The notes below the pieces were generated by a model. It was not told the DNA's origin. It saw nothing but the letters and a program-made list of their open reading frames with translations, and made no database searches. Positions 1 through 64,000 of a stretch of DNA of 64,000 nt are shown in pieces. The position numbers were made by a program, and so were the translations under genes. This DNA is from Actinomycetes bacterium. Lineage in GTDB: Bacteria; Actinomycetota; Actinomycetes; Streptosporangiales; Streptosporangiaceae. The stretch is from assembly GCA_021792855.1 (NCBI GenBank), contig JAJYTW010000001.1, positions 1 through 64,000 on the forward strand. Direction: 5' to 3'. Positions within the stretch are counted from its first letter, which is position 1. Each line of letters opens with the position of its first letter.

Positions 1-36
1 GGGAAGCAGGCCGGTGACGGCAAGCAGGCCGGTGAC
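1..36 (+). repeat. 18-bp tandem repeat inside grpE
   Basis: Two nearly identical 18-bp units encode GKQAGD twice in the disordered N-terminal region of GrpE. The first unit may be preceded by more copies beyond the window edge. Confidence 0.7.
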
Positions 37-582
37 GGCAACAGCGACGCGGCGGTGATGCTCGCCGAGCGGACGGCGGACCTGCAGCGGCTGCAGGCCG
101 AGTACGCCAACTACCGCAAGCGGGTTGAGCGGGACCGGGCTGCCGTGCGCGAGCAGGCGCTCGCCAGCGTTCTCGCCGAACTGCTGCCGGTCCTTGACGA
201 CATCGGCCGGGCCCGCGAGCACGACGAGCTGACCGGCGGGTTCAAGTCGGTGGCCGACTCACTGGAGTCGACCGCGGTCAAGCTGGGCCTGACGATGTTC
301 GGCGAGGCCGGGGAGCCGTTCGACCCGAACGTGCACGAAGCGCTGATGCATTCGTACTCGCCCGATGTGGCCGAGACGACCTGCGTCCAGATCCTCCAGC
401 CCGGCTACAAGGTGGGCGAGCGGATCCTGCGCCCGGCCCGGGTCGCGGTGGCCGAGCCGTCCGACCCGGCGGGCGCCCGCCCGGCTGCCTGCCAGGCGGC
501 GGATGACCCGGACGGGACCGAGACCGGCGGCGCCGCCGAGGAGAACCCGAACGATGACCAGGCGCCTGATGGCGCTGACTGA
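1..582 (+). CDS. grpE: GrpE nucleotide exchange factor (5' end outside window)
   Basis: GrpE releases ADP from DnaK and so drives the DnaK chaperone cycle in the cytoplasm. The frame is open from base 1 (GKQAGD twice, then NSDAAV), so the true start lies upstream and the internal GTG/ATG at 55/58 is probably not it. The helical segment around LQAEYANYRKRVERD and the head domain with FDPNVHEALMH and GYKVGERILRPARVAV are typical of the family. The last 45 or so residues are an acidic, Pro/Gly/Asp-rich tail. dnaJ follows after 21 nt, so the two are surely cotranscribed, probably with dnaK upstream off the window. Confidence 0.95.
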   Translation, partial: GKQAGDGKQAGDGNSDAAVMLAERTADLQRLQAEYANYRKRVERDRAAVREQALASVLAELLPVLDDIGRAREHDELTGGFKSVADSLESTAVKLGLTMFGEAGEPFDPNVHEALMHSYSPDVAETTCVQILQPGYKVGERILRPARVAVAEPSDPAGARPAACQAADDPDGTETGGAAEENPNDDQAPDGAD

Positions 583-603
583 CCCCCGATCAGGAGATGG
601 CCG

Positions 604-1758
604 TTGAGTACCAAGGACTTCCTCGAGAAGGACTATTACAAGGCTCTCGGTGTCTCCAAGGGCGCGTCGGCCGACGAGATCAAGAAGTCCTACCGGAAGC
701 TGGCCAGGAAGTACCACCCGGACGCGAACAAGGGTGATCCATCGGCCGAGGAACGGTTCAAGGAGATCTCAGAGGCCTACAACGTCCTGTCGGACCCGAA
801 GCGGCGGGCCGAGTACGACGAGGCCCGGAGCCTCTTCGGCGCGGGCGGCCCCCGGATGCCGGGCGGAGCCGGCGGCCAGTTCGGCGGCTTCGACCTCGGC
901 GACATCTTCGGGTCCACCGGGTCCGGGGGCAGGCTCGGCGACATCCTCGGCGGCATGTTCGGCGGCGGTGGCGGCGGCCGGACCGCTCAGGCCCGGCCCC
1001 GCCGCGGCGCCGACGTGGAGACCGAGGCCGCACTGTCGTTCAGCGACGCGATCGACGGCACCACCGTCCCGCTCCGGCTGACCGACGAGGGGCCGTGCAA
1101 GGTCTGCCGCGGCACCGGGGCCAAGGCCGGCACCGTCCCCAAGGTCTGCCCGACCTGCCAGGGCAGCGGCCAGTCCAGCCGCGACCTGGGGAACTTCGCG
1201 TTCTCCGAGCCGTGCGCGACCTGCCGGGGCCGGGGCCTGGTCGTCGACGACCCGTGCCAGGCCTGCGGCGGGAGCGGCCGGGCGATGAGCGCCCGGACGA
1301 TCCAGGCCCGGATACCCGCCGGGGTCGCCGACGGCCAGCGGATCAAGCTCAGGGGCAAGGGAGCGCCCGGCGAGCGCGGCGGGCCGGCTGGCGACCTGTA
1401 CGTGCGCGTGCACGTCGCCAAGCACCCGGTGTTCGGCCGGTCCGGCCACAACCTGACCGTGACCGTTCCGGTCACCTTCGCCGAGGCGGCGCTCGGGGCC
1501 GACATCAAGGTCCCGTCGCACCGCGGCCTGCCGGTCAACGTGCGGATCCCGGCCGGGACGCCCAATGGCCGGACCTTCCGGGTCCGCGGCCGGGGCGTCC
1601 GGCGGTCCGACGGCACCGTCGGGGACCTGCTCGTAAAGGTAGAGGTGCAGGTGCCCAAGACGCTGAACGACGAGGCCAGGGCGGCCCTGGAGAAGTTCCG
1701 CGCGGAGACCGCGGGCGAGGATCCGCGGGCCACGCTGCTGCGCGAGGGCGGCCTGTGA
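604..1758 (+). CDS. dnaJ: Chaperone protein DnaJ
   Basis: Type I J-protein that delivers substrates to DnaK and stimulates its ATPase. The J domain spans about residues 10-75 with the HPD motif in [11 protein letters not shown] long Gly/Phe-rich linker follows. Four CXXCXGXG zinc-finger repeats are visible: [24 protein letters not shown] and CQACGGSG. The C-terminal substrate-binding domain completes a normal 384-residue length. The start is TTG at 604, chosen because AGGAG lies 7 nt upstream and homologues begin just before the J domain. The stop overlaps the hspR start as TGATG, which indicates translational coupling. Confidence 0.97.
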
Positions 1759-2276
1759 TGAGCAGGCCGCCCGGGCCGGGGCCGGGGCGAGACGACCTGC
1801 CCGGCGACTTCGAGCTGACCGACGACACGCCGGTCTACGTCATCTCGGTCGCCGCGCAGTTGTCCGGGATGCACCCGCAGACGCTGCGTGCCTACGACCG
1901 GCTCGGCCTGGTCTCGCCGGGCCGGGCCGCCGGCCGCGGCCGCCGTTACTCACTGCGCGACATCCTGATCCTGCGGGAGGTTCAGCGGCTGTCCCAGGAG
2001 GAGGGCGTCAACCTGTCCGGCATCAAGCGGATCCTCGAGCTTGAGACCGAATGGCAGCGCAGCCGGCTGATGCTCGCGGAGATGCACGCCGAGATCAGCC
2101 AGTTGCGGGCGGAGCTTGAGTCCACCCGGGCGGTGGCGGCCAGGCTCGCCGCGCTGCTGCGGTCGCGCACCGAGGGCGGCGCCCTGGTTCCGGTCCGCTC
2201 CACCACCGGATCCGGCCCGGCCGGGCCGCGGCCCGCCGACCGGGACGCGGCGGGCGAGACCGCCGCGCAGCCTTAG
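1758..2276 (+). CDS. hspR: HspR, MerR-family heat-shock repressor
   Basis: HspR represses the dnaK operon and, in many actinobacteria, clpB and lon by binding HAIR elements; DnaK acts as its corepressor. The MerR helix-turn-helix is at about residues 25-95, with the recognition region HPQTLRAYDRLGLVSPGR followed by the wing RGRRYSLRDI. A coiled coil (ETEWQRSRLMLAEMHAEI) and a Pro/Ala-rich tail follow. The ATG overlaps the dnaJ stop. Its place after dnaJ is the classical actinobacterial order. No HAIR inverted repeat was found between this gene and clpB. Confidence 0.95.
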   Translation: MSRPPGPGPGRDDLPGDFELTDDTPVYVISVAAQLSGMHPQTLRAYDRLGLVSPGRAAGRGRRYSLRDILILREVQRLSQEEGVNLSGIKRILELETEWQRSRLMLAEMHAEISQLRAELESTRAVAARLAALLRSRTEGGALVPVRSTTGSGPAGPRPADRDAAGETAAQP

Positions 2277-2433
2277 CGAGGCGCTCCGGGCCCGGCCGCG
2301 CACCCCGGGCCGCGCAGGCGGGGCCGACACGAGCGCAGGGCCAGCACACGGCCCGCACTGATACAGAGCTGAAGCCGATAGCGGACCGGAGGGGGCCGGA
2401 TGCGGTCGGCGCGATAACGGGAGGCACCAGATA

Positions 2434-5205
<2,772 letters not shown>

Positions 5206-5243
5206 GGCCGCAGGTGGGCCCAGGCCGGGTCCGGCGGGCGCGC

Positions 5244-5828
5244 TCAGTCGCTGAGCATCCGGTCGTAATCGTCCTCCGGCAACCGCAGGTCGTTCCTGAT
5301 CCGGTACCGCAGACGGAGCAGATCCCGCAGTCCCGAGCCGGGGTCCTCGCGCGGGTCCGGCACGTCCTCGCCGGATCCGCGCGGCGCGTTTCGCAGGACG
5401 TACTCAACCCCGGCGTCAGCCCACTCCAGTGCACCCGGCAGATCGGACTGCTCGACCAGGGCCTCCATCACCATGTCGCAGGTGCGCGGGTCGGTCCTGC
5501 CATCCTCCTTCACCCGGCCGAGCAGCGCGTAGGCCTCCTCAGGCTGGCCAAGCTGAAAGAGCGCCCGGCACAGCGGCACCCGCGGATCGATCTCCACCGG
5601 CCCGCCGTCGGCGATCGCCAGCCGGAAGCTCCGCGCGGCCTCCAGCGCGTTGTCGGCGAGCAGCCACTGCTCCCCCGCCCGGACGAACGCCTCGGCACGG
5701 GCCAGCGACAGGCTCTCCGTACCGCTTCTGGCAAGCATGAGCATCCGCTCCGCGGCGGCCTCATGCTCACCGGTGGACGCCGCGTCAAATTCAATGGCGT
5801 CAAATTCCTCGCGACTCAGCACCGACAC
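5244..5828 (-). CDS. TPR-like helical repeat protein, function unknown
   Basis: Cytoplasmic 194-residue all-helical protein with TPR-like repeats (for example AFVRAGEQWLLADNALEAARSFRLAI and ALFQLGQPEEAYALLGRV). Such proteins usually act as scaffolds; no catalytic motif is visible. It begins with GTG at 5828, with AGGGG a few bases upstream. It lies 60 nt downstream of the NYN-domain gene on the same strand, so the two may be cotranscribed. It converges on clpB with a 38-nt gap. I cannot assign a specific function. Confidence 0.75.
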   Translation of the reverse strand: MSVLSREEFDAIEFDAASTGEHEAAAERMLMLARSGTESLSLARAEAFVRAGEQWLLADNALEAARSFRLAIADGGPVEIDPRVPLCRALFQLGQPEEAYALLGRVKEDGRTDPRTCDMVMEALVEQSDLPGALEWADAGVEYVLRNAPRGSGEDVPDPREDPGSGLRDLLRLRYRIRNDLRLPEDDYDRMLSD

Positions 5829-5888
5829 GTCCCCTACCTACCCAGCGAATCGACGGCTCAACACCGGCGGGAGGCGTCCGGAAACGGT

Positions 5889-8603
5889 CTACCGTCGCGC
5901 GTTTTCCAACGCCTCCCAGAATCCGCGACGCAGTGAATGGCGGACCTCGTCATGCAGCAGCGAGTCGATTGGCAAGGCGGATCCCTGCAGCAACCTCGCC
6001 TCCAGATCCGACGGCATCCGCGGCTTGCGCGCGAGCACCGCCTCCAGCCAGAGGCCGGGGGCGTCCCGGCCGACCGACTCGCCGAAGCCGAAGCCCTCGG
6101 CGTGCGCCGCCCGCACCGCGTCCGGCAGCGACATCGGCGCCGGCTGGGCCGGGCGGGCGGCCGGCACCTGGGCCACCTCCTGGCCGGGGTACTGCGCCTG
6201 GTACTGGCCGGGCGGAGCGAACCCGCCGCCCGGCTGACCCTGGCCCGGCCCAGATCCGGGCCGGATCGGCTCGCCCGCAGCCGACCCTGGGTACGGAGCC
6301 TGCTCATACGGCCGGTACGGCGGGTACTGCCCCGGCACCGGGGCCGCCTCGAAACCTTGCCCGCTACCCGGTCTGGCCTGCTGCGATGCGCCAGCACTCG
6401 GGCCCCCGACCGCTGGCTGGTAGCCGCCGAACGGAGCGGCGCCCGCCTGGTGCGGGCCACCCTGGTAGGGGCCGGTCTGCGGGGATCCCGTTGAATACCC
6501 GTTCTGCGCCCCGGCCGGATAGCCGTTCTGGAAACCTGACTGGGCGGGGGCGCCGGGAGCGCCAGGGTGGCCACCCGGCCGCGCCCCTGACTGCCCGGCG
6601 CCGCCCGGCGCCGCTCCTGGCTGATAAGGGCCGCCGACCTGCGGGCCGACCTGGTAGGAAGCCGATCCGTTCTGGCTGGGGCCATTCTGCTGCGGCGAGT
6701 TCTGGCCAAAGCCGTTCTGCCGCGAGCCGTTGCCTAGCGCGCCATTCTGGCGGTCTCCGCCCGCGGTTCCGTTCTGGCGTGAATTAAATCCGTTCTGCTC
6801 GGTACCAGCGCCATTTCGATCCGCGCCGTTCTGGTATGGCCCGACGTAAGTCGTGTCGGCCTGATATCCGTTCATCGCTATATCAGACGACGCACCGGCC
6901 GGACCGCCCACTCGGTAGGAGCCGTTCGGTGACTGGCCGTTCTGGCCATGCCCGTTACCCTGCGCGCCCGAGGTCCCGTCGCCCGGCGCGGCACCGGCAT
7001 ACGGGCCGGAGTACTGGCCGGTGCCGTACGAGCCGGTGCCGTACGAGCCGGTGCCGTACGAGCCGGTGCCGTTCTGGCCCACGTCGCTATGACCAGCGTC
7101 GTACTGGCCGGCCCCATTCGAGCCCGTTACGCTCTGGCCGTAGCCGTTGTGATCCGCGCCGTTTGAACTCGCGCCAGGCTGGCCCGGGGAGTTCTGGCCG
7201 ACCCCGTTCCCGCCCGCAGTAGCCTGGCCAGCGCCGTGCTGGCCAGCGCCGTGCTGGCCAGCGCTGGTCGGGCCTGCGCCGCCGTAGCCGCCATTCGCCT
7301 GGCCGACACCGTTCGGAGTGGCCGTTGACTGGCCCCCGCCGAACTGCCCCGTACCCGGGTACCCGGCCACGCCGGGGTAACCCGCCGCAGGGAGCGCCTG
7401 CTGCCCGCCGCCTGCCTGGGCCGAGCCGGGATGGGCCGGAACCCCGCCCGGGAAACCCTGGCCAGCCTGGGCCGCACCGGGCGTGCCCTGCCCGGAGGGG
7501 ACGCCTGCACCGGCGCGACCCGCAACGTCGGCCTGCGCCGGAGCAGGCTGGCCGCCGCTGTCCTGCCCGGTGCTGCTAACACCGGTGCCGCTAACACCGG
7601 TGCCGCTAACACCGGTGCCGCTAACACCGGCGCCGTCGGCGTCACCAGACCGGCCGGCGGTCATTGCTCCCGCTCCGGTGCTGCGCGACCCGCCGTCGCC
7701 GTAAGGTTGGTCCCCGAAGCGGTACCCCGGTGCGGTACCCAGCCCGTAACCATCCGTCGTGGGCATTGTCCCACCCGGTGCCGACGTTCCCGCGCCAGCG
7801 GTGCTTCCGGCAGGCGCGGGAAGCGCGGCCGGCTGCCTGCCGCCCGCAGCACCATGCGTTCCGCCCGAGGCCGCGGGGACGAACGCACCGGCCCCACCAG
7901 CACCCGCACCAGCCGCACCGGCGAAGACCGCCGCGGCGCCCAGCAAACCGGGATCGCTCGCTCCCGCACCCGCGCGCACGGAGCCCGCCCCGGCGTACTC
8001 GCCGCCGCCGAGCGACGCCCCCGCGGGCGCCCGCCCGTACTCCTCATCGGGCCCGGTCGGCTCGGCACCCCGGATCAGTTCCACATGCGGCCGGAGATGA
8101 ACCCCGGAGATCTCGACAATGTCGTCGCATTCCTGGCGCAGCGCCTGCGGAATCGTCCACCCGTCGTTGGCCGAGATGTGCAGGATGACCACCCGGATGC
8201 CGAGGTCCTGCACCTCCGCGACAATCTCCGCCACGTGCTCGTCCGCGCTCGCGACGAACGCATCGCTGATCGCGCCGTTCTTCGCCAGGGTTAGCAGGTC
8301 GCGCCGCAGCTGGCTTTCGATGCCCTCGCGCCGGCCCGGCCGGGAATCGACCAGCCGGAGCTTCAGGCCCGGAATCTCGGCGAGCGCGTCGTGCTCGACT
8401 GTCCGTGCCCCGTCCGCTACGGTCTCGTACCAGTAGCAGCGGAGCACCGGAAGGCCGGTGCGGTCCCTCGCGAGCCCGGCCAGTAGTTTCAGCAAGCCTG
8501 CGTGATCCCAGGAGACGGAGTCCTGGCGGCGCGTGCCATGAACGGCCATCGCGCCGTCGGCTAGCGCGTAGCCGGCATCAACGAAGAGCGCGCAGCGATC
8601 CAC
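5889..8603 (-). CDS. NYN-domain (PIN-like) protein with giant low-complexity region
   Basis: The N-terminal 170 or so residues form a NYN domain, a PIN-fold predicted metal-dependent RNase: ALFVDAGYALADG at the start carries the first acidic residue, and DAFVASADEHVAEIV and VVILHIS follow. The last 85 residues (about 820-904, from SLPDAVRAAHAEGF to EALENARR) are a second conserved-looking helical region. Between them lie about 640 residues of Gly/Gln/Asn/Ser/Ala/Pro-rich sequence full of NG, GQ and GTG repeats, several encoded by perfect 15-bp tandem repeats. It starts with GTG at 8603, with an AAAGGA box upstream. Function is inferred only from the domain: RNA cleavage or binding. The middle is predicted to be disordered and prion-like. 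Confidence 0.85.
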   Translation of the reverse strand: MDRCALFVDAGYALADGAMAVHGTRRQDSVSWDHAGLLKLLAGLARDRTGLPVLRCYWYETVADGARTVEHDALAEIPGLKLRLVDSRPGRREGIESQLRRDLLTLAKNGAISDAFVASADEHVAEIVAEVQDLGIRVVILHISANDGWTIPQALRQECDDIVEISGVHLRPHVELIRGAEPTGPDEEYGRAPAGASLGGGEYAGAGSVRAGAGASDPGLLGAAAVFAGAAGAGAGGAGAFVPAASGGTHGAAGGRQPAALPAPAGSTAGAGTSAPGGTMPTTDGYGLGTAPGYRFGDQPYGDGGSRSTGAGAMTAGRSGDADGAGVSGTGVSGTGVSGTGVSSTGQDSGGQPAPAQADVAGRAGAGVPSGQGTPGAAQAGQGFPGGVPAHPGSAQAGGGQQALPAAGYPGVAGYPGTGQFGGGQSTATPNGVGQANGGYGGAGPTSAGQHGAGQHGAGQATAGGNGVGQNSPGQPGASSNGADHNGYGQSVTGSNGAGQYDAGHSDVGQNGTGSYGTGSYGTGSYGTGQYSGPYAGAAPGDGTSGAQGNGHGQNGQSPNGSYRVGGPAGASSDIAMNGYQADTTYVGPYQNGADRNGAGTEQNGFNSRQNGTAGGDRQNGALGNGSRQNGFGQNSPQQNGPSQNGSASYQVGPQVGGPYQPGAAPGGAGQSGARPGGHPGAPGAPAQSGFQNGYPAGAQNGYSTGSPQTGPYQGGPHQAGAAPFGGYQPAVGGPSAGASQQARPGSGQGFEAAPVPGQYPPYRPYEQAPYPGSAAGEPIRPGSGPGQGQPGGGFAPPGQYQAQYPGQEVAQVPAARPAQPAPMSLPDAVRAAHAEGFGFGESVGRDAPGLWLEAVLARKPRMPSDLEARLLQGSALPIDSLLHDEVRHSLRRGFWEALENARR
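7021..7065 (-). repeat. 15-bp tandem repeat x3 in NYN gene
   Basis: Three identical 15-bp units encode SYGTG repeats in the low-complexity region. Perfect identity at the DNA level points to recent slippage or unequal recombination. Confidence 0.9.
7224..7253 (-). repeat. 15-bp tandem repeat x2 (plus a partial copy) in NYN gene
   Basis: Two identical 15-bp units plus a diverged third encode QHGAG repeats. Confidence 0.8.
7576..7635 (-). repeat. 15-bp tandem repeat x4 in NYN gene
   Basis: Four 15-bp units, the last with one mismatch, encode GTGVS repeats. The repeat length of exactly five codons keeps the frame when copies are gained or lost. Confidence 0.9.
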
Positions 8604-8826
8604 GCGGCACCATCCTTTCCCCTGACGCGAGACGTTACCAGCGCCCGGTGGCCTTCGTCCGGCATAGCGCAGATCATGGACCTTTGCCGGACGAGACTGC
8701 CGAGAACCGCCGTTATCGCTGCTAATCGAGCCGCCAGCAACTGTTCCGCGACCGCTCTGAGCAGGTCATCGCGCAACCTCGCCGAGTCGCCGGGCAGCAC
8801 CGGCGATGCTCGCTGACCTGCCCCGG

Positions 8827-8832
8827 TAGGCT
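8827..8832 (+). promoter_or_regulatory. -10 hexamer for leaderless pyrE
   Basis: TAGGCT ends 8 nt before the pyrE ATG. No Shine-Dalgarno sequence is present, so transcription probably begins at or next to the start codon. The same hexamer precedes purD. Confidence 0.6.
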
Positions 8833-8840
8833 CGGCAGCC

Positions 8841-9380
8841 ATGACCGATGACCGGACCGCGCTGCTCGCGGAAATCAGTTCCAAGGCCGTCATCCACGGC
8901 GCGGTAACGTTGTCTTCCGGCCGCCGCGCCGACTGGTACATCGATCTGCGCCGGGTGACCCTCAGCGGGCCGGCCGCCCGACTGGCCGGCCGGGTGATGC
9001 TCGAGGTCACCGCGGACCTCGACTACGCGGCGGTCGGCGGACTGACCCTCGGCGCCGACCCGGTCGCTACCGCCATGATGCACGCCGCCAACGAGCAGGG
9101 TCGGCCGCTAGACGCGTTCGTCGTGCGCAAGGAGGGAAAGGCCCACGGCCTGCAGCGCAGGATCGAGGGCCCGGAGGTGGCGGGCAGGCGAGTGCTCGCC
9201 GTGGAGGACACCTCCACAACCGGGCAGTCGGTCCTGACCGCCGTGGACGCCCTCGTCGAGGCGGGCGCCGTGGTCGCGGGCGTCGCGGTGATCGTGGACC
9301 GAGGTGCGCGAGCAGCGGTGGAGGAACGCGGCCTGCCCTACCTTGCCGCCTTCGACCTGGCCGATCTGGGCCTGGCCTGA
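8841..9380 (+). CDS. pyrE: Orotate phosphoribosyltransferase
   Basis: Converts orotate and PRPP to OMP in de novo pyrimidine synthesis. The PRPP-binding loop is VLAVEDTSTTG at about residues 119-129, and the catalytic Lys region is VVRKEGKAHG. The length of 179 residues fits bacterial PyrE. There is no ribosome binding site; a TAGGCT hexamer sits 8 nt before the ATG. It stands alone, 96 nt upstream of fba and away from other pyr genes, as in mycobacteria. Confidence 0.95.
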   Translation: MTDDRTALLAEISSKAVIHGAVTLSSGRRADWYIDLRRVTLSGPAARLAGRVMLEVTADLDYAAVGGLTLGADPVATAMMHAANEQGRPLDAFVVRKEGKAHGLQRRIEGPEVAGRRVLAVEDTSTTGQSVLTAVDALVEAGAVVAGVAVIVDRGARAAVEERGLPYLAAFDLADLGLA

Positions 9381-9476
9381 TCCGCCGATTCCCGCGGAGG
9401 TCCGGACAGCCTCCCGCGCCGGGCGGGCGGGCGGAGAGATACTTGGTACACGCCCGACAAGAGGGAGCGACAACTC

Positions 9477-10496
9477 ATGCCGATCGCCACACCAGAGATC
9501 TACGCCCAGATGCTCGACCGGGCGAAGGAGAACGGCTTCGCCTACCCGGCCATCAATGTCACCTCGAGCCAGACGCTCAACGCCGCCCTACGCGGATTCG
9601 CCGAGGCGAACAGCGATGGCATCATCCAGGTATCGACCGGCGGCGCCGAGTACCTCTCCGGGTCGGTCAAGGAGATGGTGACCGGCGCGGTCGCACTGGC
9701 GGAGTTCGCCCGGGTGGTCGCGGCCAAGTTTGACGTGCACATCGCCCTGCACACCGACCACTGCCCGAAGGACAAGCTGGACGGCCTGATGCGGCCCCTG
9801 CTGGAGATCTCCAAGGAGCGAGTGGCCCGCGGCGAGGAACCGTTGTTCCAGTCCCACATGTGGGACGGCTCGGCGGTGCCCCTGGACGAGAACCTGCGGA
9901 TCGCCAGCGAACTGCTGGACGATTGCGCGAGCGCCAGGACCGTGATGGAACTGGAGATCGGCGTGGTCGGCGGCGAGGAAGACGGGATCGTCGGCGAGAT
10001 CAACGAAAAGCTCTACAGCACGCCGCAGGATGCCCTGGCAACCGCCGAGGCACTAGGCCTCGGTGAGCGCGGGCGGTACATCCTGGCTGCCACGTTCGGC
10101 AACGTGCACGGCGTCTACAAGCCAGGTCACGTCAAGCTGCGGCCCGCCGTGCTGAAGGAGATCCAGGACGAGGTCGGCGCCGCGCACGGCAAGACCAAGC
10201 CGTTCGACCTGGTGTTCCACGGCGGCTCGGGCTCGGCGCTTGAGGAGATCCGCGAGGCGATCTCCTACGGCGTGGTGAAGATGAACGTGGACACCGACAC
10301 CCAGTACGCGTTCACCAGGCCGGTCGCCGGTCACATGTTCACGAACTACGACGGCGTGCTGAAGATCGACGGCGAGGTCGGCAACAAGAAGGCCTACGAC
10401 CCGCGGGCGTGGGGCAAGGCCGGCGAGGCCTCGATGGCCGCACGCGTTGTCCGGGCCTGCGAAGACCTGCTCTCGGCCGGCCAGCACATGAGCTGA
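9477..10496 (+). CDS. fba: Class II fructose-bisphosphate aldolase
   Basis: Zinc-dependent aldolase that cleaves fructose 1,6-bisphosphate to DHAP and GAP in glycolysis and runs in reverse in gluconeogenesis. Catalytic Asp and zinc His are in LHTDHCPKDK. Further zinc ligands are the His in GNVHGVYKPG and in VFHGGSGS. The phosphate-binding Ser/Asp region follows as KMNVDTDTQYAF. The length of 339 residues is typical. The ATG has GAGGGAG 9 nt upstream. A strong hairpin follows 18 nt after the stop, so the gene is probably monocistronic. Confidence 0.96.
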   Translation: MPIATPEIYAQMLDRAKENGFAYPAINVTSSQTLNAALRGFAEANSDGIIQVSTGGAEYLSGSVKEMVTGAVALAEFARVVAAKFDVHIALHTDHCPKDKLDGLMRPLLEISKERVARGEEPLFQSHMWDGSAVPLDENLRIASELLDDCASARTVMELEIGVVGGEEDGIVGEINEKLYSTPQDALATAEALGLGERGRYILAATFGNVHGVYKPGHVKLRPAVLKEIQDEVGAAHGKTKPFDLVFHGGSGSALEEIREAISYGVVKMNVDTDTQYAFTRPVAGHMFTNYDGVLKIDGEVGNKKAYDPRAWGKAGEASMAARVVRACEDLLSAGQHMS

Positions 10497-10514
10497 CCCT
10501 GCTGGCGATCGGCG

Positions 10515-10542
10515 GCGGCCGGGCTCGGATTGGCCCGGCCGC
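10515..10542 (+). terminator. fba terminator hairpin
   Basis: A perfect 10-bp GC-rich stem with an 8-nt loop begins 18 nt after the fba stop. There is no U-tract, as is common in actinobacteria. Confidence 0.65.
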
Positions 10543-10662
10543 GAGGGATCCGATGCGCGGGCAGCGGGGCTGGGCTGACGAGGCGATGAACGGGATCGAG
10601 CCGTTGCGCCCGGTGATCCTGACTTTCCCGGCGAGCGCGGCTAGCGCGGCGGGGCCAGTTGG

Positions 10663-11616
10663 CTACGGCCGACAGCCGGCGCGCTGGAACGACTCCCGGA
10701 TCGCTGCGACGACCTGCGCAGGCGTGAGCGTGAGCTGCCGCCAGCCAAAGTGCACGACCTCGAAGCCGGCCGCCCGGAGGCGGCTATCCCCGCCTAGCTG
10801 AGCGCGGGCCAGCAGCGGGTTGGCGTACTTCGCGACCCCGTCGGCCTCGGCTATCGTCCGGTACCTGCGCCAGAGGAAATCCACCCGGCCGGCGGCGGTC
10901 TCGCTGCCCACCCACACCTGTAGGTCCGGCGATGGTAGACCGCCGTCCCTGAAAACGACCCGGGCGAGCGACTCGAACGCGGACTCTGACCTTTCATCGC
11001 TGAAGTCGGCGACCGCGCGTGCCCGGGGGATGCCAGGCCAGCGAGCGCAATCGGCGATCACCGCCCGGAGTTCCGCCTTGGACGCCAGTCCCCGGCGCAG
11101 CGCCGAGTCGGCGGCGACGACGCCGGCAGCGAAGGAATTCGCGCGGGCCAGGTCGGCGACCGTTCTGGCGCCGCTCGTCACCCGGATTCCCCGGCGCACC
11201 GTCACGTGCCCGGGCGGCAGCGCGGCCAGCCGCAGGCAGACCCCGGGCTTCGAGGATCTGCTCCCCGGCGCGCCGGGCGGCCGGGTCAGCCTGACCGGGG
11301 CGGTCAGCGGATTGCCTGATGGCCGGTCAAGCAGATCGATGCCGAGCACCAGTGCGGCGTCCTCATGGCTGACCGCGGACTCGGGGCCGGCCGCGGTCAG
11401 GACCGCCGCGATCCGCACCAGGCGCTGGTCCCGGTCGGCGCCGCGCGGCGAACCGCCTGGCCCGGGCACCACGTACATCCCGCGCCGGATCGGCACGAGC
11501 TCACCTGACCGGATCAGGGCCCGGCGGGTAGATCGCGGGCAATTCGCCGCCCATAGCTCTGCGGCGGTCACGAGTCCGCCTAAGCGCCCGGAGACCGGCA
11601 CACGTGCGGGGTCCAT
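10663..11616 (-). CDS. Orphan AbiEi-like protein with DUF559/Vsr-like nuclease domain
   Basis: The N-terminal 60 or so residues match the AbiEi winged-helix antitoxin type (LVTAAELWAANCPRSTRRALIRSGELVPIRRGMYVV). The C-terminal 110 residues resemble DUF559/Vsr-type PD-(D/E)XK folds, with GRVDFLWRRYRTIAEADG followed by a helix and VVHFGWRQL. No AbiEii nucleotidyltransferase toxin gene is adjacent, so this is not a complete type IV toxin-antitoxin pair. I chose the ATG at 11616; the frame stays open to an ATG at 11718, but the extra residues look unconserved. Common in actinobacteria; true role unknown. Confidence 0.75.
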   Translation of the reverse strand: MDPARVPVSGRLGGLVTAAELWAANCPRSTRRALIRSGELVPIRRGMYVVPGPGGSPRGADRDQRLVRIAAVLTAAGPESAVSHEDAALVLGIDLLDRPSGNPLTAPVRLTRPPGAPGSRSSKPGVCLRLAALPPGHVTVRRGIRVTSGARTVADLARANSFAAGVVAADSALRRGLASKAELRAVIADCARWPGIPRARAVADFSDERSESAFESLARVVFRDGGLPSPDLQVWVGSETAAGRVDFLWRRYRTIAEADGVAKYANPLLARAQLGGDSRLRAAGFEVVHFGWRQLTLTPAQVVAAIRESFQRAGCRP

Positions 11617-11743
11617 GACGGCAGGATCACAGCAGGCACCGACAGGGTGGATCTCAGCCGCAACGTACCACCCGTTAGGCCCATGATCACGCCCGGAATG
11701 CCGGGAATGTGAAGCCACAAGGGGTGGTAGGTGGGTGGCCGAG

Positions 11744-11785
11744 GCCCGGTCAGCGGGGCGGGCCCGGTCAGCGGGGCGGGCCCGG
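11744..11785. repeat. 18-bp direct repeat, 2.3 copies
   Basis: Two identical 18-bp GC-rich units plus six more bases lie in the gap between the AbiEi-like gene and the aldo/keto reductase. No function is evident. Confidence 0.7.
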
Positions 11786-11907
11786 CGGCTCGGCTCGGCC
11801 GGGCGACCACGCGCGGGCCGGGGCCGGGCGAGTCAGCGGGGCCTGAACGCGGGCCCAGGCGGGCCCGGGACCAGGATCTGGCACCGGGCCCGCCGTCGCG
11901 GGGGCGG

Positions 11908-12774
11908 TTAGGCCGCCAGGCCGGACATCTCCTCGTACTGCTCGTCGGTCAGGTCGACCGCCGCGGCGGCCACGTTTTCCTCCAGGTGCGCGACCGAGCC
12001 CGTGCCGGGGATCGGCAGCATCACCGGGGACCGGCGGAGCAGCCATGCCAGCGCGAGCTGGGCCGGCGTCGCGCCTGCGGCGCTGGCGATCCGCGCCAGC
12101 GGGCCGCCCGGGCGGGCCAGCTGACCGGTCGCGACCGGGAACCACGGGATGAAGCCGAGGCCCTCCTTCGTCGCGTACTCGAGCACGTCCTCGGACTGCC
12201 GGTTGACCACGTTGTAGAGGTTCTGCACGGAGGCGATCGGGGCGAGCAGCCGCGCCTGGACGATCTCGTCCACGCTGACCTCCGACAGGCCGATCAGCGC
12301 GATCTTGCCCTCGTTGCGCATGTCGTCGAGCACGCCGATCTGGTCGGCCAGCGGTACCTGCGGGTCGATCCGATGCAGCTGGTACAGCGGGATCGTGTCG
12401 ATCCCGAGCCGCCGCAGGCTCATCTCGACGCACTGACGTAGGTACTCGGGCCGGCCCACCGGATGCCACTCGTCCGGGCCGGTCCGCACCAGGCCGCCCT
12501 TAGTAGCGATCGTCACCCCGTCGTACGGATGCAGCGCCTTCCTGATCAGGTCCTCGCTCACGAACGGACCGTAGGAGTCCGCCGTGTCGATGAAGTCGAC
12601 CCCCAGTTCCACGGCGCGGCGGAGAACGGCGATCGCCTCTGACTCGTCCCGTGGTGCTCCCCAGATGCCGGGGCCGGTGATCCGCATGGCGCCGAACCCG
12701 AGCCTGGTGACCGGGATCTGACCGCCGAGCGTGAACTGGCCGCTGGCCTGGGCCTGAATGTTGGCTTGCGTCAT
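11908..12774 (-). CDS. Aldo/keto reductase
   Basis: NADPH-dependent oxidoreductase of the AKR TIM-barrel superfamily; substrate unknown. Catalytic Asp and Tyr are in [16 protein letters not shown], Lys in TIATKGG, and His in YQLHRIDP. The NADPH-binding end is [14 protein letters not shown]. The ATG at 12774 is preceded 7 nt upstream by TAGGTT, so a leaderless mRNA is likely. The frame extends upstream to 13062 but that part overlaps the divergent DUF3151 gene and is not credible. Length 288 residues. Confidence 0.92.
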
Positions 12775-12781
12775 GCCTCTT

Positions 12782-12787
12782 AACCTA
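12782..12787 (-). promoter_or_regulatory. -10 hexamer for leaderless aldo/keto reductase
   Basis: On the minus strand TAGGTT ends 7 nt before the ATG at 12774. Confidence 0.55.
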
Positions 12788-12880
12788 CCGGCCTCGTCCC
12801 GGCGGGCCGGATGGCCGCCCCATGGCCCGGGGCAGTGCGCAAGATGACGGCCCAGCCAACGCCGGCCCGTCCCAAGGCGG

Positions 12881-12886
12881 CAGGAT
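12881..12886 (+). promoter_or_regulatory. -10 hexamer for leaderless DUF3151 gene
   Basis: CAGGAT ends 6 nt before the ATG at 12893, and no ribosome binding site is present. Confidence 0.5.
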
Positions 12887-12892
12887 AGTTCC

Positions 12893-13321
12893 ATGAGGCA
12901 TGAGAACCTGCTCGCCAGCGCCACGCCGCCGCCCACGTACCTGCCCGAGGACAACGGGGGTGACGCGGCACTGCGTGCCGGGGATGACCCGGCGACGGTT
13001 GCCGCCAGGTATCCGTCGTGCTGCGCCGCCTGGGCCGCCCTCGCCGAGCAGTCGATCGGCACCGACCCGGTCGCCGCCTACGCCTATGCCAGGACCGGCT
13101 ACCACCGCGGGCTTGACCAGTTGCGGCGGGCAGGCTGGCGCGGCAACGGCCCGATCCCCTGGGAGCACGAGCCGAACCGCGGCTTCCTCCGCGCGCTGCA
13201 TCTGCTCGGCCTCGCGGCGGGCAAGATCGGTGAGGACGACGAGGCGACCAGGATCGCGGTGTTCCTGCGCGAGTCGAGTCCCACCGCGGCCTCCGTGCTC
13301 CGGCCCGAGCCGGCGAGCTAG
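12893..13321 (+). CDS. DUF3151 family protein
   Basis: A 142-residue soluble protein of the actinobacterial DUF3151 family, known only as a conserved neighbour of purA and fba. Visible features include the helical segment [11 protein letters not shown] and the motif [18 protein letters not shown]. No catalytic motif is evident. It starts with ATG directly downstream of a CAGGAT hexamer and lies 98 nt upstream of purA on the same strand. The same neighbourhood (DUF3151, purA, fba) exists in mycobacteria, but a function in purine or sugar metabolism is only an inference. Confidence 0.85.
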
Positions 13322-13407
13322 CCCGATGACCGCCCAGACCGGCGTCCGGACCCGCGGCCGGGTCCCGCGGCCCGGCATGGCTGCGCCACGACCCGCGTAC
13401 CGAACGG

Positions 13408-14730
<1,323 letters not shown>

Positions 14731-14746
14731 TCCGATCAGGTCGGGC

Positions 14747-14926
14747 TCAGTAGCCGGCCGGCTGCTGGTTCGACTGGCTCTTGGTCTTGGCCGGGGCTGC
14801 GTGGCCCGGCCCGCAGGCGGCCAGTCCGACCGCCATCGCGGCGACCGCGATCGCGCCCGCGATCCGCCGCGCGATCCGCGCGGAGCGCGGATGGACTACT
14901 GCTGTCTGATTCATCTTCGTATCCAT
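14747..14926 (-). CDS. Mini-lipoprotein (59 aa), last gene of sulfotransferase operon
   Basis: A short secreted protein with a positively charged n-region (RSARIARRI), a hydrophobic stretch (AGAIAVAAMAVG) and a lipobox LAAC at about residues 34-37. Cleavage and lipidation would leave a mature peptide of only about 23 residues ending in NQQPAGY. It begins 23 nt after the stop of the exporter-ASST fusion on the same strand, so it is probably the third gene of that operon. The start could instead be the ATG at 14914. No homologue is recognised; function unknown. Confidence 0.6.
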   Translation of the reverse strand: MDTKMNQTAVVHPRSARIARRIAGAIAVAAMAVGLAACGPGHAAPAKTKSQSNQQPAGY

Positions 14927-14949
14927 CCTGATGAGGAACCTGGCTACCG

Positions 14950-17925
14950 TCACCCGAACACCCGCGACGTGCCGAGCACGCGGCCACTGGCGTCCAGGGC
15001 CTGGATCTCGTACGCGTGGTAGCCGGAACGGACGGCGATGGCCGTCTCGAAGCCCGACTTCGGCGCGGTCGCGATCGGAGCGAGGTTGCCCGGGTCCCGG
15101 CCGCCGAGCACGCGCCAGGACCGCACCCGCGTCGCGCCGTTCCAGCTTGCGTAGACCGTCGTCACGCCGTGCGCGCGGCGGACGGCGCCGCTGGGCGGAT
15201 ACAGCGGAAGCCCGACCCAGGTGGCCACCTGCTTGGCCCGGTAGCTCAGGTCGGGTCCCGGCAAGACGCCGTCCAGCACCTTCCGGCCGGACCGGGTGAA
15301 CTCGGTGAAGTACGGCAGGTCGCCCCAGCCAACGAAGACGTTCCCGTTCGGCAGGATCTGGGTGCTGCCCATGTAGGCGGCCGACTCGCCGCCATGCTGG
15401 TAGGCGGCCACCAGGCGGACGGTGCGGGCAGCCGGATCGAGCTTGAGCAGCATCGCCCGGGACGGCCCGGCCGGTGCCAGGTAGGTGCCAGCGCCGGTGA
15501 TCTGGCAGCAGTTGTCGTTGAACATCGCGACCGTGGTCGGACTGGGCATGGTGACGTCGTGCTGCCACTCGAAGGTCGCGTCGGACGGGATGGCGAAGCT
15601 CGAGTGCTTGCCGCCCAGGGTCCAGTCGATCTTTCCGGTAGCCGGGTTGATCAGGTACGCGGCCCAGGTGTTCCGCATCGACACGATTAGCCTGCCGTTC
15701 CCGGCCAGGCTGATCGAGTTCACGTGGTAGACGTCCCATGGGAAGCCGTTCACCGGCGGGTTGGCGTAGGAGTCGGTCAGCGGAATATGCCGGTAGGCGT
15801 CCCAGGACCGGACCAGCCGGCCGGTCTTCAGGTTGTACTCCTGCACGGCCGAGTCCACGATCGCGCCGTTCGCCGCCCCGCCGTACCTGGTCAGGTTCAT
15901 TGGGACGTTCTTGTTCGCGGTCACCCAGGCGTCCTGACCGTCGATGACCAGCGAGTGCAGCGTCAGCACCCAGCCGTCCGCGCCCTTCAGCGTCGCGATC
16001 GTCTGGTAGTGCTGATTGACGACGACGTACTCGCCGCTCTCGGTCGCGCCGGTGCTGGTGATCGTGCCCTGCCACCAGGACAGCGCGGGCTTGCCCTGGT
16101 AGGTCTGCAGCGCCAGGTCCGAGGCGACGTCATCGACCGGTACCGGCCGGAACCAGACCGGGCTCAGGTCGTTGTTGACGATCAGCGGCCCGCTCTGGCC
16201 GATCATCGGATGCTGGGTCAGGTCGTAGAAGTTGGTCAGCAGGATGTATCCGGGGGCGAGGTCCGACTTCTCGGTCGCGATGTCGGTGCCGAGCTTCGGC
16301 GGGTGCAGGCCGGGAGCGGACACGAAGGTGTAGGCGCCCCTGGCGGTGTAGGCGCCGATCGGCGCCGCCGGCGCGCCCGCCGCGGTGGCGTCCACGAGCA
16401 CGAACACGACGATCAGCACGCCAGCGCCGAGCGGCAGCCGAAGCCGGGCACGAAGCGGGCGGCCCGCGTGGTCGTGCGCCGGGAGCAGCACCCCGGCGAC
16501 CACGGCGGCCGCCGCGGCCAGAGCCGCGCCGATGAAATAGGCGAGCCGGAATCCGCTGGTCAGCGCCTGAGACACGACCTGGTTCTGACCGATCAGATGG
16601 CTGGTGTACTGCGTTGCCATCGAGATCAGCACGGCGATCCCGAGCGACCCTCCGACCTGCCGGGAGGTGTTCACCAGGCCGGAGGCCAGGCCGGCGTTGC
16701 CAGCCCCGGCGAGTTGGGTCGCCGCGATCGTGGACGGCACGACGGATAGCCCGATCCCGGCCGCGACGAGCAGTCCGGGGAGCACCACGAAGCCGAGCGC
16801 GCTGCCGCTCGGTCCGATCCTGGTGAAGATCAGCATGCCGCTGGTCAGCAGGCACAAGCCGGTGGTCAGCACCGCCCGGACACCGAACCGGCCGATCAGC
16901 CGGTGCGCCTGCCCGGCGGACAGCACGACCATCAGGGCCATCGGGAAGAAGGCCAGGCCGGCGTCCAGCGGCGACAGCCCGAGCACCTGCTGCAGGTACA
17001 GCGAGCTTACGTACCACATCGGGAACAGTGTCGCGCTGAACAGCAGCACGATCAGGTTCGCGATCCGGAGTGGCCGGGTGAACGCGCCGGGCGGCACCAG
17101 CGGCGCCGCCGCGAGGCGGGTCTCGACCACCGGGAACATGGCAAGCAGCGCGACGCCGGCCACGATCGGGATCAGCGCCAGCGGGGCGGTCCAGCCCACC
17201 GCGCTGGCGTTGACGATCCCGTAGACCAGCACCATCAGGCCGCCGGTGAGCGACAGCGCGCCGCCGAAGTCGAACTTCGCGCCGGCGCCTTCCTTCCGCT
17301 TATCGGTGATGACGATCATCGCGACGATCGCCGCTGCGATGCCGACCGGCGGGTTGATCAGCAGCACCCAGCGCCAGCCGAATTCCTGGGTGATGATGCC
17401 GCCGAACAGCGCGCCGGCCGCGCCGCCCGCGCCGTTCATCGCCCCCCACAGCCCGATCGCCCGGTGCCTGGGCGGGCCGGGCGGGAACGCGGAGGTGATG
17501 GCGGCAAGGGAGGCGGCCGCCATCAGCGCTCCGCTCAGTCCCTGCACCGTGCGGGCGGAGACCAGCATGAACTGGCTGATAGCGGTGCCGCCGGCCAGCG
17601 AGGTGAGCGCGAACAGGGCGAGCGCCGTGCTGAGCGTGCGCCGCGCTCCGAACTGGTCGGCGAACCGCCCGCCCAGCATCAGGAACCCGGCGAACGCGAT
17701 CGCGTAGGCGTCCACCACCCACTGCAGGTTGATGGCCGAGAAGCCGAGGTCGGCCTGGATCGACGGCAACGCCACATTGACGATGGTCAGGTCCAGGATG
17801 ACCATGAACTGCGCGACGCAGGCGACGAGCAGCAGCCACGACTGGCGGGAGGAACGGATCGTCCCCTCGGCCGGCAGCGACTGCCGCTCGGCCCCGCGCC
17901 GCGGTACGCCGGCGCGAATGCTCAT
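14950..17925 (-). CDS. DHA2-type MFS exporter fused to arylsulfate sulfotransferase (ASST)
   Basis: A 991-residue fusion in one continuous frame. Residues of about 28-485 are a 14-helix DHA2 (EmrB/QacA-like) drug:H+ antiporter, with motif A GGRFADQFGARRTL and the DHA2 signature WRWVLLINPPVG. A basic loop (RPLRARLR) and an extra hydrophobic segment (about 497-521, GAGVLIVVFVLVDATAAGA) follow. From about 530 to the end is an ASST-type six-bladed propeller with the conserved pieces YHVNSISL, WQHDVTMP and SRAMLLKLD, which carry the expected catalytic His and Arg residues. ASST enzymes transfer sulfate between phenols without PAPS. The extra helix would put the propeller outside the membrane. The ATG overlaps the sulfotransferase stop (ATGA). 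Substrate unknown. Confidence 0.88.
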   Translation of the reverse strand: MSIRAGVPRRGAERQSLPAEGTIRSSRQSWLLLVACVAQFMVILDLTIVNVALPSIQADLGFSAINLQWVVDAYAIAFAGFLMLGGRFADQFGARRTLSTALALFALTSLAGGTAISQFMLVSARTVQGLSGALMAAASLAAITSAFPPGPPRHRAIGLWGAMNGAGGAAGALFGGIITQEFGWRWVLLINPPVGIAAAIVAMIVITDKRKEGAGAKFDFGGALSLTGGLMVLVYGIVNASAVGWTAPLALIPIVAGVALLAMFPVVETRLAAAPLVPPGAFTRPLRIANLIVLLFSATLFPMWYVSSLYLQQVLGLSPLDAGLAFFPMALMVVLSAGQAHRLIGRFGVRAVLTTGLCLLTSGMLIFTRIGPSGSALGFVVLPGLLVAAGIGLSVVPSTIAATQLAGAGNAGLASGLVNTSRQVGGSLGIAVLISMATQYTSHLIGQNQVVSQALTSGFRLAYFIGAALAAAAAVVAGVLLPAHDHAGRPLRARLRLPLGAGVLIVVFVLVDATAAGAPAAPIGAYTARGAYTFVSAPGLHPPKLGTDIATEKSDLAPGYILLTNFYDLTQHPMIGQSGPLIVNNDLSPVWFRPVPVDDVASDLALQTYQGKPALSWWQGTITSTGATESGEYVVVNQHYQTIATLKGADGWVLTLHSLVIDGQDAWVTANKNVPMNLTRYGGAANGAIVDSAVQEYNLKTGRLVRSWDAYRHIPLTDSYANPPVNGFPWDVYHVNSISLAGNGRLIVSMRNTWAAYLINPATGKIDWTLGGKHSSFAIPSDATFEWQHDVTMPSPTTVAMFNDNCCQITGAGTYLAPAGPSRAMLLKLDPAARTVRLVAAYQHGGESAAYMGSTQILPNGNVFVGWGDLPYFTEFTRSGRKVLDGVLPGPDLSYRAKQVATWVGLPLYPPSGAVRRAHGVTTVYASWNGATRVRSWRVLGGRDPGNLAPIATAPKSGFETAIAVRSGYHAYEIQALDASGRVLGTSRVFG

Positions 17926-18626
17926 GAGCCTGCTGTGGCGGACTGCTGCTGCCACCGCGTGACGGCGTCGAGGCTGGCGTCGATGATCCGGCCGGCGAAC
18001 GTCGCGGAGTCGTTGACATGCGGCAGCGGCGCCTGCGGAACCGGGACCTCCAGGAACGCGCAGAGCGGTTCCCAGCCGTCTGCGGGCGACCATTCGAGCA
18101 GTCGGTCCTTCGGCACGAACTGCCGGACCGACTCGTTGTGCCCCTCCATCGCCCGCGCCATCTCGTCGGCGTCGAATTCGCCCTCAAGGGTTCCGAGCAG
18201 ACCGCTCTTGCGCCACATCGCCGTCAGCAGGTCGATGTAGTTCTGCCACCGCGGGTCGATCCTGGCCCGCGCCTCGGACATGTAGCGCTGGAGCGAGTCG
18301 CCGTAGAACACGTCCCAGATGGTGTCGCGCATGCTCCGCGCCCAGGCGGCGCCGTCGCGCACGCTGAGCAGGACCTTAGCGTCCGGGAACGCGGTGACCA
18401 GTTCGCGGTAGAAGAACGAGCCTGGCCAGTCCACGGTCGACTGGCTGTCGCCGAACATCGCGGTCCAGTCGACGTTGGTGTCGAACGCGTCGGCCCAGCG
18501 GGGCACCAGATCGAGGTCGGACAGGATGTTGACCATGTGGTAGCAGGGCCCGAAGCCCAGCATCTCTAGCGCGATCTTCTGCGTCAGGGTAGCTGTCCGG
18601 GGGAGGCCAGCTCCGATGATTTTCAT
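17922..18626 (-). CDS. PAPS-dependent sulfotransferase family protein
   Basis: A 234-residue member of the P-loop sulfotransferase family seen next to secondary-metabolism genes. The N-terminal GAGLPRTATLTQKIALEML matches the 5'-phosphosulfate loop. DAKVLLSVRDGAAWARSM matches the 3'-phosphate motif with its Arg and Ser. The family transfers sulfuryl groups from PAPS to alcohol or amine acceptors in the cytoplasm; the acceptor here is unknown. The ATG at 18626 has AAAGGAG 10 nt upstream. It is the first gene of a three-gene operon with the exporter-ASST fusion. The promoter contains a palindrome, so the operon is probably regulated. Confidence 0.88.
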   Translation of the reverse strand: MKIIGAGLPRTATLTQKIALEMLGFGPCYHMVNILSDLDLVPRWADAFDTNVDWTAMFGDSQSTVDWPGSFFYRELVTAFPDAKVLLSVRDGAAWARSMRDTIWDVFYGDSLQRYMSEARARIDPRWQNYIDLLTAMWRKSGLLGTLEGEFDADEMARAMEGHNESVRQFVPKDRLLEWSPADGWEPLCAFLEVPVPQAPLPHVNDSATFAGRIIDASLDAVTRWQQQSATAGS

Positions 18627-18647
18627 GAAGTTATTTCTCCTTTGGGC

Positions 18648-18653
18648 AACATA
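18648..18653 (-). promoter_or_regulatory. -10 hexamer of the sulfotransferase operon
   Basis: TATGTT on the minus strand, 21 nt before the ATG, leaving room for a short leader that carries the AAAGGAG ribosome binding site. The -35 position is a weak TGATCG at 18671-18676, 17 bp away. Confidence 0.5.
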
Positions 18654-18655
18654 AC

Positions 18656-18672
18656 CGATATCTGACATATCG
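18656..18672. promoter_or_regulatory. Operator-like palindrome in the sulfotransferase promoter
   Basis: CGATAT, five bases, ATATCG: a perfect 6-bp inverted repeat that fills most of the spacer between the predicted -35 and -10 elements. This is where a dimeric repressor would block transcription. No regulator gene lies next to it. Confidence 0.55.
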
Positions 18673-19035
18673 ATCATCTTGGGAACCGTGCCCACCTCGC
18701 TGATCGATCAGGCCGCTCCCCGGGAGTCCGGGGCGGGCGCCGCGTCATCGGTACGCGGTGCCCGTTTTGTAGTGCGGTGATCTCCCCAACGAGGTTTAGG
18801 GGATTACAGCCTTGTTTTAACCGATGATCAGCGGAATCCCCTGCTCAGCGGATTGCGGGAGGATAACAAGTTCCGGCTCTCGCGGGGAAGCGAACGCGCG
18901 GTCTTTCGCCCAGATGGCCCCGGCGAGGCCACCCGAGAGCCATCTCCTCGCGGCTCCGTGACCGGACAATGACGTTTTGTAAACTTGGCGGCCGCCCGCG
19001 AGCAGCGTCCGAACTCCCGCGCGGACCCACCCCGG

Positions 19036-19041
19036 TAGGCT
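19036..19041 (+). promoter_or_regulatory. -10 hexamer for leaderless purD
   Basis: TAGGCT ends 6 nt before the GTG start. The bases CCCCGGTAGGCTCGGCA are shared almost exactly with the pyrE upstream region. Confidence 0.6.
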
Positions 19042-19047
19042 CGGCAC

Positions 19048-20289
19048 GTGCGAGTCCTCCTCCTCGGCTCCGGCGGCCGCGAGCACGCACTCGCCCGGGC
19101 CCTGGCCAGCGACAGCGCTGTCACGGCGCTGCACGCGGCCCCGGGCAATCCCGGCATCGGCCAGCTAGCCGAGCGGCATGACATCGCCATCGCCAATCCG
19201 CGCGAGGTCACCGACCTGGCCCGGCGTACCGCCGCCGACCTGGTGGTGATCGGCCCCGAGGCCCCGCTGATCGCCGGGGTGGCCGATGCGTTGCGCGCCG
19301 ACGGAGTCGCCTGCTTCGGGCCGGACGTCGCCGCGGCGATGATCGAGGGCTCGAAGTCGTTCGCCAAGCAGATCATGCTGGCGGCCGGTGTCCCGACCGC
19401 CAGCGCGCATAGCTGCCAGGACGACGCGGGCGTCGAGGCCGCCCTGGATGAGTTCGGTCCGCCGTATGTGGTCAAGGCCGACGGCCTGGCCGCCGGGAAG
19501 GGCGTCGTGGTCACGCCGGACCGGGCCGCGGCGATCGGGCACGCCAGGGCCTGCGGCCAGGTCGTGATCGAGGAGTACCTGGCCGGGCCCGAGGTGTCGG
19601 TGTTCGCGCTGGCCGACGGGACCCGCGCCATTCCGCTGCTGCCCGCGCAGGATTTCAAGCGGGCGCACGACGGTGACGCCGGTCCGAACACCGGCGGCAT
19701 GGGGGCCTACGCCCCGCTGCCATGGGCGCCGCCCGGCCTGGCCGAGGACGTGATCACCGCGGTCATCGAGCCGACCCTGGCCGAACTGCGGCGGCGGGGC
19801 AGTCCGTACCGTGGGCTGCTGTACGCCGGACTGGCCCTCACCCCTGCCGGGCTTCGGGTCATCGAGTTCAACGCCAGGTTCGGCGATCCGGAGACCCAGG
19901 TGGTGCTCGACCGGCTGGCCACCCCGCTGGCCGGGCTGCTGGCGGCCTCGGCGCACGGCGACCTGGCCGGGACCGGACCGCTGACCTGGCGGGATGGCGC
20001 CGCCGTCACGGTCGTGATCGCCGCCGAGGGCTACCCGGGCAGGCCGGCCACCGGGGTTCCGATCGATGGCATCGAGGCGGCCGAACGCACCCCCGGCGCC
20101 TACGTCTTGCACGCCGGCACGACCCGGCGGGACGGGGAGCTTCGGTCAAGCGGCGGCCGGGTGCTCGATGTCGTCGGCGCCGGCCCCGATCTGACCGCTG
20201 CCCGGGCGGCGGCGTACGCGGCGGCGGGCCAGATCACGATGCCGGGTGGCTGGTACCGGACCGACATCGCGGCCGGCGTCGGCGGATGA
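19048..20289 (+). CDS. purD: Phosphoribosylamine-glycine ligase
   Basis: ATP-grasp ligase that makes glycinamide ribonucleotide, step two of purine synthesis. The N-terminal motif is VLLLGSGGREHALA, the ATP-grasp core includes YVVKADGLAAGKGVVV, and the family signature RFGDPETQ is at about residues 276-283. Length 413 residues, as expected. The GTG start has no ribosome binding site; a TAGGCT hexamer 6 nt upstream suggests a leaderless transcript. purB follows after 115 nt on the same strand. Confidence 0.96.
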   Translation: MRVLLLGSGGREHALARALASDSAVTALHAAPGNPGIGQLAERHDIAIANPREVTDLARRTAADLVVIGPEAPLIAGVADALRADGVACFGPDVAAAMIEGSKSFAKQIMLAAGVPTASAHSCQDDAGVEAALDEFGPPYVVKADGLAAGKGVVVTPDRAAAIGHARACGQVVIEEYLAGPEVSVFALADGTRAIPLLPAQDFKRAHDGDAGPNTGGMGAYAPLPWAPPGLAEDVITAVIEPTLAELRRRGSPYRGLLYAGLALTPAGLRVIEFNARFGDPETQVVLDRLATPLAGLLAASAHGDLAGTGPLTWRDGAAVTVVIAAEGYPGRPATGVPIDGIEAAERTPGAYVLHAGTTRRDGELRSSGGRVLDVVGAGPDLTAARAAAYAAAGQITMPGGWYRTDIAAGVGG

Positions 20290-20404
20290 GGCCACGGGTG
20301 GCCGCAGCGGCCCGGCAACCGGGTGCGGGTTCCCGGCTAGCCGCGGCGCCGACGTGGGTACTCCAGCAAGTCCAGAGCCGCGGGCAGATGGAGAGAGCAG
20401 TCAG

Positions 20405-21742
20405 GTGATCGAGCGGTACACGCTGCCCGAGATGGGCCGCATCTGGAGCGAGAGCCACAAGTACGAACTGTGGTGCCAGGTCGAGGCGCTTGTCCTTGAG
20501 GCGAACGCGGCCGCCGGGGTCGTCCCGGCCGACAGCGTTGATCCGGTTCGGGCCGCGCCGCCGCCGACCCCGGAGGCCGTCGCCGCGATCGAGGCGGTGA
20601 CCAATCATGACGTGATCGCCTTCCTGACCGCGTGGGCCGACAACACCACGCCGCGCGAGGCCGCGGCGTACGTCCATTTCGGCATGACCTCATCCGACCT
20701 GCTGGACACCGCGCTCGCGGTGCAGCTAACCGAGGCGAGTGACCTGCTGATCTCCCGGGCCACGGCACTGACCGCCGCGCTGCGCGAGCACGCCCTGGCG
20801 CACCGGGACACCCTGCGGGTCGGCCGGACTCACGGCATCCACGCCGAACCCGACGTGTGGGGTCACCGGGTGGCCGACTTCGCCTTCGCGATGAACCGGT
20901 GCGTGGCCCGCCTGCGGCGGGCCAGGGCGGCCGTCGCGGTGGGCAAGCTGTCCGGCCCGGTGGGCACCTACTCCAGCATCGACCCGGCCATCGAGGCGGC
21001 GGTGATGACCGGCCTCGGACTGCGGCCCGCCGACGTCGCGACCCAGGTCGTGCTGCGCGACGGGATCGCCGAGTGGGTCGGCGCGCTGGCCATCGTGGCC
21101 ACCGTCTGCGACGCGATCGCGCTCGAGGTCCGGCACGGGCAGCGGACCGAGGTCCGGGAACTGGCCGAGGCGTTCACGTCCGGCCAGAAGGGCTCCTCCG
21201 CCATGCCGCACAAGAAGAATCCGGTCCGCTCGGAGCGGATCTGCGGCCTGGCGCGGGTCGTGCGGGCGCAGATCGTTCCGGTCCTTGAGGGGATTCCGCT
21301 CTGGCACGAGCGGGACATCTCGCACTCGTCGACCGAGCGGGTGGCGCTGCCGGACGCGGCGATCGCGACCGACTACCTGCTGGACCAGACGCTCGGCCTG
21401 ATCACCGGACTGGTGGTGGACCGGGCCAGGATGCTGGCGAACCTGGAGTCGACCGGCGGCCTGATCTACTCCTCCGCCGTCCTGCTCGAACTGGTCGAGT
21501 CCGGGATGTCACGAGAGGACGCCTACGCCCTGGTGCAGGAGGCCGCGATGGCCACCTGGTCGACCGGCCAGCCGTTCCGGCGGACGCTCGCCGAGCAGGC
21601 GGCCGGGCGCGGCCTGACCCTGGAGGAGTCCCGACTGGACGCGGTCTGCCGCCCGGAGCGCTACGTGGCGCGACTCGGCGGGGTGTTCGAGCGACTGGAG
21701 CGGATGTCGCCCGGTGCGGACCCGTCCGGGGGGCTCGCCTGA
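20405..21742 (+). CDS. purB: Adenylosuccinate lyase
   Basis: Cleaves SAICAR and adenylosuccinate, releasing fumarate, in two steps of purine synthesis. The fumarase/lyase signature loop is [16 protein letters not shown] at about residues 262-277, with the catalytic Ser in its flexible loop. The catalytic His is in HFGMTSSD or GRTHGIHA. The GTG at 20405 was chosen because GGAGAG lies 9 nt upstream and homologues begin with IERYTLPEM. 445 residues. The stop overlaps the purC start (TGATG). Confidence 0.96.
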
Positions 21743-22602
21743 TGCTCACGCACCTGTATTCGGGCAAGGTCCGCGAGGTCTACCGGGCCGACGACGGCTC
21801 GCTGGTGATCGTCGCGAGCGACCGGATCTCGGCGTTCGACTTCATCCTGGACACGCCGATCCCTGACAAGGGCAAGATCCTCACCCAGATGTCGCTGTGG
21901 TGGTTCGACCGACTGGCCGACGTGGTGCCCAATCATCTGGTGGACGCCGTCATTCCGGCGGAATTCGCCGGCCGCGCAATGGCCTGCATGCCGCTGCGAA
22001 TGGTTCCGTTCGAGTGCGTGGCGCGTGGTTACCTGACCGGATCCGGGCTGGCCGAGTACCGGCGGGACGGCCGGGTCTGCGGAGTCAGCCTGCCGCCCGG
22101 GCTGACCGACGGTTCGCGGCTGCCTGAGCCCATCTTCACCCCGGCGACCAAGGCCGCGCAGGGCGAGCACGACGAGAACATCACCTTCGACCAGCTTGCC
22201 GATACCGTCGGCGCCGAGCTTGCCGCCGAGCTTCGGCGGATCACGCTGGCGGTCTACCAGCGGGGCGCCGCCGTGGCCGCGGACCGGGGGATCATCGTGG
22301 CCGACACCAAGATCGAGCTTGGCTTCGACTCCGACGGCGCCCTCAGGCTCGGCGACGAGGTCCTCACCCCGGACTCGTCCAGGTTCTGGCCCGCCGATCG
22401 CTGGGAACCCGGACACAGCCAGCCCTCGTTCGACAAGCAGTATGTCCGCGACTGGCTGACCTCGCCGGAGTCTGGCTGGGACCGGGACGCGGGCGGCCCC
22501 CCGCCGCCGCTGCCGGATTACGTCATCAGCCGGACGAGAACGGCATACCTGGAGGCATATCAACGGATCACCGGAGCGGCGTGGATTGACCGGACCCACT
22601 GA
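21742..22602 (+). CDS. purC: SAICAR synthetase
   Basis: ATP-dependent ligase that joins CAIR and aspartate to give SAICAR, the substrate of the neighbouring PurB. The N-terminal motif is [15 protein letters not shown]. The central signatures are [14 protein letters not shown] and DTKIELGFD, and the C-terminal signature is [11 protein letters not shown]. 286 residues. It overlaps purB by one base and is translationally coupled to it. Confidence 0.96.
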
Positions 22603-22624
22603 TTACTGCGCGAGATTGATCGAC

Positions 22625-22630
22625 TACTTT
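22625..22630 (+). promoter_or_regulatory. Candidate -10 hexamer upstream of murA
   Basis: TACTTT in a locally AT-rich stretch just after purC. It could start an mRNA with a leader of about 190 nt before the murA ATG at 22828, or a leaderless N-terminally extended form from 22636. Confidence 0.4.
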
Positions 22631-22827
22631 AAGTGATGACGTCGTCATCGTCCGGGGAGCGGGAAGCAGTGGAATACTTGACAACGCGCGAAATTGGCGG
22701 GACCCAGACGGCGGACCCGACCCAGGCTCTACCGAAACTGCCGGGCGTCGTGCTCGATCCGGACAGGGCACTCACCGCAAGCCGGGATAATGATGTCCCG
22801 CCCCCCAGGGACAGGAGTTCTACCGAA

Positions 22828-24111
22828 ATGACCAGCGGTCTCCAGACCTGCTACCGCGTCACGGGCGGCAATCCCCTGCAGGGAACCGTCTTCGTCCAGG
22901 GAGCCAAGAACGCGGCGCTCAAGATGATCGCCGCATCCCTGCTCGCCGAGAAGGGCCGGACCGTCCTCCGGAACGTACCGGTGATCGAGGACGTCCGGCG
23001 GGCGGTGGAACTGGCGCAGGCGGTCGGCGCCGTGGTCAAGTTCCACGAGGCGGAGCGGACCCTGGTGGTCGACGCGTCCGAGCTGACCAGCCCGGTGCTG
23101 CCCGGTGAGATCACCCGCCAGTTCCGGGGTTCGGTGCTATTCATCCCGGCACTGCTGCACCGGCTTGGCGAGGCGGTGCTCGAGGCCGTCGGCGGCTGCA
23201 ACCTGGGCAGCCGCCAGCTTGACTTCCACTACCGCGGCTTCGCCCGTCTCGGCGCCACGGTCGAGGAGGGCGAGAGCCAGATCCGGGTCAAGGCCGACGG
23301 GTTGCGCGGCGCGCACCTGTACCTGGACACGCCGTCGCACACCGGCACCGAGAACCTGATCATGGCGGCTTCGCTGGCCCCCGGGGTCACGATCATCGAC
23401 AACACCGCCCAGGAGCCCGAGGTCCAGGACGTCATCGCGTTCCTGTCCAAGATGGGCGCGCGGATCAGCGGCGGCGGCACCGGCTTTATCACCGTCGAGG
23501 GCGTCAGCCAGCTTGCCGCGGTCGAGCACACGGTGATGCCGGACCGGATCGACGCCGCCGTGTTCGCGATGGCGGCGGCCATCACCGGCGGGGAGATCAG
23601 CCTGGTCGGCGCGTCCCTTGAGCACATGGGCGTGGTGCGCTGGAAGCTTGAGCAGATGGGCGTGGAGTTCGCCACGCAGGGCGCCGTACTGCAGGTCCGT
23701 CAGGACAAGCAGCTTCGCCCGATCAACGTGATCACGAGTCCGTACCCGGGCTTCGCCACCGACCTGCAGTCCCCGATCATGGCGGTTAGCTGCCTGGCCG
23801 ACGGGACCAGCTACATCAGGGAGACCATCTTCGACGGCCGGTACACGCTGGCCGGCGAACTGAACAAGATGGGCGCGAAGGTCGAGGTGGCCGACAACCT
23901 CGCTCTCGTGCACGGGCCGACGCCGCTGCACGGCGCCGAGGTCACCGCGCATGACCTGCGCACCGGGATCGCGCTCGTGCTGGCCGGCCTGGCCGCCGAG
24001 GGCGAGACCGTGGTCTCGCCCGGCTACCCGATCGACCGCGGGCATGCGGCCGTCGCAACCAGGCTGGCCGCCCTGGGCGCCGACATCAGCGTCGAGGACT
24101 GGAACGGCTAG
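22828..24111 (+). CDS. murA: UDP-N-acetylglucosamine 1-carboxyvinyltransferase
   Basis: Adds enolpyruvate from PEP to UDP-GlcNAc, the first step of peptidoglycan precursor synthesis. The Lys/Asn pair is in VQGAKNAALK, the active-site Cys in VGGCNLGSRQLD, and the general acid-base Asp in YPGFATDLQSP. The Cys loop is unlike the usual PGGCxIGxRPxD, so this may be a second MurA paralogue. The ATG at 22828 has CAGGAG 10 nt upstream and gives a normal 427 residues. The frame stays open to 22633, adding 65 non-MurA residues, which I regard as leader. Confidence 0.9.
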   Translation: MTSGLQTCYRVTGGNPLQGTVFVQGAKNAALKMIAASLLAEKGRTVLRNVPVIEDVRRAVELAQAVGAVVKFHEAERTLVVDASELTSPVLPGEITRQFRGSVLFIPALLHRLGEAVLEAVGGCNLGSRQLDFHYRGFARLGATVEEGESQIRVKADGLRGAHLYLDTPSHTGTENLIMAASLAPGVTIIDNTAQEPEVQDVIAFLSKMGARISGGGTGFITVEGVSQLAAVEHTVMPDRIDAAVFAMAAAITGGEISLVGASLEHMGVVRWKLEQMGVEFATQGAVLQVRQDKQLRPINVITSPYPGFATDLQSPIMAVSCLADGTSYIRETIFDGRYTLAGELNKMGAKVEVADNLALVHGPTPLHGAEVTAHDLRTGIALVLAGLAAEGETVVSPGYPIDRGHAAVATRLAALGADISVEDWNG

Positions 24112-24141
24112 CCGCCGCGTCGGCCGGTCAAGCCCGGCCGG

Positions 24142-25236
24142 TCAGGCCCGGCCCGGATAGGCCTGCGCGACCTCGAGGAACACGTCGTTCGCGGCCACCT
24201 CGCCGATCGACACCCGGACGCCCTCGTCCGCGAACGGCCGGGTGCTGATCCCGGCCCGGTCGCAGGCGGCCGCGAAGTTCACCGTGTCCGCGCCGAGCCG
24301 CAGCCAAACGAAGTTCGCCTCGGTCGGCGGCACCGCCCAGCCCATCGCGAGCAGCGCGTCCCTGACCCGCTGCCGCTCGGCGACCACGGCGTCGACTCGC
24401 TCCATCAACTCGGACTCGGCGGCGAGCGAGGCGATGGCAGCCGCCTGCGCCACCGTGCTGACCGTGAAGGTCAGCATCGTCTTGCGCGCGGCCGCCGCCA
24501 CCGGTTCGGGCCCGATCAGGTAACCGACCCGGAGCCCGGCCAGGCCGTAGGCCTTGGAGAACGTCCGCAGCACCGCCACGTTCGGCCGGTCCCGGTACAT
24601 CTCGACGCCGTCCGGAGCCGCCGGGTCGCGCACATACTGCACATAGGCCTCGTCCAGCACCACCAGGCAATCGGCGGGCACCTGGTCGAGGAACCGGCCA
24701 AGCTCGCCCCGGTCGACGATGGTGCCGGTCGGGTTGTTCGGGGTACAGACGAAGATCAGCCTGGTTGCCGGCGTGATCGCGGCGGCCATGGCGTCAAGGT
24801 CATGTCCCTCACCGCGCAACGGCACGCGCACCGACGTCCCGCCCGCCAGGTCGGCCAGGTACGGGTAGGCCTCGAAGGACCGCCACGCGTAGAGCACCTC
24901 GGCGCCCGGGTCACAAACCGCCTCAAGCAACTGCTGCACCAGTCCGACGGAGCCGCAGCCGACGGCGACGTGCGCGGCGGGGACGCCGTGCCGGGCGGCG
25001 ATCGCCTCGGTCAGTTCGACCGCGTTGTTGTCCGGATACCGGTTGGCGCTTCCGGCCGCCGCCGCGATGGCCGCGGCGACCGACGGCAGCGGCCCGTAGG
25101 GGGATTCGTTGGAGGAGAGCTTGTATCCCGGCCCGTCCTGCGCGGAGGGCTTCTTGCCCGGCTTGTATGGCGCGAACCGGTCAAGCACCGGCCGGAATCT
25201 CGGCGTGACGGCGGGCTGCGGTGACTGTTCGGGCAA
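24142..25236 (-). CDS. hisC: Histidinol-phosphate / aromatic aminotransferase
   Basis: PLP-dependent fold-type I aminotransferase of the HisC/Pat group. The N-terminal motif is [15 protein letters not shown], the cofactor Asp/Tyr is in [10 protein letters not shown], and the PLP Lys is in [16 protein letters not shown]. It stands apart from any his operon, so it may act on phenylalanine or tyrosine precursors instead. The TTG at 25236 is preferred because GGAGG lies 6 nt upstream; an ATG at 25290, adjoining the nrtR stop, gives 18 more residues. It is 55 nt downstream of nrtR on the same strand. Confidence 0.88.
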
Positions 25237-25291
25237 CGTCGTCCTCCGGTTTGCATCGACGGCATGCTCAAAATAGCGGTATACGGCCATC

Positions 25292-26053
25292 TCAGGCGAC
25301 GGGCGTCCGGTTCGCGCCCACCAGCAGGCTCGCGTCCGCGACGACCGCGGCGGGGCCGTCCGGGATCTCCGGGGCCACCGCCCCGGCCGACCGCGTCCTG
25401 GGCCGCAGCATCGGCGGGTGCAGCAGGTCGGCGTCGCCACGGCGGTACAACTGCGCCGGTCGCCCGCCCGATGAGCTCATCGAGCCGGTCTCGACCAGGA
25501 ACCGCTGCGCGCCGGTCACCTTGCGATGGAAGTTCCTCGGGTCCAGCCGGGTATCCCAGACGATCTCGTATACCCGCCGGAGTTCGGCCACGGTGAACTC
25601 GTCCCGGCAGAACGCGGCGCCAAGCGAGGTGTACTCGAGTTTCGCGCGGGCCCGCTCCACCCCGTCCTGGAGGATGTGGTGGTGGTCGAAGGCCAGTTCG
25701 GTCAGGCCGCCGACCGGCTGCCAGCTCATCTGCGGCTGATCCGGGGCCGGCAGGTCCGGCGCCAGGCCCAGGTAGGCGACCGAGACCACACGCTGCCGGG
25801 GATCCCGGTCCGGATAGCCATAGGTCCGCAGTTGCTCCAGGTGCACCGGCGCGTCCGGCAGTCCGGCCCGCTCGGAGAGCACCCGGGCGGCGGTCGCTGG
25901 CAGATCCTCTTCCAGCCGGATGAAGCCGCCGGGCAGCGCCCAGAGCCCGCGATGCGGACCAGCGTGCCGCCGCCAGACCAGCGCGGACAGGTGACTCTCG
26001 CGAACGGTGAGGATCACGAGATCGACGCTGACCGCGACTCTGGGCACCTCCAT
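25292..26053 (-). CDS. nrtR: NrtR-type Nudix transcriptional regulator
   Basis: Two-domain regulator. The N-terminal Nudix fold (residues 1-140) has a broken catalytic box: [20 protein letters not shown] lacks the Glu pairs that bind metal, so it should bind rather than hydrolyse ADP-ribose. The C-terminal winged helix (about 150-215) includes [23 protein letters not shown], typical of NrtR. The family represses NAD-synthesis or ADP-ribose-related genes and is released by ADP-ribose. The ATG is preceded by TAGGTT 6 nt upstream, so the mRNA is probably leaderless. A macro-domain gene lies upstream. Confidence 0.9.
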
Positions 26054-26059
26054 ACCGGC

Positions 26060-26065
26060 AACCTA
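26060..26065 (-). promoter_or_regulatory. -10 hexamer for leaderless nrtR
   Basis: Minus-strand TAGGTT ends 6 nt before the ATG at 26053. Confidence 0.6.
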
Positions 26066-26135
26066 GCGCGCCCGCCGGAGTTCCCGCGCCACCGCGCGCG
26101 TCCGGGCTACGCCCCCGCGCGGCAGGCGGGCCGGA

Positions 26136-26651
26136 TCAGGGCCTGGCGGCGAAAGCCCGCTCGAACGCCACCCGTGCCGCGCCGCTGAACAGCACGAAGC
26201 GCGCCAGATCAACGCTGCTAACCGCGGATCGCACCGCCGTCAGGGCGATCCGGGCCGCGTCGTCCATCGGCCAGCCGTACGCCCCGGTCGAGATCGCCGG
26301 GAAAGCCACGGTGCGCGCGCCGACCTCGTCGGCCACCCGCAGCGACTCGGTGTAGCAGGAGGCGAGCAGCGCGGACCGGTCGGCCTGCGGCGAGTACACC
26401 GGGCCGACGGTGTGGATCACCCAGCGGGCGGCCAGTCGTCCTGCGGTGGTCGCCACGGCCTGGCCGGCGGGCAGGCCGTCACGGAACGCCCCGGCCCGCA
26501 GTTCCCGGCAGGCCGCCAGGATCTCCGGTCCGCCCCGCGCGTGGATGGCCCCATCCACGCCGCCGCCGCCGAGCAGCGTGGAGTTGGCTGCGTTGACGAC
26601 GGCGTCCACGTCCTGCTCGGTGATGTCGCCGCGGACAATCGTGATTTCCAT
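26136..26651 (-). CDS. Macro-domain O-acetyl-ADP-ribose deacetylase-like protein
   Basis: A single 171-residue macro domain of the YmdB/MacroD type, which binds ADP-ribose and removes acetyl or aspartyl/glutamyl-linked adducts. Conserved pieces are VNAANSTLLGGGGVDGAIH (the catalytic Asn/Asp loop), VIHTVGPVY and AFPAISTGAYGWP (the phosphate loop). The ATG at 26651 is preferred because GAGGA lies 6 nt upstream; the ATG at 26657 overlaps that box. It reads toward nrtR, 82 nt away, and is divergent from blaI. Confidence 0.9.
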   Translation of the reverse strand: MEITIVRGDITEQDVDAVVNAANSTLLGGGGVDGAIHARGGPEILAACRELRAGAFRDGLPAGQAVATTAGRLAARWVIHTVGPVYSPQADRSALLASCYTESLRVADEVGARTVAFPAISTGAYGWPMDDAARIALTAVRSAVSSVDLARFVLFSGAARVAFERAFAARP

Positions 26652-26771
26652 CGGCATTCCTCGATCTGCGGGTGTTATCGCTGGTCACGAGCGGCACCTC
26701 CGGCGGGCCGCCACCGGAGGCACCGGGCCGGATGCCGGCGGCCTGACTATGTGCTCGCCGGCATTGTCTCC

Positions 26772-26777
26772 TATTGT
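26772..26777 (+). promoter_or_regulatory. -10 hexamer for leaderless blaI
   Basis: TATTGT ends 6 nt before the ATG at 26784; no ribosome binding site is present. Confidence 0.55.
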
Positions 26778-26783
26778 GAGAGC

Positions 26784-27149
26784 ATGAACCGGCTTGGAGA
26801 GCTTGAGCGGGCCATCATGGAGGTCCTGTGGGAGTCCGACGACCCCATGACCGTCCGCCAGGTAGGTATCTGCCTCACTGACCGGGAACTGGCCCACACC
26901 ACCGTCATGACGGTGCTGGACCGGCTTACCAAGAAGGGCTTCGTACGGCGGCAGCGCGCCGGGCGCGCCTGGCGGTACCGCCCGGCCGAGAGCCGCGAGG
27001 CCTACGTTGCCGAACTCATGCTGACCGCGCTCGACCAGACCGGTGACCGGCAGGCCGCGCTCACCAGGTTCGCCCGCAGCGTGTCGGGGGCTGAGGCGGC
27101 CGCGCTGCGCGCGGCACTCGAGGCCCTCGGCGGGAGCCGCAGGGACTGA
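26784..27149 (+). CDS. BlaI/MecI-family transcriptional repressor
   Basis: A 121-residue winged-helix repressor. The DNA-binding domain covers residues 1-75 with LGELERAIMEVLWES at the start and the recognition helix in AHTTVMTVLDRLTKKGFVRR. A short C-terminal dimerisation helix follows. These repressors are usually inactivated by cleavage by a partner M56 protease, here encoded 6 nt downstream. The gene is not known to control a beta-lactamase in this context; the target is unknown. A TATTGT hexamer directly before the ATG suggests a leaderless, possibly autorepressed transcript. Confidence 0.92.
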   Translation: MNRLGELERAIMEVLWESDDPMTVRQVGICLTDRELAHTTVMTVLDRLTKKGFVRRQRAGRAWRYRPAESREAYVAELMLTALDQTGDRQAALTRFARSVSGAEAAALRAALEALGGSRRD

Positions 27150-27155
27150 TCTTCC

Positions 27156-28199
27156 GTGCCGGTCGCCGTCATCGTGCTCGGCGCAGTCGCCATCGGCTGC
27201 GTTCCCGCAGCACACCTGCTCGCCAGCGCGCAATGGCCGCGCCGGTCGCCTGCCGTTGCCATCGCACTGTGGCAGGCACTCGGCCTTGGCTGGGGCGTGG
27301 CGACGGTCGGGGCGCTTGCCGGGTTCGGCGTGGCCGGCCTGGAAGCAGGGCAGGCCGGGCGGCGGCCGCTGCTGACCACCGGGGTGAGCACGCTGGCCAG
27401 GACCTCGCGGGGCGGCGTCACGACGGCCCCCCGGAGCGGCCCAGGCGCGAGCGTGGCGACCGCCACCGAGCGCGCCGCACGCGAACTGTTCGGATCCGCC
27501 GGGCCGGCGGCCAGGTTCTCGAACGCCATGTACGATCTGCGGCTGGTGTCGCTGATGGCGAGCGTGCTGCTGCTCGCGGTGCTCTGCTGGATCCTGCTCG
27601 CTGCGGTCCAGGGCGTGCTCCGCGCGCGGCACCGCCAGATGGCGCTGCTGAAACTGCTGGCGCACGGCGACCCAAAGGTTCCCGGCGCCCTGGTCGTCGA
27701 CCATCCGGCAGCTACCGCGTACTGCGTGCCAGGGCTGCGGTCGGCGATCGTGATCAGCGCCGGCACCCTGAACCTGCTCGACCAGGCCGAGCTAGCTGCG
27801 GTGCTCGAGCACGAGCGAGCTCACCTGCGGGCCAGGCACGATCTGGTGCTGCTCCCGTTCACCGCCCTGCTGCGGGCCTTCCGCTGGTCGGCCACGGCCA
27901 GGGAGGCCAACCGGGCGGTGTCGCTGCTGGTCGAGATGATGGCCGATGACCGGGCCCGCAGGCACCGCCCGGCCAGGGAACTGGCGACCGCGCTGCTGCG
28001 GGTCGGCGTCTCCGGCGGCGGTCAGGCGCCCACCGGCGCGCTGGCCGCGGCCGACCAGCCAGGCGGCGACCTCGCGGCCCGGGTGACCCGGCTGCTCCGG
28101 CCGCCGCCCGACCTGCCGCTGTACTCGGCGGTGCTGCTGTGCTCGGTGGCCGCGCTGGTCGTGATCGCGCCGACCGCGGCGATGCTGCTGCCGCTGTAA
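27156..28199 (+). CDS. M56-family (BlaR1-like) membrane zinc metallopeptidase
   Basis: Membrane protease of 347 residues with hydrophobic segments near the N-terminus, around residues 120-150, and at the C-terminus (SAVLLCSVAALVVIAP). The zinc motif HExxH appears as VLEHERAHLRARHD at about residues 215-228. It lacks the extracellular penicillin-sensor domain of BlaR1, so any signal it senses is unknown. GTG start at 27156, 6 nt after blaI, clearly the same operon. The pair probably forms a cleavage-controlled repressor module. Confidence 0.9.
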   Translation: MPVAVIVLGAVAIGCVPAAHLLASAQWPRRSPAVAIALWQALGLGWGVATVGALAGFGVAGLEAGQAGRRPLLTTGVSTLARTSRGGVTTAPRSGPGASVATATERAARELFGSAGPAARFSNAMYDLRLVSLMASVLLLAVLCWILLAAVQGVLRARHRQMALLKLLAHGDPKVPGALVVDHPAATAYCVPGLRSAIVISAGTLNLLDQAELAAVLEHERAHLRARHDLVLLPFTALLRAFRWSATAREANRAVSLLVEMMADDRARRHRPARELATALLRVGVSGGGQAPTGALAAADQPGGDLAARVTRLLRPPPDLPLYSAVLLCSVAALVVIAPTAAMLLPL

Positions 28200-28204
28200 C
28201 GCAG

Positions 28205-28936
28205 TCAGTCCGCGATGCGAATCCGCAGCCGCCGGAAGCCCTTGCCCTTGTTCTCCACCTTGACGACCTCGATCCGGCCGATCTGCGCGGTGGAGGCGAC
28301 GTGCGTTCCGCCGTCGGCCTGCTGGTCCAGGCCCACGATGTCGACGATCCGGACGTCCTTCACCTCGGCCGGGACCAGGTTCGTCGCGGTGCGGATGATG
28401 TCCGGGATCTCGAACGCCTCATCCCGCGGCAGCACCCGCACGTCGATCCGGCGGCCAACGGCGATCTCGGCGTTGCAGGCGGCTTCCACGGCTTCCTTGA
28501 AGCCCGGCGGGACCTCCGGCAGGTTGAAGTCCATCCGGGCGGTACCCGGCTCCATGTTGCCGCCGGTGACCAGCGAGCCATAGTCCCGGAACACCACGCC
28601 GCACAGCACATGCAGGCCCGAGTGCGTGCGCATCAGGGCGGTCCGCCGGTCGTCTTCCACCGCGCCGCGGACCGCGGTGCCCGGCGGCGGGACCGGGTCG
28701 CCCTCGGCCGGGATCAGGAAGAGATCATCGCCCTTGCGGGCATCGACAATGCGGGTCTGCACACCGCCCCAGAGCAGTACGCCGTGGTCCGGTGGCTGAC
28801 CCCCGCCGCCCGGGTAGAACGCCGAGCGGTCGAGCACGATCCCGTCCTCGCCGGAGGCGAGCACGACCGCGTCCCACTCGCGCAGGGTCTGGTCGTCGAG
28901 TTCGAGCCGGTGCGTCCGCCACTCATCCTGGCTCAT
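28205..28936 (-). CDS. AlaX-type alanyl-tRNA editing protein
   Basis: Freestanding relative of the AlaRS editing domain that hydrolyses mischarged Ser- or Gly-tRNA(Ala). The first half of the zinc site is RTHSGLHVL (HxxxH). The second half reads QQADGGTHV, where an Asp stands in the place of the usual Cys of CxxxH. The N-terminal beta-barrel motif AFYPGGGGQPPDHG is intact. 243 residues. The start is ATG at 28936, 34 nt downstream of the DUF2516 gene on the same strand. It converges on the M56 gene with a 5-nt gap. Confidence 0.88.
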   Translation of the reverse strand: MSQDEWRTHRLELDDQTLREWDAVVLASGEDGIVLDRSAFYPGGGGQPPDHGVLLWGGVQTRIVDARKGDDLFLIPAEGDPVPPPGTAVRGAVEDDRRTALMRTHSGLHVLCGVVFRDYGSLVTGGNMEPGTARMDFNLPEVPPGFKEAVEAACNAEIAVGRRIDVRVLPRDEAFEIPDIIRTATNLVPAEVKDVRIVDIVGLDQQADGGTHVASTAQIGRIEVVKVENKGKGFRRLRIRIAD

Positions 28937-28970
28937 CGCGTTATCACCACGACCGGCAGCATAGTGCGGG

Positions 28971-29315
28971 TCACCAGGGTCCGTACGGGCCGTTCCCCGA
29001 CGACCCGCCGCGGCCGATCTGGCTGACCTTCGGCCGGACGTCGGTCAGGTACACCGCCGCCGCCACGAACGCGGCGACCTCCAGGATGTTCAGCGCGGAG
29101 AAGCCGCCGCTGGCGACGCCGGCCAGGCCGATCACCGCGGCCACGCCCAGGATGATCAGCCATAGCGACTTGGTCTGCTTGCCGACCGCGGGAAACGCCG
29201 CGGTCGGCCTGCGGACCGCGTCGATGAACGCCCAGACCTCGACCCCGAACGCGGCCAGGCCAAGCACCCAGAAGAACCAGGAGAGCGGCGTATACGCGTT
29301 AAATGATGAGAACAC
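28971..29315 (-). CDS. DUF2516 membrane protein
   Basis: Small membrane protein of the actinobacterial DUF2516 family. Three or so hydrophobic segments are visible (LSWFFWVLGLAAFGVEVWAF, LWLIILGVAAVIGLAGVAS, LNILEVAAFVAAAVYL), with a short polar tail. Function is unknown. I start it at GTG 29315 because TAGGTT ends 7 nt upstream; an alternative TTG at 29324 overlaps that hexamer. It begins 10 nt after the XRE regulator stop, and the stop codon of that gene forms part of this hexamer. Confidence 0.8.
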   Translation of the reverse strand: MFSSFNAYTPLSWFFWVLGLAAFGVEVWAFIDAVRRPTAAFPAVGKQTKSLWLIILGVAAVIGLAGVASGGFSALNILEVAAFVAAAVYLTDVRPKVSQIGRGGSSGNGPYGPW

Positions 29316-29322
29316 GTCAGGC

Positions 29323-29328
29323 AACCTA
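29323..29328 (-). promoter_or_regulatory. -10 hexamer for leaderless DUF2516 gene
   Basis: Minus-strand TAGGTT whose TAG is also the stop codon of the upstream XRE gene; it ends 7 nt before the GTG at 29315. Confidence 0.5.
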
Positions 29329-29877
29329 TCTGCTTGTGGCGTCCGACCACACCGTGGATGGATCGGTTGGCTCTACCTCGTCCGCCTGGCTGGCATCGCC
29401 GGGCTCAGCGGGATCGCCGGGCCTGGCCGACTCGCCGGGTTCCCCGGGGTGCTGAGCCGAGTCTGCCGTACCGGCGTCCGCGCCGGGGGCCGCCGGCCCG
29501 GATTCGGCTGTCCCCGACCCGCCAGCCGCGTCCGCGGCCCTGACCTCGCGGCGGAACGACTCGTAGATGTCGATCAGCATCTGCTTCTGCCGCTCGGTGA
29601 TCTCCGGATCGGCCATGATCGCGTCGACCACGGTGGTGTCGCCAGGCCGGTCTTCCAGGATGCCCGCCTGGACGTACAGCGCCTCGGCGGAGATCCGCAG
29701 GCCCTTGGCGATCTGCTGGAGGATGTCCGCGCTCGGCCGCCGCAGGCCGCGCTCGACCTGGCTGAGGTACGGGTTCGACACGCCGGCGGCCTGGGCAAGC
29801 TGGCGAATCGAGATCTTCGCCTGTTCCCGTTGCTCGCGAATGTAGGACCCGATACTGCTGACGTTGACCGGACTCAT
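29326..29877 (-). CDS. XRE-family transcriptional regulator
   Basis: The helix-turn-helix covers residues 8-65 (SYIREQREQAKISIRQLAQAAGVSNPYLSQVERGLRRPS), typical of the Cro/CI-like Xre fold. A helical segment (ITERQKQMLIDIYESFRREV) follows, then a disordered Pro/Glu/Asp/Gly-rich tail of about 65 residues. 183 residues. Its start is ATG at 29877. Immediately upstream is an inverted repeat that overlaps the predicted -35, so it very probably represses itself. The neighbours DUF2516 and AlaX lie downstream on the same strand and may be under its control. Confidence 0.9.
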   Translation of the reverse strand: MSPVNVSSIGSYIREQREQAKISIRQLAQAAGVSNPYLSQVERGLRRPSADILQQIAKGLRISAEALYVQAGILEDRPGDTTVVDAIMADPEITERQKQMLIDIYESFRREVRAADAAGGSGTAESGPAAPGADAGTADSAQHPGEPGESARPGDPAEPGDASQADEVEPTDPSTVWSDATSR

Positions 29878-29912
29878 GCGCCCAGTGTCACCGGTAGTGC
29901 TTGCAATAGCAA
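29878..29912 (-). promoter_or_regulatory. XRE promoter (-35 TTGCTA, -10 GACACT)
   Basis: On the minus strand TTGCTA at 29912-29907, a 17-bp spacer, then GACACT ending 6 nt before the ATG at 29877. The spacing is ideal and the transcript would be leaderless. Confidence 0.5.
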
Positions 29913-29928
29913 ATCAGCCTGCAAGCAC
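29897..29928. promoter_or_regulatory. Operator palindrome upstream of the XRE regulator
   Basis: Perfect 9-bp arms GTGCTTGCA (29897-29905) and TGCAAGCAC (29920-29928) with a 14-bp centre. A nested TTGC-N4-GCAA at 29902-29913 adds a further half-site. It covers the -35 region, the expected place for autorepression. Confidence 0.7.
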
Positions 29929-29950
29929 AACCGGGCCGTGGCCCGGCCAA

Positions 29951-30937
29951 CTAGCCGAGCACCGGGCGGATCTCGCCGACCGGCTGGCCGGCCCCGAGGA
30001 CCGGCTCGGCGGCCAGCCGGTCCAGCACGGCCAGATCGGTCCCTGGCAGGTCGGCGGCCAGGTCCCGGAGCACCGCGGCCATCACCACCGGCACCGCGCG
30101 CGCGTTGCCGTCGTCGATCTTGACCGCCGCGGCCCGCCCGTCCGGCAGCGCGAACGCGCAGACCCCCTCGGCGCCGCCCTTCATCAGCAGTCCGGGCACG
30201 GCCGTCATCAGGATCGCGTCCGACCGCCCAGTCCCCGACATGACCAGCGGATGCGCCCGCATGGCGTCGGCCACCCGGCGCTCCGGCGAGCCTGGCTCGG
30301 CGAGCACCACCGCGCGGAACGCCCGGGCCAGCCCGACCGGCGTCAGCGCCATCAGCGGCGCGCCGCAGCCGTCCACCCCGATCGCCGTGACCGGCTCACC
30401 GGCCAGGTCCTCGACGACCTGCCGGATCAGGCGCTGCAACGGGTGCTCGGGGTCGCGGTAGCTGGCCGTCGGCCACCCCGCGGCGACGCAGGACGCCAGC
30501 ATCCCGGCGTGCTTGCCCGAGCAGTTCATGTGGATCCGGTCCGGCTGGGCACCCGACCGCACCATCGCGGCCCGCGCGGCCGAGTTCAGCGGCAGGTCCG
30601 GCGGGCACTGCAGGTCGTCCTCGGTCAAACCGGCCCCGGCCAGGATCTCCCGCGCGCCGGCGACGTGGAAGTCCTCGCCGGAGTGGCTGGCGGAGGCCAG
30701 CGCGAGCAGTCGGTCGGGCAGGTCAAGGCCGGCCCGGAGCATTCCGGCCGCCTGCATCGGCTTGTTCGACGACCGCGGGAACATCGGCCGGTCAATCGCC
30801 CCGGCCGCCATCGCGGGCGCACCGTCCTGGCCGAGCACGACCAGCGAACCCCGGTGCACGGACTCGGTGAAGCCGGACCGGACCACCTCGGCGAGCACCG
30901 GGTTCGCCGGGCCGGCCGCCATCGACAACTCGGTCAC
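29951..30937 (-). CDS. Asparaginase (AnsA/Rhizobial type II-like family)
   Basis: Member of the thermolabile-asparaginase family (PF06089), unrelated to the E. coli AnsB fold. Family pieces are SVHRGSLVVL, FPRSSNKPMQA (Ser-Ser-Asn-Lys), ASASHSGEDFH, MNCSGKHAGML and GVDGCGAPLMALTP. It should hydrolyse L-asparagine to aspartate and ammonia in the cytoplasm. The GTG start at 30937 overlaps the BKACE stop as GTGA, so the two are translationally coupled. 328 residues. The frame extends far upstream in the BKACE region but that is not coding. Confidence 0.85.
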   Translation of the reverse strand: MTELSMAAGPANPVLAEVVRSGFTESVHRGSLVVLGQDGAPAMAAGAIDRPMFPRSSNKPMQAAGMLRAGLDLPDRLLALASASHSGEDFHVAGAREILAGAGLTEDDLQCPPDLPLNSAARAAMVRSGAQPDRIHMNCSGKHAGMLASCVAAGWPTASYRDPEHPLQRLIRQVVEDLAGEPVTAIGVDGCGAPLMALTPVGLARAFRAVVLAEPGSPERRVADAMRAHPLVMSGTGRSDAILMTAVPGLLMKGGAEGVCAFALPDGRAAAVKIDDGNARAVPVVMAAVLRDLAADLPGTDLAVLDRLAAEPVLGAGQPVGEIRPVLG

Positions 30938-31809
30938 TGACCTGCTCCCGGCCGGGCCTGCATGCCGAGCAAGACCCGGGCCTGGTCGGGCGTCAGCGGG
31001 GGCCGCTGGGCGTGCCCGGCCAGCGTCGCCGCCCGCTCGACAAGCTCGGCGTTGCCGGTCACCGGGCGGCCGCGGGAGAACGTGACCGTGTCCTCCATCC
31101 CGACCCGCAGGTGCCCGCCGGCGGCGAGTGCGGCGAACATCACCGGCAGGGTGGTCCGACCGATCCCAGTCGCCGACCAGGTCGCACCGGGCGGCAGCGC
31201 GGACACCGCCTGGACCAGTGTGGCCGCGTCGCCTGGCATCCCGCCGGGCACGCCCATCACCAGGTCGCAGTGCACGTGCCCGCCGTGCGGCGGGCCGTAC
31301 TTGTCGAGCAGCCGGTGCAGCGACGCGATGTGGCCGAAGTCGAACAACTCGAACTCGGGCACCACGCCAAGCTCCTGGGTGCGCACGTATAGCTCGGTCA
31401 TGAACGACCACGGATTCATGAACACGTCGTCGCCGAAGTTCACCGTCCCGCAGGTGAGCGAGCAGCCGTCGGGGGCCGCGTCGAGCACCGCCAGCCGCCG
31501 GTCGAAGCTGTCGGTGACCGCGCCACCGGTGGATAGCTGCACGATCAGGTCGGTGGACTCGCGGAGCGCCGCGACGGTGTCCTTCAGGCGGCCCAGGTCC
31601 AGCGTCGGCTGGGTGTCGGCGTCCCTGATGTGCACGTGGATCACCGCGGCGCCGGCCGCGCGGCACTCGACCGCGGTGGCGACAAGCTCGTCGAGGGTGA
31701 CCGGAAGCGCGGGGACGTCCGCCTTGGCCGACTCCGCGCCGGTCGGAGCGACGGTGATCAGGGTTGCGGCCGCGGGGATCGCGGGCCGACTTGTGCCGTG
31801 TTCGGTCAT
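30934..31809 (-). CDS. Beta-keto acid cleavage enzyme (BKACE, DUF849)
   Basis: Zinc TIM-barrel enzyme that condenses a beta-keto acid with acetyl-CoA to give acetoacetate and a new acyl-CoA. The zinc motif is [11 protein letters not shown] at about residues 52-62, and the active-site strand is [14 protein letters not shown]. The conserved Glu is in [11 protein letters not shown]. 291 residues. The specific substrate cannot be read from the sequence; pairing with an asparaginase hints at amino-acid breakdown. The ATG at 31809 is 157 nt from the divergent dtd. Confidence 0.88.
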
Positions 31810-31966
31810 AGCGTGCGAGCGCCTTTCCGGACATTCCTCGCCTGGGAGGCGACCAGGACGGTCGGTGGGAATCATGCACACGCTAGCGGACCGGCCCTGG
31901 CCGGTCGGCGCGCGGCCGGCCGGGCGTGCCAGCGGGCCGCAGCCGGGCGTGCGAGAATCCCATCCC

Positions 31967-32392
31967 GTGCGAGTAGTTGTGCAGCGGGCGAGCGAGGCGA
32001 GCGTCACGGTCGATGGCGCGGTGGTCGGCAAGCTGCCGGCTCCGGGGCTGGTGATCCTGGTCGGGGTGACGCACGATGACACTCCGGCCCAGGCGGCGGC
32101 GCTGGCCGCCAAGGTCTACAACCTGCGGATCATGGCCGGCGAGCGGTCCTGCGCCGACCTGGGCGCCCCGGTCCTGGTCGTCAGCCAGTTCACGCTGTAC
32201 GCCGAGACCGCCAAGGGACGGCGGCCGACCTGGCAGGCTGCGGCGCCCGGGCCGGTGGCCCGGCCCCTAGTGGACGCCTTCGCCGACGCACTGCGCGGAC
32301 TCGGCGCGCACGTCGAGACCGGTGTGTTCGGCGCCGACATGGCGGTCGCGCTGGTCAACGACGGGCCGGTCACGCTCATTCTCGAGGCGTAA
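31967..32392 (+). CDS. dtd: D-aminoacyl-tRNA deacylase
   Basis: Removes D-amino acids and glycine mischarged to tRNA. The N-terminal [15 protein letters not shown], the catalytic strand [16 protein letters not shown], and the cross-subunit GP motif in [12 protein letters not shown] are all present. 141 residues, the usual length. GTG start; a GAGAAT hexamer ends 8 nt upstream and no ribosome binding site is visible. It converges on the TIM-barrel gene with a 4-nt gap. Confidence 0.94.
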
Positions 32393-32396
32393 CGAA

Positions 32397-33239
32397 TCAG
32401 CCGACCGGGCTCGCCGACGGCAGGTGCGCCCGGGCGAACGCCAGCGACTCGGCCAGGTCCGCGAGCCGCTCCTGGCTATTTAGCGCCCGGCGGGTGCTGA
32501 TCTCCACCACCACTGTGCCGGTGAATCCGGTGCCGGGCAGCCGCTCAAGCAACTCGGCGCACGGCTGGGTGCCCCGGCCGGGCACCAGGTGCTCGTCGGG
32601 CAGGCCGGTCTTGGTGCCGTCGGTCAGGTGCACGTGCACCAGTCGGTCGCCGAGGTCCTCGGCCATTTCGAGCGCGTCGGTCCCGGCCACCGCCGTGTGC
32701 GACAGGTCGAGGGTGACGTGCGCGCAGTCGAGCCTGCGCGGGTCCCAGTGCGGCGCGTACGCCGCGACCTCGGTACCCCTGGGCCGGAGCGGATACAGGT
32801 TCTCCACCGCGAAGATCATGTCCCGCCGCGACTCCAGCCGCTTCAGGCCGGCCTCGAAGTCACGCGCGTATTCGCGCTGCCAGCGGAACGGCGGATGCAC
32901 CACGACGACCCCGGCGCCGAGCGCGCTGGCCAGGTCAGCGGTGCGCTCCAGCTTGCCCCACGGCTCGCGGCCCCAGACCCGCTGGGTGATCAGCAGGTTC
33001 GGCGCGTGCACGGCGAGCACGGGCAGGTGGTGGTAGTCGGATAGCCGACCAAGCACCTCGGCATCCTGGCTGACCGGATCGGCCGTAACCATCACCTCGA
33101 CGCCGTCATAGCCCAGCCTGGCGGCGATCTCGAAGGCGTCCGGTGTCCGTTCGGGAAAGACCGATGACGTGGACAGCGCGACCGGAATGGCGCGTGCGGC
33201 CCCCGGTGTTCCCGCGACTGCGGGCCCGGCCTGTGCCAA
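32397..33239 (-). CDS. Sugar phosphate isomerase/epimerase (AP endonuclease 2-type TIM barrel)
   Basis: A 280-residue xylose-isomerase-like TIM barrel. Metal-binding candidates lie in [43 protein letters not shown] and VVVEIST, matching the spaced His/Glu/Asp pattern of the family. Function is not determined; relatives isomerise sugars or act on inositol or DNA. The TTG start at 33239 has GGGAGGG 7 nt upstream. It is divergent from radA (101 nt) and convergent with dtd. Confidence 0.85.
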
Positions 33240-33327
33240 GGCGCATCCCTCCCTCGGTCACCGAGCTACATCGGTCACCCGTGCCAGCTTATGCGCCGCG
33301 CGTGGCGGCGCTGTCGGTACCCACCGG

Positions 33328-33333
33328 TACCGT
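33328..33333 (+). promoter_or_regulatory. -10 hexamer for leaderless radA
   Basis: TACCGT ends 7 nt before the GTG at 33341. Confidence 0.5.
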
Positions 33334-33340
33334 GCGTGCC

Positions 33341-34744
33341 GTGGCGAAGACCTCGGCGGGCTCAGTTTTCCGCTGCTCAGAGTGCGGCTGGCAGACCAGC
33401 AAGTGGGTTGGCCGGTGCGGCGAGTGCCAGTCCTGGGGGACGGTCGGGCAGGTCGCGGTGGCCGGTCCTGGCGGCCGGGCGGGCCGGGCCGTCCTGCGCG
33501 GCATTCCCGGGCCGCGGGCCGCCGCGCCGGCGATCCCGATCTCCCGGGTGGACGCCGCGTCGGCGGCGGCGCGGCCGACCGGCATGGACGAGCTTGACCG
33601 GGTGCTCGGCGGCGGCCTGGTGCCGGGCACGGTCGCGCTGCTGTCCGGCGAGCCCGGGGTGGGCAAGTCCACCCTGCTGCTCGAGGCCGGAGCGCTGGCC
33701 GCCGAGCGATCGCCGGTGCTGTACGTCACCGGCGAGGAGTCCGCGGCCCAGGTGCGGCAGCGAGCCGACCGGATCGGCGCGGTCAGCGAGAATCTGTTCC
33801 TGGCCGCCGAGACCGACCTCGACGCGATGCTCGCGCACGTGGCGGCGGTGAATCCGGCGCTGCTGATCGTGGACTCGGTGCAGACCATCACCGCGGCCGG
33901 GACCGAGGGCGCGCCGGGCGGGGTTACCCAGGTGCGCGAGATCACCTCCGCGCTGGTCAGCCTCGCCAAGCAGCGCGAGCTGACCACGGTGCTTGTGGGG
34001 CACGTGACGAAGGACGGCTCGATCGCCGGGCCGCGCTCGCTGGAGCATCTGGTCGACGTGGTGCTGCAGTTCGAGGGCGACAGCCGGGGCCGGCTCCGGA
34101 TGATCCGGGCGCTGAAGAACCGGTTCGGGCCGACCGACGAGGTCGGGTGCTTCGAACTCGGCGAGTTCGGGCTGATCGGCCTGCCCGATCCGAGCGGGCT
34201 GTTCCTGTCCAGGCAGCACGGGCCGGTGCCGGGCACCTGCGTGACGGTGACACTGGAGGGCCGGCGCCCGCTGGTCGCCGAGGTGCAGACGCTGGTCTGC
34301 CCGGTCGAGGGGGCCGAGCCGTCCCGGCGGGTGACCTCGGGGCTCGACCCGGCCAGGGTCGGCATGGTGATCGCGGTGCTGCAGCAGCGGGCCAGGGTCA
34401 GGCTCGGCCGGGCCGACATCTACGCGGCGACGGTCGGCGGGGTCAGGCTCGCCGAGCCGTCGGTCGACCTGGCGGTGGCGCTGGCACTGGCGGGCGCGCT
34501 GGCGAACCTGTCCGTGCCGATGGATGTGGTCGCGTTCGGCGAAGTCGGACTGGCGGGCGAGATCCGGACGGTGGCGGGCGTCGGCCGCAGGCTCAGCGAG
34601 GCGAGCCGGATGGGGTTCCGCCGGGCGGTCGTCCCGGCCGGCACCGAGGTCGGCCCGGCCGCGGAGATGATGGAGGTGGTCGCGGTGCCCGATATCGCCG
34701 CCGCCATCTCCGCCACGTTCGGCGCGGGCCGGGCGACCGGCTGA
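33341..34744 (+). CDS. radA: DNA repair protein RadA
   Basis: RecA-like ATPase (Sms) that helps process recombination intermediates through branch migration. The four-Cys zinc finger CSEC...CGEC is at about residues 11-28, Walker A GEPGVGKST at about 105, the RadA signature KNRFG at about 260, and a Lon-protease-like C-terminal domain follows. 467 residues, normal. In most actinobacteria disA follows radA directly; here the next gene is an opposing membrane protein only 11 nt away. Confidence 0.95.
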   Translation: MAKTSAGSVFRCSECGWQTSKWVGRCGECQSWGTVGQVAVAGPGGRAGRAVLRGIPGPRAAAPAIPISRVDAASAAARPTGMDELDRVLGGGLVPGTVALLSGEPGVGKSTLLLEAGALAAERSPVLYVTGEESAAQVRQRADRIGAVSENLFLAAETDLDAMLAHVAAVNPALLIVDSVQTITAAGTEGAPGGVTQVREITSALVSLAKQRELTTVLVGHVTKDGSIAGPRSLEHLVDVVLQFEGDSRGRLRMIRALKNRFGPTDEVGCFELGEFGLIGLPDPSGLFLSRQHGPVPGTCVTVTLEGRRPLVAEVQTLVCPVEGAEPSRRVTSGLDPARVGMVIAVLQQRARVRLGRADIYAATVGGVRLAEPSVDLAVALALAGALANLSVPMDVVAFGEVGLAGEIRTVAGVGRRLSEASRMGFRRAVVPAGTEVGPAAEMMEVVAVPDIAAAISATFGAGRATG

Positions 34745-34757
34745 GCGCCGCCCGGTC
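34729..34757. terminator. Hairpin across the radA stop
   Basis: A 7-bp perfect repeat (arms at 34729-34735 and 34749-34755) with an alternative 6-bp pairing beside it lies between the convergent radA and the membrane-protein gene. Confidence 0.4.
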
Positions 34758-35535
34758 AGCCCAGCCGGAACGTCACCGGCGCGCTGACCAGCGAGCCGTC
34801 GACAGCGGTGACCGTGTACGTGCCTGCCGGGACCCGGCGGCGGCGGCCGGCGCAACCCGGCGCGGCGGTCAGCCGGTCCCAGGACATCGAGACCACCGTG
34901 GGCACGCCGCGCATCAGCGGCGTGATCAGGCTGCCGGACCCGTCCGTGCAGTAGGACGAGTTCCAGATCGTCGCCGAGCCCTCCTTGATGACCAGCGCGA
35001 CGTGCCCGGACCCCACGTTGAATGAGCAGGTCGTCGGCTGGGTGGAGACGATGTTGATGCTGAAGCTGGGCGCCTGGCCGGCCGCGAACCTGGCCTGCGG
35101 GCTGAACACGCTCAGCACGATGCTCGACTTGGCGCAGAACGCGGGCTTGAACTGGAACTGCCCGGACGTCTTCCCCGGCCGTCGCGACCGGGATGACAGC
35201 GGCCTGGACGTGGCGACGGCGCCCTTGCCCTGACCGCCGTGCCCGGTTCCCGCCTTCGCGTGGCGGCCGGCCGTGCCCGTCGCGGTCGGGTGCCGCGGAC
35301 TGGACTGCGCGGTCGGGGTCGGCCCGGTGGCCGACGCTCCCGGAGAGGCGCCGGCCGAGGCGCCGTGCCCGGTCCCAGCGGGTCCGGTGGCACCCGCTGG
35401 GACCTTGAGCGCGGTGGAGAGACCCCAGGCGGCGGCGCCGAACACGGCGAGGCCGATCAGGAGAACCATGAAGCGCCGACGCCAGTACAACCCGGCCGCG
35501 CGCTCGGGCTGGTAACGGAACGTGTTCCCCCCCAT
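34756..35535 (-). CDS. Membrane-anchored protein with C-terminal cysteine-containing beta domain
   Basis: A 259-residue protein with one transmembrane helix near the start (FMVLLIGLAVFGAAAWGL, about residues 22-40), a Pro/Gly/Ala/Thr-rich linker of about 85 residues, and an extracytoplasmic beta-type domain with four Cys (FCAKS, TTCSF, SYCTDG, PGCAG) that could form two disulfides. It resembles in layout the membrane protein that sits between disA and mutY in mycobacteria. Function unknown. The ATG at 35535 is divergent from mutY. Confidence 0.78.
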   Translation of the reverse strand: MGGNTFRYQPERAAGLYWRRRFMVLLIGLAVFGAAAWGLSTALKVPAGATGPAGTGHGASAGASPGASATGPTPTAQSSPRHPTATGTAGRHAKAGTGHGGQGKGAVATSRPLSSRSRRPGKTSGQFQFKPAFCAKSSIVLSVFSPQARFAAGQAPSFSINIVSTQPTTCSFNVGSGHVALVIKEGSATIWNSSYCTDGSGSLITPLMRGVPTVVSMSWDRLTAAPGCAGRRRRVPAGTYTVTAVDGSLVSAPVTFRLG

Positions 35536-35671
35536 GTCCTTTGAGTATGCAAGAGCATGCCCGGCCCGCGGGGATGCCTCGCCGCTATCTCCGGAGCGTG
35601 TTTTCGCAGGCAGGAGACTTGCGGAGGGCTTGCCCGCATTCCTAGTGACGTGCCGCCGACGGCGGTCATGG

Positions 35672-35677
35672 CAGGAT
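35672..35677 (+). promoter_or_regulatory. Candidate -10 hexamer for mutY
   Basis: CAGGAT ends 9 nt before the ATG at 35687, slightly farther than in the other leaderless candidates here. Confidence 0.35.
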
Positions 35678-35686
35678 CGATCCGTC

Positions 35687-36586
35687 ATGACCACCAGATT
35701 CGAACGGCCGATCGCCGACTGGTTCGCGACCTGCGCAAGGGACCTGCCGTGGCGGGCGCCGGACGCCGGGCCCTGGGCGATCATGGTTAGCGAGTTCATG
35801 CTCCAGCAGACCCCGGTGTCGCGGGTGCTTCCGGCCTACCGGGCCTGGCTGGAGCGCTGGCCGACGCCCGCAGCCCTCGCCGCCGCCACCCCGGCCGACG
35901 CGGTCCGACAGTGGGACCGGCTTGGCTACCCGCGCCGGGCTATCCGCCTGCATGCCGCGGCGACGTTGATCGCGGACCGGCACGGCGGGTCGGTCCCTGC
36001 GTCGCTCGACGACCTGCGCGCGCTGCCCGGTGTGGGCGACTACACGGCGGCCGCGATTGCCAGTTTCGCCTTCGGCCAGCGACATCCCGTGCTCGACGTG
36101 AACATCCGCCGGGTCCTGGCCCGCCTGGTGACCGGGCGGGATCTGGGCGGCGGGTCGGTCAGCGGCACCGAGACGGCGCTGGCGGCCGCACTGCTGCCAC
36201 CGGCCAGCGACGGCCGCGCTGCCCGCTGGAACGCCGCGGTGATGGAACTTGGCGCCCTGGTCTGCACCGCTGCCCGGCCGGCCTGCGATCGGTGCCCGGT
36301 GGCAGTCTCGTGCGCCTGGCTGGCTGGCGGCAGGCCACCGGCCGACCGGCCCCGGCGCAGCCAGACCTACCTGGGCAGCGACCGGCAGTGCCGGGGCGCG
36401 CTGCTCGCCGTGCTGCGGTCCGCCGCCGGGCCGGTGCCGGTCACCGCCTTCGACGGCTGCTGGCCGGACGCCGGCCAGCGGGTAAGGGTCCTGGCCGGAC
36501 TGGTCGGAGACGGCCTGGTGACGCTGTCGGAGAGCGGACTGGCCAGCCTGCCCGGCGAGGGAGCGGCGATTCCCGGCGCCGGGTAA
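35687..36586 (+). CDS. mutY: A/G-specific adenine glycosylase
   Basis: Removes adenine mispaired with 8-oxoguanine. The catalytic Glu is in MVSEFMLQQTPVSRV, the helix-hairpin-helix is LPGVGDYTAAAI, and the catalytic Asp is in VLDVNIRRVLARL. The 4Fe-4S ligands have the C-x6-C-x2-C-x5-C spacing in CTAARPACDRCPVAVSC. The C-terminal 8-oxoG recognition (Nudix-like) domain of E. coli MutY is absent or very short: only 75 or so residues follow the cluster, as in many actinobacterial forms. ATG at 35687; 299 residues. Confidence 0.93.
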   Translation: MTTRFERPIADWFATCARDLPWRAPDAGPWAIMVSEFMLQQTPVSRVLPAYRAWLERWPTPAALAAATPADAVRQWDRLGYPRRAIRLHAAATLIADRHGGSVPASLDDLRALPGVGDYTAAAIASFAFGQRHPVLDVNIRRVLARLVTGRDLGGGSVSGTETALAAALLPPASDGRAARWNAAVMELGALVCTAARPACDRCPVAVSCAWLAGGRPPADRPRRSQTYLGSDRQCRGALLAVLRSAAGPVPVTAFDGCWPDAGQRVRVLAGLVGDGLVTLSESGLASLPGEGAAIPGAG

Positions 36587-36657
36587 GGCAGCCAGGTCTC
36601 CGGGAGCCAGGTGCGAGGACCGCACTTCACCGCCGCCGGATCCGGCGCCGGTGAAAG

Positions 36658-36699
36658 CCGAGGTGGCCGGCCCGGCAGATGCCGGGCCGGCCACCTCGG
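36658..36699. terminator. Bidirectional terminator between mutY and clpC
   Basis: A perfect 19-bp inverted repeat (36658-36676 and 36681-36699) with a 4-nt AGAT loop lies 71 nt after mutY and 20 nt before the end of clpC. It is one of the strongest hairpins in the window. Confidence 0.85.
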
Positions 36700-36719
36700 A
36701 CAGGCTGGGGATTCCCCGG

Positions 36720-39281
<2,562 letters not shown>

Positions 39282-39481
39282 TCGTCGCTCCCTCACCTAG
39301 CGGTGGGGACGGGCCTTCGCAGTCGCCCGTCCCTGCCGCGCGCTAGCCCTGGTGCCAGGCAAGGCGCCGACTGTGGCACATCGCGTCAGCGAGCGATCCA
39401 CCACACTCCAGAACAACCTTCCCCGGCTGACGGGCGTTCACCCTCATCCAACCGGCCGCGGGGAAACAGTGTTCCCAGGTA

Positions 39482-39495
39482 CGCCGCCAGCGAAC
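39482..39495 (-). promoter_or_regulatory. ClgR-like box 1 upstream of clpC
   Basis: On the minus strand GTTCGC-TGGCG-GCG matches the GTTCGC-N5-GCG consensus described for Streptomyces ClgR, an activator of clp genes. It lies 200 bp upstream of the clpC ATG. Confidence 0.6.
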
Positions 39496-39506
39496 GCCGG
39501 TCCGTA

Positions 39507-39520
39507 CGCTGCCAGCGAAC
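39507..39520 (-). promoter_or_regulatory. ClgR-like box 2 upstream of clpC
   Basis: GTTCGC-TGGCA-GCG on the minus strand, same spacing as box 1 and 25 bp from it. Its core CGCTGCCAGCG is a perfect palindrome around three bases. Confidence 0.65.
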
Positions 39521-39522
39521 AT

Positions 39523-39578
39523 GCAACGGCTGGCGACATACCGGCGATGTCGCCTGATGGTATGTCGTCAGCCGTTGC
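39523..39578. terminator. Long hairpin between lsr2 and clpC
   Basis: Arms of 20 bp (39523-39542 and 39559-39578) with a single mismatch and a 16-nt loop. An alternative shorter pairing exists between GGCGACAT and ATGTCGCC inside it. It lies downstream of lsr2 and directly upstream of the ClgR-like boxes, so it may end lsr2 transcription or act in clpC control. Confidence 0.6.
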
Positions 39579-39735
39579 CGAGCGATGACTCACGCTGCGA
39601 AAGCCCCATCCAGCACCAGCCGCCGACGCACCGCCGCGTGACTGCCGGTGCCGGTCTGGCAGTACCGGGACTGGCCGCACGGCGGGCGCCGTGCCAGGGG
39701 CTCTCGGGCCGGAAAGCTTCTCCGGGCCTTGAGAG

Positions 39736-40068
39736 CTAGTGGGCCGCTTCGTACTCGGCGATGATGTTCGCGGGAATGCGGCCGCGCTCACTTACCTTGT
39801 GCCCACGCTGCCGCGCCCACTCCCTGATCTCGGAACTGCGCTCACGGCCCGGGCCACTGCGTGCCTTGCGGCGCCGTCCGCCCGCCGATGCCCGGCGGGC
39901 GTGGTCTGCGAATACGCCGACCTTCTCGCGAAGTTCCTTGCTGTGCGGGCCGCACAGATCGATTTCGTACGCGTTGCCATCAAAAGCGAACGATACCGAC
40001 TCGCTGCCTTCGACCTCTCCATCGTGCGGTAGGTCGCACACTACCGTCACTACTGTCTTGTGAGCCAT
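39736..40068 (-). CDS. lsr2: Lsr2 nucleoid-associated protein
   Basis: Small H-NS-like protein that bridges and silences AT-rich DNA. The N-terminal dimerisation region includes [19 protein letters not shown] and [17 protein letters not shown]. The C-terminal DNA-binding domain includes [19 protein letters not shown], whose RGR is the AT-hook-like minor-groove motif. 110 residues, typical. The ATG at 40068 has AAAGG upstream. The upstream DNA is AT-rich with repeated AAGCTT, a likely autoregulatory target. The lsr2, clpC order is conserved in actinobacteria. Confidence 0.95.
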
Positions 40069-40115
40069 GCTCGTGAACCTTTCTGTTACCTCAGCTATTT
40101 AAGAAGCTTAAGCTT

Positions 40116-40145
40116 AACCTATCCTAGCAAGTGCGCCGATGACAA
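40116..40145 (-). promoter_or_regulatory. lsr2 promoter
   Basis: Minus-strand -35 TTGTCA (40145-40140), 18-bp spacer, and -10 TAGGTT (40121-40116), about 48 nt before the ATG. The downstream TTAAGCTTAAGCTT stretch covers the start-site region. Confidence 0.65.
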
Positions 40146-40233
40146 TTCACGGTGCCCGAAACGAGGCGCAGTTCGAGAGTAGCGTTCCCGCGTACTACTT
40201 GAAACCCCGGAGTAACTCTCCGTAATCAGCACA

Positions 40234-40500
40234 TCAGTTACCAGGCTTAGTACCGACATCGTCCTTATCATCGGCACCCGCCGGCCGACCACGTTCGGCA
40301 CCTCTCGATCGGCTTGATGGATTCTGAGGCTTAGCTGAAAGATGCCGATCCGTCGAATCTGGTGCCGATTGATCGCGTCCCTCGTCGTCTGCCGCGTTCT
40401 TGCCGCGGCGCATCTCATGCCTGAGGAATGCTCCCACCGCGAACAGGAACACGGCAGCGACCAAAAAGGGAGGAGCTAGCACAGTCAGATCGTTGACCAC
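40234..40500 (-). CDS. Small single-pass membrane protein (88 aa)
   Basis: One hydrophobic helix near the N-terminus (LAPPFLVAAVFLFAVGAFL) is followed by a highly charged, Asp/Arg/Ser/Gly-rich cytoplasmic tail of about 60 residues. The GTG at 40500 has GGAGG 6 nt upstream, and it shares one base with the stop of the upstream gene (TAGTG). This supports a real, translationally coupled gene. No homologue is recognised. It lies 165 bp upstream of lsr2 on the same strand. Confidence 0.6.
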   Translation of the reverse strand: MVNDLTVLAPPFLVAAVFLFAVGAFLRHEMRRGKNAADDEGRDQSAPDSTDRHLSAKPQNPSSRSRGAERGRPAGADDKDDVGTKPGN

Positions 40501-41024
40501 TACCAACCTCCGTGCCATGTCGGACTCATGAGCACCGCCCGCGCGGTCGCCAGGCCCGCGCCGACCAGTTCCGCGGTCACCGAACCGGTGACCGCGGGGC
40601 GGATCGACGGCCACCAGGACGGGCCCTGCCAGGCACTACCCGGCGGGACAGCAGCATCCGCCCCCCACGCCGGACCTTGGCCGAACCGGCCCTGGTCGCG
40701 GGGATCAGCGACATTTCGCTGCGGCGGCACAGCTTTCTTGTCGACCTTTCCGACCGCAGGCGTCCAGCGACCAGGCGATCCGCCGATGTCCCCCGGACCA
40801 GACACATTTGTCGGGGTGCGGGCCGGACAGGAACGGCCACGCCGGGATACGACGTCCGGCCATCCGCGCCGGTAAGTCCGCGACCACGGACTTCCTGACC
40901 GCCAGTCGCATACGATGGCAATCATCGAGCCAGCACGACGCTGGCTGCGGCGCTCCCGCGAGGCGAGGAAATTCCGGAACCTCGCCAGATTGAGCCCGGT
41001 GCGATCTGCTCTGGAATCGGCCAT
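40500..41024 (-). CDS. Unrecognised 174-aa protein with basic N-terminus
   Basis: No domain recognised. The N-terminus is strongly basic (RFRNFLASRERRSQRRAG), the middle is rich in Trp, Gly, Pro and Arg, and the last 30 residues are hydrophobic (SVTAELVGAGLATARAVLM). The ATG at 41024 is preceded by a near-perfect GGAGGAGGA box. Codon third positions are less GC-rich than in neighbouring genes, suggesting weak constraint or recent origin. The stop overlaps the start of the small membrane protein. It could be an orphan gene; confidence in translation rests on the ribosome binding site. Confidence 0.45.
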   Translation of the reverse strand: MADSRADRTGLNLARFRNFLASRERRSQRRAGSMIAIVCDWRSGSPWSRTYRRGWPDVVSRRGRSCPARTPTNVSGPGDIGGSPGRWTPAVGKVDKKAVPPQRNVADPRDQGRFGQGPAWGADAAVPPGSAWQGPSWWPSIRPAVTGSVTAELVGAGLATARAVLMSPTWHGGW

Positions 41025-42226
41025 CGTTTCCTCCTCCTCCCAGCGTGTCACAGTGTCAGCCGGGCCATACATTCCGGCAGAAACCGAGCGAGTAGCACGA
41101 ACTCCGCCACATCTACGCCGCCTGCGTCTACCATTGCGTCCTAACCAGTCCCGGTCGGGCCATATTCACCAGGCTACGTCATGCCCGGCACCCGGCCGCC
41201 GCGATGCCCGGTGTGCATCGGCCGGACCTAATCCTGCACGGTGCAACCGCCCTTCACGGATTTGCGTGCCGCGCGCAACCGGGCGACCCGGATATCAGCA
41301 CCCTCCCTGTCGGTCTTATCCGAGCTATCATGTAAAGGTGCCTCCAGAAGCCAGCTGACCGGTTAATACCCGGCCGCGCGGTTCCCCGGCATCCGCTTCT
41401 CGCGATTCGATGTCGGCCGAATCTCCCTGGGCACCCCGGTGAACAGTGCCCGCGCGGAACACCGGCGGACCTGTGATGGGGTGATGGGGTGATGGGGTGA
41501 TGGGCCCTCCCAGCCACCGGGCCATACCAAGCGGTGCGCCGCCAGACGCATGGTCGCGGGTTTGCGATCGGCCTTACCGGGCCGACGCGGCCATGCGGTG
41601 ACTCGGATAACGATCCGGGCCAGGCGTAGTGTCCTGCCGAACAAATTTAGGCCATCCTTATTTTCAAAATTCGGCCGTGCCGAACACGTCAACCGTGGCG
41701 CGTGCGGGAAAGCAAAACGTGACACGCTATCTGCCCGGCACCTAGGCGCACACCCGCCGGGTAGTCCACGCCCCGGTAAGTGTTCTCGCCCACTTACCTG
41801 ACGCACTGGCGTCCGTCCTGTTCCGCGGCATTGGGAGGGTCGGCCCGGAGGTCGGGAGGCGCCTAAGTCACTTAGCGTGATCGAATATGTACTCATGGTT
41901 TTAAGCGTCCCTTACCGGTCTGTGATTCGGCTTAACCACAGATCACGGCGCGATCACCGGCTTGTATCAGGTTCGTTGACACGCGCTCTGAACTGCGAAA
42001 ACGCACTCGCTGCCGGGGGCGGGCAGGGCCCCGGAGCACCATGGTCACATGTTCGGAACGGGCAGGCGTGCCGACAGTCATGTGCTGGATCTCACCGACC
42101 GCCGGCCAAGTTTCCGGGTCGGATGTACACGCAAGCGTTCCGTCCATTATTGTCCATCGCTGTCACTCCCGTTCCCCGTCGCCTCGTCCGCGGTAAGGAC
42201 AGGCGGCCGTAGAGAGGAGCGCGCAC
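41025..42226. other. 1.2-kb gene-poor region upstream of NlpC/P60 gene
   Basis: No credible gene. It contains an 8-bp G-rich tandem repeat, AT-rich patches (around 41640-41670 and 41880-41945), an isolated perfect TTGACA at 41976, and a TATTGT at 42148-42153 that could be a -10 for the hydrolase gene. It does not show the conserved pieces of the ydaO (c-di-AMP) riboswitch often found before such genes. Confidence 0.55.
41473..41504 (+). repeat. 8-bp tandem repeat x4, potential G-quadruplex
   Basis: GTGATGGG repeated four times without error. The plus strand then has four runs of three or four G separated by TGAT loops, which fits a G-quadruplex. Confidence 0.85.
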
Positions 42227-43300
42227 GTGGAGGGCTCGCCAGGAGGTAGGCACTCCCGCCACCAAACCAGGGCGACTCGCGCCCGGAACCGGCCGCGCCG
42301 GTGGACCGCGCGAGCACGGCTCGGCAGGCGCCTAGCGGCCACAATCGGCGTTACGACCGCTCTCAGCCTGCTTATCCCCGCCGCGGCGGCGGGGGCCGCT
42401 GTCGACGCCCACGGCAGCGCCCCAGTCGGCCTGAGGACGCTGCTCGCCCGGGCGGCGAAGCTATCCGCCGAGATCGACAACCTCAGCCAGTCGGTTGACG
42501 CGCTCCGGATTCAGCTCAGCCAGGCCAGGCAGCAGGTCAGCCTCTCGCGCCTGACAATCCGGCGGGATCAGCGACTGTTGACGACCGATCAGTACGCACT
42601 CGGCATGATCGCCGCTGCCGGGTACATGAGCGGGGGGATCAATCCGTCGCTGCAACTCCTCCAGAGCAGCAACCCGCAGGCGATGCTGAACCGGGCGTCG
42701 ATCCTGAGCCAGCTACAGAACGAGAACGGCACCAAGCTCAGCCTCGTCGCCGCGGCCCGCGCCGCTGCCATCCGGGCCCGACTGGTGGCTCTCCAGCAGG
42801 AGCGCCGGGCAGCCCGGCTCTCCGCCGCGATGCGGGTCAAGGTCGCCCGGATCCAGGCTAAGGAGAACTTGCTCAACAGCGCCGCGTTCGCTCGCGCCAT
42901 GACCATCTACCAGCAGACCGGCGCGTACCCGGCGGTCCAGGTCGCCGGCAACTCGGTCGGCGTCCAGGCGCTCAGGTACGCGCTCACCCGGGTGGGTGAT
43001 CCGTACGTATGGGGCGCGGCCGGGCCGAACGCCTTCGACTGCTCGGGACTGGTCGTCTGGGCGTACGCGCAGATAGGCATCTCTCTACCGCATTACACCG
43101 GCTACCTGTGGAATTCCGGCGTGCACATCTCCCGATCCCAGCTTGAGCCCGGCGACCTGGTGTTCTTCTTCCCCGACATCGGTCATGTGGGGATCTACGT
43201 CGGCGGCGGGATGATGGTGGACGCGCCCACCTACGGCCAGCCGGTCCAGGTCCAGCCGGTGTTCTGGAGCGCCTACGTGGGCGCCGTCCGGATCGCCTGA
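42227..43300 (+). CDS. Secreted NlpC/P60 peptidoglycan endopeptidase
   Basis: Cell-wall hydrolase of the RipA type. A twin-Arg-poor but basic signal region precedes the hydrophobic stretch ATIGVTTALSLLIPAAAAGAA. A coiled coil covers about residues 70-200. The C-terminal NlpC/P60 domain has the catalytic Cys in AFDCSGLVVWAY and His in DIGHVGIYVGGG. It should cut the D-Glu-mDAP bond of stem peptides. 357 residues. The GTG start has AGAGGAG 8 nt upstream. The stop lies within a 12-bp hairpin. Confidence 0.93.
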   Translation: MEGSPGGRHSRHQTRATRARNRPRRWTARARLGRRLAATIGVTTALSLLIPAAAAGAAVDAHGSAPVGLRTLLARAAKLSAEIDNLSQSVDALRIQLSQARQQVSLSRLTIRRDQRLLTTDQYALGMIAAAGYMSGGINPSLQLLQSSNPQAMLNRASILSQLQNENGTKLSLVAAARAAAIRARLVALQQERRAARLSAAMRVKVARIQAKENLLNSAAFARAMTIYQQTGAYPAVQVAGNSVGVQALRYALTRVGDPYVWGAAGPNAFDCSGLVVWAYAQIGISLPHYTGYLWNSGVHISRSQLEPGDLVFFFPDIGHVGIYVGGGMMVDAPTYGQPVQVQPVFWSAYVGAVRIA

Positions 43301-43311
43301 TCCGGACGGCG
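43282..43311. terminator. Hairpin overlapping NlpC/P60 stop
   Basis: A 12-bp perfect stem with a 6-nt loop includes the stop codon. It also lies 27 nt beyond the end of the convergent lysS. Confidence 0.7.
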
Positions 43312-43317
43312 TCGCGG

Positions 43318-43341
43318 GTGACCGCAGGAGCGGGCGGTCAC
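43318..43341. terminator. Hairpin overlapping lysS stop
   Basis: Arms GTGACCGC and GCGGTCAC (8 bp, 8-nt loop) enclose the lysS stop codon and probably end the long minus-strand operon. Confidence 0.6.
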
Positions 43342-44819
43342 ACCGGCCGGACGAGTGGGAACAGGATGGTCTCCCGGATCGATGCGCCGGTCAGCATGAT
43401 CAGGACCCGGTCGATGCCCATTCCCATTCCGCCGGTCGGCGGCATCCCGTGCTCCAGGGCACGCAGGAACTCCTCGTCCAGTTGCATCGCCTCGGCGTCA
43501 CCGCCGGCCGCGAGCAGCGACTGCGCCGTCAGCCGCGCCCGCTGCTCGATCGGATCGACAAGCTCGGAGTAGCCGGTTCCGATCTCCGCCCCGAACGCGA
43601 CCAGGTCCCAGCGCTCGGCCAGTCGGGGATCGGTCCGGTGCGCCCGGGTCAGCGGCGAGACCTCGACCGGGAAGTCCCGGTAGAACGTCGGCAGCACGGT
43701 CCGCGCCTCCACCAGGTGCTCGTACATCTCGAGCACCACCTGGCCGGCGTTCCAGGACGGCTCAAGGCTGATCCCCGCCTGCCCGGCCAGCTTGCGCAGG
43801 GCGTCCTCGGACGTGTCCGGCGTGACCTCCTCGCCGAGCGCGAGCGAGATGGCCTCGTGCACCCCGATGGACGCCCACGGCCCGCCGATGTCGTGCTCGG
43901 ACCCATCGGCCCGGCGGATCACCGTGCCGCCCACGCCGGCCCTGGCCGCGGCGAGCACCAGGCTGCGGGTTAGCTCGCCGATGGTGTTGTAGTCCCCGTA
44001 GGCCTGATAGGCCTCAAGCATGGTGAACTCGGGGTTGTGGGTCGCGTCGACGCCCTCGTTCCGGAAATTCCTGCCGATCTCGTAGACCCGCTCGATGCCG
44101 CCGACGACCAGCCGCTTGAGGTATAGCTCGATCGCGATCCGCAGGTACAACTGCATGTCGTAGGCGTTGATGTGGGTGATGAACGGCCGGGCGTTGGCGC
44201 CGCCGTGCAGAGTCTGCAGCATCGGCGTCTCAGCCTCGAGATAGCCCTGGGCGTGCAGTTCCTCCCGGATCGCCCGGGTGACGGCGGCCCGAAGCTCGGC
44301 CAGTCGCCGGGCTTCGGGGTTGACGATCAGATCGACGTAACGCATCCGCACCCGGGACTGCGGATCGGTGAGGCCGGCGTGCTTGTCCGGCAGCGGCCTG
44401 AGCGCCTTGGCGGTGATCGCGAAGGAATCGGCGAGCACCGATAGCTCCCCGCTGCGGGAGGTGATCACCTCGCCGGTGATACCGACATGGTCACCGAGGT
44501 CGACGTCGGACTTCCAGGATGCCAGGGCCTGCTCGCCGACCTTGTCCCTGGACACCATCACCTGGATGTCACCGGAGCCGTCCCTGATCGTCGCGAAGCA
44601 GAGCTTCCCGCCGGTGCGGTACAGCATCACCCGGCCGGTCACACCGACCCGGTCGCCGGTGGCCGTGTCGGCCGGCAGATCGGCATGGGCCTGCCGCACC
44701 TGCTCGATGGTGTAAGTGCGCGGGTAGCCCACCGGATAGGGGTCAGCACCGGCGGCTCGCAACCGCTCGACCTTGGCCAGCCGGACCCGGGTCTGCTCGG
44801 ACAGTTCTTCGTCGTTCAC
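43338..44819 (-). CDS. lysS: Lysyl-tRNA synthetase (class II)
   Basis: Charges tRNA(Lys). The OB-fold domain covers about residues 50-150. Class II motif 2 is in [25 protein letters not shown] and motif 3 in [14 protein letters not shown]. 493 residues. The GTG at 44819 is chosen because homologues start here and TAGCCT ends 7 nt upstream; the frame extends to 44930 into the coaX region but without support. Last gene of the cofactor operon, 56 nt after coaX, with its own probable promoter. Confidence 0.95.
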
Positions 44820-44826
44820 CTGCGAC

Positions 44827-44832
44827 AGGCTA
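44827..44832 (-). promoter_or_regulatory. -10 hexamer for leaderless lysS
   Basis: Minus-strand TAGCCT ends 7 nt before the GTG at 44819, within the coaX-lysS gap. Confidence 0.5.
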
Positions 44833-44875
44833 CCGGCGGCGCGTGCCGGGCTGCGACCGAGATCCGGCTCGGCCG

Positions 44876-45664
44876 TCAGCCGACGATATTGCGCTCGAAC
44901 ACCAGCCGGAGGCCGATCAGGGTGAGCCACGGCTCGTAGGCGTCGATGATTTTCACTTCCTCGATGACCAGCGGCGCCAGGCCGCCGGTGGCGATCACGG
45001 TCACCGCGCTCGGGTCCTCCGGGGATAGCTCGGCCGCCATCCGGCGGGCGATCCCCTCGACCTGACCGGCGAACCCGTAGATGATCCCGGACTGGAGCGC
45101 CTCCACGGTGTTCTTGCCGACCACCCGGCCCGGCCTGGTCAGCTCGACCTTGAGCAGCTGCGCGGCCCGCCGGGACAGCGCGTCCACCGAGATCTCGATT
45201 CCCGGCGCCAGCGCGCCACCGACGAACTCGCCCTTGGCGCTGACCGCGTCAAAGTTGGTCGAGGTGCCGAAGTCGACCACGATCGCCGGGCCGCCGTACA
45301 GGTGCACCGCCGCCACGGTGTTCATGATCCGGTCGGTGCCGACCTCCTTCGGGTTGTCCATCCGGACCGATACGCCGGTCTTGACCCCCGGCTCAACGAT
45401 CAGGGTCGGCAGGTCGTAGTGGTAGCGCCGGAGCATCTCGCGCATCTCGTGCAGCACGGACGGGACCGTGGAGCAGAGCGCAATGCCGTTGATGTTCTGC
45501 TTGTCGTACCGCGGGTTCTGGGACAGCAGCCCGTTCAGCGTGACGGCAAGCTCGTCGGCGGTCCGGACCGGATCGGTGGCGATCCGCCAGTGCTCGATGA
45601 CCTGGTCGCCGTCGAAGATGACCAGGACCGTGTTGGTGTTACCGACGTCGATTGTGAGCAGCAT
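44876..45664 (-). CDS. coaX: Type III pantothenate kinase
   Basis: Phosphorylates pantothenate with ATP in the first step of CoA synthesis. The N-terminal phosphate motif is LTIDVGNTNTV, the catalytic Asp lies in GTDRIMNTVAA, and the ASKHA phosphate-2 motif is IVVDFGTSTNFDAV. 262 residues. It is 7 nt downstream of nadC. With the adjacent PanC degraded and no panD nearby, it may depend on pantothenate from elsewhere. Confidence 0.95.
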   Translation of the reverse strand: MLLTIDVGNTNTVLVIFDGDQVIEHWRIATDPVRTADELAVTLNGLLSQNPRYDKQNINGIALCSTVPSVLHEMREMLRRYHYDLPTLIVEPGVKTGVSVRMDNPKEVGTDRIMNTVAAVHLYGGPAIVVDFGTSTNFDAVSAKGEFVGGALAPGIEISVDALSRRAAQLLKVELTRPGRVVGKNTVEALQSGIIYGFAGQVEGIARRMAAELSPEDPSAVTVIATGGLAPLVIEEVKIIDAYEPWLTLIGLRLVFERNIVG

Positions 45665-45671
45665 CTGCTAC

Positions 45672-46598
45672 CTATCCGGCCCTGAGCAGGTCAAGGCCAA
45701 TGTCGAGGGCTGGCGCGGAGTGGGTCAGGGCACCGATGGCGAGATAGTCGACTCCGGTCGCCGCCACCTGCGCGGCGTTCTCCAGCCGGAGCCCGCCGCT
45801 CGCCTCGAGCAGGGCACGGCCGGCGGTCGCGGCGACCGCGACCCTGAGCTGCGGCACGGTGAAGTTGTCCAGCAGGATCAGGCTCGCCCCGGCGGCGACC
45901 GCCTCGGCGGCCTGATCGGGCGTATCGCACTCCACCTCGACCGGCAGGCCGGGTGCCAGCCGCCGGACCGCCTCGAACGCGGCGGTCACCGATCCGGCGG
46001 CGGCCACGTGATTGTCCTTGATCAGCGCGGCGTCCGAGAGCGACATCCGGTGGTTGACTCCGCCGCCGCAGCGGACCGCGTACTTCTCCAGCGACCGCAG
46101 ACCGGGCAGGGTCTTCCTGGTGTCCCTGATCCTGGCCCGGGTGCCCTCGACGGCGTCCGCCCACCGCCGGGTGAGGGTGGCCACGCCGGACAGGTGAGTC
46201 AGCAGGTTCAGTGCCGTTCGCTCCGCGGTCAGGATCGCTGGCAGCGGACCGTCGACAGTCGCCAGCACCTGGCCGACCGTGACCCGATCGCCGTCCGCCA
46301 CCCGGTGCCGGACGCTGATGACCGGGCCGTCCTCACCGGCCAGTTCGAACACCGCCTCGGCGACGGCAAGGCCGGCCACCACGCCGTCGGCGCGGGTGAC
46401 GAACTCGGCCGTGCCCCGCTCGGCCGGGGAAATGGTGGCCCGGGTAGTGACGTCCGGCCCGCCGCCGAGGTCCTCGGCCAGCGCCGTCTGGACCACCCGC
46501 ACCACGTCGGCGGGATCGAGTCCGAGCCTGATCAGTCTCAGCCCAAGGTCGGCCGAGAGCCGGCCGGCCGCGGGTGTGTCGTTCTGCTGCTGCGTCAC
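45672..46598 (-). CDS. nadC: Nicotinate-nucleotide pyrophosphorylase
   Basis: Decarboxylating quinolinate phosphoribosyltransferase that makes nicotinate mononucleotide in de novo NAD synthesis. Quinolinate/PRPP-binding pieces are NLLTHLSGVATLT, IRDTRKTLPGLRSLEKYAV, CGGGVNHRMSLSDAALIKDNH, VEVECDT and LLDNF. 308 residues. The GTG start overlaps the nadB stop (GTGA). nadA is not in the window. Confidence 0.96.
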   Translation of the reverse strand: MTQQQNDTPAAGRLSADLGLRLIRLGLDPADVVRVVQTALAEDLGGGPDVTTRATISPAERGTAEFVTRADGVVAGLAVAEAVFELAGEDGPVISVRHRVADGDRVTVGQVLATVDGPLPAILTAERTALNLLTHLSGVATLTRRWADAVEGTRARIRDTRKTLPGLRSLEKYAVRCGGGVNHRMSLSDAALIKDNHVAAAGSVTAAFEAVRRLAPGLPVEVECDTPDQAAEAVAAGASLILLDNFTVPQLRVAVAATAGRALLEASGGLRLENAAQVAATGVDYLAIGALTHSAPALDIGLDLLRAG

Positions 46599-48319
46599 TG
46601 CCGGTGTCCTGCCGATCGGTCGGGCCGCGGGTCTGGCTCATAGTGCACGGTCAATCCGTCGGCGGGCACCTCCGGATGGGATTTCCAGCCGCCGGGCCCG
46701 TCCCCGGCCGCGCCAAGCGTCACGATCAGGTGCCCGATCCAGTCGTCCGACGGATCAGGGAAGTCCTGCCGCCAGTGGCTGCCCCGGGTTTCGGTGCGGG
46801 CCGTCGCGGCGGCGACCAGCGCGGACGCGACCAGGTGCAGGTTCGTCGCCTCCCAGGCGGCCACGGCAGGCTGGTTGGACTGCCGGTCGCCGATCGCGCG
46901 CAGTTCGGTCGCCGCCGCGGCCAGTCCCTCGCCGGAGCGGAGCACCCCGGCCCGCTCCGACATCAGGTGCTGGATCTGCTCGATCGCGCCGGGGCCGACC
47001 AGGCCGGGCGGCCGGTCATCCGGGGCCGGTGGCGCGGACGGCGGCAGCCCGGCAGCGATGTCTGCGGCGATCCGCTCGGCGAAGACCAGGCCCTCGAGCA
47101 GCGAGTTGGACGCAAGCCGGTTGGCGCCGTGCACCCCGGTGCAGGCGGTCTCGCCGCAGGCGTACAGGCCGGGCACGCTGGTCCGGCCGCGCAGGTCGGT
47201 GCGGACCCCGCCGCTGGCGTAGTGCGCGGCGGGGACCACCGGGATCGGATCGGTGACCGGGTCGATGCCGTGCGCCAGGCAGCTTGCCCGGATGGTGGGA
47301 AACCGCTGTTCCCACACCTGCGCACCGAGGTACCGGCCGTCCAGGTACACGTGATCGGCGCCGGTCTGGCGCATGACGGTCATGATCGCCTTAGCCACCA
47401 CGTCTCGCGGCGCGAGGTCGGCCAGCGGGTGCCTGCCGGTCATGAATCTGCGCCCGGACCCGTCGATCAGGAAGGCCCCCTCACCGCGGACCGCCTCGGA
47501 GATCAGCGGCTGCCTGCCGCGCGCCCCGGGGCCGAGCCACATCACGGTCGGGTGGAACTGGACGAACTCCAGGTCCGCGGCCGTGGCCCCGGCCCGCATG
47601 GCCAGCGCTAGGCCGTCGCCGGTCGAGACGGCGGGGTTCGTGGTCGCAGAGTACACCTGGCCCATCCCGCCGGTTCCCAGCACCACGACCGGAGCGTGCA
47701 CGGCGCCGACTCCGTCCTGCTGCCCGGTCCCGATCACGTGCAGGGTCAGGCCGGCCACCTGGCGGTCCGCGGTGAGCAGCAGGTCGAGCGACATGGCATG
47801 CTCAATCACGTCGATCCCGGCCCGGTCCTCGGCGCCGCCGCCCGCCCCGGCCAGGGCGAGCAGCAGCGCACGGGAGATCTCCGCTCCGGTCGCGTCGCCG
47901 CCCGCGTGCGCGATCCGCCGCCGGAGGTGGCCGCCCTCCCTGGTCAGCGCGAGGTCGCCGCCCGCATCGGAGTCGAACCTGGCGCCGATCCCGATCAGCG
48001 CCCGGACCGCGCCCGGACCGTCCGTCACCAGGGCACGGACCGCATCGGCGTCGCAGATCCCGGCACCCGCGACCAGGGTGTCGGTCAGATGCTGGCCCGG
48101 CGTGTCTCCCGGCCCGAGGGCCGCGGCGATCCCGCCCTGCGCCCACTTGGTCGAGCCCTCGTCCAGCACCGTCTTGGTGATCAGCAGGATTTTCCGGTCC
48201 GGCAGGTACCGGTGCACGTTCAGCGCGGTGGTCACCCCGGCGATGCCCGATCCGACCACCACAACGTCGGCGGTCCGGACCCAGCCCGGCTCCGGCGCCA
48301 GCAACCGGCGCGCGATCAC
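46595..48319 (-). CDS. nadB: L-aspartate oxidase
   Basis: FAD enzyme that oxidises aspartate to iminoaspartate, the first step of de novo NAD synthesis. The Rossmann motif VVVVGSGIAG is at about residues 18-27. The catalytic region is RRIAHAGGDATGAEI, the active-site Arg region follows in QFHPTVMW, and the C-terminal helical domain closes the protein. 574 residues. The GTG at 48319 overlaps the panC stop (GTGA); the frame extends 35 codons further but only inside panC. Confidence 0.95.
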   Translation of the reverse strand: MIARRLLAPEPGWVRTADVVVVGSGIAGVTTALNVHRYLPDRKILLITKTVLDEGSTKWAQGGIAAALGPGDTPGQHLTDTLVAGAGICDADAVRALVTDGPGAVRALIGIGARFDSDAGGDLALTREGGHLRRRIAHAGGDATGAEISRALLLALAGAGGGAEDRAGIDVIEHAMSLDLLLTADRQVAGLTLHVIGTGQQDGVGAVHAPVVVLGTGGMGQVYSATTNPAVSTGDGLALAMRAGATAADLEFVQFHPTVMWLGPGARGRQPLISEAVRGEGAFLIDGSGRRFMTGRHPLADLAPRDVVAKAIMTVMRQTGADHVYLDGRYLGAQVWEQRFPTIRASCLAHGIDPVTDPIPVVPAAHYASGGVRTDLRGRTSVPGLYACGETACTGVHGANRLASNSLLEGLVFAERIAADIAAGLPPSAPPAPDDRPPGLVGPGAIEQIQHLMSERAGVLRSGEGLAAAATELRAIGDRQSNQPAVAAWEATNLHLVASALVAAATARTETRGSHWRQDFPDPSDDWIGHLIVTLGAAGDGPGGWKSHPEVPADGLTVHYEPDPRPDRSAGHRQ

Positions 48320-49245
48320 CGCCGTCCCCGTCCACGCTGCCCGATCATCCCGATTCCCCCCTGACGGTCGCCGAAGCGGTCCGGCGTCGATCCCCGTCCT
48401 GGCCGTCCCCCCACGGTCAGCCACGCGCTGTCGATCAGCCTGATGCCGCCAACCGCGCCGGCCACCAGCATGATCGCCGGACCGCCGAAGCCCGGCCGCA
48501 CCGGCTCGAAGGTGGCCGGGTCGACGACCGCCAGGTATTCGGTGACCAGCGGGGGCCGTGCGGCCGCCGCCGCGTCGAGTTCCGCCCGCGCTCGGTCGAG
48601 CGCTGCCTGCGCGCCATCGGCGGCCGCTCGCTGGCCGGCCAGCAGGGCCCGCGGGACGGCGAGCGCGGCCGCCCGCTCGGCGGCCGAGAGCCGGGCGCTC
48701 CGTCCGGAGGCCGGGAGACCGTCCTGGTCCCTGGCGTCGGCCGCGGCGACAATCGTGACCGGCAGGTCAAGGTCCGCCACCATCTGCCTGACCAGGAACA
48801 GCCGCTGGGCGTCCCGGTCGCCGATGACGGCCGCGTCCGGTCTGATCAGGCTGAAGATCCGCAGCAGCACGGTCAGGTAACCGCCGAGGTCGGCCGGGCC
48901 GCCGGATCCCTCGAACACCCGGCCGACCCGGCCGGGGTCCACCGTGACCCGCCCCGGCGCGGTGATCAGCTGATCCGGCCGGGGCACGAACATCAGGTCC
49001 ACGTCCTCCGCCGCGCAGAGCGCGAAGTCGCGCTCGGCGGCGTGCTCCCCGCCGTCCGGCCGTTCGCCGCCGACCAGGGCCACGACCACCGACCCGGCCG
49101 GACCCGCGTACCGTCTGGCCACCCGGATCAGGGCCCGGTGCCCGTCATCCAGCGCATCGATCACCGGGACCAGCACGACAGGCCGGCCGATGGCCGGCCG
49201 GGCAGCGGCGAGCCCGGTCCTGGTGCGCGCAAGGATCGGCGTCAC
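48316..49245 (-). CDS. panC: Degenerate pantothenate synthetase homologue
   Basis: PanC normally joins pantoate and beta-alanine with ATP. The fold is recognisable from VVLVPVIDALDDGHRALI, LRIFSLIRPDAAVIGDRDAQRLFLVRQM and ILVAGAVGGIRLID-like segments. Several active-site positions are changed: the HIGH-like motif (LHxGH) reads LDDGH at residues 32-36, the VNPxQF pantoate loop is replaced by VGGERPDGG, GxKDxQQ reads GDRDAQR, and DGLAxSSRN reads DGLPASGRS. Probably inactive or altered. Position in the operon, GTGA overlaps on both sides and normal length show it is a maintained gene. Confidence 0.85.
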   Translation of the reverse strand: MTPILARTRTGLAAARPAIGRPVVLVPVIDALDDGHRALIRVARRYAGPAGSVVVALVGGERPDGGEHAAERDFALCAAEDVDLMFVPRPDQLITAPGRVTVDPGRVGRVFEGSGGPADLGGYLTVLLRIFSLIRPDAAVIGDRDAQRLFLVRQMVADLDLPVTIVAAADARDQDGLPASGRSARLSAAERAAALAVPRALLAGQRAAADGAQAALDRARAELDAAAAARPPLVTEYLAVVDPATFEPVRPGFGGPAIMLVAGAVGGIRLIDSAWLTVGGRPGRGSTPDRFGDRQGGIGMIGQRGRGRR

Positions 49246-50171
49246 TCCGGCCGTCCCCCGAGCACGCCGAGCAGCCGCTGCGCGTCCGACGGGCGGAGCG
49301 CGCCGACCGCCAGGGCCCGGTCCGCGGTCAGCCGGGCCAGCGCCAGGTAGGCACCGAGGCTGGCGGGCGCGGCGGCCCGGATCGCGGCGACATCGGTGGC
49401 GACCGTCTCGGCATCGCCGCGCGCGGCCGGCCCGGTCAGCGCCGCGTCCCCCAGCGCCAGCGCGTTATCCAGCGCCGCCGACAGCAGCGGGCCGAGCATC
49501 CTGGCCGGGTCAGCGACCCCGGCCGAGCGCAGCAGGTCGGCGGCCGTGGCGACCAGCGTGATCAGGTGACTGGCCGTGCCGTCGAGCGCGGCGTGATAGC
49601 GGGCCCGCACCTGCTCGTCGATGAAGACCGGCTCACCGCCCATCTCGACGACCAGTGCATCGGCCACCGGCCTGAGCGGCTCTGGCGCGGTCACCCCGAA
49701 GCAGATCCCGGCCATCTTCTCCACGTCGTCGGGTCGCCCGCTGAACGTCATCGCCGGATGCAGGGCGAGCGGCAGCGCGCCCTGCGCGGTGGCCGGCTCG
49801 AGCACCGCCAGCCCGTGCCTGCCGCTGGCGTGCGCGAGCAACCGACCCCGTACCGGGACACCGGCCGCGACCAGGCCGCGGACCAGGCCGGGCAGCGCGT
49901 CGTCCGGAACCGTCAGCAGGACCAGGTCGGCCCGGGGGATCAGCTCCTCCGGGCGCAGCACCGGGACCGCCGGCAGGCTGCGGCCGATCCGGCTCAGCGC
50001 CGTGTCGGACACCGCGGACACCGCGACCACGCGATGCCCGGCCCTGGCCAGAGCGACGCCCAGCGCCGTTCCCACCCGTCCGGCGCCGACGATCCCGACC
50101 GCGAGTTGCGCGGGATGCGCGAGCGCGTCGGGCGCCGGGCCGGCGCCGCGGCTGGGGTTGTCTTCTCGCAT
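49242..50171 (-). CDS. Rossmann-fold / DUF2520 oxidoreductase-like protein
   Basis: A 309-residue protein with an N-terminal NAD(P)-binding motif VGIVGAGRVGTALGVAL and a C-terminal helical DUF2520 domain (for example RARYHAALDGTASHLITLVATAADLLRSAG). It resembles ketopantoate reductase and 6-phosphogluconate dehydrogenase-like proteins. Because it is coupled to panC, it was proposed in related genomes as a pantothenate-pathway reductase, but this is unproven. ATG at 50171 with GAAGGA upstream; its stop overlaps the panC start. Confidence 0.85.
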   Translation of the reverse strand: MREDNPSRGAGPAPDALAHPAQLAVGIVGAGRVGTALGVALARAGHRVVAVSAVSDTALSRIGRSLPAVPVLRPEELIPRADLVLLTVPDDALPGLVRGLVAAGVPVRGRLLAHASGRHGLAVLEPATAQGALPLALHPAMTFSGRPDDVEKMAGICFGVTAPEPLRPVADALVVEMGGEPVFIDEQVRARYHAALDGTASHLITLVATAADLLRSAGVADPARMLGPLLSAALDNALALGDAALTGPAARGDAETVATDVAAIRAAAPASLGAYLALARLTADRALAVGALRPSDAQRLLGVLGGRPE

Positions 50172-50235
50172 CCAGATCTGGTCCTTCTCAGGTACCGGTC
50201 GGCCACCCGCGAGCATAGCCAGGCGGCGGCGCCAA

Positions 50236-50724
50236 TCAGGGCTTACCGCTGCGCTGGCCGTTCATGGACGGCAGGTCATCGTCGTCATCCGGTGGCTCGG
50301 GCGCGCGGCAGGACCGTTCGAGGTAGAGGGCGGCGAGGATCAGGGCCAGCGCGGCGACCGCCGTCACCGCCCCGGCTACCGCATCGTGCCTGGGCACCGG
50401 CTTTTCCAGCATGGTCACGGTGTACCCGACCAGGCCGAGTGCCAGCCCACCGAAGATCGCCCCGGCCAGCGAACTGGCCTTGGCCAGGGCCACCACCCGC
50501 GGCACCGACATCGGCTGCACCGGCTTGGCCCCGGGCCGCCCGCTGAGCCGCACCCGCAGGTTCCGGCCGATCAGAAACTCCCCGGCGGCCAGCAGGGTCA
50601 GCGCGGGCACGGCCGTCCAGGGCAGCGGCGCCATCGCGGCGAAGGTGGCGGTCAGGATCAGCCAGGCCACGACCCCGCTGATCACGACCGCCGCTACCAG
50701 CGTCCACGGCTTAGTCGGCTGCAT
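50236..50724 (-). CDS. DUF3180 membrane protein
   Basis: A 162-residue protein with four hydrophobic segments (LVAAVVISGVVAWLILTATF, AVPALTLLAAGEFLIG, ASSLAGAIFGGLALGLVGYTV, VTAVAALALILAALYL) and an acidic C-terminal tail rich in Asp. The family is restricted to actinobacteria and always follows folK in such operons. Function unknown. Confidence 0.85.
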   Translation of the reverse strand: MQPTKPWTLVAAVVISGVVAWLILTATFAAMAPLPWTAVPALTLLAAGEFLIGRNLRVRLSGRPGAKPVQPMSVPRVVALAKASSLAGAIFGGLALGLVGYTVTMLEKPVPRHDAVAGAVTAVAALALILAALYLERSCRAPEPPDDDDDLPSMNGQRSGKP

Positions 50725-50773
50725 CTGCTCGCGTCACCTCTGGTCGGCAGACTGTCTGGTCACCGGTCCCTCA

Positions 50774-51337
50774 TCAGCTGTTCCCGCCTGAGTGCGGTTC
50801 TACCGCTCGCGGCACCCCGTCAGGCGGCCCCAGGCGCAGGCCGGGACCCGGCAGGCGGTCGACTCCCGTACGCCCAGTATCCGCCAGTAGTTCAGCCACC
50901 GGGCCGCGCCCCGGAATCCGGGCGCCCGGATCGACCTCATGCCAGGGCACCAGCACGAAGCCGCGCTCGTGCGCCCGCGGATGCGGCAGGGTCAGTTCCG
51001 GATCGGCGCTGACCTCGTCACCGCACACGATCACGTCCACGTCCAGCGTGCGCGGTCCCCAGCGCACCGTCCGCACCCGGTGCAGCGCCTGCTCGGCGGC
51101 CTGGCAGCGGGCCAGGATCGCCCGGCCGCCGAGCGCGCTGCTGGCCAGCAGCACCGCGTTCAGGTAGTCCGGCTGCTCCGGGCCGCCGACCGGGCTGGTC
51201 TGGTACACCGCCGACACCGCCGTGCAGCGCAGATCGGGATCCCCGCACAGGATGTCCACGCCGCGCTGCAGATTGCCCAGCCGGTCGCCCAGGTTGCTGC
51301 CGAGCGCCAGCACCACCCGCCGCGGCAGGTCGGTCAA
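50774..51337 (-). CDS. folK: HPPK (folate pyrophosphokinase)
   Basis: Transfers pyrophosphate from ATP to hydroxymethyl-dihydropterin. The motifs VVLALGSNLGDRLGNL, YQTSPVGGPEQPDYLNAV, RTVRWGPRTLDVDVIVCG and LPHPRAHERGFVLVP are canonical. 187 residues with a Pro/Gly-rich tail. The TTG start at 51337 overlaps the folB stop as TTGA. The frame reaches back to 51592 inside folB but without support. Confidence 0.95.
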   Translation of the reverse strand: MTDLPRRVVLALGSNLGDRLGNLQRGVDILCGDPDLRCTAVSAVYQTSPVGGPEQPDYLNAVLLASSALGGRAILARCQAAEQALHRVRTVRWGPRTLDVDVIVCGDEVSADPELTLPHPRAHERGFVLVPWHEVDPGARIPGRGPVAELLADTGRTGVDRLPGPGLRLGPPDGVPRAVEPHSGGNS

Positions 51338-51702
51338 GCCCGGCTCCGCCGGATGGTGACGCTCATGTCCCGGAACGGCACGGTCACCGGGGCGTGCGGC
51401 TTGTGCACGGTGATCTCCACCTCGGCGACCCGCTCGTCGGCCAGGCAGGTCGCCGCCAGCCGGCCGGCCAGGGTCTCGATCAGCGCGACCGGCTCGCCGG
51501 AGATCACATCGGACAGCCTGGCGGCCAGGGTGCCGTAGTCGGCGGTGAGCGACAGGTCGTCGGCGGCCGCCGCGGCCCGGGTGTCCACCCATAGCACGGC
51601 GTCGGCGACGAACTCCTGGCCCTGCTCGCGCTCGCTCGGCAGCACCCCGTGCCGCCCGTAGGCCCGCAGCCCGAGCAGGCTGATCCGGTCAAGCTGACTC
51701 AT
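51334..51702 (-). CDS. folB: Dihydroneopterin aldolase
   Basis: Cleaves dihydroneopterin to hydroxymethyl-dihydropterin. The T-fold motifs are ISLLGLRAYGRHGVLPSERE at the start, DYGTLAARLSDVI, VALIETLAGRLA (substrate Glu) and VTVHKPHAPV-like strands with the conserved Lys. 122 residues. The ATG at 51702 lies 14 nt inside the folP 3' end. Confidence 0.94.
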   Translation of the reverse strand: MSQLDRISLLGLRAYGRHGVLPSEREQGQEFVADAVLWVDTRAAAAADDLSLTADYGTLAARLSDVISGEPVALIETLAGRLAATCLADERVAEVEITVHKPHAPVTVPFRDMSVTIRRSRA

Positions 51703-52573
51703 GCACGCTCTCCTCATTCCAGCGCGCGGCCACCCGGACCGCGTCGGCGTTCCCCGGCACCGCGTGCACCCGCACGCACCACGCCCCGGCGGCGGCGGCC
51801 AGTGCGGTCATCGCGACGGTCGCGTCGTCGCACTCCAGCGGCGGGCGGGGGGCGCCGGTGCCGGACGCCAGCAGCCGGCCGATGAAGCGCTTGCGGGAGG
51901 CACCGACCAGCACCGGGAACGGCCCGGCCGGGTGGTCGAGCGCGGCCAGCGCGGTCAGCCTGGCCAGCAGCGCCCAGTTGTGGCTGGGCAGCTTGGCGAA
52001 TCCGAGACCAGGGTCGATGATGAGCTGGGTGGGCCGGACCCCGGCGGCCGTCAGCGCCGCGACCCGCTGCGATAGCTCGTCCCGCACCTCGGCCACGACG
52101 TCCTCATAGACAGCCAGTTCCTGCATGGTCGCGCTCGGCCCGCGCCAGTGCACCACGATGTAGGGCACTCCGGTCCGCGCGATCAGGCCGGCCATGGCCG
52201 GGTCGGCCAGGCCGCCGCTCACGTCGTTGACAATCCGGGCTCCGACCGCCAGTGCGCGCTCGGCGACGACCGCCCGGGTGGTATCGACGCTGACCGTGAT
52301 GCCTGACTGCACCAGCGCGGTCACGACCGGTTCGGTCCTGGCAAGTTCCTCGGCTTCGGTGATCCGCTCGGCACCCGGCCTGGTGGACTCACCGCCCACG
52401 TCCACGATGTCCGCGCCCTCGGCGGCAAGCTGCAAGCCGTGCGCGATCGCCGCGGTCGTGCCGAACCATCGTCCGCCATCGGAGAACGAGTCGGGCGTCA
52501 CGTTGACCACGCCCATGACCAGGCACCGGGAGGCGGCCGGGAGGCCGGGCAGGCGCACTGCGGGACCGGACAT
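51689..52573 (-). CDS. folP: Dihydropteroate synthase
   Basis: Joins p-aminobenzoate to the pterin pyrophosphate; target of sulfonamides. Motifs: VMGVVNVTPDSFSDGGRW, DIVDVGGESTRPGAERI, NDVSGGL, IIDPGLGFAK, VGASRKRFIG and VRVHAV, all intact. 294 residues. The ATG is 5 nt after the MprF-like gene, and it overlaps folB by 14 nt. Confidence 0.96.
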   Translation of the reverse strand: MSGPAVRLPGLPAASRCLVMGVVNVTPDSFSDGGRWFGTTAAIAHGLQLAAEGADIVDVGGESTRPGAERITEAEELARTEPVVTALVQSGITVSVDTTRAVVAERALAVGARIVNDVSGGLADPAMAGLIARTGVPYIVVHWRGPSATMQELAVYEDVVAEVRDELSQRVAALTAAGVRPTQLIIDPGLGFAKLPSHNWALLARLTALAALDHPAGPFPVLVGASRKRFIGRLLASGTGAPRPPLECDDATVAMTALAAAAGAWCVRVHAVPGNADAVRVAARWNEESVHESA

Positions 52574-52578
52574 GACGG

Positions 52579-54510
52579 TTAATCTACATCGTCGCCGGCT
52601 CGGTCCCGCCGGGGTGATCGCAGCCTGTCCCTGGCCTTCCGGAGCACCCTGCGGACCTCGATCGTGGGCCAGACCAGAAAGGCCTCGGCTTCCAGCGCGG
52701 CGAGTCCGATCCGCACCGCGTCACCTGGCCCGGGGAAGACCATGAACCTGGGCACCCACTCGGGGCTGAACTTCGCGTTGAATCGGTACAGCGACTCGAT
52801 CTGGAACCAGCGGGACAGGAACAGCAGGATCCGGCGCCAGGCCCGGAGCACCGGACCGGCGCCGATCCGCTCACCACGTTCCAGCGCGGCCCGGAACATC
52901 GCGAAGTTGAGCGACATCCGCTTCACGCCGAGGTCGTTCGCCGCCTTGATGGCCGCCACGATCATGAAGTCGTTCAGGCCCGGCTGAGCCGACCTGTCCC
53001 GGCGCATCAGGTCGAGCGACAGCCCGTCGCTGCCCCACGGGACGAAGTGCAGCAGTGCCCGCACCACGCCGTCCTGGGTCGCGGTCGCGATCACGCACTG
53101 GTCATCGCCGGGACCGCCGATCCGGCCCAGCGCCATCGAGAAGCCACGCTCGGTCGGATTGCCCCGCCAGGTGTCGGCCTGGCGCACCAGGGCCGCGATC
53201 TCGGACGGCCGCATGTCGCCCACCCGGCGCACCTCCGCCACATAGCCGGCCCGCTGCACCCGGGAGACCATCTGGCGCACGTTCCGCATCTGGCGCCCCT
53301 GCAGGCTGAAGTCGGTCGTGCTGATGATCGCCTCATCCCCGAGTTCCAGCGCGGTCAGGCCGCCGGACCGGCACCACACCTCGGCGCCAAGCTCGCTGCA
53401 GCCCATTACCGCCGGCACCCACGCATGCCGGGACGCCTCGTCCAGGAACGCCTCGATCGCTCCCGGCCAGGCCTCCGGGTCACCGAGCGGGTCACCGCTG
53501 GCCAGCATCACCCCCGACAGCACCCGGTAGCCGATGGCGGCCTTGCGGGTCGCGGACCAGATCACGTTCTTGTCGTCGCGGAGCGCGAAGTACCCGAGCG
53601 AGTCCGCCTCGCCGTGCCGGGCGAGGATCTCCCTGATCCCCTCGGCGTCCTCCCGGCTCAGCCGGCCTACCGGCTCCGCCGGGCGCAGGAACACGTACGC
53701 GGTCACTAGGGCGGTGAGCAGGCCCAGCGCACCGGTCATGATCCCGAAGAAGTCCCCGCGCACCTCCTGTGCCGAACTGAACTGCACCGGGCCGGTCGCC
53801 CCGACCAGCCCGTAGAGCACCGTTTGCACGCGCTCGGCCAGGCTGAAGCTGCCGGCCAGGCCACGCGGCGCGATATAGGCCAAGCCGATGACGATGTCGG
53901 CGGCCAGCAACCCTACGAAAACCCCGAACGCCCGCCAACGGGAGCGCGGGTCACCGATCGCGTAGAACTCGCCGCGGTAGTACCAGCCGAAGCCGATCAG
54001 CAGCGCGGTGATCGCAAACCCGACCGGAGGCACCGACCGGCCGAAGGTGATCACGATGTGGTGCAGCCTGATCAGGTTCACCACGGCGGCGAGGATCAGC
54101 AGCGCCATGGCCTCCTGCCAGGCACGCCGCTTCCGCCGTCGCAGGCCATGCGACAGCATCAGCAGCAGCAGGCCGATCACGACCAGTGCCAGCCTGGTCA
54201 GGCTGGAGGTGTAGCCGAGCGTGAACGGCGCGGCGCCGGAGATCCGGTGCAGCCGGCTGTGCGGGTGCAGGTGCAGCGCCAGGTACAGGTTGGAGTCGAT
54301 GCCGACCGCGATGAAGCCAAGCGCCACGACCATCACCACGAGGCTGGCCGCCCTGGGCACCCACCTGCGCTGCTGCCTGCGATCGGCGTGCGGCTGCCCG
54401 TTCCTGCCGCGCCCGGCACGGGCGTCGCCAGAGCCGGCCGCCGGGTGGGCGGCCGGCTGCGCTCTCGTCGGTGTGGCCTGCGCTCGCACAGGTCCGTTGA
54501 GGTCCGTCAT
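52579..54510 (-). CDS. MprF-like phosphatidylglycerol lysyltransferase (DUF2156), no LysRS domain
   Basis: N-terminal disordered basic region, then about six transmembrane helices (for example AASLVVMVVALGFIAVGI, LTRLALVVIGLLLLML, FGIMTGALGLLTALVTAYVF), then a soluble GNAT-like DUF2156 domain (from about residue 280) with RGNPTERGFSMALGRIG and PGLNDFMIVAAIKAANDLG. Such proteins aminoacylate phosphatidylglycerol from Lys-tRNA and raise resistance to cationic peptides. It lacks the LysRS part found in mycobacterial LysX but shares an operon with lysS. ATG at 54510; a TTG at 54519 is possible. Confidence 0.85.
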   Translation of the reverse strand: MTDLNGPVRAQATPTRAQPAAHPAAGSGDARAGRGRNGQPHADRRQQRRWVPRAASLVVMVVALGFIAVGIDSNLYLALHLHPHSRLHRISGAAPFTLGYTSSLTRLALVVIGLLLLMLSHGLRRRKRRAWQEAMALLILAAVVNLIRLHHIVITFGRSVPPVGFAITALLIGFGWYYRGEFYAIGDPRSRWRAFGVFVGLLAADIVIGLAYIAPRGLAGSFSLAERVQTVLYGLVGATGPVQFSSAQEVRGDFFGIMTGALGLLTALVTAYVFLRPAEPVGRLSREDAEGIREILARHGEADSLGYFALRDDKNVIWSATRKAAIGYRVLSGVMLASGDPLGDPEAWPGAIEAFLDEASRHAWVPAVMGCSELGAEVWCRSGGLTALELGDEAIISTTDFSLQGRQMRNVRQMVSRVQRAGYVAEVRRVGDMRPSEIAALVRQADTWRGNPTERGFSMALGRIGGPGDDQCVIATATQDGVVRALLHFVPWGSDGLSLDLMRRDRSAQPGLNDFMIVAAIKAANDLGVKRMSLNFAMFRAALERGERIGAGPVLRAWRRILLFLSRWFQIESLYRFNAKFSPEWVPRFMVFPGPGDAVRIGLAALEAEAFLVWPTIEVRRVLRKARDRLRSPRRDRAGDDVD

Positions 54511-54596
54511 CTCCGGCAAATCGGTGCGGCCCCGGGTCTCGGGGGAATCAGCCTGGTAACAAAGCGACGGCCACCGGGCCCGAAGCCGCCTGTTCG

Positions 54597-55171
54597 CTAC
54601 CGGCGATTCATGAGCAGGCTCATGGCTTCCGCCCTCGTCGCATCTGAGCTGCGGAAGCAGCCTCGAACCGCCGAGGTGACCGTCTTGGCGCCCGGCTTAC
54701 GCACTCCGCGCATCGCCATGCACAGGTGTTCAGCCTCCACCACAACGATAACGCCCCGGGGTTCCAGAACGTTCACGAGCGAATCGGCGATCTGACTCGT
54801 CATCCGTTCCTGCACCTGGGGACGCTTGGCGTAGACATCCACCAGCCTGGCAAGTTTCGACAAGCCGGTGATCTGCCCCTGCTCGTTTGGGATGTAGCCA
54901 ATATGGGCGTACCCGAAAAACGGCACCAGATGATGCTCGCAGGTGGAGAACATCTCGATGTCCCGCACCAGCACCATCTCATCGTGGTCGGCGTCGAACA
55001 CCGTGGTCAGCACATCTTCCGGGCGCTGCCGGAGTCCGGCGAACTGCTCGGCATACGCCCTGGCCACCCGGCTCGGCGTGTCCTTGATGCCGTCCCTGGC
55101 CGGATCCTCGCCGATCGCGATCAGGATCTCGCGCACGGCGCGCTCAACGCGCGCGAGATCCACCGGCGGCA

Positions 55172-55172
<1 letters not shown>
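54597..55172 (-). CDS. folE: GTP cyclohydrolase I
   Basis: First step of folate synthesis: GTP to dihydroneopterin triphosphate. Zinc ligands and catalytic site lie in [21 protein letters not shown] and [12 protein letters not shown] (Cys and His). 191 residues. The ATG at 55172 overlaps the ftsH stop (TGATG). Confidence 0.96.
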
Positions 55173-57274
<2,102 letters not shown>

Positions 57275-57524
57275 CGATGAGCGGCCCTGCGAGCCGGGCC
57301 GTTACCTCCTGCCGAGCCTCGTGTCCCGCCGCCTTCCGGCAGGAGCGCATTGCGTCCGAGAGCATTCCCTGCGCGGTATTCCCGTTCTCGCCCGCGATAA
57401 CGCGGGGAAACTGACGGTACACCGAGCCGAGTAGCACCAGCACGTAGGCGGCACTCGGGAAGCCGCGTGCCCTATGCTCCGCCTCTACCCCATCTCAACG
57501 CCATCCAACTCGCGATGTGTTCCC

Positions 57525-57541
57525 GGCCGCGGAGCGCGGCC
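57525..57541. terminator. Terminator hairpin downstream of hpt
   Basis: GGCCGCG-GAG-CGCGGCC: a 7-bp perfect GC stem with a 3-nt loop, 24 nt after the hpt stop; a small GGCGG/CCGCC hairpin lies directly beside it. Confidence 0.55.
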
Positions 57542-57565
57542 TCGGGGGGCAGCGGCGGAGCCGCC

Positions 57566-58120
57566 TCAGTTGCCGTACATGTGCGGGGCGAGTGTACCGA
57601 TGAATGGCAGGTTCCTGTACCGCTCGGCGTAGTCGAGCCCGTACCCGATGACGAACTCGTCGTCGATCTCGAACCCGGTGTAGGCCACCTCCACGGGCAT
57701 CTGGGCAGCGGCCCGCTTCCGCAGCAGCACGCACACCCGCACCGAGGCCGGCTCCCTGGACTGCAGGTTGTGCACCAGGTAGGACAGCGTCAGGCCGGAG
57801 TCCACGATGTCCTCCACGACCAGCACGTGCTTGCCGGTGATGTCGGCATCGAGATCCTTCAGGATCCGGACCACACCGGATGAGGTGGTAGACGACCCGT
57901 AGGAGGAGATCGCCATCCAGTCCATCTCAACCGGCAGGTGGACGGCGCGGGCCAGGTCGGCCATCACCATCACCGCGCCCTTGAGCACGCCGACCAGCAG
58001 AAGTTCGCGGCCGGCGTAATCGGCGTCGATCTGGGCCGCTAGCTCGCGGATCCGCTGCTGTAGCTGATCGGGCGTGATCAGCACGTTGAGCAGGTCAGGT
58101 CCCATGTCCGTGGCATCCAC
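57566..58120 (-). CDS. hpt: Hypoxanthine phosphoribosyltransferase
   Basis: Salvages hypoxanthine and guanine with PRPP. The PRPP loop is VLVVEDIVDSGLTLSYL, the purine-binding aromatic end is ERYRNLPFIG, and the N-terminal LLLVGVLKGAVMVMADLAR is typical. 184 residues. The GTG start has GGAGG 5 nt upstream. It follows tilS by 12 nt, the classic tilS-hpt-ftsH order. Confidence 0.95.
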   Translation of the reverse strand: MDATDMGPDLLNVLITPDQLQQRIRELAAQIDADYAGRELLLVGVLKGAVMVMADLARAVHLPVEMDWMAISSYGSSTTSSGVVRILKDLDADITGKHVLVVEDIVDSGLTLSYLVHNLQSREPASVRVCVLLRKRAAAQMPVEVAYTGFEIDDEFVIGYGLDYAERYRNLPFIGTLAPHMYGN

Positions 58121-58132
58121 CGCGGCCTCCGT

Positions 58133-59131
58133 TCAGGTTCGGGCGGTGAAGTGCAGCCTGCCATACCGCCGGGAGCACCGTAGCCCCCCTGGCAGGTCCG
58201 TACCGCGCTGCCCTCGCCACCCGGTCACCAGCGCGTCCAGGCCGGCCACATGCGCGGCGGTCAGCGATCCGGCCGGCGCGCCGGCCGCCACCGCCGCGCG
58301 CCGCAGCAGCCTGGTCCGGATCGGGCCGGGCAGGGCAGCCAGCGCCGCAACCTCCAGTCCGGCCCGGTCGGCGCCGGGCGACCCGATCCGCTCCCCGGCC
58401 GCATCGGTTAGCTCGTCGAGCAGATCGGCGTCGGCCCGGATCTGATCGGCGGTCCTGGCCAGCGCCTCGATCACGCCCGGGCCCAGCAGGTCCGCCAGCA
58501 TCGGCAGGACCCGCTGGCGCACCCGGGTCCTGGCGAACGCCGGATCGTCGTTCTGCGGGTCGTCCCAGGGCGCCAGGCCCGCCGCCGCGCAGGCCGCACG
58601 GGTCTGCTCCCGGCGCAGCCCGAGCAGCGGCCTCCGGTACCGGCCGCTGACCGGCGCCATGCCGGCGATCGATCGCGGCCCGGAGCCCCGGACCAAGCCA
58701 AGCAGCACCGTCTCCGCCTGATCGTCCATGGTGTGTCCGAGCAGGATCACCGCGGCGCCGAGGTCCGCCGCCGCGGCGTCCAGGGCCGCGTACCTAGCCT
58801 GCCTGGCGGCTCCCTCCGGGCCGGGGTAGCCGGGTTCGCCACGGGCCGCTACCGCGACCCGGACCGCCCGCACCGGATCGAGGCCGAGTCCGGTGAGCGT
58901 CGCTCGCACCCGGGCGGCCTGCGCCGCCGAGCCCGGCTGCAGGCCGTGGTCGACCGTGACCGCGCCACCGCGCAGACCGAGCCTGGACGCCTCGAAGCCG
59001 AGCGCGGCAGCCAGCGCGAGCGAGTCAGGCCCGCCGGAGCAGGCGGCGAGAACCAGGTCCCCGGGCCGGGCGTCGGCCAGGCAGCGGCGGACGGCAAGAC
59101 GCGCGGCGGCGACCGCCGGATCCGGGCCCAC
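58133..59131 (-). CDS. tilS: tRNA(Ile)-lysidine synthase
   Basis: Modifies C34 of the CAU-anticodon tRNA(Ile) with lysine so that it reads AUA. The PP-loop ACSGGPDSLALAAA is at about residues 30-43, GHTMDDQAETVLLGLVRGSG is the family signature, and DPQNDDPAFARTRVRQRVLP matches the lysine-binding region. 332 residues, the short actinobacterial form. GTG at 59131, 6 nt after the DUF2342 gene. Confidence 0.95.
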   Translation of the reverse strand: MGPDPAVAAARLAVRRCLADARPGDLVLAACSGGPDSLALAAALGFEASRLGLRGGAVTVDHGLQPGSAAQAARVRATLTGLGLDPVRAVRVAVAARGEPGYPGPEGAARQARYAALDAAAADLGAAVILLGHTMDDQAETVLLGLVRGSGPRSIAGMAPVSGRYRRPLLGLRREQTRAACAAAGLAPWDDPQNDDPAFARTRVRQRVLPMLADLLGPGVIEALARTADQIRADADLLDELTDAAGERIGSPGADRAGLEVAALAALPGPIRTRLLRRAAVAAGAPAGSLTAAHVAGLDALVTGWRGQRGTDLPGGLRCSRRYGRLHFTART

Positions 59132-59137
59132 CGTCGC

Positions 59138-60238
59138 TCAGCGGGGCGGCCGGGTGCCGTCCACCCGCGCCAGCCAGCGCAGCGGGGAGTCGAACTCGTC
59201 CCTGGTCGGCAGCGTCTCCGGCGAGGTCCAGACCTGGTTGAAGGCCGCCATCCCGGCCTCGTCCACGACCGCCCGGACGAACGCCGAACCCTGCTGGTAC
59301 TGGCGCATCTTCAGGTCGATGCCGAGGATCCTGCGGATCGCCTGCTCACCCCGGGTCGCCGAGGTCCGCCGGGCATTGAAGGCGGCCCTGATCCGCTCGA
59401 CCGACGGGACCACCGCCGGGCCGACCGCGTCCATGACATAGTCGCCGTGCCCCTCGACCAGCGTCATGACGGAGGTCAGCCGGTCCAGGATCTCGCGCTG
59501 GCGCGGAGTCTGCATCACCTCGATCAGGCTGGCGCCGTCACCGCCGCGGACCGCGCCGGACACCACGCCGGCCACCGAGCGGAGCCGGTTCAGGATGGAT
59601 GCCGGGTCAAGATCGGAGGCGAGCAGGAACTCCGTCATCTGCTGCTGCACATATGGCCTTAGCCAGGGCACCGAGGTGAACTGGGTCCGGTGCGTCTCCT
59701 CGTGCAGGCAGACCCAGCGCCGGAAGTCGTGCGGGTCCACCCCGAGTTCCCGCTCCACCATCACGATGTTGGGCGCCACCAGGGTGAGCCGCCCGGGCGG
59801 CGCCTGGTCGACCGGGCGGTCCGGGTCTGGCGGCAGGAACAACTCGTACTGGCCGAGCACCCGGCTAGCCAGATAGACCAGGATCAGGCCCGCCTGCATG
59901 CCGGTCACCCGGGAGCCGACCGCGGTCACGACCGAGCCGCCGGGCGGCGCGACGCCGACCTCCCGCATGTGCTCGACCAGCGGGTCAAGCACGACCTGGA
60001 AGCCGGAGATGTTGGCCCGGATCCAGCCGGGCCGGTCCACCACCGCGACGGCGCCGCCGTCGTCCCCGCCGGATAGGCCGGTGACCTCGCGCACCGGCTC
60101 GGCCACCACAGCCGCCTGGTCGCGCAGTTCGGCCACGACCTGACGGGCCTGCGCGATGCTGACCTGCGGGCCTGGCCTGACCCACCGGATGGCGGTCGAG
60201 GCGGCAACGTTCCAGTCGATCATCTGCGAGCTGCTCAC
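59138..60238 (-). CDS. DUF2342 zinc-dependent metalloprotease-like protein
   Basis: A 366-residue protein of the DUF2342 family (annotated in some genomes as F420 biosynthesis associated, without proof). The HExxH motif is in VCLHEETHRTQF at about residues 178-189, and a Glu in LVEGHGDYVMDAVG may be the third ligand. The N-terminus is SSSQMIDWNVAASTAIRW. GTG at 60238 follows TACGGT by 6 nt. It probably heads the DUF2342-tilS-hpt operon. Confidence 0.88.
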   Translation of the reverse strand: MSSSQMIDWNVAASTAIRWVRPGPQVSIAQARQVVAELRDQAAVVAEPVREVTGLSGGDDGGAVAVVDRPGWIRANISGFQVVLDPLVEHMREVGVAPPGGSVVTAVGSRVTGMQAGLILVYLASRVLGQYELFLPPDPDRPVDQAPPGRLTLVAPNIVMVERELGVDPHDFRRWVCLHEETHRTQFTSVPWLRPYVQQQMTEFLLASDLDPASILNRLRSVAGVVSGAVRGGDGASLIEVMQTPRQREILDRLTSVMTLVEGHGDYVMDAVGPAVVPSVERIRAAFNARRTSATRGEQAIRRILGIDLKMRQYQQGSAFVRAVVDEAGMAAFNQVWTSPETLPTRDEFDSPLRWLARVDGTRPPR

Positions 60239-60244
60239 CCTCCC

Positions 60245-60250
60245 ACCGTA
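60245..60250 (-). promoter_or_regulatory. -10 hexamer for leaderless DUF2342 gene
   Basis: Minus-strand TACGGT ends 6 nt before the GTG at 60238. The GGGAGG in between touches the start codon, too close to act as a ribosome binding site. Confidence 0.5.
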
Positions 60251-60271
60251 CGTGGCGGCGGGCGATATCGG

Positions 60272-61729
60272 TTACCCGCAGCCGCAGCCGGCCACCGCAC
60301 TAGCCAGTTGCGCCAGCGTCGACATGGCCAGCAGCAGGTGCTTCTTCGCGAAGCTGTCGCCCATGAAGACGAAACCGAGCAACTGCCCGCCACGGGTGTA
60401 GGCGATCCCGGCCATCGCCGCGACCGAGGACAGATTCCCGGTCTTGGCCCGGACCGTGCCGAGGGCCGCCGGGGAGAACGGGCCGAAGTAGCTGCCGGGC
60501 GCGAGCGTCCCGGAGAACCCGGCGACCGGGGCACCGATGATCACGGACCGGAACCGTGGCCTGGCCAGCGCCAGCCGGAGCAGCCGGATCAGCGCCCGCG
60601 GCGTGATCGAGTTCAGCGGGGACAGCCCGCTGCCGTCGTAGATGCGGATGCCCCGCACGCCCAGCCGCGCATCCACCGCCATCACCGCGGCAGCGCCGCC
60701 GCTGAACGTGGCCGGCCGACCGGTCGCGATCGCGACCTGCCTGGCCAGCGTCTCGGCGATGACGTTGTTGCTCTCGACCAGCATCTGGCCGATGATCTGG
60801 GTCAGCGGCGGCGAGGTGACCGCCGCCAGCAAGCGGCCGCGCCCGGCCCTGGGGACCGCGGCCGGCTGGCCGAAAACCGTGATGCCGTCCCTGGCCAGCC
60901 AGGTGGCGTAGGCCCGGGCGGCGTCCAGCCCCGGGGTCATCGACCTGGGCAGGAAGTTGACCGGATCGTCGGAGTTCTCCGGGGTGCCCTGCGAGGTCAG
61001 CCTGCCCTGGTCCACCTCCAGGCCGGTGATCGGCGCGACGTTGCCGGTGCTGATGTAGTTGTCCTTGGCGCCGAGCGCGGGCCAGCCGGCGGCCTGCACC
61101 GGGCCGCTGAACAGCGCCTGGTCGTAGCCGAGCCGGACCGAGCGCACGCCGCTAGCTCGCAGTGCCCGTGCGGTCCGGGCGGCCAGCGCGGCCAGGGTGG
61201 CCGGCTGCGGGTAGTCCGCGGCCGGGAACGGCGCGGCGGCGAGCGTCGGGTCACCGCCGCCGATCAGCACGATCCTGGCGCCACGCGCGGTCAGCGGGCC
61301 CGCGGCACGCACCGAGGTGGTGAAGGTGGCCGCCGGGCCGAGCACCGCCAGGGCGGCGGTCGCGGTGGCCAGCTTGGTGGTCGATGCGGGCGTGAAGCCG
61401 GTGGACGCGTTCTGCGCGTACAGCACCCGCCCGGTCGTCAGGTTGGTCACCAGCACCCCGACGTGCGGCCCGAGTCCGCCCCCGGCGATCAGCCCGGAAA
61501 GGGCGCTGGCGACCCCGGCGGAGGTGGCGCCGACGGCGCGGCCCGGCAGGATCCCGGTGGCGGGCCGCGGCCCGGGGCCGGCCGCGGTGACCGGCGCACC
61601 GGACACCCTGGGCACCGCCAGGCGGGCCAGCCTGGCCGGAAGCATCTTGGCGACCGCCACACCGGCGCCTACCGTGAAGAGACCGAGCACCGCGAGCGTC
61701 GCGACAGCCATCCGTGCCAGCCGGTTCAC
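60272..61729 (-). CDS. dacB: D-alanyl-D-alanine carboxypeptidase/endopeptidase (PBP4 type)
   Basis: Class C penicillin-binding protein that trims or cleaves peptidoglycan peptides. A signal/anchor segment ([21 protein letters not shown]) lies at the N-terminus. The SxxK nucleophile is in [10 protein letters not shown], SxN in [10 protein letters not shown], and KTG in [14 protein letters not shown]. 485 residues. GTG at 61729, divergent from ppa; next to tilS/DUF2342 as in mycobacteria. Confidence 0.95.
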
Positions 61730-61850
61730 CGTCCGCGCTCTCCTTGATGCCAGGTCCCGCCGGGACGGGTCGTTGACACCAGAGGGTATACATCAGGGCG
61801 GGGGGCGTACGCCGAGGCAGCAGAAACTACGTTGGGCAGGAGACCGGTTC

Positions 61851-62363
61851 GTGGTATTCGATGTCGTTATAGAGATCCCTAAGGGTCAGCGCAACAAGTA
61901 CGAGATGGATCACGAGACCGGCCGGATCCGGCTGGACCGGATGCTTTTCACCTCGACCAGGTACCCGGCCGATTACGGGTTCATCGAGCACACGTTGGCC
62001 GGCGACGGCGATCCGCTGGACGCGCTGGTCCTGCTGGACGAGCCCACGTTTCCCGGCTGCCTGATCTACTGCCGGGCGATCGGGATGTTCCGGATGCGCG
62101 ATGAGAAGGGCGCCGACGACAAGGTGCTCTGCGTTCCGGCCACCGATCCGCGGATGGCGCACCTGACCGACATCGAGGACGTCCCGGAGTACGACCGACT
62201 GGAAATTCAGCACTTCTTCGAGGTGTACAAGGCGCTCGAGCCTGGTAAGGAAGTCGAGGCCGCGAAGTGGGTGGGGAGGCAAGCCGCCGATGATGAGATC
62301 GAGGCATGCCGGCAGCGGCTCGCGCGGGCCGAGGGCCGGGCGGAGGACTCTGGTGACGGCTGA
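61851..62363 (+). CDS. ppa: Inorganic pyrophosphatase (family I)
   Basis: Hydrolyses PPi, pulling biosynthetic reactions forward. The active-site strand is [13 protein letters not shown], the metal-binding signature is [11 protein letters not shown], and [11 protein letters not shown] follows. 170 residues. The GTG at 61851 has AGGAG 8 nt upstream, giving a short leader from a possible TACGTT at 61828. The last 11 nt overlap the Crp-like gene. Confidence 0.95.
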
Positions 62364-63156
62364 CCGGTCGTCCGCCGCCCGGCCGGCGGACGACCCAGCG
62401 CGACCCGCCAGCGACGTGCCGCGATCCGGCGAGGCCGGGGCCGGCGCGGAGACCAGGCCGACCCGGCCGCTCAGCGACGCCGAGGCGCTTGGCCTGCGCA
62501 ACGAACCGCTGCTGCGGGACCTGAACGAGGACGACGCGATCACGATCCGGCCGCACGTCCAGGTGACCGCCCTGCAACGGGGCGATCGGCTGTACGGTCA
62601 GGGCGATCTCGGTGACCGGCTCTACGTGGTGATCGACGGCAAGGTCAAGCTCACCAGGACCGCGCCGGACGGCCGGGAGGTCCTGGTCCGGGTGGAGGGG
62701 CCGGGCGGCATGTTCGGCGAGCTTGCCATGTTCGACCCCGAACTGCGGACCGCCACGGCGACCGCGGTAACCGACGCGACGCTGGCCGGTCTGGCGCACG
62801 AGGACTTCCGGCAGGTGCTCGAGACCCGTCCCGGCGTGGCGATGCACATGCTGAAGGCGCTCGCGCAGCGACTGCGCGAGGTGACCGAGACCAACACGAA
62901 CCTGATCTTCACCGACGTGCCCGGCCGGGTCGCCAAGGCGCTGCTCGAACTCGGCGACCGGTTCGGCGTCGAGCAGGACGACGGAATCCTGGTCAGCCAC
63001 GACCTAACCCAGGAGGAACTCGCCCAGCTTGTCGGCGCCTCCCGCGAGACGGTGAACAAGGCGCTCGCCGACTTCGCGACCCGGGGCTGGATCCAGCTTT
63101 CCGCCAAGTCGGTGCTGCTGCTCGACCCCGACCGGCTCCGGCGCCGGGCCAGGTAG
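62353..63156 (+). CDS. Crp/Fnr-family transcriptional regulator
   Basis: A disordered Arg/Ala/Asp-rich N-terminal extension of about 45 residues is followed by a cyclic-nucleotide-binding fold ([21 protein letters not shown] to FRQVLETRP) and a winged helix with [27 protein letters not shown]. The phosphate cassette [19 protein letters not shown] keeps the Glu and Arg that bind cAMP. 267 residues. GTG at 62353 has CGGAGG 6 nt upstream and overlaps ppa by 11 nt. In mycobacteria a Crp homologue has the same general layout but lies elsewhere; target genes unknown. Confidence 0.88.
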
Positions 63157-63183
63157 GCCCGGACGCTACCTGGCGAACCGGAA

Positions 63184-64000
63184 TCAGCCGGAATCCCGCG
63201 GCCTGCCGAAGCCGTCCGGAAGCTCGCCAAGCTCGCCCAGGTAGGCGAGCTGAGCCCGGACCGAGTACTCGGCGACCTGCCACAGCGCCCGGTCCACGTC
63301 GGCGTACACGCGGGCCACGATCTCGGCCGCCGACCGGTCCCCGGCCGCCAGCGCGGCCCTGATCTCGGCGAGTCGCTCCGCGCGATGCGTTAGGTAGTAA
63401 TCGAGGGTTCCCGCCGGGTCGGCGAGCAGCGGTCCGTGACCCGGCAGCAGCGTCGCGAGCGGCGCGCTGTCGGCCAAGGTCCGGAGCCGGTCCAGCGAAG
63501 CCAGGTAGTCGCGCAGGCTGCCGTCGCCAGCGATCACGGTGGTGCCTCGGCCGAGCACCGTGTCGCCGGTCAGCACGGCCCGGTCGGCCCGCAGGTACAG
63601 GCTCACCGAGTCGGCCGTGTGACCGGGCGTGCCCAGCACCTCGATCTCGCAGCCGCCGTCGGTGACCACCGTGCCGGGCGGCAGGCCCTCGCTGCCCAAC
63701 CGGAACGCCGGATCGACCGCGCGGACGCCGGCCCCGGTCAGGCGGGCCAGGGTGCGGGCGCCGGCCGAGTGATCGAGATGACCGTGGGTGAGGATGATCG
63801 CCGCGATCCGCTGCCCGGCGCGCTCGGCGGTCGCGCGCACCCGCAGCAGATGCGCCTCGTCATCCGGCCCGGGATCCACCACGACCGCGGTAGTCGAGCC
63901 AGGCTCGGCGATCAGGTAGCTGTTGGTGCCGTCCAGCGTCATCGGGGATGGGTTGGGCGCGAGCACGCAGCGCGCCCGCGCGGTGCCCGAGCCGTCGATC
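63184..64000 (-). CDS. MBL-fold metallohydrolase (start outside window)
   Basis: Metallo-beta-lactamase-fold hydrolase of the LACTB2-like/RNase-type subgroup. The core opens with APNPSPMTLDGTNSYLI, and the zinc motif is THGHLDHSAGA, with further ligands in GTPGHTADSV, LTGDTVLG and LLPGHGPLL. A GTG at 63966 could be the start, but the frame continues to the window edge with plausible sequence, so the gene is probably cut. Substrate unknown. It converges on the Crp-like gene. Confidence 0.85.
   Translation of the reverse strand, partial: IDGSGTARARCVLAPNPSPMTLDGTNSYLIAEPGSTTAVVVDPGPDDEAHLLRVRATAERAGQRIAAIILTHGHLDHSAGARTLARLTGAGVRAVDPAFRLGSEGLPPGTVVTDGGCEIEVLGTPGHTADSVSLYLRADRAVLTGDTVLGRGTTVIAGDGSLRDYLASLDRLRTLADSAPLATLLPGHGPLLADPAGTLDYYLTHRAERLAEIRAALAAGDRSAAEIVARVYADVDRALWQVAEYSVRAQLAYLGELGELPDGFGRPRDSG

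Follow-up and report, generated by a model that had tools for sequence, protein, structure and literature searches.

We found that a core gene, near-universal within one family of soil actinobacteria, encodes a NYN-domain protein with two conserved domains that are joined by a low-complexity linker that is rebuilt repeatedly by in-frame tandem duplication, with constraint at the amino-acid level on the repeats. On balance, we lean slightly towards a housekeeping-type protein in which the NYN domain would be flexibly tethered to a putative docking domain through this composition-constrained linker. Such a flexible tether is more likely than a prion-like condensate maker, as which the middle of the protein had originally been predicted. 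The window, which is the whole 64,000-nucleotide stretch of DNA that was analysed, belongs to a draft genome of 4.7 Mb in 380 contigs that clusters with Streptosporangiaceae-type soil genomes. An open-access literature search found no paper on this NYN protein family. The coordinates of the gene (whose product we call the window protein), its parts and its neighbour are given in Table 1.

Table 1. The NYN gene of the window, its domains, arrays and active-site positions, and the adjoining gene.
Feature	Coordinates	Strand	Remarks
Whole NYN gene	5889..8603	-	904 aa, GTG start
NYN (PIN-like) domain, residues 1-177	8073..8603	-	PF01936 matched by all 57 orthologues aligned
D9, first catalytic Asp position	8577..8579	-	86/86 invariant; equated with MARF1 D358 by N-terminal VD motif (probable)
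E96, second catalytic Asp position	8316..8318	-	D 63, E 23 of 86; opposite MARF1 D426 (weak match, E 0.17)
D121, third catalytic Asp position	8241..8243	-	D 77, E 8, N 1 of 86; opposite MARF1 D452 (weak match, E 0.17)
H123, last acidic position of S-G-D-E-D motif	8235..8237	-	Asp in 80 of 86; replaced by His in the window's genus
Low-complexity, presumed disordered linker, residues 178-822 (~645 aa)	6138..8072	-	Composition, length
15-bp array, GTGVS	7567..7635	-	4.6 copies, 96%
15-bp array, AGQHG	7224..7264	-	2.7 copies, 100%
15-bp array, GTGSY	7017..7072	-	3.7 copies, 100%
QNG-rich stretch, peak Gln+Asn density	6639..6878	-	24 of 80 residues
Conserved C-terminal domain, residues 823-904	5892..6137	-	Helical-looking; no Pfam model
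TPR-like gene	5244..5828	-	Co-directional, 60 bp downstream of NYN gene; weak TPR_19 match

Comparisons were made among 86 non-redundant full-length family proteins, the window protein included, and stand at the level of species because the genome collection holds one genome per species. With the NYN domain as query, we found an orthologue in 35 of the 36 other genomes of the bacterial family; in the one genome without it (G003, 77% complete), only the paralogue turned up. Outside the family but in the same order, one of four genomes has an orthologue (G037, 61% identity). When a profile of the C-terminal domain was run on a class-wide sample, all 27 listed family genomes matched and the matches outside the family were weak; one of these falls within an NYN protein of a different family (G486). 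Genome G619 (C2:50121-50358) has a further, partial match to this domain, split into two pieces and possibly a decayed duplicate. The three-part architecture is found in all complete orthologues, which bears out the predicted layout of a NYN domain, a low-complexity middle and a conserved C-terminal region. The reading frame is kept end to end in the orthologues, so the open reading frame is real; read by eye, an AAAGGA-type ribosome-binding site lies about 9 nt upstream of the GTG on the same strand.

The locus is flanked by clpB and pyrE. The TPR-like gene is a probable operon partner of the NYN gene: it adjoins the NYN gene in 23 orthologue loci (among them those of the window's genus, Actinomadura and Nocardiopsis types) and was not found beside it in Nonomuraea or Streptosporangium. 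A tandem repeat with a unit of 276 bp (92 residues) lies downstream of the NYN gene in about 30 loci of Nonomuraea and Streptosporangium, L014 and L016 among them; the gene that carries it reads like a multi-HAMP sensor kinase beside a response regulator and occupies the place that the TPR-like gene has in other genera. A defence system and a phage origin were considered and rejected, with no match in PADLOC or PHROGs, respectively, and Rfam gave no match to a non-coding RNA within the window.

Taken by itself, the window protein scores 16.7 bits against PF01936 (21.5 bits for the domain alone), below the Pfam cut-off of 24.2; however, all 57 aligned full-length orthologues match PF01936 at E<0.01, and because of these matches the NYN assignment of the original prediction stands. 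The domain has a mean identity of 79% and matches actinobacterial NYN paralogues in a profile comparison (E 2e-40). Against the PDB, the combined NYN profile found designed proteins only, and the HMMER alignment to MARF1 (6fdl) is weak (E 0.17). The catalytic residues of the B. fragilis NYN protein, D13, D118 and D143, correspond to D358, D426 and D452 of MARF1 (PMC11346440). In the window protein, the catalytic set would be D9, E96 and D121, with Glu at the second position, in addition to a D123H change; D9 falls outside the HMMER alignment and is placed by the VD motif. Across the family, all 86 proteins have D9, D102, S119 and E122, and overall the family looks like an intact nuclease. In the window's clade the enzyme may be weakened: the catalytic aspartates drift there, so the nuclease activity of the window protein is uncertain. 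An RNA-turnover factor, as proposed, is plausible from the NYN domain, with even its RNase activity uncertain because of this drift.

One might go further and propose that in the window's clade a catalytically weakened NYN domain binds RNA or protein and that the C-terminal domain carries the conserved function, which we consider unlikely. This proposal would fit the window protein's E96 and H123, at two positions that are Asp in the majority of the family, the N121 that replaces the third catalytic Asp in a sister-species orthologue (L003, 93-2561) and the E121 of eight relatives. It would also fit the long branch of the window's genus (0.39 changes per column on the tree of the two conserved domains) and the C-terminal domain of the window, which retains 79-89% identity to most family members and 68-72% to the Nocardiopsis types. 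However, the four invariant residues speak against it, D-to-E changes can keep metal binding, and the NYN pN/pS of 0.05 in close pairs elsewhere in the family (mean of ten pairs of orthologues) indicates strong constraint there.

The C-terminal domain, which had been picked out as conserved-looking, is even better conserved than the NYN domain, which would fit a role in binding: its mean pairwise identity is 90% over 75 aa and its pN/pS is 0.04 between close orthologues (mean of ten pairs). We found no consistent Pfam or PDB match for it, and a LOTUS identity, which was considered, had nothing in its support. With hhalign it does match the corresponding C-terminal domain in other actinobacterial NYN proteins at E 2.3e-8 (probability 95%), whereas the best of the controls (12 column-shuffled and one reversed) reached E 0.014. 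These homologous C-terminal domains make the window's family a branch of a wider architecture of NYN domain, linker and C-terminal domain. A paralogue in the window's own genome (G000:C292:5683-6699; L002, L144) has a NYN domain (54 bits), an Ala-rich linker and a homologous C-terminal domain, and proteins related to it are found in Streptomyces-like and other genera. The domain is thus a conserved, unnamed module common to several actinobacterial NYN families and a good target for partner finding.

Between these ends, the predicted in-frame 15-bp tandem repeats are present as three arrays, two of them perfect. None of the window's array units is arrayed in three sister species, which carry other 15-bp arrays or none, so that repeat content differs between species, each represented by one genome. 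Linker arrays occur in 61 of the 86 proteins. Array density is 1.74 per kb in the orthologous linkers as compared to 0.22 in flanking DNA (8-fold), the period is divisible by three in 161 of 164 arrays, and all 48 of the family's pentapeptide units contain Gly or Pro. Among base periods, 15 bp accounts for 38 of 100 in the linkers and for 15 of 135 in the flanking DNA (p 1.4e-6), counts that are not independent of phylogeny. Compared with arrays in other low-complexity coding sequence, the difference is 38 of 100 versus 9 of 42 (p 0.08), and we do not claim that a preference for 15-bp units is specific to this gene.

The copies within arrays differ mainly at silent sites, with a pN/pS of 0.25 in frame as compared to 1.19 and 2.38 in the shifted frames, where detection of arrays by similarity biases the copies towards likeness, though not towards silent differences. 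Between close orthologues, linker pN/pS is 0.33 (mean of ten pairs), so that the linker evolves faster than the two ends; the precision of these values is limited by the similarity-based detection and by the shared ancestry of pairs. The linker is thus not free, and is constrained in the kind of residue more than in sequence. These values bear on the idea that the middle is a neutral, slippage-prone spacer whose sole function is to stay open, which we regard as quite improbable. The fast turnover of the linker, with arrays that are species-specific even within a genus, and the high array density would be expected of such a spacer; however, both pN/pS values are well below 1, classes of composition are kept, and no complete orthologue has a linker shorter than 113 aa.

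Linker length ranges from 113 to 663 aa across the 86 proteins. Relatives lacking the middle altogether, which would have spoken against the original prediction, were not seen among the complete orthologues; short linkers evidently suffice for the protein. Scored as a linker of at least 400 aa, length has to change 8 times on the tree of the two conserved domains, at least 7 of them by well-supported branches. Charged residues make up a median of 3% of the linkers and hydrophobic residues 9%, and linker composition drifts across the family from Pro/Ser-rich to Gly-rich: Gly rises and Pro falls with linker length (Spearman 0.63 and –0.52, uncorrected for kinship). The coefficient of variation across linkers is 0.13 for 2P+G, 0.23 for Pro alone and 0.38 for Gly alone.

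In the window, the linker consists of 27.7% Gly, 16.2% Ala, 10.1% Pro, 9.2% Gln, 7.6% Ser, 5.0% Thr, 4.8% Tyr and 3.9% Asn. It is of low complexity, as had been described; however, the label Gly/Gln/Asn/Ser-rich is only partly right, since Ala and Pro outweigh Ser and Asn. By the classical cut-off, a region counts as prion-like from 30 Gln+Asn per 80 residues upwards. The peak in the window linker lies above the 17 or fewer found in 449 flanking ORFs that served as background, and below this cut-off, which is passed by only 2 of the 86 proteins. One of these (L099, 918-2279) peaks at 37 Gln+Asn per 80 residues and comes closest in the family to a prion-like composition, with a linker only 192 aa long; the other is L003, with QNG and QPGQY repeats. 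A Gln+Asn-rich composition is thus not a stable trait among orthologues, and we reject the prion-like domain on Gln+Asn density.

The NYN protein may form condensates. In line with the original prediction, its Gly/Tyr/Gln-rich middle might act as a scaffold that drives phase separation and concentrates RNase and RNA in a BR-body-like manner, which we think quite unlikely. What would suit a scaffold is a long, uncharged low-complexity region attached to a nuclease-type domain, with the Tyr content and the QNG and GTGSY repeats of the window; phase separation is known from Pro/Gly-rich repeats, elastin-like peptides for example (PMC5703643), and RNase E condensates are a bacterial precedent. However, all but two of the 86 proteins stay below the prion cut-off for Gln+Asn density, aromatic residues make up only 6.5% of the linker in the window (family median 3.4%), the linker can be very short, and its composition drifts. 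It is very unlikely that the Pro/Gly-rich linker is an adjustable elastin- or resilin-like polymer on an RNA-acting protein, its length and condensing strength tuned by duplication and repeatedly re-tuned between short and long in different lineages, to which the at least seven well-supported changes in length might point.

In the flexible tether that we favour, the N-terminal PIN-like domain would be the RNA-acting part, and the C-terminal 80 residues, near-invariant in the family, would dock onto a conserved putative partner, for which the product of the TPR-like neighbour is one candidate. The uncharged, flexible linker, rich in Gly, Pro, Ser, Gln and Ala, would let the docked NYN domain reach its RNA. 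Selection would preserve the composition of the linker (low charge, low hydrophobicity, high Pro plus Gly) and not its sequence or length, so that replication slippage could freely lengthen or shorten it, in frame and with acceptable residues only. The disorder of the linker, the docking, the tethering and the RNA substrate are what we infer; the architecture, the pattern of conservation, the repeated in-frame expansion and the constraint on the repeats are observed. The drift of the catalytic aspartates in the window's clade counts against this arrangement of enzyme, tether and dock. The family is a natural experiment on disordered linkers: in a single core gene, over 80 sequenced linkers, which differ widely in length and composition, lie between two fixed ends, and one can ask what property of a disordered region selection preserves.

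Several known systems resemble parts of this protein. Like elastin- and resilin-like repeats, in which high Pro plus Gly keeps the chains disordered (PMC5703643), the linker carries short repeats with Gly or Pro in every pentapeptide unit; in contrast, its units differ in nearly every lineage, its hydrophobicity is low and it is presumably intracellular. With bacterial prion-like proteins (e.g. Rho of Clostridium botulinum) it shares a low-complexity region rich in uncharged residues; however, Gly, Ala and Pro dominate in the window, Gln+Asn stays under the cut-off and the trait is not kept in orthologues. RNase E, which forms condensates in bacteria (BR-bodies), is likewise a bacterial nuclease with a disordered region, presumed disordered in our case. 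The nuclease fold of RNase E is unrelated to NYN, and condensation has been shown for RNase E, whereas for the NYN protein it is hypothetical.

The other actinobacterial NYN proteins, including the same-genome paralogue and those of Streptomyces-like and other genera, share the NYN domain, the linker and the homologous C-terminal domain; however, they are 27-33% identical to the window's NYN domain, have mostly short linkers and carry a complete G-D-E-D or G-D-x-D motif. With MARF1 and the CRISPR-associated B. fragilis NYN protein, the window protein shares a PIN-like domain, the N-terminal VD motif, an S-x-D motif and three placeable catalytic acidic positions. In contrast to these, its second catalytic Asp is Glu, it has no detected RRM or LOTUS domain, and it has a long low-complexity linker and an unnamed C-terminal domain. 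MARF1 combines RNA cleavage by its NYN domain with recruitment of decapping factors through a C-terminal segment (PMC6294520). MARF1 is thus the closest functional parallel, by likeness of layout and not by membership.

What the first reader, a model, noticed from the sequence alone, without database searches (positions are those of the whole stretch)
16366..16500. Extra hydrophobic segment that would place the ASST domain outside
After the fourteenth exporter helix there is a basic loop (RPLRARLR) and then one more hydrophobic stretch ending in an Ala-rich signal-peptide-like region. A 14-helix DHA2 protein ends inside, so this additional helix would flip the C-terminal propeller to the extracytoplasmic side, where ASST enzymes normally work.
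Basis: partly seen in the sequence, partly recalled or inferred. Interest (0 to 1): 0.6.

Follow-up and report, generated by a model that had tools for sequence, protein, structure and literature searches.

The report
Exporter fused to an extracytoplasmic sulfotransferase
A soil actinobacterium, and about twenty relatives, carry one protein that joins a 14-helix drug-type exporter to a sulfate-transferring enzyme through one extra hydrophobic segment, which would place the enzyme outside the cell next to the exporter; half of these genes directly follow a second, cytoplasmic-type sulfate-transferring enzyme, suggesting a way to add sulfate to molecules outside the membrane.

Summary
Minus-strand ORF 14950-17925 encodes 991 aa: a 14-helix DHA2-type exporter, a basic loop (RPLRARLR, 489-496), a hydrophobic segment (497-516, window 16378-16437) and a Cpz4-like ASST beta-propeller. 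The segment is not chance. All 20 aligned fusions from independent contigs (57-68% identical) keep a basic flank plus a hydrophobic stretch there, although this region is among the least conserved in sequence. Lys/Arg counts alternate as expected for N-in (cytoplasmic loops 2.6, outer loops 0.7; 3.4 before and 1.15 after segment 15). Fused propellers form one clade (support 1.0). Its sisters are separate ASSTs that start with Sec-type signal sequences; one lies directly downstream of an unfused DHA2 gene. Two things were missed. First, 18 of 20 fusions keep a signal-peptidase-like site at the end of the segment (A516|G517), so the enzyme may be cut loose rather than anchored. Second, ten fusions, this one included, directly follow a PF17784 (PAPS-type) sulfotransferase gene, here with a 4-base ATGA overlap. 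That suggests a sulfate relay across the membrane resembling caprazamycin Cpz8/Cpz4. The relay is inference; nothing was tested at the bench.

The parts
14950..17925 (-). MFS (DHA2-type, 14 TM) - segment 15 - ASST fusion gene, 991 aa
   Evidence: (PF07690 36-429, PF14269 610-885)
16483..17838 (-). 14-helix exporter part (residues 30-481)
   Evidence: AF2 helices; Foldseek EfpA/QacA/EmrB; PF07690
16438..16461 (-). basic cytoplasmic loop RPLRARLR (residues 489-496)
   Evidence: K/R 3.4 on average in this loop across 20 fusions
16378..16437 (-). segment 15: extra hydrophobic segment / internal signal-anchor-like sequence (residues 497-516)
16375..16380 (-). signal peptidase I-like site, A516|G517 (T514-A515-A516|G517), position kept in 18 of 20 fusions
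   Evidence: cleavage itself not tested
14953..16329 (-). ASST propeller domain (residues 533-991)
   Evidence: PF14269 130.7 bits vs cut-off 27; Cpz4 9kf4/9kf6 E about 6e-107, Foldseek
15559..15561 (-). His789 of the WQHD motif, aligned with the WQHD of Cpz4; presumed transiently sulfated His (His436 of E. coli ASST)
   Evidence: invariant, aligned with Cpz4; equivalence to His436 inferred from motif, chemistry from PMC13426309
15718..15726 (-). His734-Val-Asn736 (H-x-N, as His356/Asn358 of E. coli ASST)
   Evidence: mapping by motif spacing
15673..15675 (-). Arg751 (as Arg374 of E. coli ASST)
   Evidence: mapping by motif spacing
15955..15957 (-). His657 (as His252 of E. coli ASST)
   Evidence: mapping by motif
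15505..15510 (-). vicinal Cys806-Cys807, the only conserved cysteines of the propeller (20 of 20; one sequence has a third Cys)
17922..18626 (-). PF17784 Sulfotransfer_4 (PAPS-type sulfotransferase) gene, directly upstream on the same strand; its TGA stop overlaps the fusion ATG (ATGA)
   Evidence: start ATG (residue 24 of P0002) chosen by alignment with relatives

Best explanation
The segment is a real fifteenth export/membrane segment. A DHA2-type exporter (N-in, 14 helices, C-in) was fused to a Cpz4-like ASST that already carried a Sec signal sequence. That signal sequence now acts as an internal signal-anchor, carrying the propeller to the extracytoplasmic side next to the exporter's outer mouth. 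Shown by computation: architecture, conservation, charge bias, single origin of the fused clade, sister ASSTs with Sec-type signal sequences, conserved catalytic motifs. Inferred (my probability about 0.35): in this and nine other loci the fusion works with the upstream PF17784 sulfotransferase as a sulfate relay. The cytosolic enzyme uses PAPS to sulfate a small carrier, the DHA2 part exports the carrier, and the tethered or released ASST moves the sulfuryl group through His789 to an extracytoplasmic acceptor. The carrier and the acceptor are unknown.
For: 20 of 20 aligned fusions keep basic flank plus hydrophobic stretch. K/R alternation: in-loops 2.6, out-loops 0.69, loop 14 3.4, after segment 15 1.15; N-in difference positive in every sequence. 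AF2: 14 helices, then helix 492-515, then strands. Fused propellers monophyletic (21/21, support 1.0); sister group (0.99) = L051, L052 and two L076 ASSTs, all starting with Sec-type signal sequences; L076 has a DHA2 gene followed about 100 bp later by a separate ASST, a likely pre-fusion arrangement. The two same-genome paralogues have Tat/lipoprotein-type signals. Active-site motifs invariant. PF17784 gene immediately upstream on the same strand in 10 loci (window, L049, L058-L061, L065, L067, L071, L087), with a 4-base overlap in the window, L060, L061 and L087; it is the only PF17784 gene found in this genome, which also has an APS kinase for PAPS. Precedent: Cpz8 (PAPS-dependent) then Cpz4 (ASST) in caprazamycin (PMC4257720, PMC6731281).
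Against: No experimental topology. AF2 confidence of segment 15 is low and the position of the propeller against the exporter is not defined (pTM 0.51). The uniformly hydrophobic core of the window segment is only about 15 residues before Asp512, short for a stable membrane anchor. About ten fusions (the clade around L062-L114 with L072, plus the early-branching L073) have no PF17784 gene directly upstream, so the relay cannot be universal. No type III PKS of the Cpz pathway is found in this genome, so any carrier must differ. K/R statistics are from related sequences and are not independent.
Confidence: 0.82

Rival explanations
1. Segment 15 is a cleavable internal signal peptide: signal peptidase I cuts after Ala516, leaving a 14-helix exporter with a short extra helix and releasing a free secreted ASST. 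The gene is then a two-protein polyprotein. The propeller is still outside.
For: A small residue at -3 and Ala at -1, with G/N/S at +1, at the same alignment position in 18 of 20 fusions, mostly 20 residues after the last K/R; Ala516 nearly invariant. Uniform hydrophobic core of about 15 residues followed by a polar c-region-like end. Sister ASSTs have Sec signal sequences with similar ends, e.g. AASA|GS in L076.
Against: Two of 20 (L063, L073) lack the site at that position. The motif may be a relic of the ancestral signal peptide. AXA-like patterns are frequent in Ala-rich high-GC proteins. A permanent fusion kept in 20 loci suggests that tethering matters.
Confidence: 0.4
2. Segment 15 does not cross the membrane and the propeller stays in the cytoplasm, sulfating or desulfating substrate before export.
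For: AF2 places the segment with low confidence; a 15-residue core is short; the upstream PF17784 enzyme is presumably cytoplasmic.
Against: Hydrophobicity and basic N-side conserved despite sequence drift; the sister clade with signal sequences; same-genome paralogues carry export signals.
Confidence: 0.06
3. The topology is as proposed but the function is phenol handling without a relay: the exporter expels phenolic compounds and the outside ASST sulfates them with environmental aryl sulfates, so that they cannot re-enter.
For: DHA2 multidrug-type exporter; ASSTs generally use aryl sulfates and phenols (PMC13426309); many carriers are MAGs from peat, palsa and permafrost judging by record titles, habitats I regard as rich in phenolics; one group of fusions lacks the PF17784 neighbour.
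Against: Does not explain the tight coupling with the only PF17784 gene of the genome; the closest solved ASST, Cpz4, is reported to prefer sugar hydroxyls (PMC13426309).
Confidence: 0.3
4. The fusion is an assembly or annotation artefact, or two genes with an internal start.
For: Several carriers are fragmented MAGs, and the called ORF overlaps the upstream gene if the first ATG is used.
Against: Uninterrupted frame in 20 independent contigs from many studies; no conserved internal start or Shine-Dalgarno.
Confidence: 0.01

Closest known systems
Cpz4, PAPS-independent arylsulfate sulfotransferase of caprazamycin biosynthesis (PDB 9kf4, 9kf6)
   Same: Propeller homologous over its whole length (E about 6e-107; 32-34% identity in the Foldseek alignment), same WQHD, HxN and SxRN motifs; works in series with a PAPS-dependent sulfotransferase
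   Different: Cpz4 is a separate protein with no exporter part; it lacks the CC pair; its pathway uses a triketide pyrone from a type III PKS as carrier, and no type III PKS is found in this genome
DHA2-type 14-TM exporters, EfpA (8ufd), QacA (7y58), EmrB (8zal)
   Same: Exporter fold, TM-score about 0.8 on the target; MFS_1 over cut-off; LDxTIVNVALP signature
   Different: These end after TM14 in the cytoplasm (established knowledge of the family); here a 15th segment and a 460-residue enzyme follow. TIGR00711 EmrB cut-off not reached (210 vs 230.2 bits)
E. coli ASST with DsbL/DsbI
   Same: Extracytoplasmic propeller sulfotransferase with catalytic His and conserved H/N/R set (PMC13426309); PF05935 match above cut-off
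   Different: Free periplasmic dimer with a cleaved signal peptide and an N-terminal beta-sandwich; here fused to an exporter; E. coli ASST not reached by the sequence profile
Unfused DHA2-ASST gene pair in L076 (Actinomycetes FK1.bin107)
   Same: DHA2 exporter gene followed on the same strand by a sister-clade ASST with a Sec-type signal sequence
   Different: Two separate genes; exporter only 35% identical to the window's exporter part

Membership tests
PF14269 Arylsulfotran_2 / ASST | Pfam gathering score | tested here: met
   130.7 bits vs 27
PF14269 Arylsulfotran_2 / ASST | Catalytic His and sulfuryl-binding His/His/Asn/Arg | tested here: met
   H657, H734, N736, R751, H789 invariant in 20 fusions and aligned with Cpz4; equivalence to E. 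coli residues by motif only
PF14269 Arylsulfotran_2 / ASST | Sulfuryl transfer from an aryl sulfate without PAPS | not testable with these tools
   needs an enzyme assay
DHA2 (14-TM drug:H+ antiporter) MFS | MFS_1 Pfam score and 14 helices | tested here: met
   152.5 bits vs 33.4; 14 helices in AF2
EmrB subfamily (TIGR00711) | NCBIfam cut-off | tested here: not met
   210 bits vs 230.2; so filed only as DHA2-type
DHA2 (14-TM drug:H+ antiporter) MFS | C-terminus in the cytoplasm after TM14 | tested here: inconclusive
   a 15th hydrophobic segment follows, so the chain probably does not end inside; topology inferred only
Signal peptidase I substrate | n-region, h-region and A-x-A at the right distance | tested here: inconclusive
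   present at one position in 18 of 20, but a motif is not cleavage
Cpz8/Cpz4-type two-step sulfation | PAPS-type sulfotransferase gene next to the ASST | tested here: met
   PF17784 directly upstream in 10 loci
Cpz8/Cpz4-type two-step sulfation | Type III PKS supplying the carrier | tested here: not met
   no PF02797 match in the genome, 93% complete
Cpz8/Cpz4-type two-step sulfation | Sulfate handed from carrier to product | not testable with these tools
   needs biochemistry

The most novel reading that the evidence does not exclude
A transmembrane sulfation device: a cytosolic PAPS-dependent sulfotransferase loads a small carrier, the fused DHA2 exporter moves the sulfated carrier out, and the propeller tethered by segment 15 takes the sulfate at the exporter's mouth and passes it to an extracytoplasmic acceptor. 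This would let a bacterium do extracellular sulfation although PAPS stays inside.
Probability: 0.33. Interest if true: 0.8.

Novelty: new variant of a known kind. Interest (0 to 1): 0.58.

Why it matters
I found no paper on an exporter fused to an arylsulfate sulfotransferase in the library searched. If the topology is right, the fusion couples export and extracytoplasmic sulfation in one chain and, with the upstream PAPS-type enzyme, suggests how sulfate activated inside could reach acceptors outside in bacteria. Natural donors and acceptors of most ASSTs are unknown; the exporter and the neighbouring gene give a handle to find them. An internal signal peptide in the middle of a transporter polypeptide would also be an unusual maturation route.

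Tried and rejected
Artefact or frameshift: rejected, fusion intact in 20 loci. Internal translation start for the propeller: rejected, no conserved start/SD. Caprazamycin-like type III PKS carrier: none found in the genome. A possible second independent fusion, G672 (1119-aa frame): it is an ASST with an N-terminal signal-like sequence and a long C-terminal extension, no exporter. Fetching E. coli ASST for a residue-by-residue map: the stretch of the CFT073 record that I guessed did not contain it, not pursued, so that map rests on motifs and the published residue list. A simple hydropathy scan finds only 13 exporter helices, missing glycine-rich TM5; AF2 and homologues give 14. The promoter/terminator scan was uninformative. 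A literature search for MFS with internal signal peptides gave nothing relevant. No second AF2 run was made, because few sequences cover segment 15.

Full report
What is there. The minus-strand frame 14950-17925 encodes 991 residues. The first ATG of the frame lies farther upstream (18093) but inside the preceding gene. The ATG at 17925 overlaps the TGA of that gene (ATGA) and matches the family alignment, so I use it. Pfam finds MFS_1 at 36-429 and Arylsulfotran_2 at 610-885. The flagged stretch 16366-16500 is residues 476-520: the end of TM14, RPLRARLR (489-496), a hydrophobic stretch (497-516) and an Ala-rich tail.

Is it more than chance? A search of genome contigs with the propeller gave 60 relatives. 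All those at 57% identity or more whose contig is long enough are the same fusion in one frame; L074 is cut by its contig end. It is rare: 4 of 201 family genomes, and apart from the window's own none of the 397 phylum genomes sampled had a close match in a fusion-length frame. Across the 20 aligned fusions the linker and segment are among the least conserved parts (mean pairwise identity 0.29 and 0.39, against 0.71 for TM1-14 and 0.63 for the propeller), yet each keeps a basic stretch followed by a hydrophobic 19-mer with a Kyte-Doolittle mean of 1.88-2.68. No 19-mer in any propeller exceeds 1.29.

Topology. AlphaFold2 on the 20-sequence alignment gives 14 helices in the exporter and a further helix 492-515 before the propeller strands (mean pLDDT 67.5, segment 15 poorly placed). 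Foldseek matches the exporter to EfpA, QacA and EmrB and the propeller to Cpz4. Lys/Arg counts fit N-in: 2.6 on average in the eight even loops and 0.69 in the odd loops 1-13; the loop before segment 15 has 3.4 and the 15 residues after it 1.15. K/R before exceed K/R after in 18 of 20 sequences and tie in two. With 14 helices ending inside, the extra crossing puts the propeller outside. These counts are from related proteins and are not independent observations.

Origin. In a tree of 101 ASST domains the fused propellers are one clade (21 of 21, support 1.0). Their sister group (0.99) consists of four separate ASSTs, L051, L052 and two in L076, all starting with Sec-type signal sequences by eye. 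In L076 one of these lies about 100 bases after a DHA2-type exporter gene on the same strand. The simplest history is that an exporter-ASST gene pair fused and the ASST signal peptide became segment 15. Most other paralogues with a readable N-terminus, including the two in the window's own genome, have Tat, lipoprotein or Sec signals by eye. An internal start for the propeller is not supported.

Anchor or cut? In 18 of 20 fusions the segment ends with a small residue at -3, Ala at -1 and Gly, Asn or Ser at +1 at the same alignment position, mostly 20 residues after the last Lys/Arg. This fits a signal peptidase I site. I cannot decide between an anchored propeller and one released by cleavage; both put it outside.

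Enzyme. The residues that correspond by motif to the published E. coli ASST active site (His252, His356, Asn358, Arg374, His436; PMC13426309) are His657, His734, Asn736, Arg751 and His789. All are invariant in the family and align with Cpz4. The propeller has just two conserved cysteines, adjacent (806-807; one sequence has a third), shared with three of the four sister proteins. Whether they form a disulfide is unknown.

Neighbour and mechanism. A PF17784 sulfotransferase gene lies directly upstream on the same strand in ten loci: window, L049, L058, L059, L060, L061, L065, L067, L071, L087. The overlap is four bases in the window, L060, L061 and L087. It is the only PF17784 gene found in this genome, which also has an APS kinase. 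In caprazamycin biosynthesis a PAPS-dependent sulfotransferase (Cpz8) sulfates a carrier and the ASST Cpz4 passes the sulfate to the antibiotic (PMC4257720, PMC6731281). I therefore think the most likely mechanism here is a relay: sulfation inside, export by the DHA2 part, transfer outside by the propeller. Carrier and acceptor are unknown, and no type III PKS was found. The clade around L062-L114 has separate ASST genes, not PF17784, immediately before the fusion in most members, so the partner differs there.

What is shown and what is inferred. Shown by computation: architecture, conservation, charge bias, single origin, sisters with signal-like sequences, active-site motifs, gene order. Inferred: membrane crossing in vivo, outside location, cleavage or anchoring, relay. 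I put the outside location at about 0.9, the whole reading with the fusion history at about 0.8, cleavage at 0.4 (compatible with the outside location) and the relay at about 0.35.

Noticed in passing
window 14747-14927 (-): A 60-aa frame just downstream of the fusion with a lipoprotein-like start (ARRIAGAIAVAAMAVGLAAC); in the relative L087 a separate ASST with a Tat/lipoprotein-type signal sits in this position.
   Followed up: partly
window 15505-15510: Vicinal Cys-Cys, the only conserved cysteines of the propeller in 20 fusions, also in three of four sister ASSTs and not in Cpz4; a possible vicinal disulfide near the active site.
   Followed up: partly
L062, L064, L066, L068, L069, L070, L072, L075, L114: Clusters of ASST genes around the fusion, several with a long N-terminal domain (VSPAPGT...SFLG...) before the propeller.
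   Followed up: partly
L074 (CAJCHW010000133.1, labelled Chlamydiae): Carries a cut piece of this fused clade and neighbours shared with the actinobacterial locus L072; the label looks like a binning error.
   Followed up: no
L076:2364-5618: Unfused DHA2 exporter gene followed by a secreted-type ASST on the same strand, in the same MAG (FK1.bin107) that also holds a fusion (L072).
   Followed up: yes
L160 (G672) 2117-5014: An ASST followed by a long repeat-like C-terminal extension (GDF/GDY...DDVVYY repeats), a different domain combination.
   Followed up: no
Patchy spread of the fusion over Actinomycetota groups (records titled Acidimicrobiaceae, Solirubrobacterales, Nocardiopsaceae and others), largely peat, palsa and permafrost MAGs; suggests transfer between lineages or binning errors.
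   Followed up: no
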